Under the pieces are notes generated by a model. It searched no databases. It had not been told where the DNA came from and saw nothing but the letters and a program-made list of their open reading frames with translations. 64,000 bases of DNA from Fervidobacterium sp. (GTDB lineage Bacteria > Thermotogota > Thermotogae > Thermotogales > Fervidobacteriaceae): assembly GCA_026419195.1 (NCBI GenBank), contig JANZZV010000003.1:1-64000 (forward strand), in the 5' to 3' direction. Every line of letters starts with the position of its first letter. The first letter of the stretch is position 1. Positions 1 to 64,000 of the stretch are shown here, piece by piece. Made by a program: the position numbers and the translations under genes.

Positions 1-2
1 TA

Positions 3-290
3 ATAAGTGGGATACTGATGGGTAGTGGGATATATCATGAGATAGAAGTAGAGGTAGCGGGGGGAATAATAGACATAGTGATAGAGAACAATGGGGTGGT
101 GTACATAATAGAGTTGAAGGTAGACAGAAGTGCAAAAGAAGCACTTGAGCAGATAAAAGAAAGAAGGTACTATGAAGGTTTTGCAGGTAAGAAATGCTAT
201 TTGATAGGAGTGAATATAGACAGTAATAAGAGGAACATATCGGAATGGGAATATGAGGTGATAGAGTTAGATAAAAATTGTACTTTTTAG
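3..290 (+). CDS. C-terminal piece of a PD-(D/E)XK nuclease-like protein (cut by window start)
   Basis: The frame is open from base 3 and ends at a TAG, so the gene probably begins before the window. An internal ATG at 18 would give only 90 residues with no ribosome site. The visible part holds the PD-(D/E)XK fold core: GGIIDIVI supplies the acidic D, and YIIELKVD supplies the E-x-K about 14 residues later. It then ends with the LIGVN-D pattern common at the C terminus of AAA-ATPase/PDDEXK_9 proteins. In that family an N-terminal AAA domain precedes this nuclease-like domain; it cannot be seen here. The biological role of the family is poorly known. The protein may be intact upstream or already a remnant. 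Confidence 0.6.
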   Translation: MSGILMGSGIYHEIEVEVAGGIIDIVIENNGVVYIIELKVDRSAKEALEQIKERRYYEGFAGKKCYLIGVNIDSNKRNISEWEYEVIELDKNCTF

Positions 291-407
291 GTCTTAAAAA
301 CAATTTATAAGATTTTTTTGAAAAGCAACAATTGATAGTACTTGTTGTATTCAAAGTTGCAAAGCATAATCGAATATTACGAAGAAAGTGAAATATCAAA
401 TACCTAC

Positions 408-436
408 TTGACACAGGGAGTTGTCTATGATATTAT
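408..436 (+). promoter_or_regulatory. Promoter of the tRNA-Lys/Leu/Gly operon
   Basis: TTGACA at 408-413, a 17-base spacer and TATTAT at 431-436, with a TGA just before the -10 (extended type). It lies 28 bases before tRNA-Lys, as expected for a stable RNA promoter. Confidence 0.8.
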
Positions 437-463
437 TCTTATCGGCGCATGTGAGTCGTAGGT

Positions 464-539
464 GACCTGGTAGCTCAGCAGGTAGAGCACCTGACTTTTA
501 ATCAGGGGGTCGCGGGTTCGAATCCCGCCCGGGTCACCA
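464..539 (+). tRNA. tRNA-Lys (anticodon TTT)
   Basis: The acceptor GACCTGG pairs with CCGGGTC, followed by A73 and an encoded CCA. T8 A9, a D arm with GGTAGAG, the anticodon stem CTGAC/ATCAG around TTT, and the GGTTCGAATC T arm are all present. It is the first of three tRNAs in one transcript. Confidence 0.95.
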
Positions 540-548
540 GAAAAAGGT

Positions 549-638
<90 letters not shown>

Positions 639-659
639 AAGAAAAGCTAATTCTGTAAA

Positions 660-734
660 GCGGGTGTAGCTCAGCGGTAGAGCACTTGCTTGCCAAGCAA
701 GGGGTCGCGGGTTCGAAACCCGTCACCCGCTCCA
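660..734 (+). tRNA. tRNA-Gly (anticodon GCC)
   Basis: Acceptor GCGGGTG/CACCCGC, anticodon stem CTTGC/GCAAG around GCC, a GGTTCGAAAC T arm, and an encoded TCCA end. It is the last tRNA before the terminator. Confidence 0.95.
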
Positions 735-740
735 AAATGT

Positions 741-766
741 AGGAGCGTGCAAGCGCTCCTTTTTTA
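741..766 (+). terminator. Terminator of the tRNA-Lys/Leu/Gly operon
   Basis: Stem AGGAGCG/CGCTCCT with a 6-base loop, followed by TTTTT, 7 bases after tRNA-Gly. Confidence 0.85.
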
Positions 767-808
767 TTGAGTGAATCGGTATTAGACAGTGAGTGCATAA
801 AATCATTC

Positions 809-836
809 TTGACGATTTGAGCTTTTATGGTATAAT
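809..836 (+). promoter_or_regulatory. Promoter of tRNA-Leu(GAG)
   Basis: TTGACG at 809-814, a 16-base spacer ending TGG, and a perfect TATAAT at 831-836, 38 bases before the tRNA. Confidence 0.8.
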
Positions 837-873
837 ATTTCATGGTTGTAGCAAGATAAATTTATTTTGGCAT

Positions 874-961
874 GCCGAGGTGGCGGAATTGGCAGACGCA
901 CATGGTTGAGGGCCATGCGGTCATTGGGACCGTGCGGGTTCAAATCCCGCCCTCGGCACCA
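874..961 (+). tRNA. tRNA-Leu (anticodon GAG)
   Basis: Class II tRNA with acceptor GCCGAGG/CCTCGGC, anticodon stem CATGG/CCATG around GAG, a long variable arm and an encoded ACCA end. Confidence 0.95.
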
Positions 962-970
962 AATTCGATA

Positions 971-998
971 AGACGATGGTATGGTCCATCGTCTTTTT
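971..998 (+). terminator. Terminator after tRNA-Leu(GAG)
   Basis: Stem AGACGATGG/CCATCGTCT with a 6-base loop, followed by a run of T. Confidence 0.85.
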
Positions 999-999
999 G

Positions 1000-1019
1000 T
1001 TTCAATCGAACGATTGAAA
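1000..1019. repeat. Perfect short inverted repeat between tRNA-Leu and tmRNA
   Basis: TTTCAATCG, two central A bases, then CGATTGAAA: a perfect 9-bp dyad directly after the tRNA terminator and 47 bases before tmRNA. It could be an operator for ssrA or a second hairpin. No T-run follows, so it is not a second terminator. Confidence 0.5.
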
Positions 1020-1065
1020 AATATCAGGTGTCTAAATTCACGAAGGATAGCAATTTATGATTTGA

Positions 1066-1428
1066 GGGGGCGAACGGTTTCGACGGGGGTAAGCTGTCCC
1101 AGGAAGCGAGTCGAGGTTGCCTGTTGTCCTCGTTAAAAAACAGCAGGAAAAAGATAAGTGCCAACGAATACGTTCCTCTTGCTGCTTAATTAGATAAAAG
1201 CAGCCGTCCGCTACGAAAGTTGGCTGACCTTTCGTAGGTGGGCGTGACCCTGTCAGCCAGGTAGTCAGAATGCGCCTCACGTTCTGAGCTACCTTAGTTA
1301 GTGAGGCTAGCTGTCTTAAAGCCTGTCTGTGGGCGTTAAGATAGCGAAAATCAAAACACAGACTGCGCTCGGAGAAGCCTGGGATGGTTTACTTTCGGAC
1401 GCGGGTTCGATTCCCGCCGCCTCCACCA
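1066..1428 (+). ncRNA. ssrA: tmRNA (SsrA RNA)
   Basis: This 363-base RNA rescues stalled ribosomes: it acts as an alanyl-tRNA and then as an mRNA for a degradation tag. The 5' GGGGGCG pairs with the 3' CGCCTCC ahead of an encoded ACCA, and the conserved GAACGGTTTCGAC element and a T arm GCGGGTTCGATTCCCGC are present. The tag reading frame at 1160-1189 reads ANEYVPLAA and ends TAA, resembling the Thermotoga tag but with Y and P in the middle. It is a single-piece, non-permuted tmRNA. An upstream TATGAT at 1056-1061 is too close to the mature 5' end to be a sure -10. Confidence 0.97.
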
Positions 1429-1464
1429 AAATTCTGAACAGAGAAAATACTTTATTGTTCGTGT

Positions 1465-1500
1465 AAAAGTCCTTGATTTCAGGGACTTTTATTGTTTTTT
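1465..1500 (+). terminator. Terminator of ssrA
   Basis: Stem AAAAGTCC/GGACTTTT at 1465-1490, then ATTGTTTTTT, 36 bases after the tmRNA CCA end. Confidence 0.8.
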
Positions 1501-1574
1501 ATGAGACAGTTGTTAAAATTCTTTAGAAAACTAGCAATTGATGAATAAGTTTGGACGTTTCCATAGAATTTTTG

Positions 1575-1602
1575 TTGATATTTTTGATTGTTAGTTTATA
1601 AT
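1575..1602 (+). promoter_or_regulatory. Promoter of the radical SAM gene
   Basis: TTGATA at 1575-1580, a 16-base spacer and TATAAT at 1597-1602. Transcription would start near 1609 and leave an untranslated leader of about 130 bases, in which I see no convincing small gene. Confidence 0.6.
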
Positions 1603-1741
1603 GTCTTATTAATTAATTGCTGAAAATGTAAAAGGCCCTTTGATACAAAAGCTTTAAATTAAGAAGTTGTTTGGTGAGAAAGTTTTAGAATAATTTATGC
1701 TTCGATAATGTAAAGGCAGATAATAAGGAGGTATTTGCATT

Positions 1742-2692
1742 ATGAGACCTCGGAATATTGAGTTTGAAATTACTACAGCTTGTAATTATTCTTGTTTGCA
1801 TTGCTATTGTAATGCTGGAAAGAAATCGAAAGTTGAGTTGTCCACAGAGGAAATTTTTGAGGTAATAGATCAACTTGTTCAAGCTGAAGTTGAGATACTT
1901 GATGTTGTTGGTGGTGAACCTTTGCTAAGAAATGATCTATTAAAGATATTTTCGTATGCTAAATCTAAGGGTTTGAGTATGATTATGAACACAAATGCTT
2001 CTCTCGCAACAAAGGATTTGGTAAACAAGATAAAAGCTATTGTCCCTGATTTGCATGTTGGTGTTTCACTCGATGGACCTGTTTCCGAAGTGCATGATAA
2101 AATTAGAGGAAAAGGAACTTTCGAAAGCACTATGAAGGGACTTAAGAATTTTCTGGAAGCTGGATTTAATGTTACGGTACTTTTTGTGGTGAATAGGTTA
2201 AATTACAGTTATATTGATGACATGGTTCTATTAGCAAAAGATTTAGGAACAAGTTTGTATGTTGACAGATTTATTCCTGTTGGTCGTGGAATGATAAATA
2301 AGGAATTGTTACTTCCTACACGAGATATGATTGAGCATGTGGCAAATAGGCTTCAGATATTTTTGAAGCGTGAAAACAGTGTTGAGTTATATATTGAGGA
2401 AAATATATTCGGATTGGAAGAATGTACTGCTGGTAGAACACATGCATCAATTCTTGTAGATGGTAATGTGGTACCTTGTGGACATTTTAGGTATAATCCT
2501 GAATATTATGTTGGAAATGTTAATAAAGAACGTTTCATAGATATTTGGCGAAGAATGGAGGAATACAGAAGCAAATTAATACCGCAGAGTTGTTTATTGT
2601 GTGCTTTGAGGGGAAATATTTGTAGTGCTGGATGTTTGGCAGCAGCTAAGTTTTATAAAGCAGATATTGACAGCGTAATTTGTAAAAGATGA
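1742..2692 (+). CDS. Radical SAM/SPASM domain protein
   Basis: A 316-residue enzyme expected to cleave S-adenosylmethionine reductively with a [4Fe-4S] cluster. The cluster motif is C14-x3-C18-x2-C21 (CNYSCLHC), followed by VVGGEPL, the usual GGEP strand. The C-terminal third has the SPASM/twitch pattern: a Cys in ECTAGR, VPCGHF, then CLLC and NICSAGC, which would bind one or two auxiliary clusters. SPASM enzymes modify peptides or proteins, and others act on heme-like molecules; the substrate here is unknown, and no precursor peptide gene is visible nearby. A strong AAGGAGG lies 10 bases before the ATG. The gene stands alone between ssrA and the convergent por operon, so context gives no role. 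Confidence 0.85.
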   Translation: MRPRNIEFEITTACNYSCLHCYCNAGKKSKVELSTEEIFEVIDQLVQAEVEILDVVGGEPLLRNDLLKIFSYAKSKGLSMIMNTNASLATKDLVNKIKAIVPDLHVGVSLDGPVSEVHDKIRGKGTFESTMKGLKNFLEAGFNVTVLFVVNRLNYSYIDDMVLLAKDLGTSLYVDRFIPVGRGMINKELLLPTRDMIEHVANRLQIFLKRENSVELYIEENIFGLEECTAGRTHASILVDGNVVPCGHFRYNPEYYVGNVNKERFIDIWRRMEEYRSKLIPQSCLLCALRGNICSAGCLAAAKFYKADIDSVICKR

Positions 2693-2706
2693 CATGTTAA
2701 AAAACT

Positions 2707-2742
2707 GAAAAAGTCCCATGGCCAATACCATGGGACTTTTTT
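2707..2742. terminator. Bidirectional terminator between the radical SAM gene and porB
   Basis: Stem AAAAAGTCCCATGG/CCATGGGACTTTTT with a 6-base loop. A-runs and T-runs on either side allow it to stop both convergent transcripts. Confidence 0.85.
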
Positions 2743-2754
2743 CTAATGAATTCA

Positions 2755-3777
2755 TTACATTGCATGCTCATCAGTTTGTATATCTTTCTTCACTTGTCCT
2801 TTAACTCTTATTGGTTTGTCTTTTGTAGCTTCTTCAAGTGCAAGAAGTCGCTGATATCTTGTTGTAACGTATTCTTGAAGTTCGTCTATTATTTCTTGTG
2901 CGTCTGGTCTCGAAAGGAATAGTTTGAATCTTCCTTGTGATTTAATGTAATCAGCTACTGGTCGTGGATTTGTTATCTTCTTTGTTACTCTGTAAACACC
3001 TCTTTCGACTTCATACAAAGGCCAGTATAGTGTTTCGATTGCAAGCTTGCTTGTTTCAACAGCTTTATCATCGGAAACTCTCCAAAATCTTACACATGCT
3101 GAATGCGCAGCAATAAATGCTGGCCCATCGAATTCAAGGGCTTTTTCTATTTTTTTCATGAAGTCAATTGGCTCAGAAAGCGCAACCGTGGCAACGTAGA
3201 CATTTTCGTGAGCGGCCATTATTTCAACCATATTCTTTTTGAGTTGTAATTTCCCAGCGAGTTTTTTTCCAACCGGAGCTGTTGTTGTATCTGAACCAGG
3301 AGGTGTTGCGCCAGATCTTTGGTTACCAGTATTCATGTAACCTTCGTTGTCGTAGACAATGTATATAAATTTGTGCCCTCTTTCTACAGCACCAGAAAGT
3401 GATTGTAAACCAATGTCGTACGTTCCACCATCTCCCGCAAAAGCAAAGAATGCAAGTTTCTTATCTTCAGGAATTTCTCCTCTCTTCTTTGCTGCTCTAA
3501 ATGCTGTTTCCACACCACTGATTGTAGCTGCTACGTTTTCAAAAGCGTTGTGAATGTATGGTACATTCCATGCTGTATATGGGAATATTGTTGTGGATAC
3601 TTCAAGACACCCAGTTGCAAGAGCAACTACAGGTTCGTAACCATTTGCCATGGCAGTCATCAGTGCAAATTTTACAACATTCGGTGCTCCACAACCAGGA
3701 CACATTCTGTGACCCGGGGTTATTCCAGGGTTTTTGTCATAAAATAGCTTTGCAAGTTCTATAGCATTTAATGGCAT
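2755..3777 (-). CDS. porB: Pyruvate:ferredoxin oxidoreductase, beta subunit
   Basis: This 340-residue subunit binds thiamine diphosphate in the enzyme that oxidises pyruvate to acetyl-CoA and CO2 and reduces ferredoxin. HRMCPGCGAP near residue 23 supplies cluster-binding cysteines, and AFAGDGGTYDIG (residues about 112-123) with YDNEGYMNTGNQRSG downstream is the TPP-Mg motif. A further Cys, ACVRFW, is in the expected place near residue 228. Length is normal for the four-subunit class. It is the last gene of the porGDAB operon, 15 bases after porA, and ends at a bidirectional terminator. Confidence 0.95.
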   Translation of the reverse strand: MPLNAIELAKLFYDKNPGITPGHRMCPGCGAPNVVKFALMTAMANGYEPVVALATGCLEVSTTIFPYTAWNVPYIHNAFENVAATISGVETAFRAAKKRGEIPEDKKLAFFAFAGDGGTYDIGLQSLSGAVERGHKFIYIVYDNEGYMNTGNQRSGATPPGSDTTTAPVGKKLAGKLQLKKNMVEIMAAHENVYVATVALSEPIDFMKKIEKALEFDGPAFIAAHSACVRFWRVSDDKAVETSKLAIETLYWPLYEVERGVYRVTKKITNPRPVADYIKSQGRFKLFLSRPDAQEIIDELQEYVTTRYQRLLALEEATKDKPIRVKGQVKKDIQTDEHAM

Positions 3778-3792
3778 TTAGTACACCTCCTT

Positions 3793-4968
3793 TTATTCTC
3801 TAAGCCCAAGGTATCTTTCTTCATCAGCAATCAAATAACCTTTAAAGGCGTCTTCGAATGCTTGTCTGATATGTTTCGGTGTTATATCTCTTCCACCAAG
3901 ACCATACACATAGCTCCCAAGTTGGGGTCTAACTGCTACTTCGTAAAGTGCTGACTTGATAGTCTCGTAAAGTGGTGCTTCTGAACCAAATGAAACTGAT
4001 CTATCGAGAACTATAACAGCCTTTCTTCCATTTAATATTCTTTGATATTCTTCTTTCGGGAATGGCCTAAACATCCAAGGCTTTACAAGTCCTACTTTTC
4101 TGCCTTCTTTTCGCAGTTCGTTAATTGTGTGTTTGATTGTTCCAGCTGTGGAACCAAGGGCTATCATAATATATTCAGCATCGTCTGCCATGTATTCATC
4201 AACAAGATCGTATTTTCTACCAGAGATTTTTGCAAAATCTTCTGCTACTTGTTTGAAAACTCTTGGAACGTGTTTCATCGCTTCAATTTGTTGCCTTTTG
4301 TGCTCGAAGTAATAGTCGTACAAGTCAAGTGGACCGTATGTAACTGGTTTCGAAGTATCAAGTAATGAATACATCTTTATAGGTTTTCCAACAAATTTTT
4401 TAACTACTTCATCATCAAGCGTTTCAACAACTTCAACACTGTGAGATATAATGAATCCATCAAAGTTCACCATTACCGGCAATCTGACATCTGGATGTTC
4501 TGCTATTCTGTAAGCCATCACTGTAAAATCGTAAGCTTCCTGCACATTTTCTGCCCACAATTGTATCCAACCACTGTCTCGTTCGGCCATGGCATCGCTA
4601 TGATCACAATGGATATTGATAGGTCCTGAAAGCGCTCTATTTGCAACTGCCATGACTATCGGGAGTCTTAAAGAAGCTGCTATGTATACAACTTCGTGCA
4701 TTAATGCAAGACCAACAGCCGCAGTTGCAGTGAATGACCTTGCCCCTGCTGCTGCTGCACCAACAAGGGCACTCATCGCTGAGTGTTCGCTCTCCACTGG
4801 AATCATTTCAGTATCAACAGCACCATCAGCAACGTATTTTGCAAAATATTCCACAACAGGTGTTTGCGGAGTGATTGGATAAGCTGCTACAACGTCAGGA
4901 TTTATTTGCTTCATCGCGTAAGCTATTGCCTCTGCACCCGTAATAGCTTGTTTTAAAGGCATTTTCAC
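3793..4968 (-). CDS. porA: Pyruvate:ferredoxin oxidoreductase, alpha subunit
   Basis: This 391-residue subunit carries the pyrimidine-binding and transketolase C-terminal-like domains of the pyruvate oxidoreductase. Recognisable stretches are AYPITPQTPVVE near the N terminus and VESEHSAMSALVGAAAAGAR. The C-terminal swivel domain includes ALGSTAGTIK, KVGLVKPWMFRPFP and VLDRSVSFG. A GGAGGTG ribosome site precedes the ATG. It lies 6 bases downstream of porD, and the order matches that known in Thermotoga maritima. Confidence 0.95.
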   Translation of the reverse strand: MKMPLKQAITGAEAIAYAMKQINPDVVAAYPITPQTPVVEYFAKYVADGAVDTEMIPVESEHSAMSALVGAAAAGARSFTATAAVGLALMHEVVYIAASLRLPIVMAVANRALSGPINIHCDHSDAMAERDSGWIQLWAENVQEAYDFTVMAYRIAEHPDVRLPVMVNFDGFIISHSVEVVETLDDEVVKKFVGKPIKMYSLLDTSKPVTYGPLDLYDYYFEHKRQQIEAMKHVPRVFKQVAEDFAKISGRKYDLVDEYMADDAEYIMIALGSTAGTIKHTINELRKEGRKVGLVKPWMFRPFPKEEYQRILNGRKAVIVLDRSVSFGSEAPLYETIKSALYEVAVRPQLGSYVYGLGGRDITPKHIRQAFEDAFKGYLIADEERYLGLRE

Positions 4969-4974
4969 ACCTCC

Positions 4975-5325
4975 TTATTCTTCAGCAAAGTCAGTTTCAG
5001 GTTTCATTATTATTGCTCTCTTTTCTTCCGGAGCAGGCTGTTTTGTCTTTGGATCTATACTTTTTGGACAAACATTTGCACAAAGTCCACAACCTTTGCA
5101 ATAGTAATAGTTATATCCTCTCATTTTTGGCTTTCCGTCAACAATCTCAACCACGATAGCCTGATCTGGACAGTACAGCCAGCACTGCATACAATGAATA
5201 CAATTTTCCGCTTGGTAGATAGGTCTCATTACTCTCCATGTACCCGTTTTGTACACTTTGGCATTTCCTGGTTCAATTATAAGACCTCCGATTGGTAAAT
5301 CTCTCCATCCTTTGAGCTCAGCCAT
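4975..5325 (-). CDS. porD: Pyruvate:ferredoxin oxidoreductase, delta (ferredoxin-like) subunit
   Basis: A 116-residue two-[4Fe-4S] ferredoxin subunit that carries electrons from the TPP site to external ferredoxin. Both clusters are visible as CIHCMQCWLYCP and CKGCGLCANVCP, each with the CxxCxxCxxxCP pattern. The N-terminal half (to about residue 40) is the family extension that docks on the other subunits. It overlaps the end of porG by 8 bases, which suggests translational coupling. Confidence 0.95.
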   Translation of the reverse strand: MAELKGWRDLPIGGLIIEPGNAKVYKTGTWRVMRPIYQAENCIHCMQCWLYCPDQAIVVEIVDGKPKMRGYNYYYCKGCGLCANVCPKSIDPKTKQPAPEEKRAIIMKPETDFAEE

Positions 5326-5893
5326 TGCATATCACCTCTTCGTACCCTCTGTGCAAGGCTCTTATATTTTTCTGAACCACTTGTTCACCAAATTTTTTCA
5401 AAAACATGTCGCTGATCTTATCTTCAACATATTTAAGTTCAATTATGCCTGTTACTTTCGCAATAGCACCAAGCATAACCGTATTTGGCGTACCTCTACC
5501 GAGTTCTTCAAGAGCAATATCAGTCGCCTTTACAACGCAGATCTTTCCTTTAAAACCCGATTTTTTTCTTACCCATTCTGGTGTTCTTACTGTGTTTACA
5601 ATAAGAATAGTTTCTTCGTTTGTACCAGCAAGTATGTCCGGATTACCCAAAAGTGTATCGTCGATAACAACAACAAGGTGAGGAGTTTCAACCGAGGAAT
5701 GGAGTAGTATAGGTTCATCTGATATCCTGTTGAACGCTTTCATCGGAGCTCCAGTTCTTTCTGCACCATATTCTGGGAAAGCTTGCACATATTTTCCCAT
5801 GTCGAGTGCCGCTTCTGCAAGCATTTGTGAAGCGCTCTTTGCACCCTGACCTGCCCGACCATGCCATCTGACTTCGAAAATGTTTGCAGGCAC
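5318..5893 (-). CDS. porG: Pyruvate:ferredoxin oxidoreductase, gamma subunit
   Basis: A 191-residue subunit of the 2-oxoacid oxidoreductase gamma family. It opens with EVRWHGRAGQGAKSASQML, the typical G-x-GGQG-like segment, followed by FPEYGAERTGAP. The gene starts at GTG, 8 bases after AAAGGAGG, and is the first gene of porGDAB. The same family includes 2-ketoisovalerate enzymes, but the operon order and the lack of a second set of genes favour pyruvate as substrate. Confidence 0.93.
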   Translation of the reverse strand: MPANIFEVRWHGRAGQGAKSASQMLAEAALDMGKYVQAFPEYGAERTGAPMKAFNRISDEPILLHSSVETPHLVVVIDDTLLGNPDILAGTNEETILIVNTVRTPEWVRKKSGFKGKICVVKATDIALEELGRGTPNTVMLGAIAKVTGIIELKYVEDKISDMFLKKFGEQVVQKNIRALHRGYEEVICNG

Positions 5894-5971
5894 TGTAGTT
5901 ACCTCCTTTCAAAAATTAAAGTTTTTTGTTTGATACCTCTTTCACAAGTATATCTAATATCCAAGACAACA

Positions 5972-5997
5972 CCCCGAGATGCTCACGCACCTCGGGG
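5972..5997 (-). terminator. Stem-loop after the GH57 gene
   Basis: Read on the minus strand: CCCCGAG, an inner TGC/GCA pairing around GTGA, then CTCGGGG followed by TGTTGT. The T-run is weak, so termination may be partial and could let GH57 transcripts run into por. Confidence 0.55.
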
Positions 5998-6028
5998 GAG
6001 TATTGAAAATGGTTGCAAATTAAGAAGA

Positions 6029-7630
6029 TTAAATCTTTAGGTACATTTTATAATCTGCATCTGGAAAAATGTCGTCTACGTATTCTAATCTCTGTAACTC
6101 CCCTACATTAATATTACCACTTTTGAGCATATCGTACAAGTTTAAGAATCGTTTAACATGCGTTTTGGTTCTGTTAACAGCATATTCCACACTTGTTCTA
6201 GTCGTCATGATGAATGCCCAGTCGCTTGATTGAGCCAAGAGTAATTCACGCGCCATTTGATTTAAAACACGTATTTTAATTGGATCAGTTTCTTGAGAAT
6301 GTATTTTTGCCATCTCGGTCATTTTTTCCACAAGTTCATGCAAATGAGGATAAATCCAGTCATTTGTACCGTTCAACCAAACTTCGTTATATCCATTGGC
6401 ACCCCAACTTGATGCCGCAGGTGTTAGTATTTGGACTTTTTCAATCCAGTCCACAACATCGCAAGCTCTTACAGGTCTCAATTTCTGACTTTTCATGACC
6501 TCTCTCATAAAGTACTCTATGAAGAAAGGACCTTCAAACCACCAATGACCAAATAACTCAGCATCAAAAGGCGCAACAATTATTGGTTCAAGACCATCAA
6601 AAAGATTCATCAAATATTCAACCTGGGATTCTTTTTTCCTTAGAAAATCTTTTGCATGTTCGTAAGCAACGAATTTTGCTTCATCAATATCATAAAAATC
6701 TTTCTTATCAAGAGGTGTGTCTTTTGACGTGATCTTATGATATTTTATGCCCGTGTTCATCCGTACACCACTTGGATCAATGTATGGCTTTATGTAGTCA
6801 TATTCTCTATCAAAACCTATATCCCTGTAAAATTCCCTGTACCTGGAGTCACCAGGATAACCTATTTGTGCACTCCAAACTTGTTCTGAGCTTTCCGGAT
6901 CTCGTGCAAAGACAAAGACATTATTAGGTGTAATAACAGGTCTGTAAACCCCGTATCTTGGTCGTTCATCTGCATACCAGAGTCCGTGAGAATCTACAAA
7001 GAAATATTCCAATCCGTATTCTGATAAGTATTTATCAAGTCCTGGAAAGTAAGCACACTCAGCAAGCCATATTCCTCTGGGCTTGACTCCGATGTGTCTT
7101 TCATACGTTTTTACCGCCTGCTCAAGTTGAGCTCTGATCGCTTGTGGGTATTGCTCCATAAATGGTAAATAACCATGTGTAGCATTACACGTTATTATAT
7201 CTAAATATCCTTTTGAGAAGAATTCTTTAAAACCATTCAACAAATTTCTTTGATAGACATCCCTGAAAAGATGCAACGTTTCTTCAAAAAAGTTTTGGTA
7301 ATACTTTGCCATTTTATGTTTCAGCGGATGTTCAATTTGTGTTCTGTTAACTTCTTTTCTTGAAAGTTCCAGCAATTTTTCAAGATGCTTCTCATACTTA
7401 ACTTGCAGATCCGGATTTGCGAGCATTTCCATCAAAGGAGGTGTTATGGACATCGTCAGTTTAACAGATATTTTCTCTCTTTCAAGGGTTCTAAACATTC
7501 TTAATAGTGGAATGTATGTTTCTGTCATTGCCTCAAACAACCAATGCTCTTCCAAGAAAAACGGATATTCTGGATGATGCACGTAGGGGAGATGTGCGTG
7601 AAGTACAAACATTATTTGTCCGCGTGGCAT
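6029..7630 (-). CDS. GH57 glycoside hydrolase, probable 1,4-alpha-glucan branching enzyme (AmyC-like)
   Basis: This 533-residue protein matches the GH57 group that contains Thermotoga AmyC and archaeal branching enzymes, and probably forms alpha-1,6 branches in intracellular glucan. Visible GH57 regions are FVLHAHLPYVHHP at the N terminus, IWLAECAYFPG with the likely nucleophile Glu near residue 185, and PFDAELFGHWWFEGP with the likely acid/base Asp near residue 355. The C-terminal helical DUF1957 domain includes SSWGANGYNEVWLN. There is no signal peptide, so the enzyme is cytoplasmic. It starts 2 bases after the DUF4912 gene and is cotranscribed with it. Hydrolysing amylase activity has also been reported for the family, so branching is likely rather than certain. 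Confidence 0.88.
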   Translation of the reverse strand: MPRGQIMFVLHAHLPYVHHPEYPFFLEEHWLFEAMTETYIPLLRMFRTLEREKISVKLTMSITPPLMEMLANPDLQVKYEKHLEKLLELSRKEVNRTQIEHPLKHKMAKYYQNFFEETLHLFRDVYQRNLLNGFKEFFSKGYLDIITCNATHGYLPFMEQYPQAIRAQLEQAVKTYERHIGVKPRGIWLAECAYFPGLDKYLSEYGLEYFFVDSHGLWYADERPRYGVYRPVITPNNVFVFARDPESSEQVWSAQIGYPGDSRYREFYRDIGFDREYDYIKPYIDPSGVRMNTGIKYHKITSKDTPLDKKDFYDIDEAKFVAYEHAKDFLRKKESQVEYLMNLFDGLEPIIVAPFDAELFGHWWFEGPFFIEYFMREVMKSQKLRPVRACDVVDWIEKVQILTPAASSWGANGYNEVWLNGTNDWIYPHLHELVEKMTEMAKIHSQETDPIKIRVLNQMARELLLAQSSDWAFIMTTRTSVEYAVNRTKTHVKRFLNLYDMLKSGNINVGELQRLEYVDDIFPDADYKMYLKI

Positions 7631-7632
7631 AT

Positions 7633-8421
7633 TTATATCCCCTTCCCACTAAGGCGTATAACACTGATGCTCCCGGCACTTGAAACCCAAAAAAGATGTT
7701 CCATTCCCTGGACCGAACCTGGTATTCGTTCCACTATAGGTGTCAACATACCACCTGATGGCATGACAATTCTTCTGCGCTTTCTGAGATCCATCCATCT
7801 TTCTCTTGTTGATTGACTTGGAGAATTCACTGGTATTTTGCAAAGATTTGATCTTAAAAGAACTTTGTAACTACCTTTGATATCATAATAGCCAATTTCA
7901 CCAAGGTAATGAGCACCCGGGACAGGAACATTTAGATAGTAATTCTTAATGTTAATTGGATCAAGTGAAATTTCAAACGTTCTATGAGCATTAGTACCAT
8001 CGAATTCAATGTAAGTGACGTCGTAAATCCTGAGAACTACTTTTGCAACCTCGCCTGATTTTAAAAACGCTTTGTTTTCCTCAGAGAAATCCCAGTAAAA
8101 ATGAATCCAGTGAGGATTTACGGGCATAGCGACAAGTTTATCCTTTAAATAGGTATCTGGGAGGGATATATCTTCCTTTTCAGAGGCAACTGTTTGTAAA
8201 AATTCAGCGGGTGGAGATATCTGTGAAGAAGGTTTGTAACTTGCTTGTTCACCAGTAGTTGCAAGTTTGGCCCTTTCAAGAAACCGTTCAATCAGTTTTT
8301 TCACATCACTTTTACTCATTTGCTTTTTAACAGTTAATCCAAGATCTTTCGCTTTCGCTTTCAACTCTTGGATAGTTCTTTCTTCACTTAACCAATCCTC
8401 AAGTTCTTTCCACATCGACAT
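7633..8421 (-). CDS. DUF4912 domain protein
   Basis: A 263-residue protein of unknown function. The N terminus (about residues 10-50) is a small helical Rho-N/SAP-like segment, IQELKAKAKDLGLTVKK then SKSDVKKLI, a type often found in nucleic-acid-binding proteins. The DUF4912 domain follows, with HWIHFYWDFS and YYLNVPVPGAHYLGEIGYYD, which resembles a carbohydrate-binding beta sandwich. Its place directly before a glucan branching enzyme suggests a role in polysaccharide handling, which is inference. The ATG at 8421 is chosen because GGGGGTGAGG lies just before it; ATG at 8415 is equally well spaced, and an upstream TTG at 8517 has no ribosome site. Confidence 0.75.
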   Translation of the reverse strand: MSMWKELEDWLSEERTIQELKAKAKDLGLTVKKQMSKSDVKKLIERFLERAKLATTGEQASYKPSSQISPPAEFLQTVASEKEDISLPDTYLKDKLVAMPVNPHWIHFYWDFSEENKAFLKSGEVAKVVLRIYDVTYIEFDGTNAHRTFEISLDPINIKNYYLNVPVPGAHYLGEIGYYDIKGSYKVLLRSNLCKIPVNSPSQSTRERWMDLRKRRRIVMPSGGMLTPIVERIPGSVQGMEHLFWVSSAGSISVIRLSGKGI

Positions 8422-8798
8422 AACCTCACCCCCGTTTTCACTTGGCCAATTATAATCATTATGATCATTGCCTAATTTGATCTCCACTTTTTCGATTCTA
8501 TTGATTTGTAAGCTCAATAGAAATTATACGTGTTTTTTGAATGTTGTAAAATGTTGTAAAAAAACGAAAAGGTATTATATTTCATTATAAATTCGTTTAT
8601 AAAACAATAGTCGTTGTTAATTATATAATTACAATTGTTGTAACATAGTTAAGAGTAATTATCACTTTGTTAATTGAATTTAATAAAAGGCCATGGATAC
8701 ATCTTCGGTATCGTTAAAGTGATTATCGAGATTTTATCGTATTCCATGCTTATCAAAACAATATCGAGAGAGAAAAAGTGGGTTTGATAAAATCAAGA
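8422..8798. other. AT-rich intergenic region without a gene
   Basis: This 377-base stretch lies between the start of the DUF4912 gene and the end of the PfkB gene, both on the minus strand. It holds a tandem TGTTGTAAAA repeat near 8545 and many A/T tracts. I see no terminator, RNA gene or supported coding frame. It presumably holds the DUF4912-GH57 promoter. Confidence 0.5.
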
Positions 8799-9668
8799 TC
8801 AAGATCGATTGAGGAGGCGAAAAACATCTTCAAGTAAAGGGAATGCTTCAGTTGTTCCTTTTTTTAGACATGTCAAAGCCCCGCAGGCGTTGGCAAATTT
8901 AAGAGTTTTTTGTTTATCGAAATTGTTCAGCAATGAGTAAATTATACCAGCAGTAAAAGCATCTCCCGCTCCGGTTGTATCAACAGCGTCTATCTTCAAA
9001 GATTCAATAAATATCGTTTCGCTTTTTGAATAGTACATACTACCTTTCTGTCCAAGCTTTAGAAAAATTTCTTTAATACCATAAGAATATAGTTTATATA
9101 GAGCTTTTTCTAAGTCAATTTCATCAGTTACTTTTGTTAGTTCATGCTGGTTTAAGGATATGTACTTTATGCCTTCTAATAATGATGGCTCCATTGGTTC
9201 TGTCAATTCAACAAATATGTTTTGGTTAATCTCTTTGATGTGTTGTAAAATTTGCGAATTCACGCCTGTTTGAAAAAATACAATATCTGAGCTGGATATA
9301 ATTTCTTTAAAGTGTAAAACATCTTTGATGTTAAGTTCTTTATTAGCACCAAGGTAATTGAACATTGTGCTATTTCCTTTTCTATCAACAACAATGAAGG
9401 TTATTCCCGTGTTTTTTGACCTGCTCAAAAGTGGTATAACACCAAATTTCTTTAATTTCTCTAATGCGATCTTTCCGAATTCATCTTCTCCAATTTTTCC
9501 AATCAAGTAAGACTTTATACCTAGTTTACTTAATGCAACAGAAACGTTGGTGGCCTTACCACCAACGTTCATTTCAATTTCGTTACTGATATGGTTCTGG
9601 TTTAATTCGAGATTTTCAACTTCGTAAAATATATCGATGTTTACTTTTCCTATGCAAACAACACTCAT
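8799..9668 (-). CDS. PfkB/ribokinase-family sugar kinase
   Basis: A 289-residue kinase that transfers phosphate from ATP to a sugar or nucleoside hydroxyl. The first PfkB signature is NVGGKATNVSVALSKLG (about residues 34-50), and the second is DAVDTTGAGDAFTAGI near residue 230, with the catalytic Asp in GAGDAF. Length and layout fit ribokinase and 2-keto-3-deoxygluconate kinase types, and the sequence does not settle the substrate. The start overlaps the stop of the upstream TPR gene as ATGA, so the two are translated together. No transporter or catabolic gene adjoins to suggest a sugar. Confidence 0.85.
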   Translation of the reverse strand: MSVVCIGKVNIDIFYEVENLELNQNHISNEIEMNVGGKATNVSVALSKLGIKSYLIGKIGEDEFGKIALEKLKKFGVIPLLSRSKNTGITFIVVDRKGNSTMFNYLGANKELNIKDVLHFKEIISSSDIVFFQTGVNSQILQHIKEINQNIFVELTEPMEPSLLEGIKYISLNQHELTKVTDEIDLEKALYKLYSYGIKEIFLKLGQKGSMYYSKSETIFIESLKIDAVDTTGAGDAFTAGIIYSLLNNFDKQKTLKFANACGALTCLKKGTTEAFPLLEDVFRLLNRS

Positions 9669-10411
9669 TTTAGTTTTGATAATTCATCTTTTGCAGTCTT
9701 TACAGCCCCTTCATGGGTTTTTAAGAGCAATGGATGTGGTTTTGAGTCGATGACTTTCTGGAACATTTCCCTGGCCTTTACTTTATCGTTTGTTTTCAGA
9801 TAAAGAAACCCCATTTCCAAGTAAATGTTTGGATAATTTGGCGTCAATTTTGATGCCGATGTGAGTAGTTCTTCAGACTTTTTGTAATTGTACAGTGGCC
9901 ACGGAACGTCTCTGTACCTCATACCCGAAGCAATATATGCAAACGTTTTATACAACCTACCTTCATCATCGTTCTCGTCCAACAATTTTAATGCCGTGTC
10001 AATGTTCCTATCAAAATCACCAAGCATAAACAAACTCTGAATTATTCCTTTATACTGAGCTAATCTTCCGATAGCAGCTCCAGCTATATAATAGGCCCTC
10101 CCATTTTTTGAGTCTAACTTTACTGCTGCTTCTGCATTTGATCTGGCTTTTTCGAGAGTCTTTTCCTTATCTTTATCCGCTACCCCCCATGTAGCATATT
10201 CAAGATAACAATCTGCAAGAATAGTTAGTAATCTACTGTTCTTTGTATAGTCAGGAGTACTTTCAATTTCTTTAATAACCTTTAAAATCTTTTCAACATC
10301 GTAATCTCTTCGAGCTTCGTAAAATAGTTTGTTTAGCTCTTCAACTGTTGCAGAAAATGAAGTTGCAAAAAGTAATAACACAAAAAACGCTACCGAAAAC
10401 TTTCTGAGCAT
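9665..10411 (-). CDS. Exported TPR-repeat protein
   Basis: A 248-residue protein beginning MLRKFSVAFFVLLLFATSFSA, a clear signal peptide without a lipobox Cys. The rest is helical with TPR-like repeats: AEAAVKLDSKNGRAYYIAGA near the middle, and LTPNYPNIYLEMGFLYLK then KVKAREMFQKVI near the end. The central region, with LGDFDRNIDTALKLLDEN and DVPWPLYNYKK, resembles TPR proteins that assist periplasmic binding proteins, but the match is not specific. ATG at 10411 is chosen because AAAGGAGG lies 9 bases upstream; the longer TTG frame has no such site. It is cotranscribed with the PfkB kinase. Confidence 0.7.
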   Translation of the reverse strand: MLRKFSVAFFVLLLFATSFSATVEELNKLFYEARRDYDVEKILKVIKEIESTPDYTKNSRLLTILADCYLEYATWGVADKDKEKTLEKARSNAEAAVKLDSKNGRAYYIAGAAIGRLAQYKGIIQSLFMLGDFDRNIDTALKLLDENDDEGRLYKTFAYIASGMRYRDVPWPLYNYKKSEELLTSASKLTPNYPNIYLEMGFLYLKTNDKVKAREMFQKVIDSKPHPLLLKTHEGAVKTAKDELSKLK

Positions 10412-10457
10412 CCTCAAACCCCTCCTTTGATGTCTTGATTTCAATGTACATTTTTAT

Positions 10458-10463
10458 ATTATA
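10458..10463 (-). promoter_or_regulatory. Extended -10 for the TPR/PfkB operon
   Basis: The minus strand reads ATGTTATAAT: a TGn followed by a perfect TATAAT. No good -35 is seen 16-18 bases upstream. Confidence 0.45.
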
Positions 10464-10599
10464 ACATAACCTATAGAAAAATTCTCATAAGATATAGAAA
10501 TAAACATATTTACAATTCAATGTTAACCGTTTCTTAAACAACTCTTGGCATTTTGTGGTATTATATATACGTATATTTTGTGTAGGAAGGAGAGATATT

Positions 10600-10956
10600 A
10601 TGTTTGAACATGAACATGAACATGGACATCACCATCACGATCACGAACACATCGATGCATTCACACTTATGGATGAAGAGGGTAATGAGCATCATTTTGT
10701 TCTACTTGGCGAAGTTGAAAACAAAGGAAAGGTTTATTGGGTATGTGAAGAGATATTCGTGGAAAACGAGGAAATTTCTGAATTTGGTGACACGTTCTTG
10801 TTTCTAAAATCGGAAGACCAAGATGGAAATGTTTTCCTTGATTCTATACAAGACGAGGAAGAGTTCAATGAAGTTGTTAGAATATGGGAAGACATGATGG
10901 GAGATGAGGATTTCTTCGTTGACGTAGAAGAGGAAGACGAAGAAGACGAAGAATAA
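10600..10956 (+). CDS. DUF1292 protein with His-rich head and acidic tail
   Basis: A 118-residue protein of the DUF1292 family, whose function is unknown. The first 17 residues are almost entirely His and Glu (HEHEHGHHHHDHEH), a likely metal-binding segment. The middle has the family core, FTLMDEEGNEHHFVLLGEVE and the YWVCEE strand. The last 12 residues are nearly all Asp and Glu. ATG at 10600 follows GGAAGGAG at a good distance; an earlier in-frame start at 10555 lies in the promoter. It is a single-gene unit, and the promoter of tRNA-Thr starts 6 bases after its stop. Confidence 0.75.
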   Translation: MFEHEHEHGHHHHDHEHIDAFTLMDEEGNEHHFVLLGEVENKGKVYWVCEEIFVENEEISEFGDTFLFLKSEDQDGNVFLDSIQDEEEFNEVVRIWEDMMGDEDFFVDVEEEDEEDEE

Positions 10957-10961
10957 GATTC

Positions 10962-10990
10962 TTGACAGTTCTTCCATTTTTTTGTAAAAT
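10962..10990 (+). promoter_or_regulatory. Promoter of tRNA-Thr
   Basis: A perfect TTGACA at 10962-10967, a 17-base spacer ending TTG, and TAAAAT at 10985-10990, 20 bases before the tRNA. Confidence 0.8.
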
Positions 10991-11009
10991 ATGAACTGTT
11001 AAGTTTGGT

Positions 11010-11086
11010 GCAGGCGTAGCTTCAAGCGGTGGAGCGCCTCCTTGGTAAGGAGGAGGGTGTGGGTTCGAGTCCCACCGCCTGCTCCA
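11010..11086 (+). tRNA. tRNA-Thr (anticodon GGT)
   Basis: Acceptor GCAGGCG/CGCCTGC, anticodon stem CCTCC/GGAGG around GGT, T arm GTGGGTTCGAGTCCCAC, and an encoded TCCA end. The D stem has one G-U pair. Confidence 0.95.
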
Positions 11087-11107
11087 ATTTGTAAAAGTTT
11101 TTAGTGC

Positions 11108-11139
11108 AAGAGAGGACAAAAGGTCCTCTCTTTTATTTT
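11108..11139 (+). terminator. Terminator after tRNA-Thr
   Basis: Stem AAGAGAGGAC/GTCCTCTCTT with a short A-rich loop, followed by a T-rich run. Confidence 0.85.
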
Positions 11140-11143
11140 TCGT

Positions 11144-11173
11144 TTGCCAAAGTATAAGATTTTGTTGTATAAT
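11144..11173 (+). promoter_or_regulatory. Promoter of the PiT-like permease gene
   Basis: TTGCCA at 11144-11149, an 18-base spacer and TATAAT at 11168-11173. Confidence 0.6.
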
Positions 11174-11225
11174 ATAATTTCAAAACCTCAATGTAAAAAA
11201 AGCTGTTAGAGGTGAGTTTTTTATA

Positions 11226-12164
11226 GTGGTATATAGCTTATTAATTTTTTTGCCCTCTATAGTACTTGGAATTATAATGGGAGCAACTGATGCGGGTAAT
11301 ATTCTGGGTCCAACTGTAGCCAATGGAATTTTTAAATTCAAAAAGGCGGTAGTAACTTGCTCTATAATGGTTGTCTTGGGTTCTTTGCTTGGTGGCCTGC
11401 CAGGACTAAAAGTTGCATCAAGTCTGTCGCAACTAAGGATTCCAGAAATAATTGTGATCAATTTAGCTGCATCGATTGTTAGTATGTTTTTCCTTATGCA
11501 AAAATTACCAGTTTCTATAACACAAGCTATTGTAGGTGCAAACGTAGGTGTTGGAATACTTAATCGACAGATAGAGCCCAAGGTACTTTTGGCTGTTATC
11601 TTAGGTTGGTTTTTAACCCCCGTTGTCTCTTATGTATTTGGTTTTATCCTTTTTAAAACTTTTTCTTTAATTTTCAAGAAGATCAAGAATATTAGATTTA
11701 GAACTATTTTTCTAAGGTTTTCCTTATGGTTGTTCACTATTTATGGTTCTTTTTCCTTAGGAGCAAATAATGCTGGAAAAATAATGGGCGTATTTTACCA
11801 CAAAGGATTCAGTGTTTTGCTTTTACTTGTTTTGAGTGGTATTTCACTTTCTTTGGGTATTGTTTTGTTTGGTAAAAGAACCATTTACACTGTAGGGCGT
11901 GAGCTGATTCACATGGATGATTTTTCTGCAATGGTAGCTGTTTCTTCTTCGGCTTTTACGATATGGTTTTTTTCGTTATTTGGTTTACCTGTATCAGCAG
12001 CGCATGCTATTATAGGTGGTATACTTGGCATTGGAGTTGCCAATGGTACTAAAATAACTAATAAGAAAGTTCTCAAAAAAGTAATTTTCTCTTGGTTGGA
12101 AGCACCTGTCTACAGCGGGATTTTTTCAGGTCTACTACTTTCAATTTACAAACTTTTGTGGTAA
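11226..12164 (+). CDS. PiT-family (inorganic phosphate transporter-like) permease
   Basis: A 312-residue integral membrane protein with about ten hydrophobic helices in two related halves, the layout of PiT phosphate/cation symporters. Each half should carry GANDxxNxxG. Here the first reads GATDAGNILGP and the second GANNAGKIMG, so the Asp of the second copy is Asn and the Asn of the first is Thr. Other family marks remain, such as PVSITQAIVGANVGVG and PVSAAHAIIGGILGIG. The changes could alter ion coupling or substrate, so phosphate transport is probable, not proven. It starts at GTG after GAGGTGAG. No PhoU-like partner gene is adjacent. Confidence 0.75.
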   Translation: MVYSLLIFLPSIVLGIIMGATDAGNILGPTVANGIFKFKKAVVTCSIMVVLGSLLGGLPGLKVASSLSQLRIPEIIVINLAASIVSMFFLMQKLPVSITQAIVGANVGVGILNRQIEPKVLLAVILGWFLTPVVSYVFGFILFKTFSLIFKKIKNIRFRTIFLRFSLWLFTIYGSFSLGANNAGKIMGVFYHKGFSVLLLLVLSGISLSLGIVLFGKRTIYTVGRELIHMDDFSAMVAVSSSAFTIWFFSLFGLPVSAAHAIIGGILGIGVANGTKITNKKVLKKVIFSWLEAPVYSGIFSGLLLSIYKLLW

Positions 12165-12188
12165 AATACATACTGTTAATAATAGTAG

Positions 12189-12194
12189 TATAAT
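12189..12194 (+). promoter_or_regulatory. Possible -10 element of apt
   Basis: TATAAT lies 26 bases before the apt start, in an unusual run of AATAGTAGT-like repeats. No clear -35 is seen. Confidence 0.35.
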
Positions 12195-12219
12195 AGTAGT
12201 AAATTTGGAGGTGTAAAAG

Positions 12220-12732
12220 GTGGACCTAAGAGCTTTTATAAGAGATATACCTGATTTTCCACAAAAAGGTATTATATTTCGTGATATTACTCCATTAGTA
12301 AGAAGTCCAGAAGCTTTCAGATATGCTATAGATACCATAGCAAGTGAACTTGAGAAATTCGATTTTGACTTAATAGTTTGTCCAGAAGCAAGAGGTTTCA
12401 TGATTGCCGCACCTTTGTCTTATAAGTTGGGCAAAGGACTCGTTCCTGTTAGAAAACCTGGAAAACTTCCCTATAAAACTGTTAGTGACATGTATGAATT
12501 AGAGTACGGCAAGGCAGAGTTGCACATGCACATAGATGCTGTAGAAAAAGGACAAAAGGTTGTAATTATCGATGATGTACTTGCTACTGGTGGCACTGCT
12601 ATGGCTCTTAAAAGACTCGTTGAGAAAGTTGGTGGTGTTGTCGTTGCCTCTGCATTTCTAATTGAATTAACATATCTCAACCCGCGGGAGTTGTTGAAAG
12701 ATTTACCCATTGTTGCCCCAATAAAATATTAG
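12220..12732 (+). CDS. apt: Adenine phosphoribosyltransferase
   Basis: A 170-residue salvage enzyme that joins adenine to PRPP to form AMP. The PRPP-binding loop is [17 protein letters not shown] near residues 107-123. [22 protein letters not shown] and [12 protein letters not shown] are typical of bacterial Apt. Length is exactly normal. The start is GTG, preceded by GGAGGTG at 6 bases. It lies 44 bases before pgi, which may share its transcript. Confidence 0.95.
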
Positions 12733-12776
12733 TAATACGTTTCCGGTTGCTTTTTGTTGATTTGGAGGTGTTTCCT

Positions 12777-14138
12777 ATGTTAAAGTTTGACTTTACCTAC
12801 ACAATCTCGGAAAACGTCTTAGGTGGACTAACCGAATCAGAAATTGGTGCGTGTGAGCAAAAGGTGTCTGATTTTTTACGCAGATTTGATGAAAATAAAC
12901 CTGGTTTTGTGAACGCAGTTTTGACAAGAAAGTGGATAGACTCGGTTAATGAACTCAGTGATTTCTTGTTTACATTTGATAATATTGTTGTCCTTGGCAT
13001 CGGTGGCTCAGCACTTGGAAATATAGCTATTCAAAATGCACTTAGACCTTTTAATTGGAATTCAATGAATTCTGAAGAAAGAAATGGGTATTTGAGGGTT
13101 TTTGTGGTAGATAATGTCGATCCAGACTATATAGCTTCCGTACTTGATAGTATTAATTTAAAAATGACGCTGTTTAACATAATTTCAAAGTCCGGAACAA
13201 CAGCCGAACCAATGGCAAATTACCTGATAATACGGGGTATACTTGAAGCTAGTGGACTTGATCCAAAAGAACATATTGTTTTTACAACTGACCCGGAAAA
13301 AGGAGTACTCCGAAGAATTGGTAGAAGTGAAGGAATTAGAATGCTTGATATCCCACCAGATGTTGGTGGAAGATTCAGTGTTTTGACTCCTGTAGGTTTG
13401 CTTTCTGCAAAGGCTGCGGGTGTTGATATTGAAGAAATGATTATTGGAGCAAGGGACGCTTATGAAAAGACAGTTAAAACTCCTTTTTGGCAGAACCCAG
13501 CAGCACTGCTTGCAGTCATACACTATCTGCATTACAAAAAGGGTAGAAACATATCTGTTATGATGGCCTATTCAAATAAGCTTTATCACCTTGCAGATTG
13601 GTATCGACAACTCTGGGCAGAGAGTCTAGGAAAGATGTACGATAATGATGGAAATAGAGTGAACGTAGGGCAAACACCAATTAAAGCATTGGGAGCAGTT
13701 GATCAACACTCTCAAGTACAACTCTACAATGAAGGACCAGATGACAAGATTATAACGTTCCTTAAAACTGAAAAATTTGAACGAGAGATAACTATACCGA
13801 AACTGCACGAAAATGAACCGGAGTTAGTTTATCTTGGTGGCAAAAGGTTATCCACTTTATTAAACAGCGAGCAACTTGGAACACAATTGGCTTTGGCAAA
13901 GCATGGAAGACCTTCCATTACCGTTACATTCCCACAGATCGATGAGTACCATATTGGTCAGTTCTTCATGTATTATGAAATAGCCACTGCTATTACAGGA
14001 GATTTACTGAATGTAAATCCTTACGATCAACCTGGTGTTGAGCTTGGTAAGAAGATAACGTATGCCCTTATGGGAAGAAGTGGTTTCGAGGAGTTCAATT
14101 ATTCAAAAAATGCTAACAAAAGGATTGAGATAGAATGA
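12777..14138 (+). CDS. pgi: Glucose-6-phosphate isomerase
   Basis: A 453-residue enzyme that interconverts glucose-6-phosphate and fructose-6-phosphate. Visible family regions are [29 protein letters not shown] and [14 protein letters not shown], and the C-terminal signature is [14 protein letters not shown]. The length fits the shorter bacterial and Thermotoga type. ATG at 12777 is chosen because GGAGGTG lies 7 bases before it. The stop overlaps the start of the following small gene. Confidence 0.95.
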
Positions 14139-14356
14139 TGAAAGAATACATAGATGCATTGAAGAGAATATTTGATCCAGTGGCAATTTTCATGAAGGAT
14201 GAAGAATTCATTGTTATCGTGAAAGATGAGATCAATGTAAACGAAAAGGTGAAGGAGCTTTATGGAACAATAGATGGAGAATTAAGCCTTATGCTTTTAA
14301 CCAAAGCTGAATATGAAAAACTTGAAGATAAAGACTTAGGAGAGAAATTAGTTTAA
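14135..14356 (+). CDS. Small conserved-looking protein of unknown function
   Basis: A 73-residue acidic protein that I do not recognise. It has alternating helices and strands: a helix near residues 1-12, then [17 protein letters not shown] as two strands, a helix [11 protein letters not shown], and a final strand LSLMLLTK plus a helix. It starts ATGATG overlapping the pgi stop by 4 bases and ends 4 bases before coaE, so it is translated as part of the pgi-coaE unit. The tight packing is the main support that it is a real gene. Confidence 0.6.
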
Positions 14357-14360
14357 ATGT

Positions 14361-14900
14361 ATGATAATATGCGTCACTGGTAAGATAGGAACAGGAAAAA
14401 GTACTGTTTCGTTGTTTTTTAAAAACTTAGGATTTGTGTATATAGACGTCGATAAACTTGGTCATAAAGCTTTCGAACTGAATGCTGATCTGATTAGAAA
14501 TGAATTTGGTACATCAGATAGAAAAGAAGTTGGGAAAATAGTATTTTCTAATTCCGAGAAGCTCAGAAAACTTGAAAGCTTAGTTCATCCCACGTTAAAA
14601 GAATTGTTAGACAAGGAACTACAAAAAAACGTCGGAAAACATATTGTCATCGAAGCAGCCATAAAAAGGAGGTTGAATATAAATCTTTGCGACCTTGTAA
14701 TAACAGTTGTTGCAGATAAGCAAGTAATCAAAGAAAGATTAAAGGGCAGATACACTCCTGAGTTGGTTGACAAAATCTTGAACTTGCAAGAAGACATACT
14801 TGAAGAGGGAATAGTAATAAAAAACAATGGGACTTACGAGGAACTTGTTGAAAATTTAAGGAAAATATGGGAGTTTATATCAAAAGATTTTTTAAAATAA
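14361..14900 (+). CDS. coaE: Dephospho-CoA kinase
   Basis: The last step of coenzyme A synthesis, phosphorylating the ribose 3' hydroxyl of dephospho-CoA. The P-loop is CVTGKIGTGKST at residues 4-15, followed by VYIDVDKLGHKAFE, which is the D-x-D-x2-H region of CoaE, and KLESLVHPTL, the conserved HP segment. At 179 residues it is about 20 shorter than common CoaE, mainly in the lid and C terminus. The ribosome site AGGAGAG is unusually far (about 16 bases), so coupling to the preceding gene may matter. A terminator follows directly. Confidence 0.9.
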   Translation: MIICVTGKIGTGKSTVSLFFKNLGFVYIDVDKLGHKAFELNADLIRNEFGTSDRKEVGKIVFSNSEKLRKLESLVHPTLKELLDKELQKNVGKHIVIEAAIKRRLNINLCDLVITVVADKQVIKERLKGRYTPELVDKILNLQEDILEEGIVIKNNGTYEELVENLRKIWEFISKDFLK

Positions 14901-14906
14901 GTAGAG

Positions 14907-14930
14907 AAGGGAGCGGTTAGCTCCCTTTTT
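14907..14930. terminator. Terminator after coaE
   Basis: Stem AAGGGAGC/GCTCCCTT with a 5-base loop followed by TTTTTT. The stop codon of the convergent membrane protein gene lies within the stem. Confidence 0.85.
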
Positions 14931-15288
14931 TCTTGTAAAAAACAAGGTTTGAAACACTGCCAACTGCAATTGTAATCAACATACTGGAAATTCCAAAAAG
15001 TACGCTTCCCTTTGCTATAGCAGTGAGTAAAATATCGAAGGTACCAAAATGACCAAAAAAGATGAAAGATAATACTTGAAGCAAAACAAAAGAAAAAGCA
15101 ACTGAAAGAGCGGAAGTTATCAAAAGCTCTACTAATTTCAACTCCATTCCAAGGAAGAACGAGAAAGCAATCAGTAATATCTCTGGGAAAAATCGAAATG
15201 TGAGTTGTTGGAAAAGTCGGTGAACTACAATATATGAAGTTAGAAAACTTAGAAAAATTGTGTAAGAATAAACTTTTTTGCTTTTCAT
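14917..15288 (-). CDS. Small membrane protein of unknown function
   Basis: A 123-residue protein with four predicted membrane helices, at about residues 8-25, 35-50, 55-75 and 88-112. I recognise no family. The arrangement resembles MreD-like or small integral proteins of four to five helices, but there is no diagnostic motif. Its promoter region is shared with the divergent nadE gene and contains a perfect 34-base inverted repeat, so the two may be controlled together. Confidence 0.55.
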   Translation of the reverse strand: MKSKKVYSYTIFLSFLTSYIVVHRLFQQLTFRFFPEILLIAFSFFLGMELKLVELLITSALSVAFSFVLLQVLSFIFFGHFGTFDILLTAIAKGSVLFGISSMLITIAVGSVSNLVFYKKKGS

Positions 15289-15333
15289 TCGATGCCCACC
15301 TTCTTTCGATTTGTTTTGCTCTATTTGGTTTAT

Positions 15334-15367
15334 AAATATTTTACCACATAAATGTGGTAAAATATTT
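15334..15367. promoter_or_regulatory. Perfect 15-bp inverted repeat in the nadE divergent region
   Basis: AAATATTTTACCACA, four bases TAAA, then TGTGGTAAAATATTT: every base of both arms matches. It lies 34 bases before the nadE ATG and 45 bases before the divergent membrane protein start. Each arm contains TGTGGTAAAAT, which is also an extended -10-like sequence on both strands, so it could act as an operator, a pair of divergent -10 elements, or an RNA hairpin. Confidence 0.7.
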
Positions 15368-15401
15368 AAAGAAAGTTTATAAGAAGCGGGAGGTGAAATT
15401 T

Positions 15402-16250
15402 ATGAGTTTTGATGTAAGAAGAGAATGTGATAGGATAATAGAATTCATAAATTCAGTTATTCGGACTTACAACTTCAAGGGTGCGGTAATAGGTGTTAGT
15501 GGAGGTATAGACTCCGCTGTGGTTTTAGCACTTCTTGTCCAAGCAGTTGGCAGAGAAAAAATCAAGGCGCTCATATTGCCAGAACGTGATAGCTCAAAGA
15601 AATCAGTTGAGGATGCAAAGTTAGTTTGTAAAACATTTGGTGTCAATTATGAACTACATAACTTATCAGCTGCACTAAGAGGCTTGGGAGTTTATTCATT
15701 ATTTCCACCTGCTATACTTATACCCGAGAGTGTTAAAATACAATATTCAAGAAATAGATGGCAAAAATACGATGATCCATACATACTCGATCTCAAAAAT
15801 GAGGGAGATGAAGAGTTTTTAAAAGGGATTGCTTATTATAGATCAAAGCATCGTATGAGAATGTGTAAACTTTACATGGAAGCTGAAAAATGCGGTTATT
15901 GCGTTGTTGGTACAACTAACAAAACAGAATTATTGCTTGGACTTTACGTAAAATGGGGAGATGATTCAACAGATATAGAACCTATCAAGCATCTTTACAA
16001 AACACAAGTCTTTGAACTTGGTAAGTATTTAAACGTTCCAGAAAGAATACTGAGTAAAAAGCCTACACCTGATCTGATTCCAGGTATTACAGATGAAGAT
16101 GCTTTTGGTATAACCTACGAAGAAGTGGATAGTGTCTTGATGGATTTGGAGAGAGGTATAGAAAGAACAGATCCAGCTGGTTTAAGGGTCAAAAAGATTA
16201 TGGAACTAACAAAACTTAGAGAATTGAAATCATTGGGACCGTTAGATTAA
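15402..16250 (+). CDS. nadE: NH3-dependent NAD+ synthetase
   Basis: A 282-residue enzyme that amidates deamido-NAD+ using ammonia. The ATP pyrophosphatase motif SGGIDSAV is near residue 34. Family segments VVGTTNKTELLLGLYVKWGD and DIEPIKHLYKTQVFELGKYL follow, with KPTPDL near the end. There is no N-terminal nitrilase domain, so free ammonia is the likely donor. ATG at 15402 follows GGGAGGTG at a normal distance; the longer in-frame GTG at 15354 lies inside the inverted repeat. The histidine kinase gene follows after 28 bases. Confidence 0.93.
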   Translation: MSFDVRRECDRIIEFINSVIRTYNFKGAVIGVSGGIDSAVVLALLVQAVGREKIKALILPERDSSKKSVEDAKLVCKTFGVNYELHNLSAALRGLGVYSLFPPAILIPESVKIQYSRNRWQKYDDPYILDLKNEGDEEFLKGIAYYRSKHRMRMCKLYMEAEKCGYCVVGTTNKTELLLGLYVKWGDDSTDIEPIKHLYKTQVFELGKYLNVPERILSKKPTPDLIPGITDEDAFGITYEEVDSVLMDLERGIERTDPAGLRVKKIMELTKLRELKSLGPLD

Positions 16251-16278
16251 CACAATATGTTAATAAGGTGGTGAAGTA

Positions 16279-18963
16279 ATGATAAGTAAGAAGATTTGTG
16301 ATGTACTGATAAAAATATTTGAAATAGATAAAAATTGCGGAGAAGTTACAAAGATCGCTGATGAGATATCACAACTAGTTGGTGTGGATAAATTATCAAT
16401 TGCCATTTATGAAGAAGGGAAAACGCTTTTTAGAGTTTTGATAACAAACTTCTTACCTGCGTATTCAAAGATTCCATACGAATTTATCAACGAACATGAG
16501 TCGTTTTCAAAAATAGTTTTGGACGAAAAATATGAAGCATACGTTTATAGATTAAGAAATGGACATTCGAGTAAAGTTACTGGCCTGATACTCACAGATA
16601 GCGTACCGCAGAAGATGGCAAACTTTAACGAACTTTCAGATTTTCTGGGTTTTGCACTTGGGTTTGTACCAAGCTATGAAAAAACAAAAAAATATCTTGA
16701 GAAATACAGATCGTTGTGGATGTTAACGAATATATTTGAAAGCAGTGAAACAGTAACGGAACTAACCTCTGATTTTCTTAAAGTAATGTCACGAATAATA
16801 GATGCCGAAGTTTCCTACATTTTGAAAAGAAACGAAGAGAAATTTATTGTTACGCACTATAATTCTTTAACTGATGAACTAAACGAGTTTGAATTAGACC
16901 AAAGTGATATAGAAAAGGATGTTTTTCGATACTTCAAAGGTTCAGATAAGATTTTGTATAAACCTACAGGTTTAGAATTGTTATTGAAAGTTAATAAAGT
17001 GCTTTCCGCACTCATAGTTCGCTCTGACTTAGGATGGTTCATTTTTGCTAACAAGAAGGAGCCATATACTTATTCGACTTCAAAATCTTTTGATTCAATG
17101 GATCTGGATATAGTTCGCGACTCTGTCAATAGACTTTACTTAGCCAAGGGTAGAATCGAGTTTGAACGTAAGCTTAGGGAAGAAGTGGAAAAACTTCGGC
17201 AACTTCAAGTAAGTTATGAGTCGCTGATAGAAGATCAGAGAGAACAATTAAGAAAAATGAATGCCGTTCATTATATCAGCCAGGCGATAAGAACGATGTA
17301 CAGTGTTAAGAACGTGTACAGGACACTTTTGCTCGGTATAACATCTGGGAGACTACTTGGCTACAATCGTGCTCTGTTACTTTCTTACGATGAAAGGAAA
17401 GATATATTAGTAGGTAAGGTATGGCTTGGTCCTGAAAGTGAAAATGTGGAAGATGATTGGAGAAAGGCAAACCAGAGAGCTATGAGGTATGCCGATGTTG
17501 TTCAATATCTCAGAGAAGAAGCCATGGTTCTTGAAATCAAAAATAAACTCACTGAAATGATAGAAGGAAAGGTATTTCCATACAAGGGTCATCCTATACT
17601 TGAAAGGTGCATCTTAAGAAAGAGAATCTTTATATCTAATGAAAAAATAATCGACACAATGGGATTGGATGCTATTGACTTAGTGAATTTACTCGGAACA
17701 AAAGAATTTGCCGTTATACCATTGGTTGGCAGAGAAGGAATATTTGGGGTTATTATCGTCGATAATTATTACACTAAGAAAGCAATCAAAGACACCGACG
17801 TTGAAATTCTTAAAATACTTTCTGACAGTGCAAGTCTTGCGATAGAAACAGCTATAAATTATGAGGAACTAAAAAATAAGACACTTTCCCTTGAACGTCA
17901 AAAGAGCTTAACAGAGTATTTAAGGGAATTTTCCGAATCAATACTCCAAAACATGTCCTCTGCCATTATTGTTATTGATAAGGAAGGCAAAATCACAGAA
18001 TGGAATAGGAAAGCAGAAATATATTTTGGAAGACCAAAAGAACAGATGACAGGAGTTGAATTAAGAACGTTGGGTACAGAGTTTGATGATATACAAGAGA
18101 TGGCCTATCAAAGTATGAAAATTAAAGAAGAAATAACCTTAAATAACTACTTGATACAGGTCATGGGAATCGAGAAATATTACGATATAAGAATTACTCC
18201 TTTCTGGGACGCAGAGAAAATAATTTTAAGAGGTGTTATTATTACTCTTGATGACGTAACTGATCGGGTTAATCTTGAAAAGGAACGTAAAAAGCAAGAA
18301 AAACTTGCCGCACTTGGTGAAATGGCGGCACGTGTTGCACACGAGCTGAGGAACCCTATCTCAGTGCTTGGTGGGTTTATAAAAAGGCTTGAAAGAAATA
18401 TCGATATCCCAGAAGCGCGTGAAAAATATGTGAACATATTGAAAGACGAAATATTGAGATTAGAGAACATCGTTAACGAAATACTTGATTTTAGCAGAGA
18501 GCCAAGAACCCTTGAGTTTACTGATTTCAATATTAACAAGTTAATAAGCGATGTTTATTTGCTTTTGGAAGAGAAGATTAAAGAAAAAAAGATACTCTTT
18601 TCTTTTGTGTTTGACTCGGAAGAAGTTAATGTGCATGCTGAGTATTCGCGTATAAAACAGGTAATAATAAACATTCTTCAGAATGCAATTGAAGCAACAC
18701 CAAACGGTGGTAAAATATTAGTAGAGACTCGCATAGGAATTGAAAAAATATTAGTTTCTATCTGGAACGAAGGTAAACCAATCGACAAAACCACCTCAGA
18801 GAAGTTGTTTACTCCGTTTTTCACAACAAAAGTGCACGGTACCGGACTTGGACTTGCTATTTGTAAGAAAATAGTAGAAGATGAACATAAGGGGAGGATA
18901 TACCATGAAGCAACAGAAGATGGTAACAAATTTGTTGTTGAACTTCCAAAAAATACTAAGTAG
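16279..18963 (+). CDS. Soluble sensor histidine kinase (GAF-GAF-PAS-HisKA-HATPase)
   Basis: An 894-residue sensor kinase with no membrane helix, so it should sense a cytoplasmic signal. The N-terminal third looks like one GAF-type domain, with a second GAF domain around residues 340-530 (FAVIPLVGREGIFGVIIVDN) after a coiled coil. A PAS domain follows near residues 550-660 (AIIVIDKEGKITEWNRKAE). HisKA has the phosphoacceptor His688 in ARVAHELRNPIS. The ATPase domain shows the N box NILQNAIEATPNGG and GTGLGLAICKKI. No response regulator gene is adjacent, so its partner is elsewhere. It follows nadE and precedes panD on the same strand. The ligand of the GAF domains is unknown. Confidence 0.9.
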   Translation: MISKKICDVLIKIFEIDKNCGEVTKIADEISQLVGVDKLSIAIYEEGKTLFRVLITNFLPAYSKIPYEFINEHESFSKIVLDEKYEAYVYRLRNGHSSKVTGLILTDSVPQKMANFNELSDFLGFALGFVPSYEKTKKYLEKYRSLWMLTNIFESSETVTELTSDFLKVMSRIIDAEVSYILKRNEEKFIVTHYNSLTDELNEFELDQSDIEKDVFRYFKGSDKILYKPTGLELLLKVNKVLSALIVRSDLGWFIFANKKEPYTYSTSKSFDSMDLDIVRDSVNRLYLAKGRIEFERKLREEVEKLRQLQVSYESLIEDQREQLRKMNAVHYISQAIRTMYSVKNVYRTLLLGITSGRLLGYNRALLLSYDERKDILVGKVWLGPESENVEDDWRKANQRAMRYADVVQYLREEAMVLEIKNKLTEMIEGKVFPYKGHPILERCILRKRIFISNEKIIDTMGLDAIDLVNLLGTKEFAVIPLVGREGIFGVIIVDNYYTKKAIKDTDVEILKILSDSASLAIETAINYEELKNKTLSLERQKSLTEYLREFSESILQNMSSAIIVIDKEGKITEWNRKAEIYFGRPKEQMTGVELRTLGTEFDDIQEMAYQSMKIKEEITLNNYLIQVMGIEKYYDIRITPFWDAEKIILRGVIITLDDVTDRVNLEKERKKQEKLAALGEMAARVAHELRNPISVLGGFIKRLERNIDIPEAREKYVNILKDEILRLENIVNEILDFSREPRTLEFTDFNINKLISDVYLLLEEKIKEKKILFSFVFDSEEVNVHAEYSRIKQVIINILQNAIEATPNGGKILVETRIGIEKILVSIWNEGKPIDKTTSEKLFTPFFTTKVHGTGLGLAICKKIVEDEHKGRIYHEATEDGNKFVVELPKNTK

Positions 18964-18984
18964 CTGGATAGGAGGAGTTAAAGA

Positions 18985-19335
18985 ATGATGGAAGTAATGT
19001 TAAAAGCCAAAATTCATATGGCAACTGTAACAGAAAAAGAATTAGAGTATGAAGGAAGTATAGGTATAGACGAAGAATTATTGGAATTGAGTGGCATAAA
19101 GATAAATGAAATGGTCTTAGTTTCAGATGTCAACAATGGAAATAGGTTAGTGACTTATGTTATTCCAGAACCACGTGGTAGCAGAAAAATTTCTCTCAAT
19201 GGAGCTGCTGCAAGGCTTGTGGAAAAAGGAGATAGAATAATCATCATGGCTTTTGGAATCTACACACCGGATGAATACAAAGGTGCGAAAATTGTTATAC
19301 TAAACCCAGATAACACGGTAAAGGAAATTAGATAA
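18985..19335 (+). CDS. panD: Aspartate 1-decarboxylase proenzyme
   Basis: A 116-residue pyruvoyl enzyme making beta-alanine from aspartate for pantothenate synthesis. The self-cleavage site is Gly24-Ser25 in LEYEGSIGID, giving a beta chain of 24 residues and an alpha chain with an N-terminal pyruvoyl group. NGAAARLVEKGDRIIIMAFG is the usual family block. AGGAGGAG lies 7 bases before ATGATG. It sits between the kinase and the FapA-like gene; coaE a few kilobases upstream belongs to the same cofactor pathway. Confidence 0.95.
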   Translation: MMEVMLKAKIHMATVTEKELEYEGSIGIDEELLELSGIKINEMVLVSDVNNGNRLVTYVIPEPRGSRKISLNGAAARLVEKGDRIIIMAFGIYTPDEYKGAKIVILNPDNTVKEIR

Positions 19336-19369
19336 GTTGTTTGAGTTATGTACGTCAAGGAGGATAACA

Positions 19370-20755
19370 ATGGATGCAACTGTTAGTGTATCACAAGACA
19401 AAATGGAAGCATACATAAAGATTTCCAATCTGCTCCCAGGAGAACAAGTAACCTTAGAAAAATTAATGGAGTATATTAGAGGAGCAAAAATCGTTCATAA
19501 CATCGATTACGATGCACTGAGGACTTTTTGTAAAGATCCTGTTCAGGATGTTCCTGTTTTGTTCGCACGTGGCGATCCGCCAAAAGACGGTGAAGACGGT
19601 AGAGTTGTTTTTGAGGTCACAGCGACAAAAGGGCCGAGCACATTTTTAAAAGATAATCGCGTTGATTTTAGAGAATTTCCCGTTCAGAAAAGAATAATAG
19701 TGAAAAGAGGACAAAAAATCGCAACTATATATCCACCAACGGAAGGTATCCCTGGAAAAAATGTATATGGCGAAGTAGTTCCGGCAAGAAAGGGCAGTGA
19801 AGCTAAAGTAAACCTTGGAAAAAACGTCACACTGAGTGAAGATGGAATGCACATTCTAGCAACTTCCGAAGGTATTCTCAAAGTTGATCCTGAAAAAAAT
19901 TATGTAGAAGTTAGTGAGTATTTAGAAGTAGAAAACAATGTTGATTACACAACCGGAAACATAGACTTTCCGGGTATAGTTTTAATAAAAGGTGATGTCA
20001 AACCAGGGTTTGTAGTAAGGGCAAAGGGTGATATAGACATAAACGGCGTAGCAGAAGCTGCGACAGTTATTTCTCTTGAAGGGAATGTCAGAATTTCTGG
20101 TGCTAAGGGAAAAGATAAAGGACTTATAAAGGCAAAAAAGGCTGTGTACGTTAAGTACGCAGAATCTATAACCATAGAAGCAGAAAATCTTTTTTTCGAA
20201 CACGATCTGCTAAACTGCACAGTAAGGGTTACAAATTCAATAATTGGAAGGGGTAGGAATTCTTCCATAATAGGCGGGGAATACATTGCTTCAAGTTGCA
20301 TTGAATGTGACGAAATTGGCTCAGACATGGGTGTTAAAACGTACTTGGAAGTTGGTGTAAATCCGTACATAAGAGAGGAAATTAAATTATTAAAAGCGCA
20401 AATAGAGATAGATAAAGCAAGCATTCAAAAACTTTTGGCTATCGTAAAACAGTACAAAGAACTCAAGGAAAAAGGTATAAATATTCCAGAAGGCAAAGAA
20501 GAGCAGTTCTCTAAAGTTACTAAAACTTTGATAAATCTGCGAGAACAACTTGAGAAAAATATCGCACGACTTCATGAACTTGAAGATAAAATTTCAAGAA
20601 TTACTTTTGATTCAAAAATCATAGCACGGAAGGCTCTTTATCCGGGAGTTGAGGTGTTCATTCATAATACCAGATATTATTCCGAAATCTTACTCCAAAA
20701 AGTTGTTTTGCGATTTGATGGAGAAAAAATAGTGGCTGGGGGTTACTCTGAATAA
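19370..20755 (+). CDS. DUF342/FapA-like protein
   Basis: A 461-residue member of the DUF342 (flagellar assembly protein A) family, whose exact role is unclear. Typical marks are IATIYPPTEGIPGKNVYGE, NVDYTTGNIDFPGIVLIKGDV and the repeated short beta turns IDINGVAEAATVISLEGNV and ISGAKGKDKGLIKAKKAVYV, which suggest a polymer-like right-handed beta helix. A coiled coil follows near residues 330-410, rich in KEL and REQLEKNIARLHELE. ATG at 19370 follows AAGGAGG by 6 bases. Other flagellar genes lie 40 kb away in the window, so the link to flagella rests on the family name only. Confidence 0.8.
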   Translation: MDATVSVSQDKMEAYIKISNLLPGEQVTLEKLMEYIRGAKIVHNIDYDALRTFCKDPVQDVPVLFARGDPPKDGEDGRVVFEVTATKGPSTFLKDNRVDFREFPVQKRIIVKRGQKIATIYPPTEGIPGKNVYGEVVPARKGSEAKVNLGKNVTLSEDGMHILATSEGILKVDPEKNYVEVSEYLEVENNVDYTTGNIDFPGIVLIKGDVKPGFVVRAKGDIDINGVAEAATVISLEGNVRISGAKGKDKGLIKAKKAVYVKYAESITIEAENLFFEHDLLNCTVRVTNSIIGRGRNSSIIGGEYIASSCIECDEIGSDMGVKTYLEVGVNPYIREEIKLLKAQIEIDKASIQKLLAIVKQYKELKEKGINIPEGKEEQFSKVTKTLINLREQLEKNIARLHELEDKISRITFDSKIIARKALYPGVEVFIHNTRYYSEILLQKVVLRFDGEKIVAGGYSE

Positions 20756-20777
20756 GCTTACTAAAGGAGAGGGGTTT

Positions 20778-21593
20778 ATGTCTTTCTTGAAAATTTTGCC
20801 AGAATTCAGACCTATGGTGTGGGGAAATGAAGAGATAAACAAGATATTTGATTTAAAACTGAAGGAACCGATAGGGGAAATTTGGCTTCTTTCAGGACAT
20901 CCTTTGTTCGAAAGTAAACTTGAAGATGGCAGAACTATGAATGAATTTGGTAAAAGATTATATGATGCAAAATATCCAAGATTCCCCATTTTAATAAAAC
21001 TTGTTTCCACAAATCAGTGGCTTAGTGTTCAAGTTCATCCTGATGATTATTTTGCAAAAACGGTTGAAGGTGAACCGTGGGGGAAAAGTGAGGCTTGGTA
21101 TTTTCTTACAGATGGAGAATTTGCTATTTGCGAAAATGTCGAAAAAATGATTAAGATAATTGAAGATAATGATATCGAAAACATGGGACAAATTTTAACC
21201 TATGTAAAAGTCAAACGCGGCACCTTTGTTAATATACCAGCTGGTACGGTACACGCACTTGGTCCAAACAGTACGGTCTTAGAAGTTCAGCAAAGCTCAG
21301 ATTTAACATACAGAATATACGATTGGGGAAGACCAAGGGAAACACACTTACCGAAAGCTCTTAAAGTCTCGAAAAACGTAAATATTTCGGATATAGTTTT
21401 TGAAAATATTCAAAAACTTTCGACAAATTATTTTACTATGGAAGTAAAAACTGTATCTGGAAGATTTTCAGAGGAAGTTTCGTTACCTGTAGTTTCCATA
21501 CCTTTGGAAATAAACAAGGATTTTTGTGCTACTTTGAGTTTCGACAGGTCGTTTCAGAATGATAATCTGTATGTGTACAATTTCATAAAGTAA
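20778..21593 (+). CDS. manA: Mannose-6-phosphate isomerase, class I
   Basis: A 271-residue zinc enzyme that interconverts mannose-6-phosphate and fructose-6-phosphate. The zinc-binding residues are visible in SVQVHPDD (Gln and His), GKSEAWY (Glu) and AGTVHALG (His). It is shorter than the E. coli enzyme and close to the compact Firmicute type. AAAGGAGAGGGG precedes the ATG. It is the last gene of the run from nadE or the kinase, and a strong terminator follows. Confidence 0.9.
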   Translation: MSFLKILPEFRPMVWGNEEINKIFDLKLKEPIGEIWLLSGHPLFESKLEDGRTMNEFGKRLYDAKYPRFPILIKLVSTNQWLSVQVHPDDYFAKTVEGEPWGKSEAWYFLTDGEFAICENVEKMIKIIEDNDIENMGQILTYVKVKRGTFVNIPAGTVHALGPNSTVLEVQQSSDLTYRIYDWGRPRETHLPKALKVSKNVNISDIVFENIQKLSTNYFTMEVKTVSGRFSEEVSLPVVSIPLEINKDFCATLSFDRSFQNDNLYVYNFIK

Positions 21594-21612
21594 CAATGCT
21601 TACATTGCAAAA

Positions 21613-21641
21613 CAAAGCAGGCTTAACGCCTGCTTTGTTTT
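21613..21641. terminator. Terminator between manA and acpP
   Basis: Stem CAAAGCAGGC/GCCTGCTTTG with a 5-base loop, followed by TTTT on the plus strand; the minus strand also has a short T-run. Confidence 0.85.
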
Positions 21642-21659
21642 ATAAAACCATCGAAAAAT

Positions 21660-21908
21660 TTATTCTTCTTTAAGTTTTTCTATAAGAGTATCTAAAATAT
21701 CCTTTACTGTTAGGAGCTTTTCAACTTCTTCGTCTTCAAGCTTGATTCCAAATTCATCCTCAAAAACCATGACTAAATCAAAAGCATCAAGTGAATCCGC
21801 TCCAAGATCCTCTATAAGATGGCTGTCTTCATCAATATCTTCAATTGGTACGTTTAGTTTCTCCGATATAATTTCAGCTACCTTCTTAAAGAGTTCTTCT
21901 CTATCCAC
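21660..21908 (-). CDS. acpP: Acyl carrier protein
   Basis: An 82-residue, highly acidic protein that carries growing fatty acyl chains on a phosphopantetheine arm. The attachment site is Ser39 in LGADSLDAFDLVM. The start is GTG with GGGAGG upstream. It is transcribed alone from its own promoter rather than with fab genes. Confidence 0.95.
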   Translation of the reverse strand: MDREELFKKVAEIISEKLNVPIEDIDEDSHLIEDLGADSLDAFDLVMVFEDEFGIKLEDEEVEKLLTVKDILDTLIEKLKEE

Positions 21909-22012
21909 TATAATCGACCTCCCAAAAGATTTGTGTTGATTTTGTTTTGCTTCTCAAATTTAGTGATTATCGTTTTTAAAATTTTATGATTTCCGCCTTT
22001 ATGTCTTGGTAT

Positions 22013-22041
22013 ATTTTAATCAATCTTACTATTTTTGTCAA
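22013..22041 (-). promoter_or_regulatory. Promoter of acpP
   Basis: On the minus strand, TTGACA (22036-22041), a 17-base spacer and TAAAAT (22013-22018). The leader would be about 95 bases. Confidence 0.75.
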
Positions 22042-22049
22042 TAAATTTT

Positions 22050-23780
22050 CTATTCTAGCGCGTATAATTGACCAGAAAGATAATTGATAAACTTAAACGA
22101 ATCTTCCCAAAAACTTGGTTTTGATATGTCGATGCCTACTTTATCAAGTAATTGTTTTGGTGATAGGCTCCCTCCAGACTCAAGAAGTGACTTGTAACTT
22201 CTTGAGAACAGTTTTCCAGATTCAAGGTATTTCTGATAAAGTGATATAACAAGACAATGAGCAAAATTGTAAGCATAGACATAAAAGGGAGTTTCAAAGA
22301 AATGCGAGACCATAGCCCATTCATTTTTATACCATTCTGGTATGTTTACAACATCACCGAATGTATCTAAGAGCACTTTGTGATAAATTTCGTTCAATTC
22401 GTTCCAATCAGCAAAGCCTGTTGAGCTTATTAAGTCGTGCGCTTCGATCTCAAAATTAGTAAACATATTCTGCCTAAACGTTGTAGCGAAGGTGTCTTCT
22501 ATTTTCGAGGCCATAAGTTGAATCTTTTCTTCATTCTCGATGGTTTCTTTTAGATATTCAAAAACTAAAAATTCTCCGAAAACTGACGCAAGTTCTGATA
22601 ATGTAAGTGGTGTATCGTAGTTAAAGAATGTTTGTTTCTTAGAAAGAGTTCCATGCACTCCGTGCCCGAGTTCGTGTGCAAGGGTCATTATATCGTACAT
22701 ATCGCCGTTGAAGTTTGTTAAAATGTATGCAGGAAACTTTGTGGTTGAGTATATGCAATAAGCTCCTGATACCTTACCTTCTTTTGGATATAGATCAATT
22801 CTGTTTTCGTCAAAAAATGATTTCACAATCTTCCCCAAGCATTCATCAAACGAATAATATGCATTCAAAATGATATCTTTTGCCTCTTGAAATGTAAACT
22901 TCCTGACATTGTTACTAAGTGGTGCATAGAGATCTGCGAGTGTCAGTTCTTCACCAAGTACACCACTTTTCCATTTGTAGTAATTTCTGACTATATGTAC
23001 ATTTTCATTTGTAACATTTATCAGATTATCCACTATTTCATCTTCAACTTCGTTCTCAATATTCATCATACAGATAGGTCTTTCAAATTTTCTCAATTTG
23101 CTCTCTGTATCGTAATCTTTTACTATGAGATTATAAATTTCCGTTAGTACTATTGAATCGTTTGCAAAACGGTTTAACAACATCTTCATCGCATGTTTTC
23201 TCAACTTGGAATCCGGGTGGCGACGCAATGATTTTACTTCTTCTGTTGTTAATCTCTTTCTCTCACCTTCGATTTCCAATTCGAATACATAAGAACTTTC
23301 GAGTCTGCTGTGTATTTTAGAAATGGCACCACGTCTTGAACCAGACATCAAAGCCAATACTTTTTCCGCCTCTTTGTGAAGTATATGTGGCTTTTTTCTT
23401 TCTATAATATCTAAAAGATGCTTATAATTTTCTGCCTTGTTCTTGAAAGAAATTATTTTTTCATCGTTGAGTTGGGAAAGATGAAGTTCCATCCTTACTA
23501 AGATTTCATCTATCTTAGTTGATAAATCGTAAACTATCCCAAGCAATTTTTGACTTTCCAACTCGTTGGTTTTTACAGAGTATTTCATCCAAGCATACTG
23601 ATTTGTTTTTGAAAATTCATCAGCATTTTCCTCAATGTCTTTAAGCAATCTTATTAACTTTTCCTCGTCAAATGTACTTTCAAATTCTTGTATTAAGTTT
23701 TCTAATTGTCTAAGATGCTTTTGTGCATGCTCAATTGCTTGCTCATCATTACTAAACAACTTTTCTAATTCCCAATCCAA
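22050..23780 (-). CDS. Oligoendopeptidase F-type M3 metallopeptidase
   Basis: A 576-residue zinc peptidase expected to cut short peptides in the cytoplasm. The zinc motif is LAHELGHGVHG, with the third ligand Glu downstream in TLSELASVFGEFLVFEYL, both as in PepF and thimet-type enzymes. The N-terminal half is helical, as usual. The probable start is TTG with GGGGGTGA before it. It is the last gene of a long minus-strand run, 20 bases after lepA. Confidence 0.92.
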   Translation of the reverse strand: MDWELEKLFSNDEQAIEHAQKHLRQLENLIQEFESTFDEEKLIRLLKDIEENADEFSKTNQYAWMKYSVKTNELESQKLLGIVYDLSTKIDEILVRMELHLSQLNDEKIISFKNKAENYKHLLDIIERKKPHILHKEAEKVLALMSGSRRGAISKIHSRLESSYVFELEIEGERKRLTTEEVKSLRRHPDSKLRKHAMKMLLNRFANDSIVLTEIYNLIVKDYDTESKLRKFERPICMMNIENEVEDEIVDNLINVTNENVHIVRNYYKWKSGVLGEELTLADLYAPLSNNVRKFTFQEAKDIILNAYYSFDECLGKIVKSFFDENRIDLYPKEGKVSGAYCIYSTTKFPAYILTNFNGDMYDIMTLAHELGHGVHGTLSKKQTFFNYDTPLTLSELASVFGEFLVFEYLKETIENEEKIQLMASKIEDTFATTFRQNMFTNFEIEAHDLISSTGFADWNELNEIYHKVLLDTFGDVVNIPEWYKNEWAMVSHFFETPFYVYAYNFAHCLVISLYQKYLESGKLFSRSYKSLLESGGSLSPKQLLDKVGIDISKPSFWEDSFKFINYLSGQLYALE

Positions 23781-23800
23781 AAAATCACCCCCTTGGAATT

Positions 23801-25615
23801 TTATTCTTCCTCCTCACCTATCCTGAGCATTGCGAGAAATGCCTCTTGTGGAATTGTCACGTTTCCAATTTCTCTGAGTTTTTTCTTTCCTTCTTTTTGT
23901 TTCTCCAATAACTTCATCTTTCTCGTTACATCTCCACCGTAACATTTTGCCAAAACATCTTTCCGTAATGCCTTCACTGTAGAACGTGCGATGAATCTAC
24001 CCCCCGCCTTTGCTTGTATCGGAATCTCGAATTGATGCTGTGGTATGAGTTCTGCCAGTTTATCAACCAACTTTCTTGCTATCGTGTACGCCTTATCTTT
24101 GTGTGCAACAAACGAAAGTGCGTCAACTGGTTCTTTATTGACGTAAATTGTAATCTTTACAAGGTCACTTTTTCTGTATTCAAGGAACTCATAGTCCATA
24201 GATGCGTATCCTCTACTGACAGCTTTCATCCTATCAAAGAAATCAAATATAATCTCAGCAAGTGGTACTTCAAAATGCATTACGACGCGTTCATGACCTG
24301 CGTTTTCTGTCGAAACAAGTGTTCCGCGTTTTTCGTTTTGTACTAAGTTCATCAGCTTCCCTATGTAATCTGGAGGAGTTATGATAGACAGCTTAACGTA
24401 AGGTTCGTATATCTCATAAACTTCTCCATCCTCAGGAAATTTGGCGGGATCATTTATCATTATTTCTTCCCCACTGTGGGTAATTATCTTGTATTCCACA
24501 TTCGGTGCAGTTAAGATAACAGCTATCTCGAACTCCCTTTCGAGTCTTTCCCTAACTACGTCCATGTGAAGCAACCCAAGAAATCCACATCTGAAACCAA
24601 AACCTAATGCAGGTGAATGATCTGGCTTGTAAACAAGTGCAGCATCGTTAAGTTTGTATTTATCCAGAGCTTTTCTCAATTCTTCATAATACTCAGGTAA
24701 TCCTGGATACATGCCTGCGTATACCATCGGTTTGACTTCTTTATAACCTGGTAAAGGATCCGGTGCAGGGTTTTCCGGTTTTGTTATCGTATCACCTATT
24801 TTTGCCTTCGAGACATCTTTGAGACCAGCAATTATGTAACCTATGTCCCCAGCCTTAAGACTTTCAACAGGTGTCATATCGGGTGTAAATGTACCAACTT
24901 CATCTATCTCATAAATCTCTCCACTTGACATCATTATTATCTTGTCTTTTGGTTTGATCTCACCATCGAAAATCCGAACGTACGTTACAACACCTCTATA
25001 TTTATCGTATTTTGCATCGAATATTAGCGCACGTAGATATCCATCATCCCTTGTGACAGGAGCAGGAACAAGTTTAATTACTGCTTCTATCAGTTCTTTT
25101 ACCCCTATACCTTCTTTGGCACTTATACGATATATTTCTTCGCTCGGAATGCCTATTAAGTCCTCTATCTCTGCTATTGTCTCTTCAATGTTGGCCGTAG
25201 GAACGTCTATCTTATTGATAGCTGGTATTATTTCAAGATTGTGCTCTAATGCTTTGTAGGTGTTGGCAACAGTTTGCGCTTGCACACCTTGCGTAGCATC
25301 AACTAATAATATTGCACCTTCTACCGCTGCCATACTTCTGTCTACTTCGTAAGAAAAATCCACATGGCCTGGTGTGTCAACTATGTTTATTTCGTATTCA
25401 GTACCATCATCTGCTCTATAAAATACCCTAAGAGGGTGAGACTTTATAGTAATTCCTCGTTCACGTTCTATGTCCATGCTATCAAGGTACTGCTCACGCA
25501 TTTTTCTTCTGTCTATGGCGTTTGTCATCTCGAGTATTCTATCTGTAAGCGTTGTCTTTCCATGATCTATGTGAGCTATTATACAAATATTTCGTACATT
25601 TTCTACCTTTCTCAT
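23801..25615 (-). CDS. lepA: Elongation factor 4 (LepA), translational GTPase
   Basis: A 604-residue GTPase of the EF-G/EF4 family that acts on ribosomes. GTP-binding motifs are AHIDHGKTTLTDR, VDTPGHVDF and NKIDVP. The LepA-specific C-terminal domain ends AKCYGGDVTRKMKLLEKQKEGKKKL. Length is normal. The ATG overlaps the mscS stop by one base, so the genes are coupled. Confidence 0.96.
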   Translation of the reverse strand: MRKVENVRNICIIAHIDHGKTTLTDRILEMTNAIDRRKMREQYLDSMDIERERGITIKSHPLRVFYRADDGTEYEINIVDTPGHVDFSYEVDRSMAAVEGAILLVDATQGVQAQTVANTYKALEHNLEIIPAINKIDVPTANIEETIAEIEDLIGIPSEEIYRISAKEGIGVKELIEAVIKLVPAPVTRDDGYLRALIFDAKYDKYRGVVTYVRIFDGEIKPKDKIIMMSSGEIYEIDEVGTFTPDMTPVESLKAGDIGYIIAGLKDVSKAKIGDTITKPENPAPDPLPGYKEVKPMVYAGMYPGLPEYYEELRKALDKYKLNDAALVYKPDHSPALGFGFRCGFLGLLHMDVVRERLEREFEIAVILTAPNVEYKIITHSGEEIMINDPAKFPEDGEVYEIYEPYVKLSIITPPDYIGKLMNLVQNEKRGTLVSTENAGHERVVMHFEVPLAEIIFDFFDRMKAVSRGYASMDYEFLEYRKSDLVKITIYVNKEPVDALSFVAHKDKAYTIARKLVDKLAELIPQHQFEIPIQAKAGGRFIARSTVKALRKDVLAKCYGGDVTRKMKLLEKQKEGKKKLREIGNVTIPQEAFLAMLRIGEEEE

Positions 25616-26412
25616 CAGATTTTTCCCTCCGAACTATTTATCTTAACTTCGACAACGTTATTAGGTATTCTCACGCCGTATGCATCAAATGTTTTCTTTA
25701 TTCTTAAAGCTACAGCGTTTATAGCATCAAAATAAGTATCCTTTTCAACCCAAAATTTTACAGAGAGTGTAACACCGTTGTTGTCAAATGAATTGAAAAG
25801 TACTATATTAGTTAAACTGCTATCTTTTACAACCAGTGGCTCCTCCTCAAGTACTTTTCTTAGTAAATCAATTACAAAGCTCATATCAGATGAATAATCA
25901 ACTGCAATACTTACATCAACACGTCTATATTTGCCCGGCCAAAATTTTGTAATTGTCCCAGACCACACTTTTCTGTTGGGAATAAGTACGAGTTTACCAT
26001 CAAAAGTCAAAATATGAGTATGGTTCATCTTAATAACGTCAACCACACCTGTCTGACCTTCTATGTCTACTACCTCTCCTTCAAAAACTTTTCTTGTCAC
26101 AAGTACCATGAGGCCGGAAAGAAAATTAGTTAATGGTTCTTGGAACGCAAGACCAAGTACAACACCAGATATACCAAGACCCGTAAGATAGGGGGTCAAG
26201 TTCACATCCCAAACCGCAAGTATACCAGCTACAGCAAAACCATATATCAAAAAAGCAAGTAAAAGTGATAATGTTTTTGGAGCTTTTAGCTCCTTACCAA
26301 GTGTAGACATAAATTTATCAACAGATTTCATTATTACCTTATGAACAACATAAGCTACCAAAAGTGCAGAGATTGACACAAGTAATTTCAACACAGTGGA
26401 TGTTGCAATCAT
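25615..26412 (-). CDS. MscS-family mechanosensitive channel
   Basis: A 265-residue small-conductance channel-type membrane protein. Three membrane helices occupy about residues 5-100, and the third is the pore helix, with GLGISGVVLGLAFQEPLTNFLSGL. The following beta domain contains VVDVIKMNHTHILTFDGKLVLIPN, where MscS has its conserved loop. The C-terminal alpha/beta domain is present. It sits between trpS and lepA. Confidence 0.9.
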   Translation of the reverse strand: MIATSTVLKLLVSISALLVAYVVHKVIMKSVDKFMSTLGKELKAPKTLSLLLAFLIYGFAVAGILAVWDVNLTPYLTGLGISGVVLGLAFQEPLTNFLSGLMVLVTRKVFEGEVVDIEGQTGVVDVIKMNHTHILTFDGKLVLIPNRKVWSGTITKFWPGKYRRVDVSIAVDYSSDMSFVIDLLRKVLEEEPLVVKDSSLTNIVLFNSFDNNGVTLSVKFWVEKDTYFDAINAVALRIKKTFDAYGVRIPNNVVEVKINSSEGKI

Positions 26413-26445
26413 TTTATTATCTCCTTTCTTACTTGTAAAATTCGC

Positions 26446-27429
26446 TTAAAACATTATCTTCACTGCGTCTTTAACTTCCTCCATAGTCTTTTGGGCTATT
26501 TGTCTTGCCTTTTCGTTACCTCGATGTATCATTTCTTGTACATCTCGCTCATGTATTGAATTATACCTTTCCCAAACCGGACTCAATTTTTCTATCATGT
26601 GCTTAAGTAGCAATTTCTTGCAATCAACGCATCCAATCTTAGCTTGCGTACATCCCTCGAAGACCCACTGTCTTTCTTCTGGAATGTTAGCTGTTCCAAA
26701 AGCTTTGTGATAATCCCATACTGGGCAATTTTCAGGATTACCTGGGTCGGTTCTCCTCTTTCTTGCAGGATCTGTGACCATAGGCAAGATCATTTTCGAA
26801 AGCTCGGCTTCTGTTGATATCAAAGGTATAGTATTTCCATAGCTTTTACTCATTTTTCTACCATCTGTCCCAAGTAGCTTTGGAACCTCAGATAGCAATT
26901 CTTTCGGCTCTGGAAAGATTTCTTTTTTGAATATGTAGTTGAACCGACGCGCAATTTCTCTTGTCAGCTCAACATGGTAAACTTGATCTTCTCCAACTGG
27001 TACACCATCTGCTTTGTAGATCAATATATCAGCTGCTTGTAATACTGGGTACATTAAGAAACCGGCATTCGACAAATCCCTGTTGGTTATCTGTTGCCTC
27101 ATTTCTTTGTACGTGGGGACTCTCTCAAGCCATGAAAGTGGTGTAATCATCGAAAAAATAAGCATCAGCTCGGCATGTTCTTTTATGGCAGATTGAACAA
27201 ACAACGTAGATTTATCAAGCCCAATTGCCATGAGCACTTTTATCAAATCCTCAGTGAACTCCTTTATTTCAGATGTGTCTTCATAATGTGTTGTTAACGC
27301 ATGCCAATCTGCTACAAAGTAAAATGTGTCATGACCTTCGTTTTGAAGTTTCAACCAATTTTCAAATACACCCACATAATGACCAACATGAACCTTACCA
27401 GTTGGCCTTATACCACTGAGAATTCGCAA
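26446..27429 (-). CDS. trpS: Tryptophanyl-tRNA synthetase with iron-sulfur cysteine cluster
   Basis: A 327-residue class I synthetase that charges tRNA-Trp. ATP motifs are the HIGH-type HVGHYVG and KMSKSYGN. A C-x24-C-x6-C-x2-C set (PENCPVW, GCTQAKIGCVDC) near residues 236-270 corresponds to the [4Fe-4S] cluster known in the Thermotoga maritima enzyme. I choose the TTG at 27429 (MRILSGIRPTG) because GGAGG is 9 bases before it, while the TTG three codons earlier directly abuts the ribosome site. Confidence 0.94.
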   Translation of the reverse strand: MRILSGIRPTGKVHVGHYVGVFENWLKLQNEGHDTFYFVADWHALTTHYEDTSEIKEFTEDLIKVLMAIGLDKSTLFVQSAIKEHAELMLIFSMITPLSWLERVPTYKEMRQQITNRDLSNAGFLMYPVLQAADILIYKADGVPVGEDQVYHVELTREIARRFNYIFKKEIFPEPKELLSEVPKLLGTDGRKMSKSYGNTIPLISTEAELSKMILPMVTDPARKRRTDPGNPENCPVWDYHKAFGTANIPEERQWVFEGCTQAKIGCVDCKKLLLKHMIEKLSPVWERYNSIHERDVQEMIHRGNEKARQIAQKTMEEVKDAVKIMF

Positions 27430-27510
27430 AGTATTCAACCTCCTCGCAAAAAGTTACACGTGACAAGTTAATTACAACAATTCAACAGTAATATATTTGA
27501 ATTTCTGGAC

Positions 27511-28008
27511 TTAGAAAAGCGGTGTAAAGCCTTGCTGACTCCAATAATTTTTCATTGTTTCCTCATATAATTCAAGTAACATTTTCTTGTGATTTTCTTC
27601 CCAGCCTGCAAGTACGTTCAAGAGTTTTTTCATATCAGAATCTTCGACTTTTTCTGCACTTAAACGATAGAATTTCTCAAAGTCTTCTTCAATCAAATAA
27701 GCCATCCTAAGAATACTTAAATCGTTTGCCATGTCATCAAGTGTGCCTGACACAAGCTCACTTTTTTCTCTTTCTTCGAAAAAGTCAGTTCTTGTTATCT
27801 CGGTATCGATACTTATTTCAATGTCTTTTTGAATTTTCTCCATCAAACCTTTGAGAAAGTTCACATGCTCATCTTCCATTTTCCAAAGACCTTCGAGTGT
27901 GTCTTTGACATCTTTTGATTTTACTCTCTCTACCTTATTTTTGTAAAATTCTCTGCCTTCTATCTCTCTTGCCAACGCAAATCTTAAAATACCAAGAAGT
28001 TTTTCCAT
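27511..28008 (-). CDS. Ferritin-like (rubrerythrin-type) diiron protein
   Basis: A 165-residue four-helix protein. Diiron ligands are visible as EIEGREFY and EDEHVNFL in the first half, and EEDFEKFY and EENHKKMLL in the second half, giving paired E and E-x-x-H motifs. There is no rubredoxin domain, so it is an erythrin or bacterioferritin-like protein rather than a full rubrerythrin. A role in peroxide defence or iron handling would suit an anaerobe, but this is inferred from the family. It lies between a thioredoxin-like gene and trpS. Confidence 0.75.
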   Translation of the reverse strand: MEKLLGILRFALAREIEGREFYKNKVERVKSKDVKDTLEGLWKMEDEHVNFLKGLMEKIQKDIEISIDTEITRTDFFEEREKSELVSGTLDDMANDLSILRMAYLIEEDFEKFYRLSAEKVEDSDMKKLLNVLAGWEENHKKMLLELYEETMKNYWSQQGFTPLF

Positions 28009-28094
28009 TTTTACACCTCCATTGAAAAAAGTTTTAGTTCGACGTACAGTTCAATTCCACAGTAAGGAATTTTGCAAAAAATTTGTCTATTAAA

Positions 28095-28373
28095 TTATTT
28101 CTCAACGTCAAGTATACCATAAATTCTCTCCACGTATTCTCTAATCTCCAATTCTGAAAAATTCCTAGCAAATCTTTTTATTTCATTTCCTTGTAGGTCA
28201 TAAAAAACTACCGTAGGTACGGTAAATACCAGACTTTGACCTGCTATCTCTGGCTTTTGAACAACATCAACTATTTCTAATGTCAAATTATAATTTTTTG
28301 CTATTTTTTCTACCTTTGGCAAAAACGTTTGACAAACTTTGCAACCATCATTTTTAAAGTATTTAATTATCAC
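28095..28373 (-). CDS. Small thioredoxin-like protein
   Basis: A 92-residue thioredoxin-fold protein with the redox motif CKVC in KNDGCKVCQTFLPKVE near residue 11 and the cis-proline strand TVPTVVFYD. The GTG at 28373 starts one base after the PBP2 stop and has AAGGAAGGG upstream. A longer frame from 28439 would run back into the PBP2 gene and has no ribosome site. Its partner could be the ferritin-like protein downstream, but this is speculative. Confidence 0.8.
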   Translation of the reverse strand: MIIKYFKNDGCKVCQTFLPKVEKIAKNYNLTLEIVDVVQKPEIAGQSLVFTVPTVVFYDLQGNEIKRFARNFSELEIREYVERIYGILDVEK

Positions 28374-28374
28374 T

Positions 28375-30036
28375 CTATTTCCCTTCCTTCGTTTCTTTGA
28401 TGTTTTTGTTAAAGAATCCATTTTTGTACATATAGTCAAATATTTTTCGTGCTATTGGAGCGGCGTAGCGTCCTCCACCTTTTCCATGCTCGATAAAAAC
28501 AACTATCGAGTACATCGGTTTTCTACTTGGTACAAACCCAACAAACCAAGCGTGTGGTTGGCCGTTATCTGTCTGCGCTGTGCCTGTTTTCCCAGCAACA
28601 GTTAGTGGAAAACCTTTAAAAGTATCTGCAGCAGTACCCCCATACTCGGCACTCCCTTGAATTGTTGTAACTTCTTCCAATCCTTTTGTAATAATGTCCC
28701 AATAATCATCTGGGACCGGAATATCAAAATGTTTTTCACTACTTTCTTCGTTTACAACAAGTTTGGGTTTAACTATAACTCCTTTGTTAGCTATAGTATT
28801 ATAAATATGTAGTACTTGAATAGGTGTAAGACTCAGAAAACCTTGACCTATACCACATAATATTGTATCTCCAGGATACCATTTTTCCTTTATATTTTGA
28901 TATTTCCAATCTGGGGTTGGCAGTATTCCGGTAGTTTCACCTGGAATGTTTATCCCCGTCTTTTCACCAAGTCCAAAAGCTTTCGAAACCTTAATTAAAT
29001 TATCTATACCAATATCAAGTGCAGCTTTATAAAAATACACGTTACACGAAACTCTGAGTGCTTTTTCTATATCAACATTTCCGTGACCAGTAGGTAACCA
29101 ATCATTGTATCTCCCAGTCACTCTACCTCTTGAATCTCGATAATAAAAAACCCCTTTACAACTGATTGGACTTGGTTGACCATAAATCATTTGTGCTAAT
29201 CCAGTTACAACTTTAAATGTTGAACCAGGTGGATAACTACTTGATATAGCTCTATTCAAAAGTGGCTTCATTGGATCATTTACTAACTTCTGCCATGTCA
29301 GAGAGTCTAAATTGTTTAAATCAACATTCGGGGCTGGATAAGATACCATTGCAAGTATCTCACCTGTTTTGGGCTTGGAGACTATAACGACGGATGGCGT
29401 ATCGAATTCTGTTAATGTTTCGTATATGAATTTCTGCAAACAGTAGTTTATCGATGTTTGTAAATCTAATCCATTTTCTGCCTCGCTTTCTATTATTCCC
29501 TCTTGATATTTTCCTCCAGGTGTTTTTATTCCATACGAAACACTTACCTTTCCCTTCAAAACCTCGTTATATGTGTACTCTAGTCCAGACATGCCATCTC
29601 CATCTGCGTTTACACTACCAATCAGAGGGTATAAAAATCCATATGAGCGGCGTTTTTCTACAGCGTAGATATTGTAACCTATACTCTTCAACAAAAATGC
29701 TTGTTCCCAATTTAGTTCTGCCTTTCCTGTGTTTCTTAAATTGGTCAATTGTTCAACAGATAGGTATTTTTCCAATATTTGTTGATCTTTTTGCGAATAT
29801 TCTTTCAGTGCTATTACAGGAACCTTTTCGCTCCAAGCTAACTTAACTCCATCAGATGAATAAATTGTACCTCTCAAACCTCTCTTGTATTCATTCTTAC
29901 CTATTAAGTCCATTAGTATTTTTTTATTCTCTACTTGCTCTAATATTTGTACCTTAACAAGCCCATAAATCACGTAACAAAACATCAAAAAATATATAAT
30001 ATATATTGTATATTTTCTTGAAAGATTGCTTTTCAA
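28375..30036 (-). CDS. Penicillin-binding protein 2-type transpeptidase
   Basis: A 553-residue class B penicillin-binding protein that cross-links peptidoglycan, probably in side-wall growth. An N-terminal membrane helix (about residues 10-25) anchors it. The transpeptidase domain has the active Ser in PPGSTFKVV (about residue 270), SCN in RVSCNVYF, and KTGTAQ. The TTG at 30036 is preferred because GGTGGTGA lies just upstream; the TTG five codons earlier overlaps that site. Rod-shape partner genes are not adjacent, so the assignment to MrdA rather than FtsI rests on overall layout. Confidence 0.88.
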   Translation of the reverse strand: MKSNLSRKYTIYIIYFLMFCYVIYGLVKVQILEQVENKKILMDLIGKNEYKRGLRGTIYSSDGVKLAWSEKVPVIALKEYSQKDQQILEKYLSVEQLTNLRNTGKAELNWEQAFLLKSIGYNIYAVEKRRSYGFLYPLIGSVNADGDGMSGLEYTYNEVLKGKVSVSYGIKTPGGKYQEGIIESEAENGLDLQTSINYCLQKFIYETLTEFDTPSVVIVSKPKTGEILAMVSYPAPNVDLNNLDSLTWQKLVNDPMKPLLNRAISSSYPPGSTFKVVTGLAQMIYGQPSPISCKGVFYYRDSRGRVTGRYNDWLPTGHGNVDIEKALRVSCNVYFYKAALDIGIDNLIKVSKAFGLGEKTGINIPGETTGILPTPDWKYQNIKEKWYPGDTILCGIGQGFLSLTPIQVLHIYNTIANKGVIVKPKLVVNEESSEKHFDIPVPDDYWDIITKGLEEVTTIQGSAEYGGTAADTFKGFPLTVAGKTGTAQTDNGQPHAWFVGFVPSRKPMYSIVVFIEHGKGGGRYAAPIARKIFDYMYKNGFFNKNIKETKEGK

Positions 30037-30052
30037 AACAATCACCACCAAA

Positions 30053-32692
30053 TTACTCGGATGATAGATTGTTCTTATTTATATATTTCACTACGAGAGT
30101 ATCAAGAAATTCTTCCTCGTCTAAATTGTTATCATCAAGTTTTCTGCAAAATACTTCTTCCAGTATTGTATTCAAGATAGGTCCTGATTTGATTTGATAT
30201 TTTTCCATCAGCTTTTTACCAGAGATTTTTTCCAATTTTATATTTTGAACAGTATCTATGTAATACTTCAAGTAATCCTGTGCCTCCGTTGTAAGATAAG
30301 CAGATATGTGTGCATAAACGTATGGATTAGATTTTCCCAGTACTTTGTATATATCAGAGAGCGGAAATTTGTTTTCAATCATAGATTTGACAGGAAGTAT
30401 CATATTTTCTGTGAATTTTAAACTTTCTATAAATTTTTTCGGATATCCATATTTTGATCTCATATCCTCAAGTGAAGTTTTATCGTAATATTCAAGAAGA
30501 ATAGTCGAAATTGCATAGAAATGATTAAAATTATTGAACTTATCTCTCAAAAATGGAATGAATGCGAATAATCTTTCTAACTTTTCTTCCATAACAGTTG
30601 TGTAATAGGTTTTTGGAAATATATGCTTAATCATACCAAGTTCCGCCATTCTTTTGATAGCATTGAGAGGATTCTTTTCTTCCAATATCTTTTCTAATTC
30701 TTGTCTTATTCTCGAACCAGAAACCCTCTCAAGATAATTTTCTTCGAGGTTTTTCTTGAGTAAGTATAATGTATGCTCTTCCATATGAAAACCATATCGC
30801 TGTTCAAATCTCACAGCTCTGATCATTCTTGTTGGATCTTCTATAAAACTAAGATTGTGTAATACCCTTATAATACCTTGTTCTAAATCTCTTTGACAGT
30901 TAAAAAAGTCGTACAGTACACCAAACTCCTGAGGATTTAGTTTTATCGCCATTGCGTTGATTGTAAAATCTCTACGATAAAGGTCTTTCCGAATTGTACT
31001 AATATCAACTTGCGGAAGTTCTCCTGGACTTTCATAGTACTCTGTTCGTGCTGTAGCAATATCAATCTTAAAGCCGTCCTTAAATACAATAGTTGCTGTG
31101 AAGAATTTGTCGTACGGAACCACGATAGCATTTAATTGTGTTGCTACGTATTTTGCAAATTCTATCCCATTTCCTTCAACTACAATGTCAATATCGTAGT
31201 TTTCTATATTCAATAATAAATCCCTGACAAATCCACCAACCACATAAACCGGCGAATTCGTTTCGCTGCCATAGAATCCTATGAGTCTAAGTAAGTTTAC
31301 TACGCGTTTTTGCAACCTTTCGTTTATTAAAGAACTAAGGTTTTTGAAAGAAGGTGCACTACGTATCTCTTTGGTAAAACTACTACTTTGCACTATACTT
31401 TGTGAACGAATTATGTCAGACCTTGTAACTATACCAACAAGGATATTATTTTCATCGAGTATAGGAATCCTACCTATGTCGTTTTCTACCATCAAACGTC
31501 TAAGTTGTGTAACTGGCGTATCTACTTTCGCTGTTATTAATTTTGATGTCATTATGGATTTTATCGGTCTTTTACCAAGACCATGATTGAGCGCTTTGTC
31601 TACAGCCTTTTTAGTAACGATACCTACAAGTTTGTTACCCTCAACAACAGGTATACCGCTATGTCCTGTTATTTCCATAATTTTATTTACCTGTTCTATA
31701 GTTTCTGTTGAAAATGCTGTACGTACCGGTGAAGACATAATGTCTTTTGCTTTTAAACCAATGGATAAGTACTTTGGTATGAGTTGTAATATTTTATGTT
31801 CAACTTCTTCTACAGATGCCATATTCACCGTTGCGGAAGCTGCTTGACGGTGTCCACCCCCACCAAATTCACTCATCAACCCTGCTAAGTCAATATCTGG
31901 GGATTTCGTCCTACCAACTATAAATATCTTTTTTCCCATACGCACAATGGATATGAATGTTTCCACGTTGTGAGCATACCAAAATTTAGAGACTATTATT
32001 GATAGTCCACCAACAAACTTCTCTGTCTCATCTACTGAGATTGTAATCTGATAGTTCTCTATGTTGTAGTTTCGTGCATTTTGTAACAAGTTGTTTAATA
32101 TTATCTTCTGATCGATAGTTAAATCAAACCTTATGTATTCTGAAACAGTGTTAAGTTGAAGGCCATTATTGAAAAGATACATTACAGCTTCCAAATCTTC
32201 TATTGTTGTACTCGAATATAGGAAGCTACCTGTATCTTCGTAGATTGCTATGCCTAATAATGTAGCCTCTTCCTTAGAAAGCTTGACACCTTTCTCTTTA
32301 AGCATATTGACAACAATAGTAGTTGCAGCACCTGTTAGCTTTAATATTTTCTTTGATCTGCTATCTTCATTATCTGAATTTCTTATATCTGGATGATGGT
32401 CAATAATTGTTATTTTAGTATCTGGGTTTAATTTATTTTTTATTTCTTCACCTACCCTTTCCAATCCTGGAGTATCTACTATTATTATTTCATCGATATC
32501 TTCGTTAATTCCCTTTAACTCATTCTCTGTGAGAAATGGAAAATAATCTTCGTAAAATCTGAGGAATTCCTTCAAATTTTGTACAGGATTTCCTGCGATT
32601 ACTATCTCATAATTTGGATAAACTTTCTTCAGTGCAACACAACTTGCAAATCCATCAAAGTCTGGGTTGCTATGGCATGTTATAACTTTCAA
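30053..32692 (-). CDS. cca: CCA-adding enzyme fused to DHH and CBS domains
   Basis: An 879-residue fusion. Residues about 1-310 form a DHH/DHHA1 phosphoesterase-like part, with CHSNPDFDGFASC and IDHHPD; GGGGHRQAAS is the DHHA1 end. Residues about 315-435 are two CBS repeats (KDIMSSPVRTAF, KSIMTSKLITAK). The last half is a class II nucleotidyltransferase with VVGGFVRDLLL and YDIDIV, expected to add CCA to tRNA. The same fusion is known in Thermotoga maritima and other bacteria. CBS repeats usually bind adenosine ligands, so a link to energy state is possible. Four bases overlap the phosphoesterase gene upstream. Confidence 0.9.
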   Translation of the reverse strand: MKVITCHSNPDFDGFASCVALKKVYPNYEIVIAGNPVQNLKEFLRFYEDYFPFLTENELKGINEDIDEIIIVDTPGLERVGEEIKNKLNPDTKITIIDHHPDIRNSDNEDSRSKKILKLTGAATTIVVNMLKEKGVKLSKEEATLLGIAIYEDTGSFLYSSTTIEDLEAVMYLFNNGLQLNTVSEYIRFDLTIDQKIILNNLLQNARNYNIENYQITISVDETEKFVGGLSIIVSKFWYAHNVETFISIVRMGKKIFIVGRTKSPDIDLAGLMSEFGGGGHRQAASATVNMASVEEVEHKILQLIPKYLSIGLKAKDIMSSPVRTAFSTETIEQVNKIMEITGHSGIPVVEGNKLVGIVTKKAVDKALNHGLGKRPIKSIMTSKLITAKVDTPVTQLRRLMVENDIGRIPILDENNILVGIVTRSDIIRSQSIVQSSSFTKEIRSAPSFKNLSSLINERLQKRVVNLLRLIGFYGSETNSPVYVVGGFVRDLLLNIENYDIDIVVEGNGIEFAKYVATQLNAIVVPYDKFFTATIVFKDGFKIDIATARTEYYESPGELPQVDISTIRKDLYRRDFTINAMAIKLNPQEFGVLYDFFNCQRDLEQGIIRVLHNLSFIEDPTRMIRAVRFEQRYGFHMEEHTLYLLKKNLEENYLERVSGSRIRQELEKILEEKNPLNAIKRMAELGMIKHIFPKTYYTTVMEEKLERLFAFIPFLRDKFNNFNHFYAISTILLEYYDKTSLEDMRSKYGYPKKFIESLKFTENMILPVKSMIENKFPLSDIYKVLGKSNPYVYAHISAYLTTEAQDYLKYYIDTVQNIKLEKISGKKLMEKYQIKSGPILNTILEEVFCRKLDDNNLDEEEFLDTLVVKYINKNNLSSE

Positions 32693-33873
32693 TCTATCAC
32701 TTCCCGCTTCTTTATCTTATTAATCGTTCCAGTCATAATTTCAACATCCGAACCTTCAATCTTAGCTATTCCGTAGAATATTTCAAAGTATTTTTGAAAC
32801 ATACCATGAGCCCTTTTTTCCACAACCGGTTTCCATGAACCACAGTTCATAAAAAATTTTAACTGACCGTTTATTTTTGTTATTTCAAATACAGGTTTGT
32901 GGCTGTGTCCTACAACTATTCCATCAATTGATTTTAAATCGATCATATTTGATGGATTATCAACATAACCATCCATATACGTTTTTAATATCCCGGTGTT
33001 TTTAAATACCTTAATAGCTGCCTTTTTCAAATAGTCTGTTTTTTTCAATTTTCTGATGTTCATGATAATTCTTACTATCAACTCTCCGAGCTTTATTCCA
33101 CCAATTTTGTTTAGAAAGATTATTGAGAGCTTACTCATAAGTGGATAGTTTTTCTTCATCCATTTTTGTGCCTCTTCTTCTTTCATCATTTCAATGAAAT
33201 TGTCTATCCACAGTTTCAATAAATCAACGCTGTTTTCGTAAACATCCGCTATTTTTTCTAACCAGAGAAACACATCCAACACAGGTCTAACATTATCATA
33301 GTCTTTTACAACGTGCTCAGGAAGATGTTTCTTAAGATCTTCGTCAAAATTCACCATCATATACCTGGCTATAAAATCACCGAGTGGTGGTATGAGTTCA
33401 CCATCTATTTGTGTGAATTTGTTTATCGAATCAAACTGATTACCGTGTACAGCTAAAATAGAGCTTTGTTCGTCATAATAGTATGGGACGATATTTAAAT
33501 TCTTAATCTTTTCTTTCAACGCTGTTTGAAGTTTTTCGTTTTTAAGTATGTAATAATCGTGATTACCTATTACGTACCAAACTGTACCCTTGAATTTGTT
33601 TAACGTTTCAAAAATCGTTGGATGAGCTTTATTTATATCATCGATAACCGTTCCATCTAACATTTCAACACTTTCCCAAAAACCTAATAGTCCGAGGTTT
33701 CGGACCGCGTTAGATTCCAATATTTCAAAACCATCACCAACTATAACTATCTCCGGGTTTTTAAGTTCGTTCCATTCCAATACTAAATTTTCAAAGAGTT
33801 CATCTTGGTTGAAATCATCTTTGCTGTTCCCATCACCTATGTGCAAATCACTTATGAATATAATGTGTCTCAA
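32689..33873 (-). CDS. Calcineurin-like metallophosphoesterase
   Basis: A 394-residue two-metal phosphoesterase. Motifs are FISDLHIGDG, VIVGDGFEIL, VIGNHDYY, LAVHGNQFD and VVGHSHKP, in the standard order. The central insertion of about 120 residues is helical and may determine specificity. Members with this layout include UDP-diacylglucosamine hydrolase-like proteins, but the substrate cannot be set from sequence. It is coupled to cca by a 4-base overlap. Confidence 0.85.
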   Translation of the reverse strand: MRHIIFISDLHIGDGNSKDDFNQDELFENLVLEWNELKNPEIVIVGDGFEILESNAVRNLGLLGFWESVEMLDGTVIDDINKAHPTIFETLNKFKGTVWYVIGNHDYYILKNEKLQTALKEKIKNLNIVPYYYDEQSSILAVHGNQFDSINKFTQIDGELIPPLGDFIARYMMVNFDEDLKKHLPEHVVKDYDNVRPVLDVFLWLEKIADVYENSVDLLKLWIDNFIEMMKEEEAQKWMKKNYPLMSKLSIIFLNKIGGIKLGELIVRIIMNIRKLKKTDYLKKAAIKVFKNTGILKTYMDGYVDNPSNMIDLKSIDGIVVGHSHKPVFEITKINGQLKFFMNCGSWKPVVEKRAHGMFQKYFEIFYGIAKIEGSDVEIMTGTINKIKKREVID

Positions 33874-33895
33874 AAAAGTTCACCCACTTTTTAGT

Positions 33896-34732
33896 TTAAA
33901 ATTCGAATATCTTTTCAGGGTGGACGTACGTGATATCAGTACCTGGTATGTTTATCTTTCTTATTGCTTTCTCAAGCCCTTTAACATATCTTGAAGAAAT
34001 ATGGTACAAAACAAGTGTTTTGATGTTGGAATCTTTAACTAATTCTACAACCTCCTCAAGTGACGCATGATTGTTGAATTTCCTGTCTTCTTTCTTCAAA
34101 AAGGTACATTCATGAAACAAAATTTCTGTGTCAACAATATCCTCTTTTCTTAATAAAATAGTATCTCCAGATATGGTGAGAATTTTCTTCTCATAACTTT
34201 CAGTTATTTTTTCACTTCCAAGCTCCTTTGCCAATCTCGAAATATCCTGTACTGAGAGTTTTCTGTATTCCTCTTTCAACCTTTTCCGAACATCTATAAC
34301 GTGATATCCGAAAGAAATTTCGCTGAAAGTATGATTAACTATGAACGGTTTTACATACCTTGTAAATGAACCAGAATTTCTCAAAAATATCTTCTCACCA
34401 TGCTTCACAGGAATAAATTTTAGTTCAAATCTTAACTCACTGTTGGATCTTTTTAGAAAATCAGCGTACATTTCTATACCACGATTACCCTCTGGATAAT
34501 AAACAAAAAGTGGCTTTTCTCTGTCACCCATTGCATTATTACGTGTGTTAATTACCGACCATAAGCCCGCTATGTGATCGACGTGACCGTGTGTTAAAAA
34601 GACATATTTTACTGCATATATCTTGTTACTTAACATTGTTGCAACACCTTCTCCGGCATCAAAAAGGATTCGCTCCGGAGAGTAGTATATCCAAGTTGAG
34701 TATAGAGCTTTACTAAATGCTGTAAAATTCAA
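33896..34732 (-). CDS. Ribonuclease Z-like metallo-beta-lactamase protein
   Basis: A 278-residue metallo-beta-lactamase fold protein, likely a tRNA 3' processing nuclease or close relative. Metal ligands are in FLTHGHVDHIAGL, FHECTFL, NNHASLEE and LYHISSRY, the RNase Z pattern. It starts at TTG, 8 bases after AAAGGGGTG. The tRNAs in this window encode CCA, and RNase Z in Thermotoga cuts after CCA, which is consistent but does not prove the role. Confidence 0.8.
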   Translation of the reverse strand: MNFTAFSKALYSTWIYYSPERILFDAGEGVATMLSNKIYAVKYVFLTHGHVDHIAGLWSVINTRNNAMGDREKPLFVYYPEGNRGIEMYADFLKRSNSELRFELKFIPVKHGEKIFLRNSGSFTRYVKPFIVNHTFSEISFGYHVIDVRKRLKEEYRKLSVQDISRLAKELGSEKITESYEKKILTISGDTILLRKEDIVDTEILFHECTFLKKEDRKFNNHASLEEVVELVKDSNIKTLVLYHISSRYVKGLEKAIRKINIPGTDITYVHPEKIFEF

Positions 34733-34757
34733 TACTATTGCACCCCTTTGATGACAG

Positions 34758-35207
34758 CTACTGGATTTTTTCTACTTGCACTTTTATCTTCCCAGATACA
34801 CCACCAGGAAGCTTAACTACAATGTCGTATATTCCAGTCGTTTTAATTGGGCTGTCCAATATTATCCATTTCTTATCGAATTCTTTTCCTATAACCTTTG
34901 ATATTTCTTCAGCGATATTTGAATTCGTTAGAGAACCAAATAACTTTCCACTTTCACCAGCTTTCGCACTTATTTTAAACACGTGTTGGTGTAACTGAGC
35001 CAGCAATTTCTCACTTTCTTTTCTAAGAGCTTCCTGTCTTTGCTTTTCTTGCTCTTTTTCTTTTTCAAGTTGTTTTATGACTTGCTCTGTCGCTTCCTTA
35101 GCAAGCCCTTTTGGGATGAGAAAATTCCTTGCATAACCATCTGAAACATTTGTTATCTCACCTTTCTTGCCAAGTTTTGGTACATCTTGTAAGAGTACAA
35201 CTTTCAT
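34758..35207 (-). CDS. rplI: 50S ribosomal protein L9
   Basis: A 149-residue ribosomal protein with the L9 signature [20 protein letters not shown] at the N terminus, a long charged connecting helix (about residues 45-75) and the C-terminal RNA-binding domain ending [11 protein letters not shown]. It stands without rpsF, rpsR or dnaB, which is unlike many bacteria. Confidence 0.96.
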
Positions 35208-35224
35208 TCTTCTGCCTCCTTTAT

Positions 35225-36052
35225 CTATTTTATTTTACGAAATTTATCAATAACCAAGTATCTATCCTTTCCTGCGAGGTCCTTAATTACCGTTCCTCCG
35301 GTTAATCTTTTCAAAAAATCTCCCTGGTCTTCTCCTATCTCCATCAACACTATTTTACCTTCAATATTGTAACGATTAAAGAATGTTTTGTAAAAATTTA
35401 AACCATCTTTTCCGGCAAACAGAGCCTCACGGGGCTCAAAATTTACTTCTTTTTGCAACCTTGTACCCTCTTTTACATACGGTGGGTTTGACACTATCAA
35501 TTGTATATTATTGAATTCTTCCGTAAATGGTTCTATAAATTCTCCCAACCTAAGTTCACATTTCAGGTTATACCTTTCCAAATTTTTCGTACACACCTCT
35601 ATAGCTTTCTTACTTGTATCCGTCCCGAAGATAGTTATACCAGTTTCAGCTGCGATTGTTATCAACACTACCCCACTTCCCACACCTATATCTATGGCAT
35701 ATTTTAAATTGTAGTTTTTGATATAATTTATAGCAAGCTCTACAAGTCCTTCTGTTTCCCAACGTGGAATTAAAACTCCTTCTTCCACATAAAACTTTCG
35801 ACCGTAAAATTCAACCTCACCAAGAATGTATTGTAAAGGATAGCCCGTTAACCTTTTTTCTAAAAGTGCTAACGCATGTTCTGGACAAATTAACTCTTCA
35901 TGTGCAATTAAATATTCTTTTGGTTTGTTCATCGCATGTGCAAGCAAAATCAGAGCTTCCCTCTCGGGAAGCCCTTTAATCTTGTAAAGTTTCAAGACCT
36001 GAGAGATAGTTAACTTTTGAGAAGAGCTATAATTTTTGAGATTATTTTTCAT
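35225..36052 (-). CDS. prmC: Release factor glutamine methyltransferase
   Basis: A 275-residue enzyme that methylates the Gln of the GGQ motif in RF1 and RF2. The SAM-binding motif is [16 protein letters not shown] near residue 120, and the catalytic NPPY is in [11 protein letters not shown]. The N-terminal helical domain for release-factor binding is present. It overlaps the DUF59 gene by 4 bases. Confidence 0.93.
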
Positions 36053-36357
36053 ATACCAAGTTGTTTTCTTACTACAGGATCAATCCTATCTGGTGTCCAC
36101 GGAGGATCGAATGTAAGTTCTACCTCTACATTACCTATACCTTCTATTGTTCTGACTTTCATCTCTGCATCGCTCATGATACTACCAGCAAGTGGGCACA
36201 TAGGTGTTGTCATAGTCATAAGCACCTTAACGTTATTTTGTTCATCTACTTCTATGTTGTAAACCAATCCAAGTGTAACTACATCAAGCCCTATTTCCCA
36301 GTCGATAACTTCTTTCAACTTATTCCATACAACTGTGCGAAGTTCATCCTTAGTCAT
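36049..36357 (-). CDS. DUF59/MIP18-family iron-sulfur assembly factor
   Basis: A 102-residue protein of the family that includes TM0487 of Thermotoga and PaaD/SufT-type factors. Family marks are DVVTLGLVYNIEV, TTPMCPLAGSI with the conserved Cys, and FDPPWTPDRI. It probably helps Fe-S cluster delivery. It overlaps glmM and prmC by 4 bases on each side. Confidence 0.88.
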   Translation of the reverse strand: MTKDELRTVVWNKLKEVIDWEIGLDVVTLGLVYNIEVDEQNNVKVLMTMTTPMCPLAGSIMSDAEMKVRTIEGIGNVEVELTFDPPWTPDRIDPVVRKQLGI

Positions 36358-37658
36358 TCTAACTCATCCCCTTTCGATAGTTGCTCAATTTTTCCTGCAA
36401 TTTCGTAAGCTACGTTTGAAATATAAGATTCATCAGGTCCTTGGACAAATATCCTTATCAAGGGTTCCGTTCCAGATGCTCTAACTACAATATCAACATC
36501 CTCCCTTTTGTTTTTCTCAATCAATCTTCTTACTTCTTCATGTTCTATGATAAGCTTATTCTTCGTTTTAACATTTATCATTATTTGTGGATAATCTGGT
36601 ACCATGCTTGATAGTTCTGAAAGCCTCATCCCTTTTAAAAGCATTGTACGTATAACCTCTAAGGCAGTTATTAGTCCATCACCTGTTGTACTTCTATCCA
36701 AGAATATTACATGTCCACTACGCTCACCACCGATGTTCGCTCCAATTTCAATCATTTTTTCAAGCACGTACCTGTCACCAACTTTTGTTCTAACAAGTTC
36801 TATCCCTTGTTTTTTTAAAAATACTTCTAATCCCATGTTTGATAGAACTGTTCCAACAACGGTGTTACTTTTAAGTCTACCTTCCTCTTTCATTTTTAGT
36901 GCACACACACCCATTATTTTATCACCATGAAATTCTTCCTTTCTCTCGTCCAACAAAATACATCTATCAGCGTCTCCATCATGAAGTATTGCAATGTTAT
37001 GATTTGTCATTTTCGACATTGCTTGTCTTGGTTCCGTAGAACCACATTCAACATTTATATTGTAGCCATCTGGGTTATTGTTAATAACCTCAACTTTAGC
37101 ACCAAGACTCCTTAATACATATGGAGTTGTTTCATACGCTGCTCCATTGCCCGCATCAACTAATATTTTTAGACCTGTTAAGTCTAAATCAGAAAAATGC
37201 TGAATCACATAATTTGTGTACTCTTCAAAAGCGAGTTTGTAATCTACAACACATCCAATTTCGTTATATGGCGAGTAATGTAATTCCTTCATACGCCTTT
37301 CTAAGGTATCTTCAATTTCATCCTGGAGTTTGAAGCCTCGAGAGATTACCTTTAAGCCGTTGAATTCTGGTGGGTTATGCGACGCAGATATCATAATACC
37401 TACGGCATCCTCCAATTTGGTAATGACAGCTAACGCAGGAGTAGGTAAAACACCGCACCTGTAAACAGTACCACCTGCAGATGTTGCACCTGCAATAATT
37501 GCTGCCTCTAGCATGTCACAGCTTGCACGTGTATCTTTGGCGACGAAAATTCTTTTGTCCACATATTTTGCAAGTGCATTTCCAAGTCTGAATGCAATTT
37601 CTGGTGTGAGCTCTTCATTGATTACTCCTCGTATTCCGTCTGTTCCAAAAAGTTTCAT
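36354..37658 (-). CDS. glmM: Phosphoglucosamine mutase
   Basis: A 434-residue enzyme converting glucosamine-6-phosphate to glucosamine-1-phosphate for cell wall precursors. It starts MKLFGTDGIRGV. The phosphoserine loop is MISASHNPPEFNG, the metal loop is HDGDADRC, the sugar loop GGERSGHV and the phosphate loop RASGTEPLIRIFV. ATG at 37658 follows AAAGGAGG by 7 bases; an earlier in-frame start is not supported. Confidence 0.95.
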   Translation of the reverse strand: MKLFGTDGIRGVINEELTPEIAFRLGNALAKYVDKRIFVAKDTRASCDMLEAAIIAGATSAGGTVYRCGVLPTPALAVITKLEDAVGIMISASHNPPEFNGLKVISRGFKLQDEIEDTLERRMKELHYSPYNEIGCVVDYKLAFEEYTNYVIQHFSDLDLTGLKILVDAGNGAAYETTPYVLRSLGAKVEVINNNPDGYNINVECGSTEPRQAMSKMTNHNIAILHDGDADRCILLDERKEEFHGDKIMGVCALKMKEEGRLKSNTVVGTVLSNMGLEVFLKKQGIELVRTKVGDRYVLEKMIEIGANIGGERSGHVIFLDRSTTGDGLITALEVIRTMLLKGMRLSELSSMVPDYPQIMINVKTKNKLIIEHEEVRRLIEKNKREDVDIVVRASGTEPLIRIFVQGPDESYISNVAYEIAGKIEQLSKGDELE

Positions 37659-37701
37659 GGAAATTCCTCCTTTTTCTACTCCGCAAGTCCAATTTTGATC
37701 A

Positions 37702-38376
37702 TTACTTGCTGCCAGTTTCATTCGGAACTAAGGACTTTATCCAAGCAACAAATGCTGGGTAGTTACGTGTTTGAATGTAAACTCTTCCAGGACCAGTAAA
37801 TGCACAAACAAGCCCTTCGCCACCAAATATGGTTGATTTAAAGCCACCAAATGTTTTAACACTCCACTTCACACTACCGTCAAATGCAACCACATGTCCT
37901 GTATCTATCGTTATCTCTTCTCCCATTTGTAATTCAATTAGCTTTATTCCACCAAAGCACGAGATAGCAGCATCACCAACCCCCTGCAACTTTAACAAAA
38001 ATATCCCTTCACCTGTGAAAAACGATTTGAAACCTCCGAAAGAGACATCTATATCAATGGACGAATCACTTGCCAAGAAAGAAGTAGATTGTACGTACAA
38101 AGTACTATTAACAGGGATGACTTCTATATCACCTGGAAGTTCAGGTGCGATACCTATTTCGCCATTTCCGTGTGATGTGTAAGTATTCATAAAAAAGCTT
38201 TCACCCCCAAGAATCGCTCTTTTGAGAGCTTTCCATACACCACCTGTAGATGTTCGGATTTCGAGGGGGCCTTTCATATATACCATTGCACCTGGTTCTA
38301 CCTTTATACTTTCTCCTGGGCCTACATAAGCCTTTAAAAGAGCATAACTACCCCTAAATTCGATATCATATCTCAT
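37702..38376 (-). CDS. AIM24/TIGR00266-family protein
   Basis: A 224-residue protein of the AIM24 beta-sandwich family, whose function in bacteria is not established. Typical stretches are [18 protein letters not shown] near residue 23, [20 protein letters not shown], and the C-terminal [11 protein letters not shown] at 38376 follows GCAGGTGAAGA, and the gene overlaps the end of pyrR by 11 bases. Confidence 0.85.
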
Positions 38377-38929
38377 TTTCTTCACCTGCCATTTTGATGA
38401 TGTAAACTCCATCTTCACCATCAATTTCTCTCAATCGCACCTTAACTAATTCTTTTTCCTTGGAACTTGGGATATTTTTTCCAACATAATCTGGTCTTAT
38501 TGGAAATTCCCTGTGCCCCCTATCAACCAAAACTGCAAGCTGTATACTTTTAGGTCTTCCTCTGGATATAATCGCATCCATGGCGGCTCTAATTGTTCTA
38601 CCAGTGAAAAGTACATCGTCAACAAGTATGATGTTCTTATTATTTATATCAACACCAACGTTACTTCTATCGCTTTCTTTCGATGTCCTTTTTTCATCAT
38701 CCCTGAACGGTGCAACATCAAGTATGCATACTGGTATCTCTGTGCCCTCGATAAAGGATATGTTCTCGCCTATTCGCTTGGCAAGAACCGCTCCTCTTGT
38801 TATAATTCCGACAAGCACAATATCTTCTGCACCTTTATTTTTTTCCAAAATTTCGTGTGCTATACGCATTAACGACCTTCTTATATCATCTTCACCTAGA
38901 ATCTTGATATTCTTGTGATGAATGTTCAT
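38366..38929 (-). CDS. pyrR: PyrR bifunctional regulator/uracil phosphoribosyltransferase
   Basis: A 187-residue protein of the PyrR family, which binds pyr mRNA leaders and can form UMP from uracil and PRPP. The PRPP loop is [17 protein letters not shown] near residue 105, and [14 protein letters not shown] and [20 protein letters not shown] are PyrR marks. No pyr biosynthesis genes or PyrR-binding leader lie in this window, so its targets are elsewhere. Confidence 0.93.
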
Positions 38930-38931
38930 AA

Positions 38932-39678
38932 TTACATCTGCACTCCCAAGGAGAATTTTATTCCGTATTTATATTTCAAATATCTATCGTCTGATACAGT
39001 ATCTGAAATATTGTAAAAACCGGCTAAAGAAAAACTAAAATTAGATAGTGTAGTTTGAATTATTCCCTCTACTATGTTAAATAACTTACCATCCGAAAGT
39101 CTATAAATCGGACTATAAAAAACTGCCAATCTGTTTACAGGTGAAAATCCAAATGCACCAAATCCTAAGGAAAACCTTACTTTGTTGGTTTCAAAATTGT
39201 TTACTGTAAAAGACAATTCAAAGTTTTTTCCAAAGACAAGATCAATACCACCAAATACTGTAGGTACACTGCTCATTGACGTATCCATCACTAACAGTGA
39301 TAGATCGTTGAATCCAAAATTTATTAGAGCATAGTTGTTTAGTACAATTCTCCCGCTCGCGTCAAGTCTTATGAAAAATTTTTCTACAGGAAGAACATTA
39401 AACTTTACATTCAAACCGTATAGATTTTTCATATGAGACAACTTGTAATTGATCATTCCGTATGAAAAATTAGAATCCGTTGTGTAACCAAGTTCACCAC
39501 ACAAAACTCCTTCTCTTTGCTGCCAAGCTACTTTTAAAGTATTGTCTGATAAATCATAAAATTCAGAACCAACAAAAATCACGTTACCATTAACCAGCAA
39601 ATTTACCGGGTTATCAATGAACATTCCAAACGCAATAAATGTAATCAAAAAAAGGTTAAGTGTTACTATCTTTTTCAT
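38932..39678 (-). CDS. Exported beta-strand-rich protein, possibly outer membrane
   Basis: A 248-residue protein with the signal peptide [20 protein letters not shown]. The rest has alternating hydrophobic residues in many short strands, such as [19 protein letters not shown] and [11 protein letters not shown] at the C terminus, like a beta barrel. I recognise no family. Thermotogales have an outer sheath (toga), so an outer membrane site is plausible but inferred. It overlaps the tgt stop region by 23 bases. Confidence 0.55.
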
Positions 39679-40777
39679 AAGCCACCACTACCTCCTTCTT
39701 GAATTTATCAAACGTACCACTTTCAATACTTTCTCGCATCTTTTGTCCAAATTCCATCATAAAATGTACATCGTGAATTGTGAGTAATATCTGCCCGAGT
39801 ACTTCCTTTCTGTCAAATAGATGCCTTATATAAGCTTTTGAAAAATTACGACACGTATAGCAATTACACTTTTCGTCAATAGGAGTTTTGTCATATTTAA
39901 ACTTTGCAGATCTTATATTGAATTTACCATTCCAAGTAACGGCAAGTCCATGTCGTGCAACACGAGTTGGAAAAACACTGTCAAACATATCGACACCACT
40001 TGAGACTAATTCAACGAGCAAATCTGGAGATCCTCCGCCCATAAAATATCTGGGTTTATTGCTGGGCATCTTTGGTGCAATAAACTTTACGATATTAATG
40101 GTCATCTCCCTTGGTTCTCCAACACTGAGACCTCCTATAGCAAAACCATCAAAGTTAAACTGTGTGATCTCTTGAAGACTTAACTCTCTTAAATCTTCGT
40201 AAACAGCTCCTTGAATTATACCAAAGATTGCTTGATTGGATATTCTTCTAAGATGTTCAAGACTTCTTTTTGCCCACTTTGTAGTTAATTTCACTGCACG
40301 TTTAGCTTCCTCGTAACCATCCTTTGGATCCGCACAGTAATCAAAAGCCATAACAATATCAGAACCAAGAGTTGCCTGAATTTCCATGGAAAGCTCTGGG
40401 GTAATATAATGTTTGGAACCATCAATAGGGGACATTATCCAAACTCCATCATCTGTAATTCTCTGTCCCTTTTTTAGGCTGAACACTTGAAAGCCTCCAC
40501 TATCTGTTAATATAGGTTTCCTCCAGCGCATAAACTCATGAAGTCCACCAAAATTTCTAATCACGTCCAATCCAGGTTTTAGATAAAGGTGAAAAGCATT
40601 CGACAGAATTATTTGAACATTATTTTCTTCCAATATATGAGGAGTTATGAGCTTAACGTTTGCATTCGTCCCAACTGGCATAAAAGTTGGTGTTTCAACA
40701 ATACCATGCGGTAAATAAATTCGTCCCCTTCGTGCAAGTCCATGCTGGTTGATTATCTCAAATTTTAGTGAATCCAT
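39656..40777 (-). CDS. tgt: tRNA-guanine (queuine) transglycosylase
   Basis: A 373-residue enzyme exchanging guanine 34 of certain tRNAs for preQ1. Catalytic Asp residues are in [11 protein letters not shown] and [13 protein letters not shown], and the zinc site is CNCYTC with a His near the end. Its length is normal. It overlaps the FTCD-like gene by 20 bases and ends inside the beta-barrel-like gene, so the three are packed tightly. Confidence 0.95.
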
Positions 40778-41384
40778 TTTCTTTTACCAACTCCTGTATT
40801 CTCTCGTAATATACCTTTGCTTCATTCATTACCTCGTACATTTCATCCAGAATCTTGCTTTTGTACTTTTCATCAACAACCGACTTAAGATTTATCATGA
40901 CGTTATACTCACCTATCTTGCAAGCGGCTCTAGCAAGCTCTGCTGCACTAAAGGCATCTGAAATCGCGTTTTTGTTTCCCCATTTAGCAACTATCTCACT
41001 GAACTTGAGGATATCCCTTGCACATTCGATAAGTTGGAAAGGAGTTTCTATTGCTTTTATCAATGCATTCTGAAGCTTTTCATCACGTCTCTCATCTTCC
41101 TTTGGCAGTTTATAAGCCTCCATGACCGAATTGAACGCCTCCACATCCGCCTGAGCAAGTCTGAGAGACTTTTCAACGATAAGTTCCATATTTTCAAGAA
41201 CTTCTTGCATTAATCCATCAAATTCTTCGTATTTCTTCTTTCCGAGAGTAAGATTAGCAACCATTGAATTCAACGCTCCACCAAGAGCTGCAACAACTGC
41301 ACCAACAGCTCCACCACCAGGAACTGGTGTCTTTTCCTTTACTTTGTTGCAAAACTCCAGTATAGTCAAACTCTTAATGTCCAT
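40758..41384 (-). CDS. Cyclodeaminase/cyclohydrolase (FTCD_C) family protein
   Basis: A 208-residue helical protein of the family with formiminotetrahydrofolate cyclodeaminase and methenyl-THF cyclohydrolase FchA. The signature is [30 protein letters not shown]. It probably acts on folate-bound one-carbon units. ATG at 41384 is chosen for its match to family N termini and GGGAGGGG upstream; ATG at 41438 with AGAGGA would add 18 residues. It is the first gene of the long minus-strand run. Confidence 0.8.
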
Positions 41385-41628
41385 AAATACCCCTCCCTCT
41401 TTTGCAAAATCTATGATTCTTTGAGAATCTCCCTCCATTTTCCGTCCTCTAAGTTGTTGCAAATAGTTTTTATTATTTGTAATTTTAACGATTTTTGAAT
41501 GTACCACGCTAAACTTACAAATTGCCAACGGTGAATTTTGATAAAAAATTAAACAAATTAACTATAAAAAATAAAACTAACAATCATCACAGTGATGCTC
41601 TTTCATTGTTGATCGCAACTCAAAAATT

Positions 41629-41656
41629 ATTATACCATAAATTCACAGATTGAAAA
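41629..41656 (-). promoter_or_regulatory. Promoter of the FTCD-tgt operon
   Basis: On the minus strand TTTTCA (41651-41656), a 16-base spacer ending TGG, and TATAAT (41629-41634). Its -35 lies on the same bases as the -35 of the divergent SRP RNA promoter. The leader would be about 240 bases and includes the palindrome CATCACAGTGATG near 41585. Confidence 0.65.
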
Positions 41657-41677
41657 TTACAAAATCAATGATAAAAT
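41650..41677 (+). promoter_or_regulatory. Promoter of the SRP RNA gene
   Basis: TTGAAA at 41650-41655, a 16-base spacer and TAAAAT at 41672-41677 preceded by TGA, seven bases before the RNA start. Confidence 0.7.
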
Positions 41678-41683
41678 AAAATG

Positions 41684-41957
41684 TGGTGCTGTACTAAGCG
41701 GGGGGTTGGTGGTCCCCTGTACCCGAAACCCACCTTAGCGGGGCTGAATTCCCTGACTGAGGCAACTTGGGTTCGGAAACGGTGTATTCGATGGCGTTGA
41801 AGGTTGGGTCCTACGCAACAACTACCTGTGAACCGGGTCAGGTCCGGAAGGAAGCAGCCCTAAGCAGGCAAGTGTGTGCCGTAGGGTTGCCCGGCCAGAG
41901 CCTCTACGAATACATACGACCGGGTCCAGGTTTGTCGAAGCAGGGTGTACAGCACCA
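41684..41957 (+). ncRNA. ffs: Signal recognition particle RNA, large type
   Basis: About 274 bases. The ends pair (TGGTGCTGTAC with GTACAGCACCA). The 5' part holds Alu-domain loops (GGGGGTTGGTGGTCCCC, with a CCTGTACCCG segment). Domain IV carries the Ffh-binding signature GGTCAGGTCCGGAAGGAAGC with a GGAA loop. This long form with Alu domain is like that of Bacillus and Thermotoga, and not the short 4.5S form. TTTTTTT follows at 41961. Confidence 0.95.
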
Positions 41958-41991
41958 TATTTTTTTAATTCGCACTTTGTAATCACAAAAA

Positions 41992-42020
41992 AATAAATGC
42001 CCCGGAAAGGGGCACTTATT
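41992..42020. terminator. Terminator of the sigma-like gene
   Basis: TGCCCC/GGGGCA around GGAAA with A/T-rich flanks. On the minus strand it is followed by TTTATTTTTTTG, directly after the stop of the sigma-like gene. It can also back up the SRP RNA end. Confidence 0.8.
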
Positions 42021-42025
42021 TTGTA

Positions 42026-42406
42026 TTATTGTTCTAAGTCAGAGTAGAACAGTTCATTTATTTGACATAGATCATCTGGAGAAACGTAATCAAATCTCAG
42101 AGGCGTAAAAGGTGAGTCATTACACTTTGGTGGTTTTTTTCCGTACATCATTATCGAAACAACTTTTTGCCGTATATACCAATTTAAGAAACTTTCTTCT
42201 GACCCTCTTCCATCGAATTCTCTTAATCCAACCATTAAAATGTACCAAATAGTTTGTTGTAAATCTTCATATGAGTACAAGTAAGACTTGTTAATATTCC
42301 AAAAGTATCTTGTCCATCTTTCAACAAGATGTGTATAGCTTAGCACTCTTTCTTGCCATGATTTGATCAATATGTCATTTTCTGGCTTACTTTCAAGCAC
42401 CTGCAT
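42026..42406 (-). CDS. Small sigma-70 region-2-like protein
   Basis: A 126-residue protein that resembles only region 2 of sigma factors: YEDLQQTIWYILMVGLREFD is like the region 2.1-2.2 helix pair, and GSEESFLNWYIRQKVVSIM is like 2.3-2.4. There is no region 4 helix-turn-helix after it; the tail is short and polar. It could bind core RNA polymerase as an accessory factor, or act as a non-sigma helical protein; the similarity is judged by eye. ATG at 42406 has GGGGGG 9 bases upstream. It is a single-gene unit with its own promoter and terminator. Confidence 0.5.
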   Translation of the reverse strand: MQVLESKPENDILIKSWQERVLSYTHLVERWTRYFWNINKSYLYSYEDLQQTIWYILMVGLREFDGRGSEESFLNWYIRQKVVSIMMYGKKPPKCNDSPFTPLRFDYVSPDDLCQINELFYSDLEQ

Positions 42407-42490
42407 GTTCAATTACCCCCCACGGCTTAACAAATTTTTGTACTATGCGAAGAAACCAAGCTTTAATAAGCTTTTGCAAAATTACTAATA

Positions 42491-42506
42491 GTATACAAAT
42501 GTATAC
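42491..42506. promoter_or_regulatory. GTATAC-AAAT-GTATAC palindrome at the sigma-like gene start site
   Basis: Two copies of GTATAC spaced by four bases form a perfect dyad overlapping the predicted start point (about 42502) of the sigma-like gene. This is a typical position for a repressor operator. Confidence 0.5.
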
Positions 42507-42508
42507 AT

Positions 42509-42537
42509 ATTGTACCACAAACAACCCCCTCGTGTAA
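42509..42537 (-). promoter_or_regulatory. Promoter of the sigma-like gene
   Basis: On the minus strand TTACAC (42532-42537), a 17-base spacer ending TGG, and TACAAT (42509-42514). The -35 lies in the loop of the purDM terminator. Confidence 0.6.
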
Positions 42538-42545
42538 AGAGGGGG
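42525..42545 (-). terminator. Terminator of the purine operon
   Basis: Minus-strand stem CCCCCTC/GAGGGGG with a 7-base loop, then TTGTTTGT. It lies 44 bases after the purDM stop. Confidence 0.7.
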
Positions 42546-42588
42546 TGATGCAATATTATATATCTACTATCACATATATTAACTTTTG

Positions 42589-44769
42589 TTATTTTATGTG
42601 AATATTTGTTGTTGTTGACACTTCTCCAAGTACATTTCCGTTAAGATTGTCGATAATTGGTTGAACGAATTTTTTCTCGGTTACCAATATCATCCCGTAG
42701 CCCATATTAAATGTTTTTAAAGCTTCTTCTAAACTTACATACTTAAGGATCCAGTTTATATAATCAGGGAGCTCTAATGTTATTTCCCATCCTTTATCTT
42801 TTAATATCCTCCGCAATGCCCTTAGTATTCCTCCACCGGTAACGTGTGCTATTGCTTTTACGGAATTAAAAAATTGTGGTACTTCTTTGTAAATTCTAGT
42901 CCCAACTAAAATATCAAAAGGAAGTTCTGATATATCTATTTTCTCTTCTTGGAGTATCTTTCGAATCAAGGACCAACCATTTGAATGAAAACCGCTTGCT
43001 GGTAATCCTATGATTATATCTCCATATTCAATCGTCTCGATAGGAAGCTTTTTTTGTAGTATTCCAACACAAAATCCCGCAACATCCCAATCACTTTCTG
43101 TGTATACAGCTGGGATTTCCGCAGTTTCCCCTGCTACCAAGGCCATATCGAGTTTTTCAAGTTCCGAACTTAGAGCTTTCACAAATTCGTAATGTTCTTC
43201 GGCGATATGATGTACACCGAGGTAGTCCACAAAAGCTTTTGGAACAGCTCCCGTACATACAATGTCGTTGTAGTTCATACCTATAAGGTCTTTTGCAGCA
43301 TCATTCCATCTTTTGTATTGTATGTGAAGTAATAACTTTGAACCTATTCCGTCGGCGGTTAATACAACAGGCGGATTTGTAAAGTTTAGTATCGTCGCGT
43401 AACCAGTTGGTTCTTTGATTACCCATTCCGGAACTCTCACAATAGATTTTATAAAATCTGTGAAATCATCGTTCCTTGTTACGTCAACACCTGAACTTGA
43501 GTATGTGTATTTTTCCTTTTTTTGATTGCTCATACAGAAATGTGCATCATCCGTGATTTTTGCAATGTCTTCTCTGTAAAACATTCCATCAAATGAAACA
43601 TTCTTTATGTTTTCATATGCCCTATTACGTGCTTGATTTAAAGTGTCACCAATTCCAACTGAATGAATTACCCTACCGCCATTTACAAACATCTTATTAT
43701 CTTTGTCAGCTACGGCGGCATAGAACAATAATCTTTCTTCGTTGTCTTCATAATTACTATTTATTGTTATCTGCTGTCCTTTTGCAGGGTTGTCAGGATA
43801 ACCTTCCGATGCTAAGACTACATCAACAGCATACTTTTTCGGTTTATATTCTTCATATTTTTCTGAATTGTATGCCTTTAAAACAGTTTCGACAAACTTT
43901 TCTGGTTCCATCGCAACAATGACTTCTGTCTCCGGATCACCAAGCCTGACATTGTATTCAAGTACAAATGGTTCATCGTCAACTATCATAAGTCCTACGT
44001 AAAGAAACCCTTTGTATTGTATACCTTCTTTCTTTAGACCTTCCAGTGTTTTTCGAAATATATCTTCTATCTTCTCTTTTAACTTATCTTGTATTTGCAC
44101 AGGTCCATACGATCCCATACCACCGGTATTTGGACCTTCGTTATTTGTGAACGCCCTCTTATAATCTTTCGTAAATGGCAATAGAGCAAAAGTCGTATTG
44201 TTGACAACCGCAATAGCTGACAATTCCCAGCCATTCAAAAATTCATCAACAACAACTGGTCCTTTAACATTTGGTATCAGCTGACCGTTGATGAGCTGTG
44301 TACCTTTTTCTAAGGCTTCTTCCAAAGAATCACAAATGAGCACACCTTTACCAGATGCAAGCCCATCAGCTTTAATAACATATGGCGGTGTGAATTTTTT
44401 TAATACGTCGTATAGTGATTGATCGCTGGTTGCAATTTGAAATCTTGCAGTTGGAATCCCATGCTTTTGCATGAACAATTTTGCAAAGCATTTAGAACCT
44501 TCGAGTCTTGCAGCATGTGAATCAGGTCCAAAGATATTCTCTTTGCCATCTGCCACACCTTTCACAAGGTATTCCTCAGAGCCAGGTATGACTAAATCAA
44601 ATTTGTCAAGCTCTTCAAAATTTTTTATGTCAATGTTATTACCTATTTTCTTAGTACCTGCGTTACCTGGATAAAAATAAACAGAAAATCCAGCTTTCTT
44701 AAATGCCCAACCTATAGCATGTTCTCTGCCACCACTTCCAAGGATACAAACGCTCTTAATGTTCTTCAT
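42589..44769 (-). CDS. PurD-PurM fusion: GAR synthetase and AIR synthetase in one chain
   Basis: A 726-residue bifunctional purine enzyme. Residues 1-412 are phosphoribosylamine-glycine ligase: VCILGSGGREHAIG at the N terminus, the ATP-grasp segment VIKADGLASGKGV, and LEYNVRLGDPETEVIV. From Met413 it is phosphoribosylformylglycinamidine cyclo-ligase: TADGIGSK, MNYNDIVCTGA, GETAEIPAVY, GLPASGFHSNGWSLIR and HVTGGGILRAL. There is no ribosome site before Met413 and no stop, so it is a true fusion. PurD-PurM-PurN is the order in the animal GART protein; here PurN is a separate gene two positions upstream. It is the last gene of purF-purN-AICARFT-purDM. Confidence 0.92.
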   Translation of the reverse strand: MKNIKSVCILGSGGREHAIGWAFKKAGFSVYFYPGNAGTKKIGNNIDIKNFEELDKFDLVIPGSEEYLVKGVADGKENIFGPDSHAARLEGSKCFAKLFMQKHGIPTARFQIATSDQSLYDVLKKFTPPYVIKADGLASGKGVLICDSLEEALEKGTQLINGQLIPNVKGPVVVDEFLNGWELSAIAVVNNTTFALLPFTKDYKRAFTNNEGPNTGGMGSYGPVQIQDKLKEKIEDIFRKTLEGLKKEGIQYKGFLYVGLMIVDDEPFVLEYNVRLGDPETEVIVAMEPEKFVETVLKAYNSEKYEEYKPKKYAVDVVLASEGYPDNPAKGQQITINSNYEDNEERLLFYAAVADKDNKMFVNGGRVIHSVGIGDTLNQARNRAYENIKNVSFDGMFYREDIAKITDDAHFCMSNQKKEKYTYSSSGVDVTRNDDFTDFIKSIVRVPEWVIKEPTGYATILNFTNPPVVLTADGIGSKLLLHIQYKRWNDAAKDLIGMNYNDIVCTGAVPKAFVDYLGVHHIAEEHYEFVKALSSELEKLDMALVAGETAEIPAVYTESDWDVAGFCVGILQKKLPIETIEYGDIIIGLPASGFHSNGWSLIRKILQEEKIDISELPFDILVGTRIYKEVPQFFNSVKAIAHVTGGGILRALRRILKDKGWEITLELPDYINWILKYVSLEEALKTFNMGYGMILVTEKKFVQPIIDNLNGNVLGEVSTTTNIHIK

Positions 44770-44778
44770 CCTATCACC

Positions 44779-45693
44779 TCAATGTCTAAAGACTCTAACA
44801 GGGGATTTGTAAAATGTTATACCTTTTTCTTTTGCATAATTTAATACTTCCTCGTCTCTTATAGATCCGAGTGGTGCTACAATACACTTTACGCCTGAAT
44901 TTATAAGTATCTCTAACCCATCTGTAAAAGGGAAAAACGCATCGGATGCAGCTATTGCATCCTTTGCTCTTTCATTAGCAAGTACCGTTGCAATCCAACA
45001 TGATCGTTTTCTTGACGGTTGACCACCACCAATGCCAACTGTAACGCCGTCTTTTACAATGACTATCGCGTTTGATTTAACTGCTTCTGCAACAATGAGG
45101 GCAAATTTAATGTCTCTTAAATCATATTGGTTTCCGAATAGCAGTTCAGGTTCTCCAATAAAAACTCGCTCAGATATTACCAAGCTTCCGAATGCTAACT
45201 TACCCGCGTACGGGACATATTCCTTTGGACGTATCAGTCTCACTTTTTTCTTTGAAAGATAATCAATTGCTTCTTGCTCAAAGTCTGGAGCTACAATAAC
45301 TTCAAGGTACGTCTTAACAGATTGCGCCATTTCGAAGGTAAATGTAAAACTAGTTGCGAGTATTCCACCGTAACTTGATTCGCTGTCAGCATCTATAGCC
45401 TTTTGAATACAAAGTATTTTATCTTCATCATTGCTTCCATTTCTCAAATAAGCAGCGCCACACGGCGTTTGATGCTTAATCACACATACACCGCCACCTA
45501 TTAGATTAAGATTTCTTGATAGTACCCAAGCTGCTTCTGCATCAAGGATGTTGTTGAAAGAAAGCTGTTTGCCTTCATGCAATAGTTCAAACGCAGGTTT
45601 ACCGTAAACGTACGCCATTTCATGTGCGTTTTCTCCATATCTTAACTGAATATCTTGTTTTTCAAGTTCCAAGTTCTTTTTACCAACTTCCAT
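44779..45693 (-). CDS. purH: AICAR transformylase lacking the IMP cyclohydrolase domain
   Basis: A 304-residue protein covering only the transformylase part of PurH, which adds the last formyl group to AICAR. Visible marks are QLRYGENAHE, VIKHQTPCGAA with the catalytic Lys-His pair, SYGGILA and GIGGGQPSRKRS. Usual PurH has an extra N-terminal cyclohydrolase domain of about 200 residues, which is absent. The upstream DNA is purN in another frame, so this is not a frameshift within the window. IMP ring closure must come from a separate gene elsewhere. ATG at 45693 is preferred over earlier in-frame starts inside purN, as GGGGGAG precedes it. Confidence 0.88.
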   Translation of the reverse strand: MEVGKKNLELEKQDIQLRYGENAHEMAYVYGKPAFELLHEGKQLSFNNILDAEAAWVLSRNLNLIGGGVCVIKHQTPCGAAYLRNGSNDEDKILCIQKAIDADSESSYGGILATSFTFTFEMAQSVKTYLEVIVAPDFEQEAIDYLSKKKVRLIRPKEYVPYAGKLAFGSLVISERVFIGEPELLFGNQYDLRDIKFALIVAEAVKSNAIVIVKDGVTVGIGGGQPSRKRSCWIATVLANERAKDAIAASDAFFPFTDGLEILINSGVKCIVAPLGSIRDEEVLNYAKEKGITFYKSPVRVFRH

Positions 45694-45700
45694 ACCTCTT

Positions 45701-46306
45701 TCACTCCCCCCACGTGACTTTTCTTCCATGTATCTCAAAACGTGTGTATAAAATTTTATTCACTATCTGCCAATAATACTCGTGTTCAAGTTTGTGTATC
45801 TCTCTTTCAAGGTCTTCAATATTCCAATCATCCTCTATTTCTATAGCTTTTTGAAATATAATTGGACCGGTATCGATCCCACTATCAACAAAATGTATTG
45901 TGATACCTGTTACTTTCACACCATAATCATAAGCTTGCTTTATACCATCTTTTCCAGGAAAAGATGGCAATAGAGATGGATGGATGTTAATAATCTTTGG
46001 AAAATATTTTCTAACTATTTCTTCGGGTATTATTCTCATGAACCCAGCTAGAACTATCAAATCCGGAGAGAGATTTTCAATAATTTTCTCAAAATCTACA
46101 TACCATGGTTTCTGAAGTAAAACGTAAGGTATTTCAAATTTCTTTGCACGTTCTACAGCAAAACACATTCGATCAGCAACAAGTGCTTGAATCTGCGCTT
46201 TCAACCTTCCATCAACGTAGGCGTTGGCAAGTGCTTCAAAATTGCTCCCACTTCCTGAAGCACAGACTATTATGCGGGGTAATTCAGATCGAAACATCCC
46301 ATACAT
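45701..46306 (-). CDS. purN: Phosphoribosylglycinamide formyltransferase
   Basis: A 201-residue enzyme using 10-formyl-THF to make FGAR. Marks are VCASGSGSNFEAL near the N terminus, LAGFMRIIPEEIV and KIINIHPSLLPSFPG with the catalytic His, and VTGITIHFVDSGIDTGPII with the catalytic Asp. ATG at 46306 follows GGGGTGA and lies inside the end of purF (37-base overlap). Confidence 0.93.
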   Translation of the reverse strand: MYGMFRSELPRIIVCASGSGSNFEALANAYVDGRLKAQIQALVADRMCFAVERAKKFEIPYVLLQKPWYVDFEKIIENLSPDLIVLAGFMRIIPEEIVRKYFPKIINIHPSLLPSFPGKDGIKQAYDYGVKVTGITIHFVDSGIDTGPIIFQKAIEIEDDWNIEDLEREIHKLEHEYYWQIVNKILYTRFEIHGRKVTWGE

Positions 46307-47574
46307 ATTTTCACCCCACATTCATCAAAAACTTCCCTGAATTTTTCAACTGACAAGTAAAAAAGCTCGTCAGCACCTACAAAAGATTTAAGAGCTGATA
46401 CATCTTTTTGTGAGGCAATAAGTTCACTTCTTCTTGATGTGTCAATACCGTAATTGCATGGTCCTATAACAGCTGGTGAATGGATACCAACAAAGACATG
46501 TCTCGCTCCGGCTTCTTTTACCATATCTACTATTACTTTCATTGTTGTGCCTCTCACAATGGAATCATCTATGAGTATTATATCTTTTCCCTTTATAACA
46601 GAAGGGAGGGGTGACAGTTTTCTTCTCACAATGTCTTGTCGATTCTTAGGCATTATAAAGCTTCTGCCTATGTAATGATTTCTTATCAACCCATAATCTA
46701 TTGGTATACGTGATGCAGAGCTGTAACCAAGTGCACCAGAAAATCCACTATCAAGTACAGGAACAACTACGTCACCTTCAATCTTATGTTCTTCATAAAG
46801 CTTCATACCAAGCTTCTTTCTAACATCGTGCACGTTTACACCGTAAAAATTACTGTCTGGACGAGCGAAGTATACAAACTCAAATGAGCAAAATCTGTCG
46901 TTTGAATCACCAAACCTAATAACTTCAGGTTCTTTATCTTGGCTAAAGAAAACTATTGTACCAGACTCTATTTCACTAATATTATTACAACCTATCGAAT
47001 AAAGCGCTGAGTCCTCGGAAGCAACAACGTAGCCGTTGTTGAATTTCCCGTAAAACAATGGTCGAATACCGAATGTATCACGTGCAGCTGCCAAGAATGT
47101 ATCATGGAGTATTACAAGCGAATAAGAAGCCTTTATGCGTGAAAGTGCCCACTGGATGGACTCTTTGGGATCACGATAGGGGGCTATCGAAAAGTAATGA
47201 ATGAAAATCTCAGAATCTAGTGTTGTAGAGAATATTCCACCGTTTTCCATGACAAACTTTCTACGTTCGTCTGCGTCAACTATATTGCCATTGTGAGCTA
47301 TAGATAAAGTGCCTTTGAATGTGTATGCTGTAATAGGTTGGATTTCATTTATTGAACCATAGGTAGAATACCGCACATGTCCTATAGCACAATTGCCAGG
47401 TAGAAACTTATCATCAGTCAAGACGTTTTCAACAAGTCCTTCTCCTTTCACTGCTCTAAAACCGTTTACAACAACGCCTGCTGCTTGTTGACCACGGTGT
47501 TGTAATGCAAGTAATAAATCATGAATTACGTTGTATGATTCGTCAACGTTCCATGTACCTGCTATACCGCACAT
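46270..47574 (-). CDS. purF: Amidophosphoribosyltransferase
   Basis: A 434-residue enzyme making phosphoribosylamine from PRPP and glutamine. After Met removal, Cys2 of MCGIAGTW is the glutaminase nucleophile. The PRPP loop is IILIDDSIVRGTTMK. The C terminus has FDECGVKICMGCF. The family is sometimes a proenzyme, but here Cys follows the initiator directly, so no propeptide is present. ATG at 47574 follows GTGGGGGG. It heads the purine operon. Confidence 0.95.
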   Translation of the reverse strand: MCGIAGTWNVDESYNVIHDLLLALQHRGQQAAGVVVNGFRAVKGEGLVENVLTDDKFLPGNCAIGHVRYSTYGSINEIQPITAYTFKGTLSIAHNGNIVDADERRKFVMENGGIFSTTLDSEIFIHYFSIAPYRDPKESIQWALSRIKASYSLVILHDTFLAAARDTFGIRPLFYGKFNNGYVVASEDSALYSIGCNNISEIESGTIVFFSQDKEPEVIRFGDSNDRFCSFEFVYFARPDSNFYGVNVHDVRKKLGMKLYEEHKIEGDVVVPVLDSGFSGALGYSSASRIPIDYGLIRNHYIGRSFIMPKNRQDIVRRKLSPLPSVIKGKDIILIDDSIVRGTTMKVIVDMVKEAGARHVFVGIHSPAVIGPCNYGIDTSRRSELIASQKDVSALKSFVGADELFYLSVEKFREVFDECGVKICMGCFDLNYPA

Positions 47575-47606
47575 GACTTTCCCCCCACGATATTTGTCAC
47601 TATTTT

Positions 47607-47631
47607 GAGCAAATTTAATCAATTTTTGCTC
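47607..47631. promoter_or_regulatory. Inverted repeat upstream of purF
   Basis: GAGCAAA, an 11-base AT-rich spacer, then TTTGCTC, 33 bases before the purF start codon. It may be an operator of the purine operon. No purine riboswitch core is seen. Confidence 0.35.
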
Positions 47632-47674
47632 TTTTCTATTAAGTGTGTTAAACCTAAAACCATTTTAGATTTCG

Positions 47675-47701
47675 AAAAAACAGAGGACCCTCTCGGGTCC
47701 T
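47675..47701 (-). terminator. Terminator of yicC-remA-gmk-rpoZ
   Basis: Minus-strand stem AGGACCC/GGGTCCT with loop GAGA, then CTGTTTTTT, directly after rpoZ. Confidence 0.8.
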
Positions 47702-47715
47702 TCTGCATGGCATAG

Positions 47716-47946
47716 CTATTTCACTTCAGGTATTAGTATCTTCAGGATATCTTCGTTTTTGATTCTTATATATCCATCCTGAAGTTCTTTAAATGCGATG
47801 CTGACTGAATAATCGTCAGTAGTTGTTACAAATGGTTTGGCAAAATCGTTTATAGCTTCAGCTCTTTTAGCAACTATTACAGGAATAGCATATTTATATG
47901 GAATTTTCTGTAACAGCTTATCGTAGTTGATTACAAATTTACTCAA
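47716..47946 (-). CDS. rpoZ: RNA polymerase omega subunit
   Basis: A 76-residue protein. The family core is [28 protein letters not shown] followed by strand-forming residues. Its place after gmk is the classical rpoZ site. It overlaps the gmk stop by 8 bases. It is slightly divergent in the C-terminal half. Confidence 0.88.
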
Positions 47947-48580
47947 ACGTGCGCACCTCCTCTAAAAGCCTCTTCACTTTCCTCGTTTCTTTTTGCCTTT
48001 CATATCTTAAGCGCTCTGCGTAAATAATTGCGGATAAATTCTTTACAGATTCCTCTAAATCCTCATTTATAATAAGATATTCGAATTCAGGAATGAAAGA
48101 CAGTTCTTTTTTTGCCGTTTCTAAACGGCGTTTTATTTTTTCTTCACTCTCTGTACCGCGTTTTTTAAGTCTCTCACTCAAAATTTGATAACTTGGAGGA
48201 GCTACAAAGATAAATTTGGCACCATACCAATTTTTCTTAACTGTAAGTGCTCCCTGCACATCTATATCAAGTATCACATCGTACCCACTTTTTAGGTGTT
48301 CGTTAACAAAATCCGCTGGGGTACCATAATAATTGTCATGCACTTGTGCCCATTCGATGAATCTATTCTCTTGTATCATTCTATTAAACTCTTCGTGTGT
48401 TATAAAAAAGTAGTCTACCCCATGGACCTCACCTGGGCGCTGTTTTCTTGTAGTACATGATATTGAAAATACAAGGTTATCAACACGTTCAAGAACAGAA
48501 CGTATAATACTTGTCTTTCCAACACCACTTGGACCGCTTATAACAAAGAGAATACCTTCCGATCGCTCAGAACTTTCCAT
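47939..48580 (-). CDS. gmk: Guanylate kinase
   Basis: A 213-residue enzyme that phosphorylates GMP. The P-loop is [13 protein letters not shown] near residue 15, followed by [19 protein letters not shown], the GMP-binding segment, and [14 protein letters not shown]. It overlaps rpoZ and lies 5 bases after remA. Confidence 0.96.
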
Positions 48581-48585
48581 GTACT

Positions 48586-48867
48586 CTAACCCTTCCTTAT
48601 TTTTTCAAGCTGCTTTTCTATTTCCGCCATGGATTCGATAAACCTTTGCGCTATTGTCTCAGGTTGAATAGCACTGAGAATTATATGATTCGAATCAGTG
48701 ATAAGAATAGATCTTGTCTTTCTCCCATACGTAGCATCTATGAGTTTTCCCTCTTCTTTTGCATCTTCCTTTAATCTTTTAAGCGGAGCACTCTCAGGAT
48801 TAACAATCGCAATAACCCTGTCACCTGCAATCACGTTACCAAACCCAATATTGATTAAACCAAACAT
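48586..48867 (-). CDS. remA: RemA-family (DUF370) regulator
   Basis: A 93-residue protein of the RemA family, known in Bacillus as a DNA-binding activator of matrix genes. It reads [20 protein letters not shown] at the N terminus and [21 protein letters not shown] in the middle, typical of the family. Gene order yicC-remA-gmk-rpoZ is conserved across many bacteria. Its targets in Thermotogales are unknown. Confidence 0.92.
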
Positions 48868-48904
48868 ATGCTTGCACCTCCCAATTTTTTAGAAAATGAC
48901 GGAA

Positions 48905-49780
48905 TTATTCAAGGTTCATTACTTGTTCTTTAAATTGAGAAACTAAATATTTACCTTCAAGTGCCAAGCTACTTATGTCAAGCGTCTTACTTTTCGATAA
49001 AATAGTGTTGAATTCCCTTTGTATCTCCTGAGACAAGAAATTAAGCATATCTCCAACAGGCTCATCTTTCATTAGCAATTCGTCAACGCGCTGCAGGTGA
49101 CTTTCAAGTCTTGTTATCTCCTCACGTATATCAGCTCTATCTGCCAATATCGCTAACGCATTTTCAAAAAGTTCTTTGTTAATCTCTACATCATCGGGTA
49201 AAATTTCTTTCATATTTGTTCTTATTCTCTCAGCAATGTATTTAGGTACTTCATTGGCTTTTGATCTTATCTCTGTCACAATTTGCCTCATTTTTCGACT
49301 CATGTTAGACAAGTCATTTACTAACTTTTCTCCTTCGGTTTTTCTTTCTTGAACAACCTGTTGAAGTACTTCTTGTAAGATCGTCGCAACGCTTTTCCAA
49401 ACAATTTCTATTTCCTCATTTGAAAATTCGAATTGGAAAAGTTCCCTAAAACTTAGCAGATGACTAAGTTCAACAGGAACAGGTATGCCAAGATTTTCAC
49501 GTATCTCTGATAGCATTTCATAATATGTTCGTACTAACGAGTAATCTACAGTAATTTGGACAGGTTTTATAAATCTTACCCAAACTCGTACCGATACCTT
49601 ACCTTTGGTTATGTATTCCTTCACCTTAGAAATAACATCGAGTTCCTTAGAGTTCAAAAAATACGGTAGATAAACATCTACGTTGAAACCCTTAGAATTT
49701 AGAGTTTTAATTTCACAAGTAATTTTGTAGTCGTTGATTATAGATTGGATCTTTGCATATCCAGTCATGCTATATGGCAT
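48905..49780 (-). CDS. YicC/YloC-family endoribonuclease-like protein
   Basis: A 291-residue protein beginning PYSMTGYAK, the constant YicC N terminus, and ending with the DUF1732 domain EIQREFNTILSKSKTLDISSLAL. Family members cut RNA. It heads yicC-remA-gmk-rpoZ, and a good promoter lies 31 bases upstream. Confidence 0.92.
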   Translation of the reverse strand: MPYSMTGYAKIQSIINDYKITCEIKTLNSKGFNVDVYLPYFLNSKELDVISKVKEYITKGKVSVRVWVRFIKPVQITVDYSLVRTYYEMLSEIRENLGIPVPVELSHLLSFRELFQFEFSNEEIEIVWKSVATILQEVLQQVVQERKTEGEKLVNDLSNMSRKMRQIVTEIRSKANEVPKYIAERIRTNMKEILPDDVEINKELFENALAILADRADIREEITRLESHLQRVDELLMKDEPVGDMLNFLSQEIQREFNTILSKSKTLDISSLALEGKYLVSQFKEQVMNLE

Positions 49781-49810
49781 AAAAATAGCCTCCTAAAACT
49801 CATCGAGTAT

Positions 49811-49839
49811 ATTATACATGAAATTTCCAAAAATTCCAA
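49811..49839 (-). promoter_or_regulatory. Promoter of yicC-remA-gmk-rpoZ
   Basis: On the minus strand TTGGAA (49834-49839), a 17-base spacer ending ATG, and TATAAT (49811-49816). Confidence 0.65.
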
Positions 49840-49863
49840 GTATTTCATGAAAAATTAAAAATA

Positions 49864-49888
49864 TGTGCGGAAGAAAACCTTCCGCACA
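49864..49888 (-). terminator. Terminator after transketolase
   Basis: Stem TGTGCGGAAG/CTTCCGCACA; on the minus strand TATTTTTAATTTTTC follows. Confidence 0.8.
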
Positions 49889-49897
49889 TTATTTCTA

Positions 49898-51772
49898 TTA
49901 TTTACAATTTAACTTACTCAATATGAACTCTGCCACTCTCTCTCCACTTAAACCGTAGATCTCAAAAAGTGCTTTTGAATCACCCGACACAGGAAATTCT
50001 GAGAGCCCAAGTTTGATAAACGTGCCAGGTAACATTCCCATTTCAAAGTATTTTTGAGCGATTAAACTCCCAAGTCCGTTTAACAAATTGTGGTCTTCTA
50101 AAGTTACAACAAAGTTTGAATATTCTCCTAAGACCTCTTCATCAAGTTTGTAAGGACAGCTTACATTAATTATGGCAAAATGTATTCCCTTTAATTTTAG
50201 TATTTCATAAGCCCTTATTGCACTTGGTACAACCGAACCAATGCAATATATTACTCCGTCTCTACCATTACGTAGTATATCCATCTTACCATACTCAAAG
50301 GTGTAGTTTTCATCAAAATATAAACTTCCATCTTCTTTTCTTATTGGATCAACTTTGCTTCTTCCCATCGCTACGACAAAATTTCCATACTCCTTAGCAA
50401 CAAACCTTACAACTCTATCAGTCTGATTAGGATCGGCTGGAACAATCACTTTGAACCCATACCAAGCAAGTGGCGCCCCGATGTAGTTAAGTGCATGGTG
50501 GGTCTTTCCGTCTTCACCAACATCAATACCACAATGTGTGACCACCACCTTCAGATTGGTGCTATTAATAGCATTTAATCGATGTTGATTAAACGTTTCA
50601 TCAATACCAAACACTCCAAAATCTGCAAAAAATGTAATTATTCCATCAGCAGAGAGTGCACCAGCTAAAACCGCAGCGTTGTGTTCTTGTACACCCAACT
50701 CGATGATCCTATCTGGTCGTTCTTTGTCAAGAAAATCGAGCTTAACAGAACCTTTTAAGTCGCAGTCGACTGCGACAATATTATCATTTAGTGTTGCAAG
50801 ATCTGCAATTGCTCTACCAAGTGCACTTCTATTGTCTGTTGGTTTGTCGTAAAGTCTTGGTTTTCCTGTATCCACTTTAACTTCGTACTCCAACTTCACC
50901 TTTTTATGAGCAATCACAGGCAGTTCTTTTCGCATTTTGATATATTTTTCCACATCATTTTCTACCCCAAGTTGTGCGAGCGCTATTTCAAGTTCTTCTT
51001 TTCCCAAAGCTTTACCATGGTAATCTGGTTTATTTTCCATGAAATCCACGCCTTTACCAATAATCGTGTGAGCAATGATAGCCGTTGGTTTTCCATCGTT
51101 CTTAGCTATCGTAAGGGCTGATAGGATCTGTTCATGATCGTGCCCATCTATCTCAATAGTTCTCCAACCAGCAGCTTCAAATTCTGCTTTTATATCCACA
51201 TACATTACTTCATGTGCATGTCCACTTATCTGAATATCATTGTAATCTACAATAACAGTAATATTATCCAATTTGTATTTCCTTGCTGTTCTTCTCGCCT
51301 CTTGCACTTGCCCTTTTGCACTTTCTCCATCACTCATAAGCACATAAACATGATAACTTTTCTTTTTGTATTTCGCAGCAAGTGCGAATCCTACACCAGC
51401 ACTTAAACCTTGTCCAAGATTACCCGTTGTCCATTCAACGCCTGGAATACCACGTGTTATGTGTCCTTCAAAAATTGATGCTGGATGTCTGAATCCTGAA
51501 ATAACTTCATCTCTGTCAACAAATCCATAAACAGCTAGCGTTGAATAGACGGCTGGGGATATATGTCCGTGACTTATCACAATACGATCTCTTTCTTCGT
51601 TCCATGGATCTTTTGGGTCAATATTGGCAAACGCATAAAGCGTTACAAGTATATCTATAGATGACATTGAACCTCCAGGATGTCCAGAATTTGCTACATA
51701 CGTCATTTTCAAAATATCACCACGGCATTGCTTTGACAATTTTTTTAGGTGTTCGATATTCACATTCTCCAC
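49898..51772 (-). CDS. tkt: Transketolase
   Basis: A 624-residue thiamine diphosphate enzyme moving two-carbon units between sugar phosphates. N-terminal marks are SGHPGGSMSSIDIL and VISHGHISPAVY; the TPP-Mg motif is VLMSDGESAKGQVQEA, with Asn in VIVDYNDIQ. The middle domain has IELGVQEHNAAVLAGAL. Both halves are in one chain, unlike the split form of some anaerobes. It follows the alcohol dehydrogenase gene by 20 bases. Confidence 0.94.
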   Translation of the reverse strand: MENVNIEHLKKLSKQCRGDILKMTYVANSGHPGGSMSSIDILVTLYAFANIDPKDPWNEERDRIVISHGHISPAVYSTLAVYGFVDRDEVISGFRHPASIFEGHITRGIPGVEWTTGNLGQGLSAGVGFALAAKYKKKSYHVYVLMSDGESAKGQVQEARRTARKYKLDNITVIVDYNDIQISGHAHEVMYVDIKAEFEAAGWRTIEIDGHDHEQILSALTIAKNDGKPTAIIAHTIIGKGVDFMENKPDYHGKALGKEELEIALAQLGVENDVEKYIKMRKELPVIAHKKVKLEYEVKVDTGKPRLYDKPTDNRSALGRAIADLATLNDNIVAVDCDLKGSVKLDFLDKERPDRIIELGVQEHNAAVLAGALSADGIITFFADFGVFGIDETFNQHRLNAINSTNLKVVVTHCGIDVGEDGKTHHALNYIGAPLAWYGFKVIVPADPNQTDRVVRFVAKEYGNFVVAMGRSKVDPIRKEDGSLYFDENYTFEYGKMDILRNGRDGVIYCIGSVVPSAIRAYEILKLKGIHFAIINVSCPYKLDEEVLGEYSNFVVTLEDHNLLNGLGSLIAQKYFEMGMLPGTFIKLGLSEFPVSGDSKALFEIYGLSGERVAEFILSKLNCK

Positions 51773-51792
51773 ACGTTATCCCTCCGTAATTT

Positions 51793-52947
51793 TCAAAACG
51801 CTATCTCGTAGATTCTTCTTATATCGTCGTAATGAAGTTCTTTGACAGTTCCAAAAGGAGCATGTTTGCTCGCAATTTTCGTAAGCTCATCTATATCACT
51901 CTTTGTAAATCCTACCTCATTTAACGTGACAGGTGCCCCCATTGAAGAGTACAACTTTTTAAGTTCTTCTATTGTGGTTTCAGGCGTTATCTCTCCGTTT
52001 AACTCAAGGACATTTTTACCAAATTTAATTAACTTTTCCGATATTTTATCTTTGACATACGTCATCCAAGCTGGAAAAACAATTGCAAGTCCTGCACCAT
52101 GAGCAACATCAGGATTTAAAGCGCTGATCGCATGTTCAAGCTCGTGCGAGGACCAATCTCCTCCGTTGGTACCTATGCCCGTTAGGCCGTTAAGTGCAAG
52201 TGTAGTGGCAAGACAGAAGTTGGCACGCGCTTCATAATTTTCCGCTTCTCTCAGTATAATTTGCGTAGTTTGAATAAGCGTTTTAATTATACTCTCATCG
52301 ACTTTGTCTATCAGGGTGCTACCTGATGTATCGAAATAATATTCCATAACATGACTAATAGCATCGATAGCACCGTACACTACTTGTTCTTTTGGGAGCG
52401 TAAATTGCGTTGTTGGATCTACTATAGATACAACAGGATAAACGTGCTTTGAACTGAAGTAAAACTTCTCCTTTGTCTGTTCATTTGTAACAACAGCATT
52501 TCCGTTCATTTCTGTACCCGTTGCAGACATTGTTAATATCACGTAGAGTGGAAGTGCTTTCCTAACATTATACTTTCCTACGAAAGCATCCCATATATCG
52601 CCCTCATAGTAAAATCCTGCAGCTATTGCTTTTGCACTATCAACAACACTTCCTCCACCAACTGCAAGAATAGCCTGAACGTTGTTTTGTCTTGCAACCT
52701 CTATAGCTTCATGTACCTTCGATAGTACAGGGTTTGGTCGAACACCGGATACTTCCACTTTTTCCACACCATTTTCAATCAGCGATCTGACAACTCTTTC
52801 GTATACACCATTCCTCTTTATCGAACCACTTCCATAGAGCAAAAGTACCTTCTTTATGCCATCTTTCTTAAGGTATTCACCTATCTTTTCCACTGTACCT
52901 TTCCCAAAGACTAGTTTTGTCGGATTATGAAACACAAAATTTTCCAC
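51793..52947 (-). CDS. Iron-containing alcohol dehydrogenase
   Basis: A 384-residue member of the family with butanol dehydrogenase and YqhD-type reductases. The cofactor loop is AVGGGSVVDSAKAIA. Metal ligands are in YGAIDAISHVMEYYF (Asp and His), and SSHELEHAISALNPDVAHGAGLAI (two His). It probably reduces an aldehyde with NAD(P)H. GTG at 52947 (VENFVFHNPTK) is preferred because GTGGGGGTGA lies upstream; GTGs at 52956 and 52962 overlap that site. Substrate is unknown. Confidence 0.88.
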   Translation of the reverse strand: MENFVFHNPTKLVFGKGTVEKIGEYLKKDGIKKVLLLYGSGSIKRNGVYERVVRSLIENGVEKVEVSGVRPNPVLSKVHEAIEVARQNNVQAILAVGGGSVVDSAKAIAAGFYYEGDIWDAFVGKYNVRKALPLYVILTMSATGTEMNGNAVVTNEQTKEKFYFSSKHVYPVVSIVDPTTQFTLPKEQVVYGAIDAISHVMEYYFDTSGSTLIDKVDESIIKTLIQTTQIILREAENYEARANFCLATTLALNGLTGIGTNGGDWSSHELEHAISALNPDVAHGAGLAIVFPAWMTYVKDKISEKLIKFGKNVLELNGEITPETTIEELKKLYSSMGAPVTLNEVGFTKSDIDELTKIASKHAPFGTVKELHYDDIRRIYEIAF

Positions 52948-52996
52948 TTTGTTCACCCCCACTTTTTGAAATTCTTATACATGATCAGTATTTATC

Positions 52997-53025
52997 ATTA
53001 TACCACCAAGTCTTCTCAAAATCAA
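52997..53025 (-). promoter_or_regulatory. Promoter of the adh-tkt operon
   Basis: On the minus strand TTGATT (53020-53025), a 17-base spacer ending TGG, and TATAAT (52997-53002). It begins at the edge of the ABC operon terminator. Confidence 0.7.
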
Positions 53026-53056
53026 AAATAGGTAGGCAAAAAGCCTACCTATTTTT
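53024..53056. terminator. Terminator of the ABC transporter operon
   Basis: A perfect stem AAAAATAGGTAGGC/GCCTACCTATTTTT with a 5-base loop. The minus-strand T-run is part of the stem. Confidence 0.85.
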
Positions 53057-53083
53057 CTCGTTTATTATCTTTGATACATTGAC

Positions 53084-54007
53084 CTATTTAGTTTCAATAA
53101 AGAACTTTTCATCTGGAACTTTCGGCATACCCTCTGGATAAAGCTCATTAAGCCTTCTTAAATAATTAAGCACTTCCTCTTTGCAGTCCTTTGAAGATAC
53201 ATAGTTGTACTGACTTCTTGAGAGAGAGGTTTTCAACACATTAGTTGGAATACCTAATTGTTTACTCGTTATTTCAACAGCTTTATCTATGTTATTGTAA
53301 GACCAGTTTAGGCTTGCAATGAAAGATTTCTCAAAGAGCCTTACTGTATTTAAGTAATCCTGCAACTTTCCAGTCACAAATATTCCGGTTATAGGAATAC
53401 CATATTTGGTTCCACTGGCTTTGTTCCATTCGTCCTGTAAGTCAAGGATTATTTTTCCTTTTGACAGTGTCATCGTTACGAAAGGTTCGGGAATCGCCGC
53501 TAATCTTATCTTACCTGAGTTAAATAGTGATACTATTTCCTGAGGCTGTGCGTACGCAAATGTAACGTCTTTATCTGGTTCCAACCCGTTTTTGACAAGT
53601 AAATATCTCATCACAACATCGGCAGTTTGACCCCGTCCGTGAGCAGTGTATATCTTCTCACCCTTTAGGCTTTGATAATTTTTAAATTCAAAATCGGTTG
53701 AAGCAACGACATAAAATAATCGCCAACTGTATACACCAACAAGTCTTACGTCAATACCTTTTGTATACAAATTTGCAGCAAATGTTACTGGTAAAGCTGC
53801 AAAGTTCACTTTCTTAGATACAATATAGGCCGTAGCCTCATCGAGTGTCTTCCAAAACCTCATATCAAGTGCGATATCGGTTTTAACCTCTTTACCAATC
53901 AGCCCAGCTACAGGGAAGATCGTTGGACCAAAAGGATTGATAAAACTTACTGCATAGATCCAGATGGAAAGAAAAATCATAGCAAGTACGAAAAACTTTT
54001 TAGTCAT
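53084..54007 (-). CDS. ABC transporter substrate-binding protein (SsuA/NrtA/ThiY-like)
   Basis: A 307-residue exported protein. The signal peptide MTKKFFVLAMIFLSIWIYAVSF has no lipobox Cys. The mature part resembles NMT1/SsuA-type two-lobed binding proteins: AALPVTFAANLYTKGIDVRLVG and ENGLEPDKDV-like VKNGLEPDKDVTFAYAQ. Relatives bind sulfonates, nitrate or thiamine precursors; I cannot tell which. GAGGAGGTG lies upstream of the ATG, which overlaps the ATPase stop as ATGA. There is no TPP riboswitch upstream of the operon. Confidence 0.8.
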   Translation of the reverse strand: MTKKFFVLAMIFLSIWIYAVSFINPFGPTIFPVAGLIGKEVKTDIALDMRFWKTLDEATAYIVSKKVNFAALPVTFAANLYTKGIDVRLVGVYSWRLFYVVASTDFEFKNYQSLKGEKIYTAHGRGQTADVVMRYLLVKNGLEPDKDVTFAYAQPQEIVSLFNSGKIRLAAIPEPFVTMTLSKGKIILDLQDEWNKASGTKYGIPITGIFVTGKLQDYLNTVRLFEKSFIASLNWSYNNIDKAVEITSKQLGIPTNVLKTSLSRSQYNYVSSKDCKEEVLNYLRRLNELYPEGMPKVPDEKFFIETK

Positions 54008-54717
54008 ACACTCCACCTCCTCATAATTTCCGATAGTATAGCTGATTCCATTTTTTGAAATTCTTCAGATAGTGCATTCTTTGGTATGTGTTTTGTCTTA
54101 AATTCTCCAATTATTCTGCTTGGTTTATCACTAAGTAATATAATTCTATCTGCTAACAAGAGCGCTTCACGTATATCGTGAGTAACAAGGATCATCGAAA
54201 AATTTCCTATTTTTCTTTTTTCTATAATATCTTCTATTATTGAAAGCTTCATATGGACATCCAAAGAAGCAAAAGGTTCATCCAAAAACAAAACTTCTGG
54301 ATCTGAGATTAAAGCCCTTGCCAAGTTCACCCTTTGCTTCATACCGCCACTGAGCTTTGAAGGTAAGTAATGAGCAAAGTTTTCCAGACTAAATGTCTTG
54401 AGAATGGAAAGAGCCCTTTGTTCATCATTATAAACAAACAAAATATTTTCAAGTACATTTTTCCAAGGTATCAATCTTGGCTCTTGAAAAACATAACCTA
54501 TCTTTGAAAAGTATTTTTGTATATATCCATTGTAGTTTTTGTCAATCCCTGCTACGATTTTTAAGAGTGTTGTCTTTCCACAACCAGATGGACCAAGAAA
54601 CGCTACTGATTCGCCTTTAAGTAGCTCAAAAGATAAATTTTCTATAACTTTTAGTTTTCCAAAGAATTTTTCCAGATTTTTAACACTCAATATTACATCA
54701 TTCACACTAATTCCCAA
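54004..54717 (-). CDS. ABC transporter ATP-binding protein (SsuB-like)
   Basis: A 237-residue ATPase. Walker A is GPSGCGKTTLLK, the Q loop is in IGYVFQEPRLIPWKN, the signature is LSGGMKQR, Walker B is VLFLDEPFASLD, and the switch His is in LVTHDIREAL. The family is that of nitrate/sulfonate/taurine importers. It overlaps the permease gene by 16 bases. Confidence 0.93.
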   Translation of the reverse strand: MGISVNDVILSVKNLEKFFGKLKVIENLSFELLKGESVAFLGPSGCGKTTLLKIVAGIDKNYNGYIQKYFSKIGYVFQEPRLIPWKNVLENILFVYNDEQRALSILKTFSLENFAHYLPSKLSGGMKQRVNLARALISDPEVLFLDEPFASLDVHMKLSIIEDIIEKRKIGNFSMILVTHDIREALLLADRIILLSDKPSRIIGEFKTKHIPKNALSEEFQKMESAILSEIMRRWSV

Positions 54718-55448
54718 TTCTTAAGTAACCTCCTTACAAGCCTATGAACAATGCTTTCTACAATCAATCCTATAGTTATTATTACGATTGTGTAAGCATA
54801 AACTTTTTCGACAGAAACAGACTGCCTTGCCCAAGCTATCAGCACACCAATCCCTTTTTCCCCACACATATATTCTGCAACAACAACAACCTTCCACACA
54901 TTTCCAATGACAACCTGAAGTGTTGAAACAAATTGAGGGATTATTGAACCAAGATACACATCCTTCAAGATCCTACTTTTTCGTACATTGTAGACATGTG
55001 CCATCTCGATAAGTCTTTTGTCAGTTGTCTGGATACCAACTGCTGTTGATAAAATTGCGTGCGGAAGCAACGATAGAAAGCTAACAACAACAGGTCCAGT
55101 CCAACCAATACCCCAAATGAACATCACAAGCGCAAGCCAGGTTACTATTGGAAATGCTTGCATGAACAGTATAAAAGGTCGTGAGATCTCATAGAGAATA
55201 TCGTTCAGACCAACCAAGAAACCTAACACCACACCAACAAAAACTACAGAAAAAAGCACAACCAATACCTTTGACAATGTTTGTACCAAGTTCATCCAGA
55301 AAATTTGTTTAGTTATTTCATCTGCTATCGTCAAAAAAACACTCAAAGGATTGGGTAGTATCAACTGTGAATTGATAAGATATGATGCAATTGTCCAGAT
55401 GAAAAATATAAATAATATGCCGACAATATAATTAGCTTTTTCTACCAA
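54702..55448 (-). CDS. ABC transporter permease (SsuC-like)
   Basis: A 248-residue membrane protein with about six helices. The EAA-like loop is EMAHVYNVRKSRILKDVYLGSIIPQF. It belongs to the BPD-type permeases of sulfonate, taurine or thiamine-precursor systems. It starts at TTG, with AAAGGAG upstream, and is the first gene of the three-gene operon. Confidence 0.9.
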   Translation of the reverse strand: MVEKANYIVGILFIFFIWTIASYLINSQLILPNPLSVFLTIADEITKQIFWMNLVQTLSKVLVVLFSVVFVGVVLGFLVGLNDILYEISRPFILFMQAFPIVTWLALVMFIWGIGWTGPVVVSFLSLLPHAILSTAVGIQTTDKRLIEMAHVYNVRKSRILKDVYLGSIIPQFVSTLQVVIGNVWKVVVVAEYMCGEKGIGVLIAWARQSVSVEKVYAYTIVIITIGLIVESIVHRLVRRLLKNWELV

Positions 55449-55511
55449 TGTTTATCTCCTTTCATTTAGGATTATTCAAATCGTCCTCTAAGTTTGTAAT
55501 GTATGAAAAAA

Positions 55512-55541
55512 TTGACATGGTATAAACAAATTTGATATAAT
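55512..55541 (+). promoter_or_regulatory. Promoter of the plus-strand TM1266-like gene
   Basis: A perfect TTGACA at 55512-55517, an 18-base spacer and a perfect TATAAT at 55536-55541. Confidence 0.75.
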
Positions 55542-55607
55542 ATTAAAGGTACAAGTTTCGGTTTCGTATTTACTTTTTATTGAATTCCATTAAAGGAGGT
55601 GTATCTC

Positions 55608-55877
55608 ATGGCAAGAGATATTACAGTGAGAACGGTTATGGCTGTCTTGGTTGACAAAAGAGAACAAGCCGCTGTTGAAGTACAAAAACTTTTAACAGAG
55701 TATGGTTGTTATATAAAAACAAGGCTTGGTCTTCATGAAGGTGCAGGTCAATATTGTTCGCCAGTTGGTTTAATTATACTAGAGCTTGTTGACGATGAAA
55801 CAAAGCATGATGAGCTTTGCCAAAAGTTAAACCAAATTGATGGTGTAACGGCCAAGTACATGAAACTTGAGCTGTGA
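55608..55877 (+). CDS. Small ACT-like protein, TM1266-related
   Basis: An 89-residue protein that looks like the iron-only hydrogenase system regulator family (TM1266/TIGR03959): VMAVLVDKREQAAVEVQKLL, then GCYIKTRLGLHE, LIILELV and a final IDGVTAKYMKLEL. The fold is predicted as a ferredoxin-like ACT or NikR C-terminal type. It differs from the canonical copy at 58788 by a longer central loop with the Cys of GQYCSP. AAAGGAGGTG precedes ATG at 55608. It is convergent to hydE, with its own promoter and terminator. Function is not established. Confidence 0.65.
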   Translation: MARDITVRTVMAVLVDKREQAAVEVQKLLTEYGCYIKTRLGLHEGAGQYCSPVGLIILELVDDETKHDELCQKLNQIDGVTAKYMKLEL

Positions 55878-55923
55878 ACAAATGATCTATTAAAATTTTC
55901 AAAGACAACGTATGATAACAAAA

Positions 55924-55956
55924 TGGTCAGCGGTACGCTGACCACTTATTTTTATT
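55924..55956. terminator. Terminator between the TM1266-like gene and hydE
   Basis: Stem TGGTCAGCG/CGCTGACCA with a 3-base loop, then CTTATTTTTATT on the plus strand. Confidence 0.85.
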
Positions 55957-56986
55957 ATACCATATTGGAAATGTATCCAGATTTTCGATAGCCGTAACCT
56001 TCCCCTACTTTTAAACCTAAACCTTTTATCATTGTCCTTGTGCACTCAACACACGCAGTGTCTTTTTCAAACAAACATATTTTTCCCGGGTAAAGTGAAT
56101 AATTGGGTCTGTAAGGATTCGGTGTTAAATTCGGCATTATTACATTGGCGCCGTATTTCAAACCGAGCTGCCTTCCAAATGGATTTATAGAACCAAGTGC
56201 TGTTGTGGCAGGTATATTAGCAGTTGGTATTATTATCCTTGCAAGTGCAATCATCTTAAGTGTTGTATACAAATCACCGCCACCTTGATTTGCTAAGGGT
56301 GTATCGGGATTAGGTATAAACGGTCCTATACCTATCATATCTGCATCAAGTTCTTTTAAAAAAGCAAGATCGAGCGCCAGATCGTAATATGTCTGACCAG
56401 GAAGACCAACCATACAGCCTGCACCAGTTTCGTAACCAAGGCGTTTCAATTCAAAAAGATGTGCTTTTCTGCTTTCAAATGAATCACCAGGGTGCAGCTT
56501 AGCATAAAGTGATTTAGAAGCCGTTTCATGACGCATTAGATATCTATCAGCTCCAAATTCTTTCCAGATTCTATACTCTTCAAAAGTACGTTCTCCTATA
56601 CTCAAAGTTATTGCAACGTCCAATTTCTTTATTTCGGTTATCAAAGTATTTATCATTTCTGTTGTGTAATACGGATCTTCCCCTGATTGAAGGACAATAG
56701 TTTTAATACCAAGCCTTGCAATAAGTTTTGCCCTTTCTATAATTTCCTCCAGGCTCATCCGGTAACGAACAAGATTCTTATTCTCTGATCTAAGACCACA
56801 GTACAGACAACGTTGAGAACAATAATTAGAAAATTCAATAATAGCTCTTAAGTGGACTTCTTCACCAACATATTTTTTTCTTATCTCGTCAGCTTTCTGA
56901 AATATTTCTTCGTTGTGTTTATTTGTACTAAGCAGATAGGTAATATAGTCTAAATTCACGCTTTGAATTTTTTCAAGCTCTATCAT
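55955..56986 (-). CDS. hydE: [FeFe]-hydrogenase maturase HydE
   Basis: A 343-residue radical SAM enzyme for building the H-cluster 2Fe subsite. The cluster motif is NYCSQRCLYCGLR, followed by VLQSGEDPYY and MVGLPGQTYYDLALDL. The C-terminal segment LGLKYGANVIMPNLTPN is typical. Cysteines near the C terminus (KDTACVECTR) may bind a second cluster. It is the last gene of the TM1266-hydG-unknown-hydE set. hydF and the hydrogenase structural genes are not in the window. Confidence 0.94.
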   Translation of the reverse strand: MIELEKIQSVNLDYITYLLSTNKHNEEIFQKADEIRKKYVGEEVHLRAIIEFSNYCSQRCLYCGLRSENKNLVRYRMSLEEIIERAKLIARLGIKTIVLQSGEDPYYTTEMINTLITEIKKLDVAITLSIGERTFEEYRIWKEFGADRYLMRHETASKSLYAKLHPGDSFESRKAHLFELKRLGYETGAGCMVGLPGQTYYDLALDLAFLKELDADMIGIGPFIPNPDTPLANQGGGDLYTTLKMIALARIIIPTANIPATTALGSINPFGRQLGLKYGANVIMPNLTPNPYRPNYSLYPGKICLFEKDTACVECTRTMIKGLGLKVGEGYGYRKSGYISNMV

Positions 56987-57000
56987 ACAACCACCTCAGG

Positions 57001-57249
57001 TTATTTTTTTAAGTAGTAAGTAATGAAGTTAGAAATCTCTGTCAGTACTTCGGAACCTTTTAATTCCTTTTGTGAAAAAACAACATATTTATCATCCTCG
57101 TAAACTATAAAGCCTTCTGTGTAACTTTCTTGTCCAGCTCTTGCTATACAAGATAATCTCTTACCTATTTTTTCACAGATCCAAACTTTTGTGTTGAATC
57201 TTTCGGCAATCGGGGAGAGTAATTTACTGAGTTTTTCAAAATCTGACAT
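57001..57249 (-). CDS. Unknown small protein between hydG and hydE (TM1268 position)
   Basis: An 82-residue protein I do not recognise by domain. It reads VWICEKIGKRLSCIARAG in the middle and FIVYEDDKYVVFSQ, suggesting a small alpha/beta or GAF-like half domain. Two Cys are present. It overlaps the hydG stop by 14 bases and ends 14 bases before hydE, so it is translated with them. Thermotoga has a gene in the same place. ATG at 57249 has GGTGAG upstream. Confidence 0.65.
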   Translation of the reverse strand: MSDFEKLSKLLSPIAERFNTKVWICEKIGKRLSCIARAGQESYTEGFIVYEDDKYVVFSQKELKGSEVLTEISNFITYYLKK

Positions 57250-58645
57250 CGCGCTCACCACGTTCAATTCTTTCAAGGTACTTAATCACGAGTTCTTTAT
57301 TGTTAATCTTTTCGATTTCTTCTTGGATTAGCTTGTTACCAAGTGTTTTCGTTTGCTCTGAAGCATAGTCATTTAAGTATTCTTTTAGCGTAAATAGTGC
57401 ATTCGGAGTACAGAACCTTTTAACAAAACCAGGAATAGCAAATTCCATAAAGTGTTCACCCGTTCGTCCCATTCTGTAGCAAGCAGTACAGAATGATGGT
57501 ATATAACCTTCTTGGAGTAAATCATATATAACTTCTTCAAGCGACCGATTATCCCCGAGTATAAATTGACTTTTTCTGATCTTTTCTGGATCACTTTGTG
57601 AATAAGAGCCTATACCTATACTCGAACCACCATCTATTTGTGAAACTCCCATCTTAAGTACTTCTTTTCTAAGATGCGCTGGTTCTCGTGCTGTGAGGAT
57701 CATACCAGTGTACGGTACAGCCAGTCTTATTATTGCAACTAATTTCTTGAAATCATCATCACTGACCTTAGCTGGTGGATTATAACTTAATTCACTACCA
57801 AGTGCTGGTTCAATCCTCGGGAACGATATCGTGTGGGGGCCCACACCAAATCGCTCTTCTAAATGAATTGTATGATAAATTAGTCCCATGACCTCATATT
57901 TCCAATTATATAAACCGAAGAGTGCGCCTATACCAACATCGTCTATACCAGCAAGCATCGCTCTGTCAAGACCGTATAACCGCCAAGCATAATTTGACTT
58001 TGGTCCTCTTGGGTGTAATTTTTTATACGTTGGTTGATGGTAAGTTTCTTGGAAAATTTGAAACGTTCCGATACCAGCTTCCTTTATGATCTTGTAACCT
58101 TCCACTGTTTGTGGAGCAGCATTCACATTTACTCTTCTTATCTCACCATTTCCAACTTTTGTATCGTAAATTATTCTTATAGTTTCCGCAATAAACTCCG
58201 GACTATATCTTGGATGTTCACCATAGACAACTATCAAACGTTTGTGTCCTTTCGACACAAGTGCTTCTACTTCTCTTCTTAGTTCTTCAAATGTTAGTGT
58301 CTTTCTATAAACTTCTGAGTTTGAATTTCTGAAACCACAGTATACACAGTCGTTAACACAATCGTTCCCTATGTAAAGTGGTGCAAAAAGTACTATCCTG
58401 TTACCGTATATCCTCTCTTTCAACGTTCTTGCCGCATGAAAAATCTCTTCAAGTAGCTTTTCGTCTTCAACATTAAGAAGTGTCGCAACTTCATCGGGTT
58501 CCAGCCTATTTTTGTTGAGAGACTTTTCAAGAATTTCCCTGACTTTCACTTTATCAGGCGATTTCGTAACTTCGAGTAACTCAAATATCTCTGCCTCTGG
58601 AATAAATGTTTTTTCATTGTCTATTTCTTTTGTGAACACATACAT
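57236..58645 (-). CDS. hydG: [FeFe]-hydrogenase maturase HydG
   Basis: A 469-residue radical SAM tyrosine lyase that makes the CO and CN ligands of the H-cluster. The SAM cluster motif is CVNDCVYCGFRNSN. The C-terminal cluster site is CTACYRMGR with a third Cys in VKRFCTPNA, as in HydG and unlike ThiH. ATG at 58645 follows GAAGGAGG by 7 bases. It is followed by the small unknown gene and hydE. A 142-base gap with no clear hairpin separates it from the TM1266-type gene. Confidence 0.95.
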   Translation of the reverse strand: MYVFTKEIDNEKTFIPEAEIFELLEVTKSPDKVKVREILEKSLNKNRLEPDEVATLLNVEDEKLLEEIFHAARTLKERIYGNRIVLFAPLYIGNDCVNDCVYCGFRNSNSEVYRKTLTFEELRREVEALVSKGHKRLIVVYGEHPRYSPEFIAETIRIIYDTKVGNGEIRRVNVNAAPQTVEGYKIIKEAGIGTFQIFQETYHQPTYKKLHPRGPKSNYAWRLYGLDRAMLAGIDDVGIGALFGLYNWKYEVMGLIYHTIHLEERFGVGPHTISFPRIEPALGSELSYNPPAKVSDDDFKKLVAIIRLAVPYTGMILTAREPAHLRKEVLKMGVSQIDGGSSIGIGSYSQSDPEKIRKSQFILGDNRSLEEVIYDLLQEGYIPSFCTACYRMGRTGEHFMEFAIPGFVKRFCTPNALFTLKEYLNDYASEQTKTLGNKLIQEEIEKINNKELVIKYLERIERGERDVRF

Positions 58646-58787
58646 AAAAATACCTCCTTCATTTAATAAAATCATGTCTGTAGATTAGATAAGATAAAAG
58701 AGCCTTTAATAATTATTAATTTCAGTTCATTGATCGAGTTAAAATCTTTATCAAGCAAAGAAACAAAAATATAACAAACATCTTTGA

Positions 58788-59033
58788 TCAATTCACCGCT
58801 ATACTTTTAACTTTTACTCCTTTTATATTTCCAAGTTTTCCCGTGAATGAACCAATAATATCATTCGTCGCTTTTACTATTAAAAAAACAATCGCTATAT
58901 TTTCATCTGGAACTGGATATCCAACCCTCAATCTAATAATCTCCGAATACTGATGTAATAATTCATTGACCTTTGAATACGCATTTTCCCTGTCGGTAAC
59001 TATGATATCGATGGTGTAGTACCTTTCTCCCAC
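58788..59033 (-). CDS. TM1266-type putative hydrogenase system regulator
   Basis: An 81-residue ACT-like protein of the TIGR03959 family found beside HydE and HydG genes: YTIDIIVTDRENAYSKVNELL, IIRLRVGYP, IAIVFLIVKA and GVKVKSIAVN. The start is GTG, with GGAGGG 6 bases before it. It is the first gene after the leader with alternative hairpins (59060-59154), so it might sense a metabolite and act on its own operon, which is inference. Confidence 0.85.
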   Translation of the reverse strand: MGERYYTIDIIVTDRENAYSKVNELLHQYSEIIRLRVGYPVPDENIAIVFLIVKATNDIIGSFTGKLGNIKGVKVKSIAVN

Positions 59034-59058
59034 ATTAATCCCTCCATTATCCTTATGA

Positions 59059-59136
59059 TCAAAAAATTAAATCCCCTTCCCTTGTGTACCAAGGAAAGGG
59101 GATAATTTTAGAAAGAAAACAAAAATTCGCACTCAA
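59059..59136 (-). CDS. Possible 25-codon leader peptide in the attenuator
   Basis: A TTG-started frame preceded by AAGGAAAGGGGAG, which lies within segment A of the leader. It reads through B and C and ends with TGA just at the end of the T-run. It includes one Cys, one Trp and one Tyr. The support is position only, and the frame may be chance. Confidence 0.2.
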   Translation of the reverse strand: MSANFCFLSKIIPFPWYTREGDLIF

Positions 59137-59154
59137 CTCTCCCCTTTCCTTGGT
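59060..59154 (-). promoter_or_regulatory. Attenuator-like leader of the hydrogenase maturation operon
   Basis: In minus-strand order, segment A is ACCAAGGAAAGGGGA (59154-59140). After 37 bases comes segment B, TCCCCTTTCCTTGGT (59102-59088), a perfect 15-bp complement of A. Segment C, CAAGGGAAGGGG (59084-59073), pairs with B over 12 bp (one G-U) and is followed by ATTTAATTTTTTG (59072-59060). B:C is thus a terminator and A:B excludes it. The distance to the GTG start is 26 bases. The signal is unknown: no T-box, TPP or cobalamin core is visible. Confidence 0.7.
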
Positions 59155-59195
59155 GTCAGAAATGATTCCTCCACCTCAGAAAGATGTGTAATCCG

Positions 59196-59244
59196 ATTAT
59201 ATGAGAAAATATTCACATGCTTTCGTATCTATTTTACTACGAAA
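59196..59244 (-). promoter_or_regulatory. Promoter and operator-like dyad of the hydrogenase maturation operon
   Basis: The minus strand has a perfect TATAAT (59196-59201) but a poor -35 (GAAAGC, 59219-59224). A dyad TTTCGTA-N10-TACGAAA (59221-59244) covers the -35 position, which suggests a bound activator or repressor. The leader from about 59189 to the GTG is about 155 bases. Confidence 0.5.
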
Positions 59245-59280
59245 TATAAAAAAATCTACAGTCAAATATTTGAAAATGTC

Positions 59281-59300
59281 AAAACTTATCATCAATTATC
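59281..59300 (+). repeat. Short direct repeat
   Basis: TTATCATCAA occurs twice in tandem around 59286-59305, upstream of the decayed DUF3782 gene and the divergent hydrogenase promoter. Confidence 0.35.
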
Positions 59301-59349
59301 ATCAAATAAATGAAAAATATTTTAGCTATCTCAATGTTCATCTTTGTGC

Positions 59350-59355
59350 TATAAT
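59350..59355 (+). promoter_or_regulatory. Extended -10 before the decayed gene
   Basis: TGCTATAAT: TGn directly before a perfect TATAAT, 26 bases before the pseudogene ATG. The -35 is poor. Confidence 0.4.
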
Positions 59356-59380
59356 ATGTAAAAAACTCAACTGAGAGAGA

Positions 59381-60068
59381 ATGTCTAAATGGCAATCTTG
59401 ATTGAAAAAGTTAACCACTTTGACGAAATAACAAAAAATTTAGCTTATGCGTAGTTGAAAACAAAAGCAGAACTTCAAAAATTCAAAAATGAGATGAATA
59501 CACTCAAAGATGAATGACAACTTTATGAAAGCTCCAAAGATGAAATGAGCGGGTTCAAAGACTGATGTAAGAATACAACATAAAAAGACTCATGAAAGGT
59601 GAGAAAACTCTGGGGTGACTTGAAAAAAATATGAACACCTGTTGAAAATATATTCGCTCCATCAATTGACATCGTAATTGAGAAGTACTTTAAAGTAAAG
59701 CTTGATGATGTTAGTATGAATAGATTGATTAGCAAAGGTCAAGATACACTCAAGATAGATATTCTTGGTGTATCCCATGAAACAAAGAAAGCTTTTGTTT
59801 GGAGGTAAAAGAAGGTCCTGATCGTGTTGAATACGTAGAAAGATCCCAAGAAAGTCTATCTAGACTCAAAGAATCCTTACCATCCTTGGAGAATTATGAG
59901 ATAGTAGGTATTTACGCAAGTTTAGACATGAGGGACTTTACGACTATCCAGCTTAACAATCGGGGAATTTATGCATTGATAATTCAAGCAGATATGTTTG
60001 AGATCCCAAATTCGATTAGTTTCGGTAAGGTTAAGAAACTAAAGCGGTGGAGTTCCACATCGTTTTAG
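59381..60068 (+). pseudogene. Decayed DUF3782/PD-(D/E)XK nuclease-like gene
   Basis: Translation of this stretch gives clear but broken similarity to DUF3782-type coiled-coil nucleases. A helical part with KAELQKFKNEMNTLKDE is followed by KLWGDLKK, then TPVENIFAPSIDIVIEKYF, then KIDILGVSHETKKAF. After a one-base frameshift near 59800 the frame continues EVKEGPDRVEYVERSQESL through a final IYALIIQADMFEIP. The D of KIDIL and the E-x-K of EVKEG are the PD-(D/E)XK residues. At least four in-frame TGA and one TAA break the first half, so no full product can be made. It lies beside the hydrogenase region and the flg operon. Confidence 0.75.
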
Positions 60069-60129
60069 TTTTAATAAGCAAATTCACTCGCGAGGTGCAG
60101 AGTTATTATATCCTTTGGTGGTGATTCTT

Positions 60130-61074
60130 ATGCAAAAGAAGATTTTAACCCTTTCATTTTTCTTATTCGTCAATCTGCTATTCGCGGCTTTTGTAACATT
60201 CAAATCAGAAGTTTCTGTCTTTCCAGGTCCTGTGTTTATGAAGGATGTGATCGAAGAGACAGATATCGATACACCTACTCTCGAAAAAATTATTGTTGCT
60301 TATGTCTCAAGTAATTCAAAGTTGTCTTTAAATAAGAAGTATCTATTAAACTTATTGAAGCGTCATGTCGGGATTGTTGATACAAAACCTGATGATTTGC
60401 CAATTGTTATAATAGCAAGTAAACAAACAGTTGAAAGCAGCAAAAGCGATAGCAAGTACAATATTGTAACAAAAGATAAGGTTAACAGTATTGTGTTGCT
60501 TGAGTTGTACAAGAACTATCCCTCTGATACACAATTCAATTTAAAATGGCAATCAGGGAGTATTGTTGAACATGATGATTATGTTATTTCTATTCAAATT
60601 TCAAATAGAGCTTCACCTTTTGTACGAATAACATTACGAAGATCGGGTAAAGTAGTGGGTTATCTGACATTTCAGTACGAAGCTATACTTCTTAGGAAAG
60701 TTGCAGTCGCAAAAAGAAAGATAGAAAAGGAAGAAATTATAGGTGTAAATGATGTTGAATTTACAGTGATTAATGTGTACTCTATAGCCAAAATTCCAGT
60801 TTTGCCAGAAGATTTACCGGCTTTATCCGATAAGATTTTTCAAAAAGGCGAAATACTTGATGGTAAATACCTAAAAGATGTTCCTATAGTTGTCAAAGGG
60901 CAAATTTTAAAAGCTGTTAGTAATGTTGGCGGTGTGACTGTCTCAACCTTAGTACAATCTCTGGAGCATGGTTATGTTGGAAATGTTATAAGTGTAAAAA
61001 ACCTCGATAGTGGAAAGATTTTAAGGGGTACTGTACAAGAAGATGGAACAATAATTGTTTTGGAGGTGAAGTAG
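60130..61074 (+). CDS. flgA: Flagellar P-ring assembly chaperone FlgA
   Basis: A 314-residue exported protein: the signal peptide MQKKILTLSFFLFVNLLFAA is followed by a long N-terminal part and the SAF-type C-terminal domain. AVAKRKIEKEEIIGVNDVEF, then GQILKAVSNVGGVTVSTLVQ and GNVISVKNLDSGKILRGTV near the end are typical of FlgA. ATG at 60130 has GGTGGTGA upstream. It is the first gene of flgA-flgH-flgI-flgJ; the next gene starts immediately after its stop. Confidence 0.88.
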   Translation: MQKKILTLSFFLFVNLLFAAFVTFKSEVSVFPGPVFMKDVIEETDIDTPTLEKIIVAYVSSNSKLSLNKKYLLNLLKRHVGIVDTKPDDLPIVIIASKQTVESSKSDSKYNIVTKDKVNSIVLLELYKNYPSDTQFNLKWQSGSIVEHDDYVISIQISNRASPFVRITLRRSGKVVGYLTFQYEAILLRKVAVAKRKIEKEEIIGVNDVEFTVINVYSIAKIPVLPEDLPALSDKIFQKGEILDGKYLKDVPIVVKGQILKAVSNVGGVTVSTLVQSLEHGYVGNVISVKNLDSGKILRGTVQEDGTIIVLEVK

Positions 61075-61671
61075 TTGACTAGGAATGTTTTAGTTTTTTT
61101 ATTCTTCGTGACTTTTACAATATTGTTCTCCTCTTCGCTTTATACAACATCTTCAAATAATCAATTCAAAAATTTGCTTGGAGAGTATAAAGCAACAAGA
61201 GTTGGTGATGCAATTACTATTGTGGTGTTTGAATCTCCACGGATTTCTACCTCATCTCAGGTCAATTCTCTCACAAATGCATTTATAAATGCTATAAACA
61301 CTGGTACGAAACTTGTTGGACTCGACTTGAGTAAATATCTTCCAGCAAATCCTTCTCCAAATGACAAAAGGGATAATAAAAGTCAAGCCAATGCTGTAGT
61401 TCAATTGACAGCTGTTGTAAAACAAGTTGATGAGAGCGGTAAAATGTTTGTCGAAGGACGAAAACAGATAAAAGTAGGTAACGACTTAAGGGAAATAATC
61501 GTAACAGGTTGGGTGCATCCTCAGGCAATTAAACCAGGAAATATTGTAAATTCCACAGATTTGATAAACGCACAGATATGGGAAAACGGTAAGTTGGTTT
61601 TTCAAGATGATCCTCAACAAAGTACTTGGCTTGGATTGTTACTCTCAGCGATAGCCAGCTTCTTCAAATAA
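61075..61671 (+). CDS. flgH: Flagellar L-ring protein FlgH
   Basis: A 198-residue exported protein forming the outer-membrane ring of the flagellar base. The N terminus VLVFLFFVTFTILFSSSLY is a signal peptide, with no lipobox Cys, although FlgH is a lipoprotein in proteobacteria. Family blocks are YKATRVGDAITIVVFESP, FVEGRKQIKVGNDLREIIVTGWVHP and NSTDLINAQI. The start is TTG with GGAGGTG upstream, directly after the flgA stop. Confidence 0.92.
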   Translation: MTRNVLVFLFFVTFTILFSSSLYTTSSNNQFKNLLGEYKATRVGDAITIVVFESPRISTSSQVNSLTNAFINAINTGTKLVGLDLSKYLPANPSPNDKRDNKSQANAVVQLTAVVKQVDESGKMFVEGRKQIKVGNDLREIIVTGWVHPQAIKPGNIVNSTDLINAQIWENGKLVFQDDPQQSTWLGLLLSAIASFFK

Positions 61672-61703
61672 ATTTAATAAAAAATGTGTTGGGAGTGATA
61701 CAA

Positions 61704-62708
61704 GTGAAAAAAAGAATGCTTGTTTTGGCATCTTTGATTTTAATGTTTTTACTTCCTTCATTATCACTTTCAGTAAATGTTAGAATCAAAGATTTTGCCA
61801 AATTTAGAGGTGCTCGAGATAATCAGCTATTTGGAATTGGTCTTGTTGTTGGTTTGAATGGTACGGGTGACAGTGGGACGTTGAATTCAACATTACTTGC
61901 AAACATGATTAAAAACTTTGGGATAAACGTTAATCCCAACGATTTGAAGACACGTAATGCTGCCCTTGTTATGGTAGTTGCAGATATTCCAGCTTTTTAT
62001 AAACCGGGAATGAGATTGGATGTTGAGATAGCAAGTATAAACGATGCAAAGAGTCTTAGAAATGGAATATTGCTACAAACGCCTCTTTATGGAGCAGATG
62101 GAAATGTATACGCCGTAGCTCAGGGACCTATCTCTGTGGGTGGCGAAGACGCGAAAGGTAGCGTTAATTTACAAAAAAGGTTTCCCGTTGTCGGCTATAT
62201 ACCAAATGGAGCCATTATTGAACGTGAAATACCATTTACAATAGTTGATTCTAACTCAGTAACTATATTAATTAACCGACCGGATTTTACGGTGGCAGCC
62301 AGGACTGCTTTGGCGATAAACACCAAGTTTGGGACCAACATCGCTAAAGCAATAGATAGTTCAAGTGTCAAAGTTGCTATACCAAAAACCTTTCTGGAAG
62401 ATGTAATTTCATTCTTAGCATTACTTGAGGAGATAGAAGTTCCAATGGATGTAGCTGCTCAGGTAGTTATAAATGAAAGAACAGGAACAGTTGTTTTCGG
62501 AGGAGATGTAATCATATCTGACTTTGTGTTGTCCTATGGCAACTTTGTTATCACTATTGTAAACGGAAAAATAGAGGATAAAAAAGCAACAATAGGCAAT
62601 TTAATAACTGCTTTGAAATCTCTCGGTGCTACTCCTCAAGACATAATAGCAATCGTACAAGAACTTCATAAAGCTGGTGTGATATTTGCACAGCTGAAAA
62701 TAATGTAA
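61704..62708 (+). CDS. flgI: Flagellar P-ring protein FlgI
   Basis: A 334-residue exported protein that forms the peptidoglycan ring of the flagellar base. After the signal peptide, VRIKDFAKFRGARDNQLFGIGLVVGLNGTGD is the standard FlgI start. NVNPNDLKTRNAALVMVVADIP and GTVVFGGDVIISDFVLSYGN follow. GTG at 61704 has GGGAG upstream; an earlier in-frame start inside flgH is not supported. Confidence 0.94.
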   Translation: MKKRMLVLASLILMFLLPSLSLSVNVRIKDFAKFRGARDNQLFGIGLVVGLNGTGDSGTLNSTLLANMIKNFGINVNPNDLKTRNAALVMVVADIPAFYKPGMRLDVEIASINDAKSLRNGILLQTPLYGADGNVYAVAQGPISVGGEDAKGSVNLQKRFPVVGYIPNGAIIEREIPFTIVDSNSVTILINRPDFTVAARTALAINTKFGTNIAKAIDSSSVKVAIPKTFLEDVISFLALLEEIEVPMDVAAQVVINERTGTVVFGGDVIISDFVLSYGNFVITIVNGKIEDKKATIGNLITALKSLGATPQDIIAIVQELHKAGVIFAQLKIM

Positions 62709-62733
62709 AAGCGGAGATGTGGAGACGGAAAAC

Positions 62734-63141
62734 ATGGACTTAAGAATTAATTCTCAACAGTCTTTTAAAATAAATAACAACATTACGAAAATCATAGATC
62801 CAAAGTCCGAAGAGTACCAAAAGCAGCTTCGAAAAGTCTCGGAAGAATTTGCCGCTTGGTACATATACGAGGTTTTCAAAAAGATGTACAACACCGTTCA
62901 AAAAAGTGGCTTAATCCAAGAAAGTTTTGGAGAACGCTGGTTTCGGGAAATGTTACTTCAACAATACGCCCTTAAATCAGCGAAAACGGACTTGAAAGAT
63001 CTATCTGAGATGATTTACAAAGCGTTAGGTGGCAAATTGAATGTGGAAGATATCCATTCAGCAAAAAATTCAGTAAATAGAAATGAAAATCTTAAATTAC
63101 TGAATCTTTTCATTCTTCAAAATCAAAAATCTGGAGAGTGA
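62734..63141 (+). CDS. flgJ: FlgJ-type rod-binding protein
   Basis: A 135-residue protein with the rod-binding domain only, AAWYIYEVFKKMYNTVQ and GERWFREMLLQQYALKSAK (residues about 45-95), and no muramidase domain. It probably caps the growing rod. ATG at 62734 is preferred; GTG at 62719 also has a nearby GGAG. Its 3' end overlaps the convergent clamp-like gene by 45 bases. Confidence 0.82.
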   Translation: MDLRINSQQSFKINNNITKIIDPKSEEYQKQLRKVSEEFAAWYIYEVFKKMYNTVQKSGLIQESFGERWFREMLLQQYALKSAKTDLKDLSEMIYKALGGKLNVEDIHSAKNSVNRNENLKLLNLFILQNQKSGE

Positions 63142-64000
63142 AGGTGCTGATAATAATACATAATCATCTATCACGTCTACTAAAATGTATTGACTTCCAA
63201 TTCGAGTAAGCGCACTTTTCAAGAAGTGCGCTTTTGTTTTTATTGAAAAGGACAAGTTAATTTCTATCTCCATACTTCCCCTGTAAGCAATTGGACCGTG
63301 CTGGGATACAACAACTAACTCCCCACTCCTTGTATACAGCTGAACATCAGAGAATCTTCCCAAGATAAGTGATCTTCTAAGTAACCTTTGAAGTTGTAAG
63401 CTGTTAATTCTCAGCTTGGGTTCAAATGATCGACAAAGATTTCTGATTCGATCTGGACTTTCTTCAGCCAAATCACCACAAAACGTATAATAGTTCGCCG
63501 CTTCTATATGTAATTTGAGTACCGAACCATCAAAATATATTGTCAATTCTTCAGTTTGCTCAGTATCTAATGCTTTAATGATGTGCCTTGACGAAACATA
63601 CGGTATGCGAAGTGAAAATTCCCTGAATTCCTCATCTTTGTTTTCCAACTTAGATTCTGACTTTAATCTTACATAAGAAACAATTCCCATATGATGAGAA
63701 ATGAACTCAACACCGTCCTTCGTTATAAAAAAATTTGTGTAACTTCCCTCTTCAAGAAAGCAAGAAACAAAATCAAGTTCATTGATAAACTTTTTTCTGG
63801 ATAATCTTAATAATCTTATATGCAAATCCGAGATTTTTGGAAAACAAATTTCTTTTCCTGCATAATTAACGCGGAGTCTTAAGATTTCGTTCTGACATTT
63901 GAAAGTTATCATATTATCTTGAAATAGTAAATTTACTTTTCCATTAAGCTCCAGCGAAAATTGCTTTACCACATCAAGTGGTATCTCAAAAGGTTGGAAT
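63097..64000 (-). CDS. Sliding clamp-like (DnaN-related) protein, N terminus outside window
   Basis: The frame is open to the window edge, so the N terminus is missing; 301 codons are visible. The pattern suggests a divergent DNA polymerase III beta or similar clamp: INSLQLQRLLRRSLILGRF and SDVQLYTRSGELVVVSQHGP resemble domain 2, and INLSFSIKTKAHFLKSALTR then YILVDVIDDYVLLSAPS resembles domain 3. This is judged by eye. It ends within flgJ in antisense. The flg operon terminator lies in its coding sequence. It may be a second clamp or a related regulator. Confidence 0.5.
   Translation of the reverse strand, partial: FQPFEIPLDVVKQFSLELNGKVNLLFQDNMITFKCQNEILRLRVNYAGKEICFPKISDLHIRLLRLSRKKFINELDFVSCFLEEGSYTNFFITKDGVEFISHHMGIVSYVRLKSESKLENKDEEFREFSLRIPYVSSRHIIKALDTEQTEELTIYFDGSVLKLHIEAANYYTFCGDLAEESPDRIRNLCRSFEPKLRINSLQLQRLLRRSLILGRFSDVQLYTRSGELVVVSQHGPIAYRGSMEIEINLSFSIKTKAHFLKSALTRIGSQYILVDVIDDYVLLSAPSLSRFLILKNEKIQ
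63208..63241 (+). terminator. Terminator of the flg operon, inside the antisense gene
   Basis: Perfect stem AAGCGCACTT/AAGTGCGCTT with a 6-base loop, then TTGTTTTT, 66 bases after flgJ. On the other strand it codes for the segment KAHFLKSA of the clamp-like protein. Confidence 0.8.

Follow-up and report, generated by a model that had tools for sequence, protein, structure and literature searches.

Our analysis indicated that in this heat-loving bacterium expression of the [FeFe]-hydrogenase maturation genes is very likely turned off by a cis-acting RNA switch in their leader, a conclusion for which the literature searched offered no binding, structure-probing or transcript data. The window, i.e., the whole stretch of 64,000 nucleotides that was analysed, carries this leader on its minus strand, before a TM1266-type gene, hydG and hydE (Table 1). 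On direct reading of the window leader, segment A was complementary to segment B at 15 of 15 positions, and A was also most of the 3' strand (P2' and P1') of a conserved structured element of about 40 nt. The leader folded with a z-score of -4.1, which none of 200 shuffles equalled, and none of 300 shuffles of A matched its A:B score. Sequence features expected of a transcription attenuator were present: the A:B and B:C helices were mutually exclusive, the terminator was followed by a U run, and both helices were conserved and covarying in relatives.

The sequence-only reading had described A and B as complementary, B and C as a hairpin, and the run behind them as T-rich, and this layout held when confirmed from the sequence. 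The coordinates given for it, 59059-59154, were right for A, B and C and left out the conserved element starting at 59183. Terminator/antiterminator control before the maturation genes, also claimed, found strong support in relatives, in conservation and covariation as well as in energetics; a lack of conservation or covariation of A, B and C had been named as grounds for refutation, and both were looked for and were present. The interpretation was incomplete in that it missed the upstream element (59183-59144), which overlaps A and governs the switch. It also covered one leader only, and the same element was found at hydF, hydA and hydG, including in leaders that sequester the Shine-Dalgarno sequence.

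Table 1. Positions of the leader features, genes and neighbouring features in the window, and of the second element copy in the same genome.
Feature	Position	Strand	Remarks
Probable -10 box TAAAAT	59231-59236	minus	sequence inspection, no transcript data
Rex-like palindrome ATGTGAATATTTTCTCAT	59218-59201	minus	between -10 box and element; sequence inspection
Conserved structured element P1-P2-P3	59183-59144	minus	upstream of A, 3' strand overlapping A
Element P1	59183-59178 with 59149-59144	minus
Element tandem non-Watson-Crick G.A/A.A	59177-59176 with 59151-59150	minus
Element P2	59175-59172 with 59155-59152	minus	GGUG with CACC
Element tandem G.A/A.G	59171-59170 with 59157-59156	minus
Element P3	59169-59166 with 59161-59158	minus	loop UCAU
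Segment A, ACCAAGGAAAGGGGA	59154-59140	minus	antiterminator 5' strand
Segment B, TCCCCTTTCCTTGGT	59102-59088	minus	pairs with A (antiterminator) or C (terminator)
Terminator hairpin, ATCCCCTTTCCTTG-GTACA-CAAGGGAAGGGGAT	59103-59071	minus	14 pairs
Segment C	59071-59084	minus	3' arm of terminator hairpin
T-rich run TTAATTTTTT	59070-59061	minus	directly 3' of terminator hairpin
TM1266-type ACT-fold protein	58788-59033	minus	81 aa; TIGR03959, 107.4 bits against a cut-off of 60.8
hydG	57236-58675	minus	TIGR03955, 543 bits
91-aa ORF between hydG and hydE	57001-57276	minus	no NCBIfam family
hydE, H-cluster radical SAM maturase	55955-56986	minus	TIGR03956, 362.8 bits
CPF_0552-family gene	55599-55877	plus	TM1266 relative, divergent from hydE
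Sigma-70-type promoter of CPF_0552-family gene	55512-55541		12/12 match
NMT1/SsuA-type ABC transporter (substrate-binding protein, ATPase, permease)	53084-55448	minus	adjoins hydE
hydF copy of the element (L002)	1641-3070		same genome as the window

The conserved fold of the element, in which P1, P2 and P3 are set apart by two 2x2 internal loops, shared its helices with the minimum-energy fold computed for the window leader. Both sides had changed in 7 of 14 pairs across the first 22 element sequences (0 of 500 shuffles), and 69 distinct sequences held 133 double-sided changes against 44.5 expected, with 96.4% of cells pairing. P2 varied across relatives as GGUG/CACC, GAUG/CAUC, GGUU/GACC, GGCU/GGCC and GAUC/GAUC. 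Around this covarying 4-bp helix, which is flanked on either side by the tandem G.A loops, the letters C-U-G-A before and R-A-G-G after were fixed on both strands. The frequencies of the fixed letters were nearly equal on the two strands, and the core is therefore pseudo-two-fold symmetric (5'-CUGA-N4-RAGG).

In aligned full leaders from 37 relatives, 93.8% of A:B cells were paired, and double-sided changes numbered 47 where 15 were expected (0 of 500 shuffles). In the consensus register of the same leaders, B:C was 88.4% paired with 51 double-sided changes; this register lies one column off (+1) from that read in the window sequence, and counting in the window's own register gave little excess. 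When 58 terminator-type leaders were cut just before C, A:B was in the computed fold of 57, while the computed folds of the complete leaders (n = 58) had the terminator in 51 cases and the element in 52. For 50 of these leaders the fixed element structure gave a usable energy, and in every one of them A:B was the more stable of the two; the other eight were uninformative on this point. As A:B forms before C is present, yet the full leader mostly adopts element and terminator, the outcome is predicted to be set while B is being made.

Family f5 of the Thermotogota showed no clear A:B pairing; there the 3' strand of the element was the Shine-Dalgarno sequence, e.g., CATCGAGGAGGTGAGAAAAGAATG in L088, and in some f5 leaders (L095, L098, L099) a short frame and a terminator followed it. 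Several Clostridia leaders (L212, L216, L217, L222, L223, L226, L232) resembled this form. With its 3' strand serving as the Shine-Dalgarno sequence, a folded element would therefore hide the ribosome site. The two platforms, terminator and Shine-Dalgarno, agree in the model's prediction that the folded element means OFF, for which no transcript was measured.

A search with the leader in the genome that the window comes from returned a second copy, in which the conserved part was that upstream of the terminator. This copy (L002) sits directly before a gene which we take to be hydF, a GTPase starting MLPSGGFRKYISIVGRRNVGKSSF, from its sequence and knowledge of HydF without a family search. In L002, an aspartate ammonia-lyase-like (aspA-like) gene follows hydF from 2854 and is open at the locus end. 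A covariance model trained on 22 element copies and searched against 103 Thermotogota genomes detected the element in 62, and closer inspection added two (G049 and G084), giving 64. hydG was present in 70 of the 103 genomes; the element was found in 64 of these 70 and in none of the 33 without hydG. One genome (G048) carried TM1266 and hydG, with the element undetected. Directly downstream of the element, most Thermotogota had TM1266-hydG-hydE. Other leaders preceded hydF (L002, L065-L073, L100, L102), hydG directly (L092, L097, L101), hydE as the first gene (L091) or a gene taken to be hydA from its TSCCPGW and MPCTAKKDE motifs, without a family search (L012, L023, L024), and a gene for an NMT1-type substrate-binding protein followed once (L103).

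Among sampled Clostridia, 120 of 196 genomes carried TM1266. The Thermotogota model, run against 291 genomes, gave only four matches at E <= 0.01, three of which followed TM1266 by 16-40 nt and preceded hydG. Of 69 Clostridia TM1266 leaders, 12 satisfied a strict motif descriptor, where shuffles gave a mean of 0.05. A genome-wide search with a Clostridia model yielded 46 matches in genomes with known TM1266/hydG coordinates, 38 of which lay within 2 kb of either gene. Of two further matches, one was before hydF (L222, identified by BLAST) and one before a gene we take from its sequence (MRKEHDLLGELDVPADAYYG...GSSIMPGKINP) to be aspA (L228); aspartate ammonia-lyase supplies nitrogen for the H-cluster bridge in vitro (PMC11736057). 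Matches L227 and L230 fell in what we take to be gyrA coding sequence, the match G273:C1:7326 possibly does so as well, and no explanation was found for those in G174, G238 and G246. Alignment A5 of the Clostridia copies was partly selected by P2 complementarity, which biases its covariation, and the genome-wide search provides the independent test. We concluded that the form at Clostridia hyd genes is a diverged version of the Thermotogota element.

The model search found tandem double copies in four Clostridia genomes. In L131, L182 and L186, the element lay between TM1266 and the next gene and was followed by a motif-like stretch, CCTGACGAGATGG...ATCGAAGG, so tandem copies may exceed this count. 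A second Clostridia variant (L138, L153, L161, L172, L188, L193), in which P2 spacing is longer and P3 is a fixed GGG...CCC, was missed by the models.

Sequence comparison places the element at the start of the leader, with its 3' strand, A, able to pair with B instead. In the mechanism proposed from computed folds, pairing of A with B would block the terminator (ON), whereas an element that keeps A would allow B:C to form, and transcription should stop (OFF). A trans-acting partner is inferred to bind the symmetric element and lock the folded form. We propose as this partner the TM1266-type ACT-fold protein, which is encoded by the very operon in the window and would probably sense a metabolite or the maturation state first; the maturases and TM1266, and elsewhere the hydrogenase, would then be shut down together. 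In the absence of binding data, we favour the whole chain, with TM1266 as partner, by a narrow margin only.

Among hydG-positive Thermotogota, the element was present in 64 of 65 genomes with TM1266 and in none of five without it. The five TM1266-less genomes (L111-L115, G094-G098) belong to a single genus and kept hydG while both element and TM1266 were absent; the contrast thus rests on one genus and likely reflects a single co-loss. Another genome of that genus (G099) keeps both, and the comparison of G094-G098 with G099 amounts to a natural co-loss experiment. In Clostridia, the element was found in 30 of 101 genomes with TM1266 against 1 of 26 without (p = 0.003), an association that weakened to p = 0.034 once genomes used for training were left out. 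One Clostridia genome, G298, has the element before hydG and no TM1266 that we could find, in a genome of unknown completeness. TM1266 was also kept, though unlinked to the element, in G056, G058, G061-G063, G069 and G070.

R36 is invariant among TM1266 proteins, and K66 and K76 are conserved; at about 80 residues these proteins have no room for a separate DNA-binding domain. The ACT fold often forms dimers or tetramers. A symmetric RNA site, a small ACT-fold protein and a gene placed first in its own operon make a plausible pair, as with PyrR; TM1266 is not known to bind RNA. Of the three controllers that the sequence-only reading had offered, the TM1266-type protein was the best fit, a metabolite (tyrosine, SAM) remains possible, and translation of a leader frame fails for terminator-type leaders. 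A bolder reading, which without binding data could as easily prove wrong as right, is that the TM1266-type proteins form a new family that binds RNA and acts by attenuation. In this reading, an ACT-fold oligomer would recognise an RNA duplex of pseudo-two-fold symmetry, with CUGA-N4-RAGG on each strand. In both Thermotogota and Clostridia it would coordinate [FeFe]-hydrogenase, its three maturases, an ammonia supply (aspA) and an ABC transporter.

The main rival to the TM1266 model is a directly sensed metabolite. The element would then be the aptamer of a true riboswitch, binding a small molecule of H-cluster biosynthesis (such as SAM, tyrosine, cysteine or a pathway intermediate) and turning the genes off, with TM1266 merely a member of the regulon. 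A conserved, covarying aptamer-like domain does overlap the expression platform, as a riboswitch requires, and much else is usual for riboswitches: the conserved core is small while the helices vary, the platform can be either a terminator or a Shine-Dalgarno sequence, several Clostridia carry tandem copies, and use is regulon-wide, with aspA and an ABC transporter gene included. The Clostridia genome with the element and no detected TM1266 also speaks for it. Against it stand the near-perfect co-occurrence of element and TM1266, including their co-loss within one genus, a small and nearly symmetric core with conservation confined to the tandem G.A loops and their flanks, and the absence of Rfam riboswitch matches; on balance we lean against this explanation. 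It is unlikely that another trans-acting factor (an RNA-binding, Fe-S or redox-sensitive protein) binds the element while TM1266 acts elsewhere in maturation. That RNA binding by TM1266 has not been demonstrated, and that in L119 and L121 its gene lies together with an ABC transporter operon, as would fit other roles, would allow for such a factor. However, we saw no further small gene whose presence followed that of the element, in a comparison that was not systematic for other proteins, and in both phyla TM1266 adjoins the element in most genomes.

Attenuation by ribosomes that translate a leader peptide, known from amino-acid operons, could draw on a 13-codon GTG frame that crosses the element in the window and on the short frames of some f5 leaders, but conservation fell on base pairs rather than codons. 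Because the lengths of the P3 loop and spacer vary among relatives by non-multiples of three, no frame is conserved. This explanation was rejected for terminator-type leaders, in which the spacing from element to terminator varies freely, and it is all but ruled out overall. All but ruled out to the same degree is a reading of the conserved block as a DNA operator (of Rex, for instance), with a terminator hairpin that is constitutive or irrelevant. A Rex-like palindrome does lie upstream (59218-59201), but it is separate from the element. The element covaries in the manner of an RNA, U.G pairs included, and shares sequence with antiterminator or Shine-Dalgarno strands; a DNA operator was rejected for the element itself.

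The comparison with Rfam that the sequence-only reading had called for was run, and none of 4227 Rfam 15 families scored above its gathering score in the whole window, in the leader at a lax threshold or in 20 related loci. A sub-threshold match to the PyrR element (RF00515) was judged to be chance (28.7 bits, where the gathering score is 54). The PyrR-controlled pyr attenuator is similar in its layout of anti-antiterminator, antiterminator and terminator, in a binding protein encoded first in the controlled operon and in binding that means OFF; it differs in sequence, structure and genes. PyrR is unrelated to TM1266. Metabolite-sensing OFF riboswitches likewise place a covarying element before pathway genes, with several platforms, tandem copies and feedback-like logic, whereas the hyd element has no known ligand or Rfam riboswitch match, co-occurs tightly with one protein family and has a pseudo-two-fold duplex core. 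The window protein is a clear member of the TM1266 family (TIGR03959), with a solved homologue (2NZC). In annotation and in the literature searched, members of that family appear only as putative regulators, without a described RNA target. The claim that no attenuator had been described here also held, as the literature searched contained no description of RNA control at hyd maturation genes; an earlier name outside Rfam is not excluded. We concluded that the element is a new, previously uncatalogued class of a known kind, an attenuator or riboswitch-like RNA, present in many Thermotogota and Clostridia.

No mechanism for matching H-cluster assembly to need after initiation was described in the literature searched. 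An RNA switch at the maturase genes would offer a concrete, testable control point in major groups of fermentative hydrogen producers, and could serve to tune hydrogen production. The orphan TM1266 family would gain a likely function, for which there are no binding data, and two candidate new members of the H-cluster pathway can be named: the ABC transporter and the 91-aa protein. Other Thermotogota carry relatives of the 91-aa ORF at the corresponding position (L075, L085, L090, L095, L101, L108). In the window, the NMT1/SsuA-type ABC transporter is associated with the hyd genes, and its control by the switch was not shown. The same ABC genes followed TM1266 in L119 and L121, and a similar substrate-binding gene followed the element in L103; the transporter is likely an unrecognised partner of H-cluster maturation. 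A CO2 gene-change table for T. neapolitana lists 5.98 for the TM1266-type gene, 6.39 for hydG, 7.52 for hydE and only 1.28 for hydF (PMC7039931; scale unchecked).

Transcription in the window was inferred from sequence alone, without transcript data, to start near 59224, giving a leader of about 190 nt. In relatives of the f2 family, a TATAAT lay close upstream and the RNA would begin right at the element. Rex control of hydG was reported in Caldicellulosiruptor (PMC6391272). Motifs of the form TGTGAAT...TTC, similar to the Rex-like palindrome of the window, were found upstream of the element in relatives, and the palindrome itself, judged only by its sequence, suggested that NADH-linked control of initiation may act on top of attenuation.
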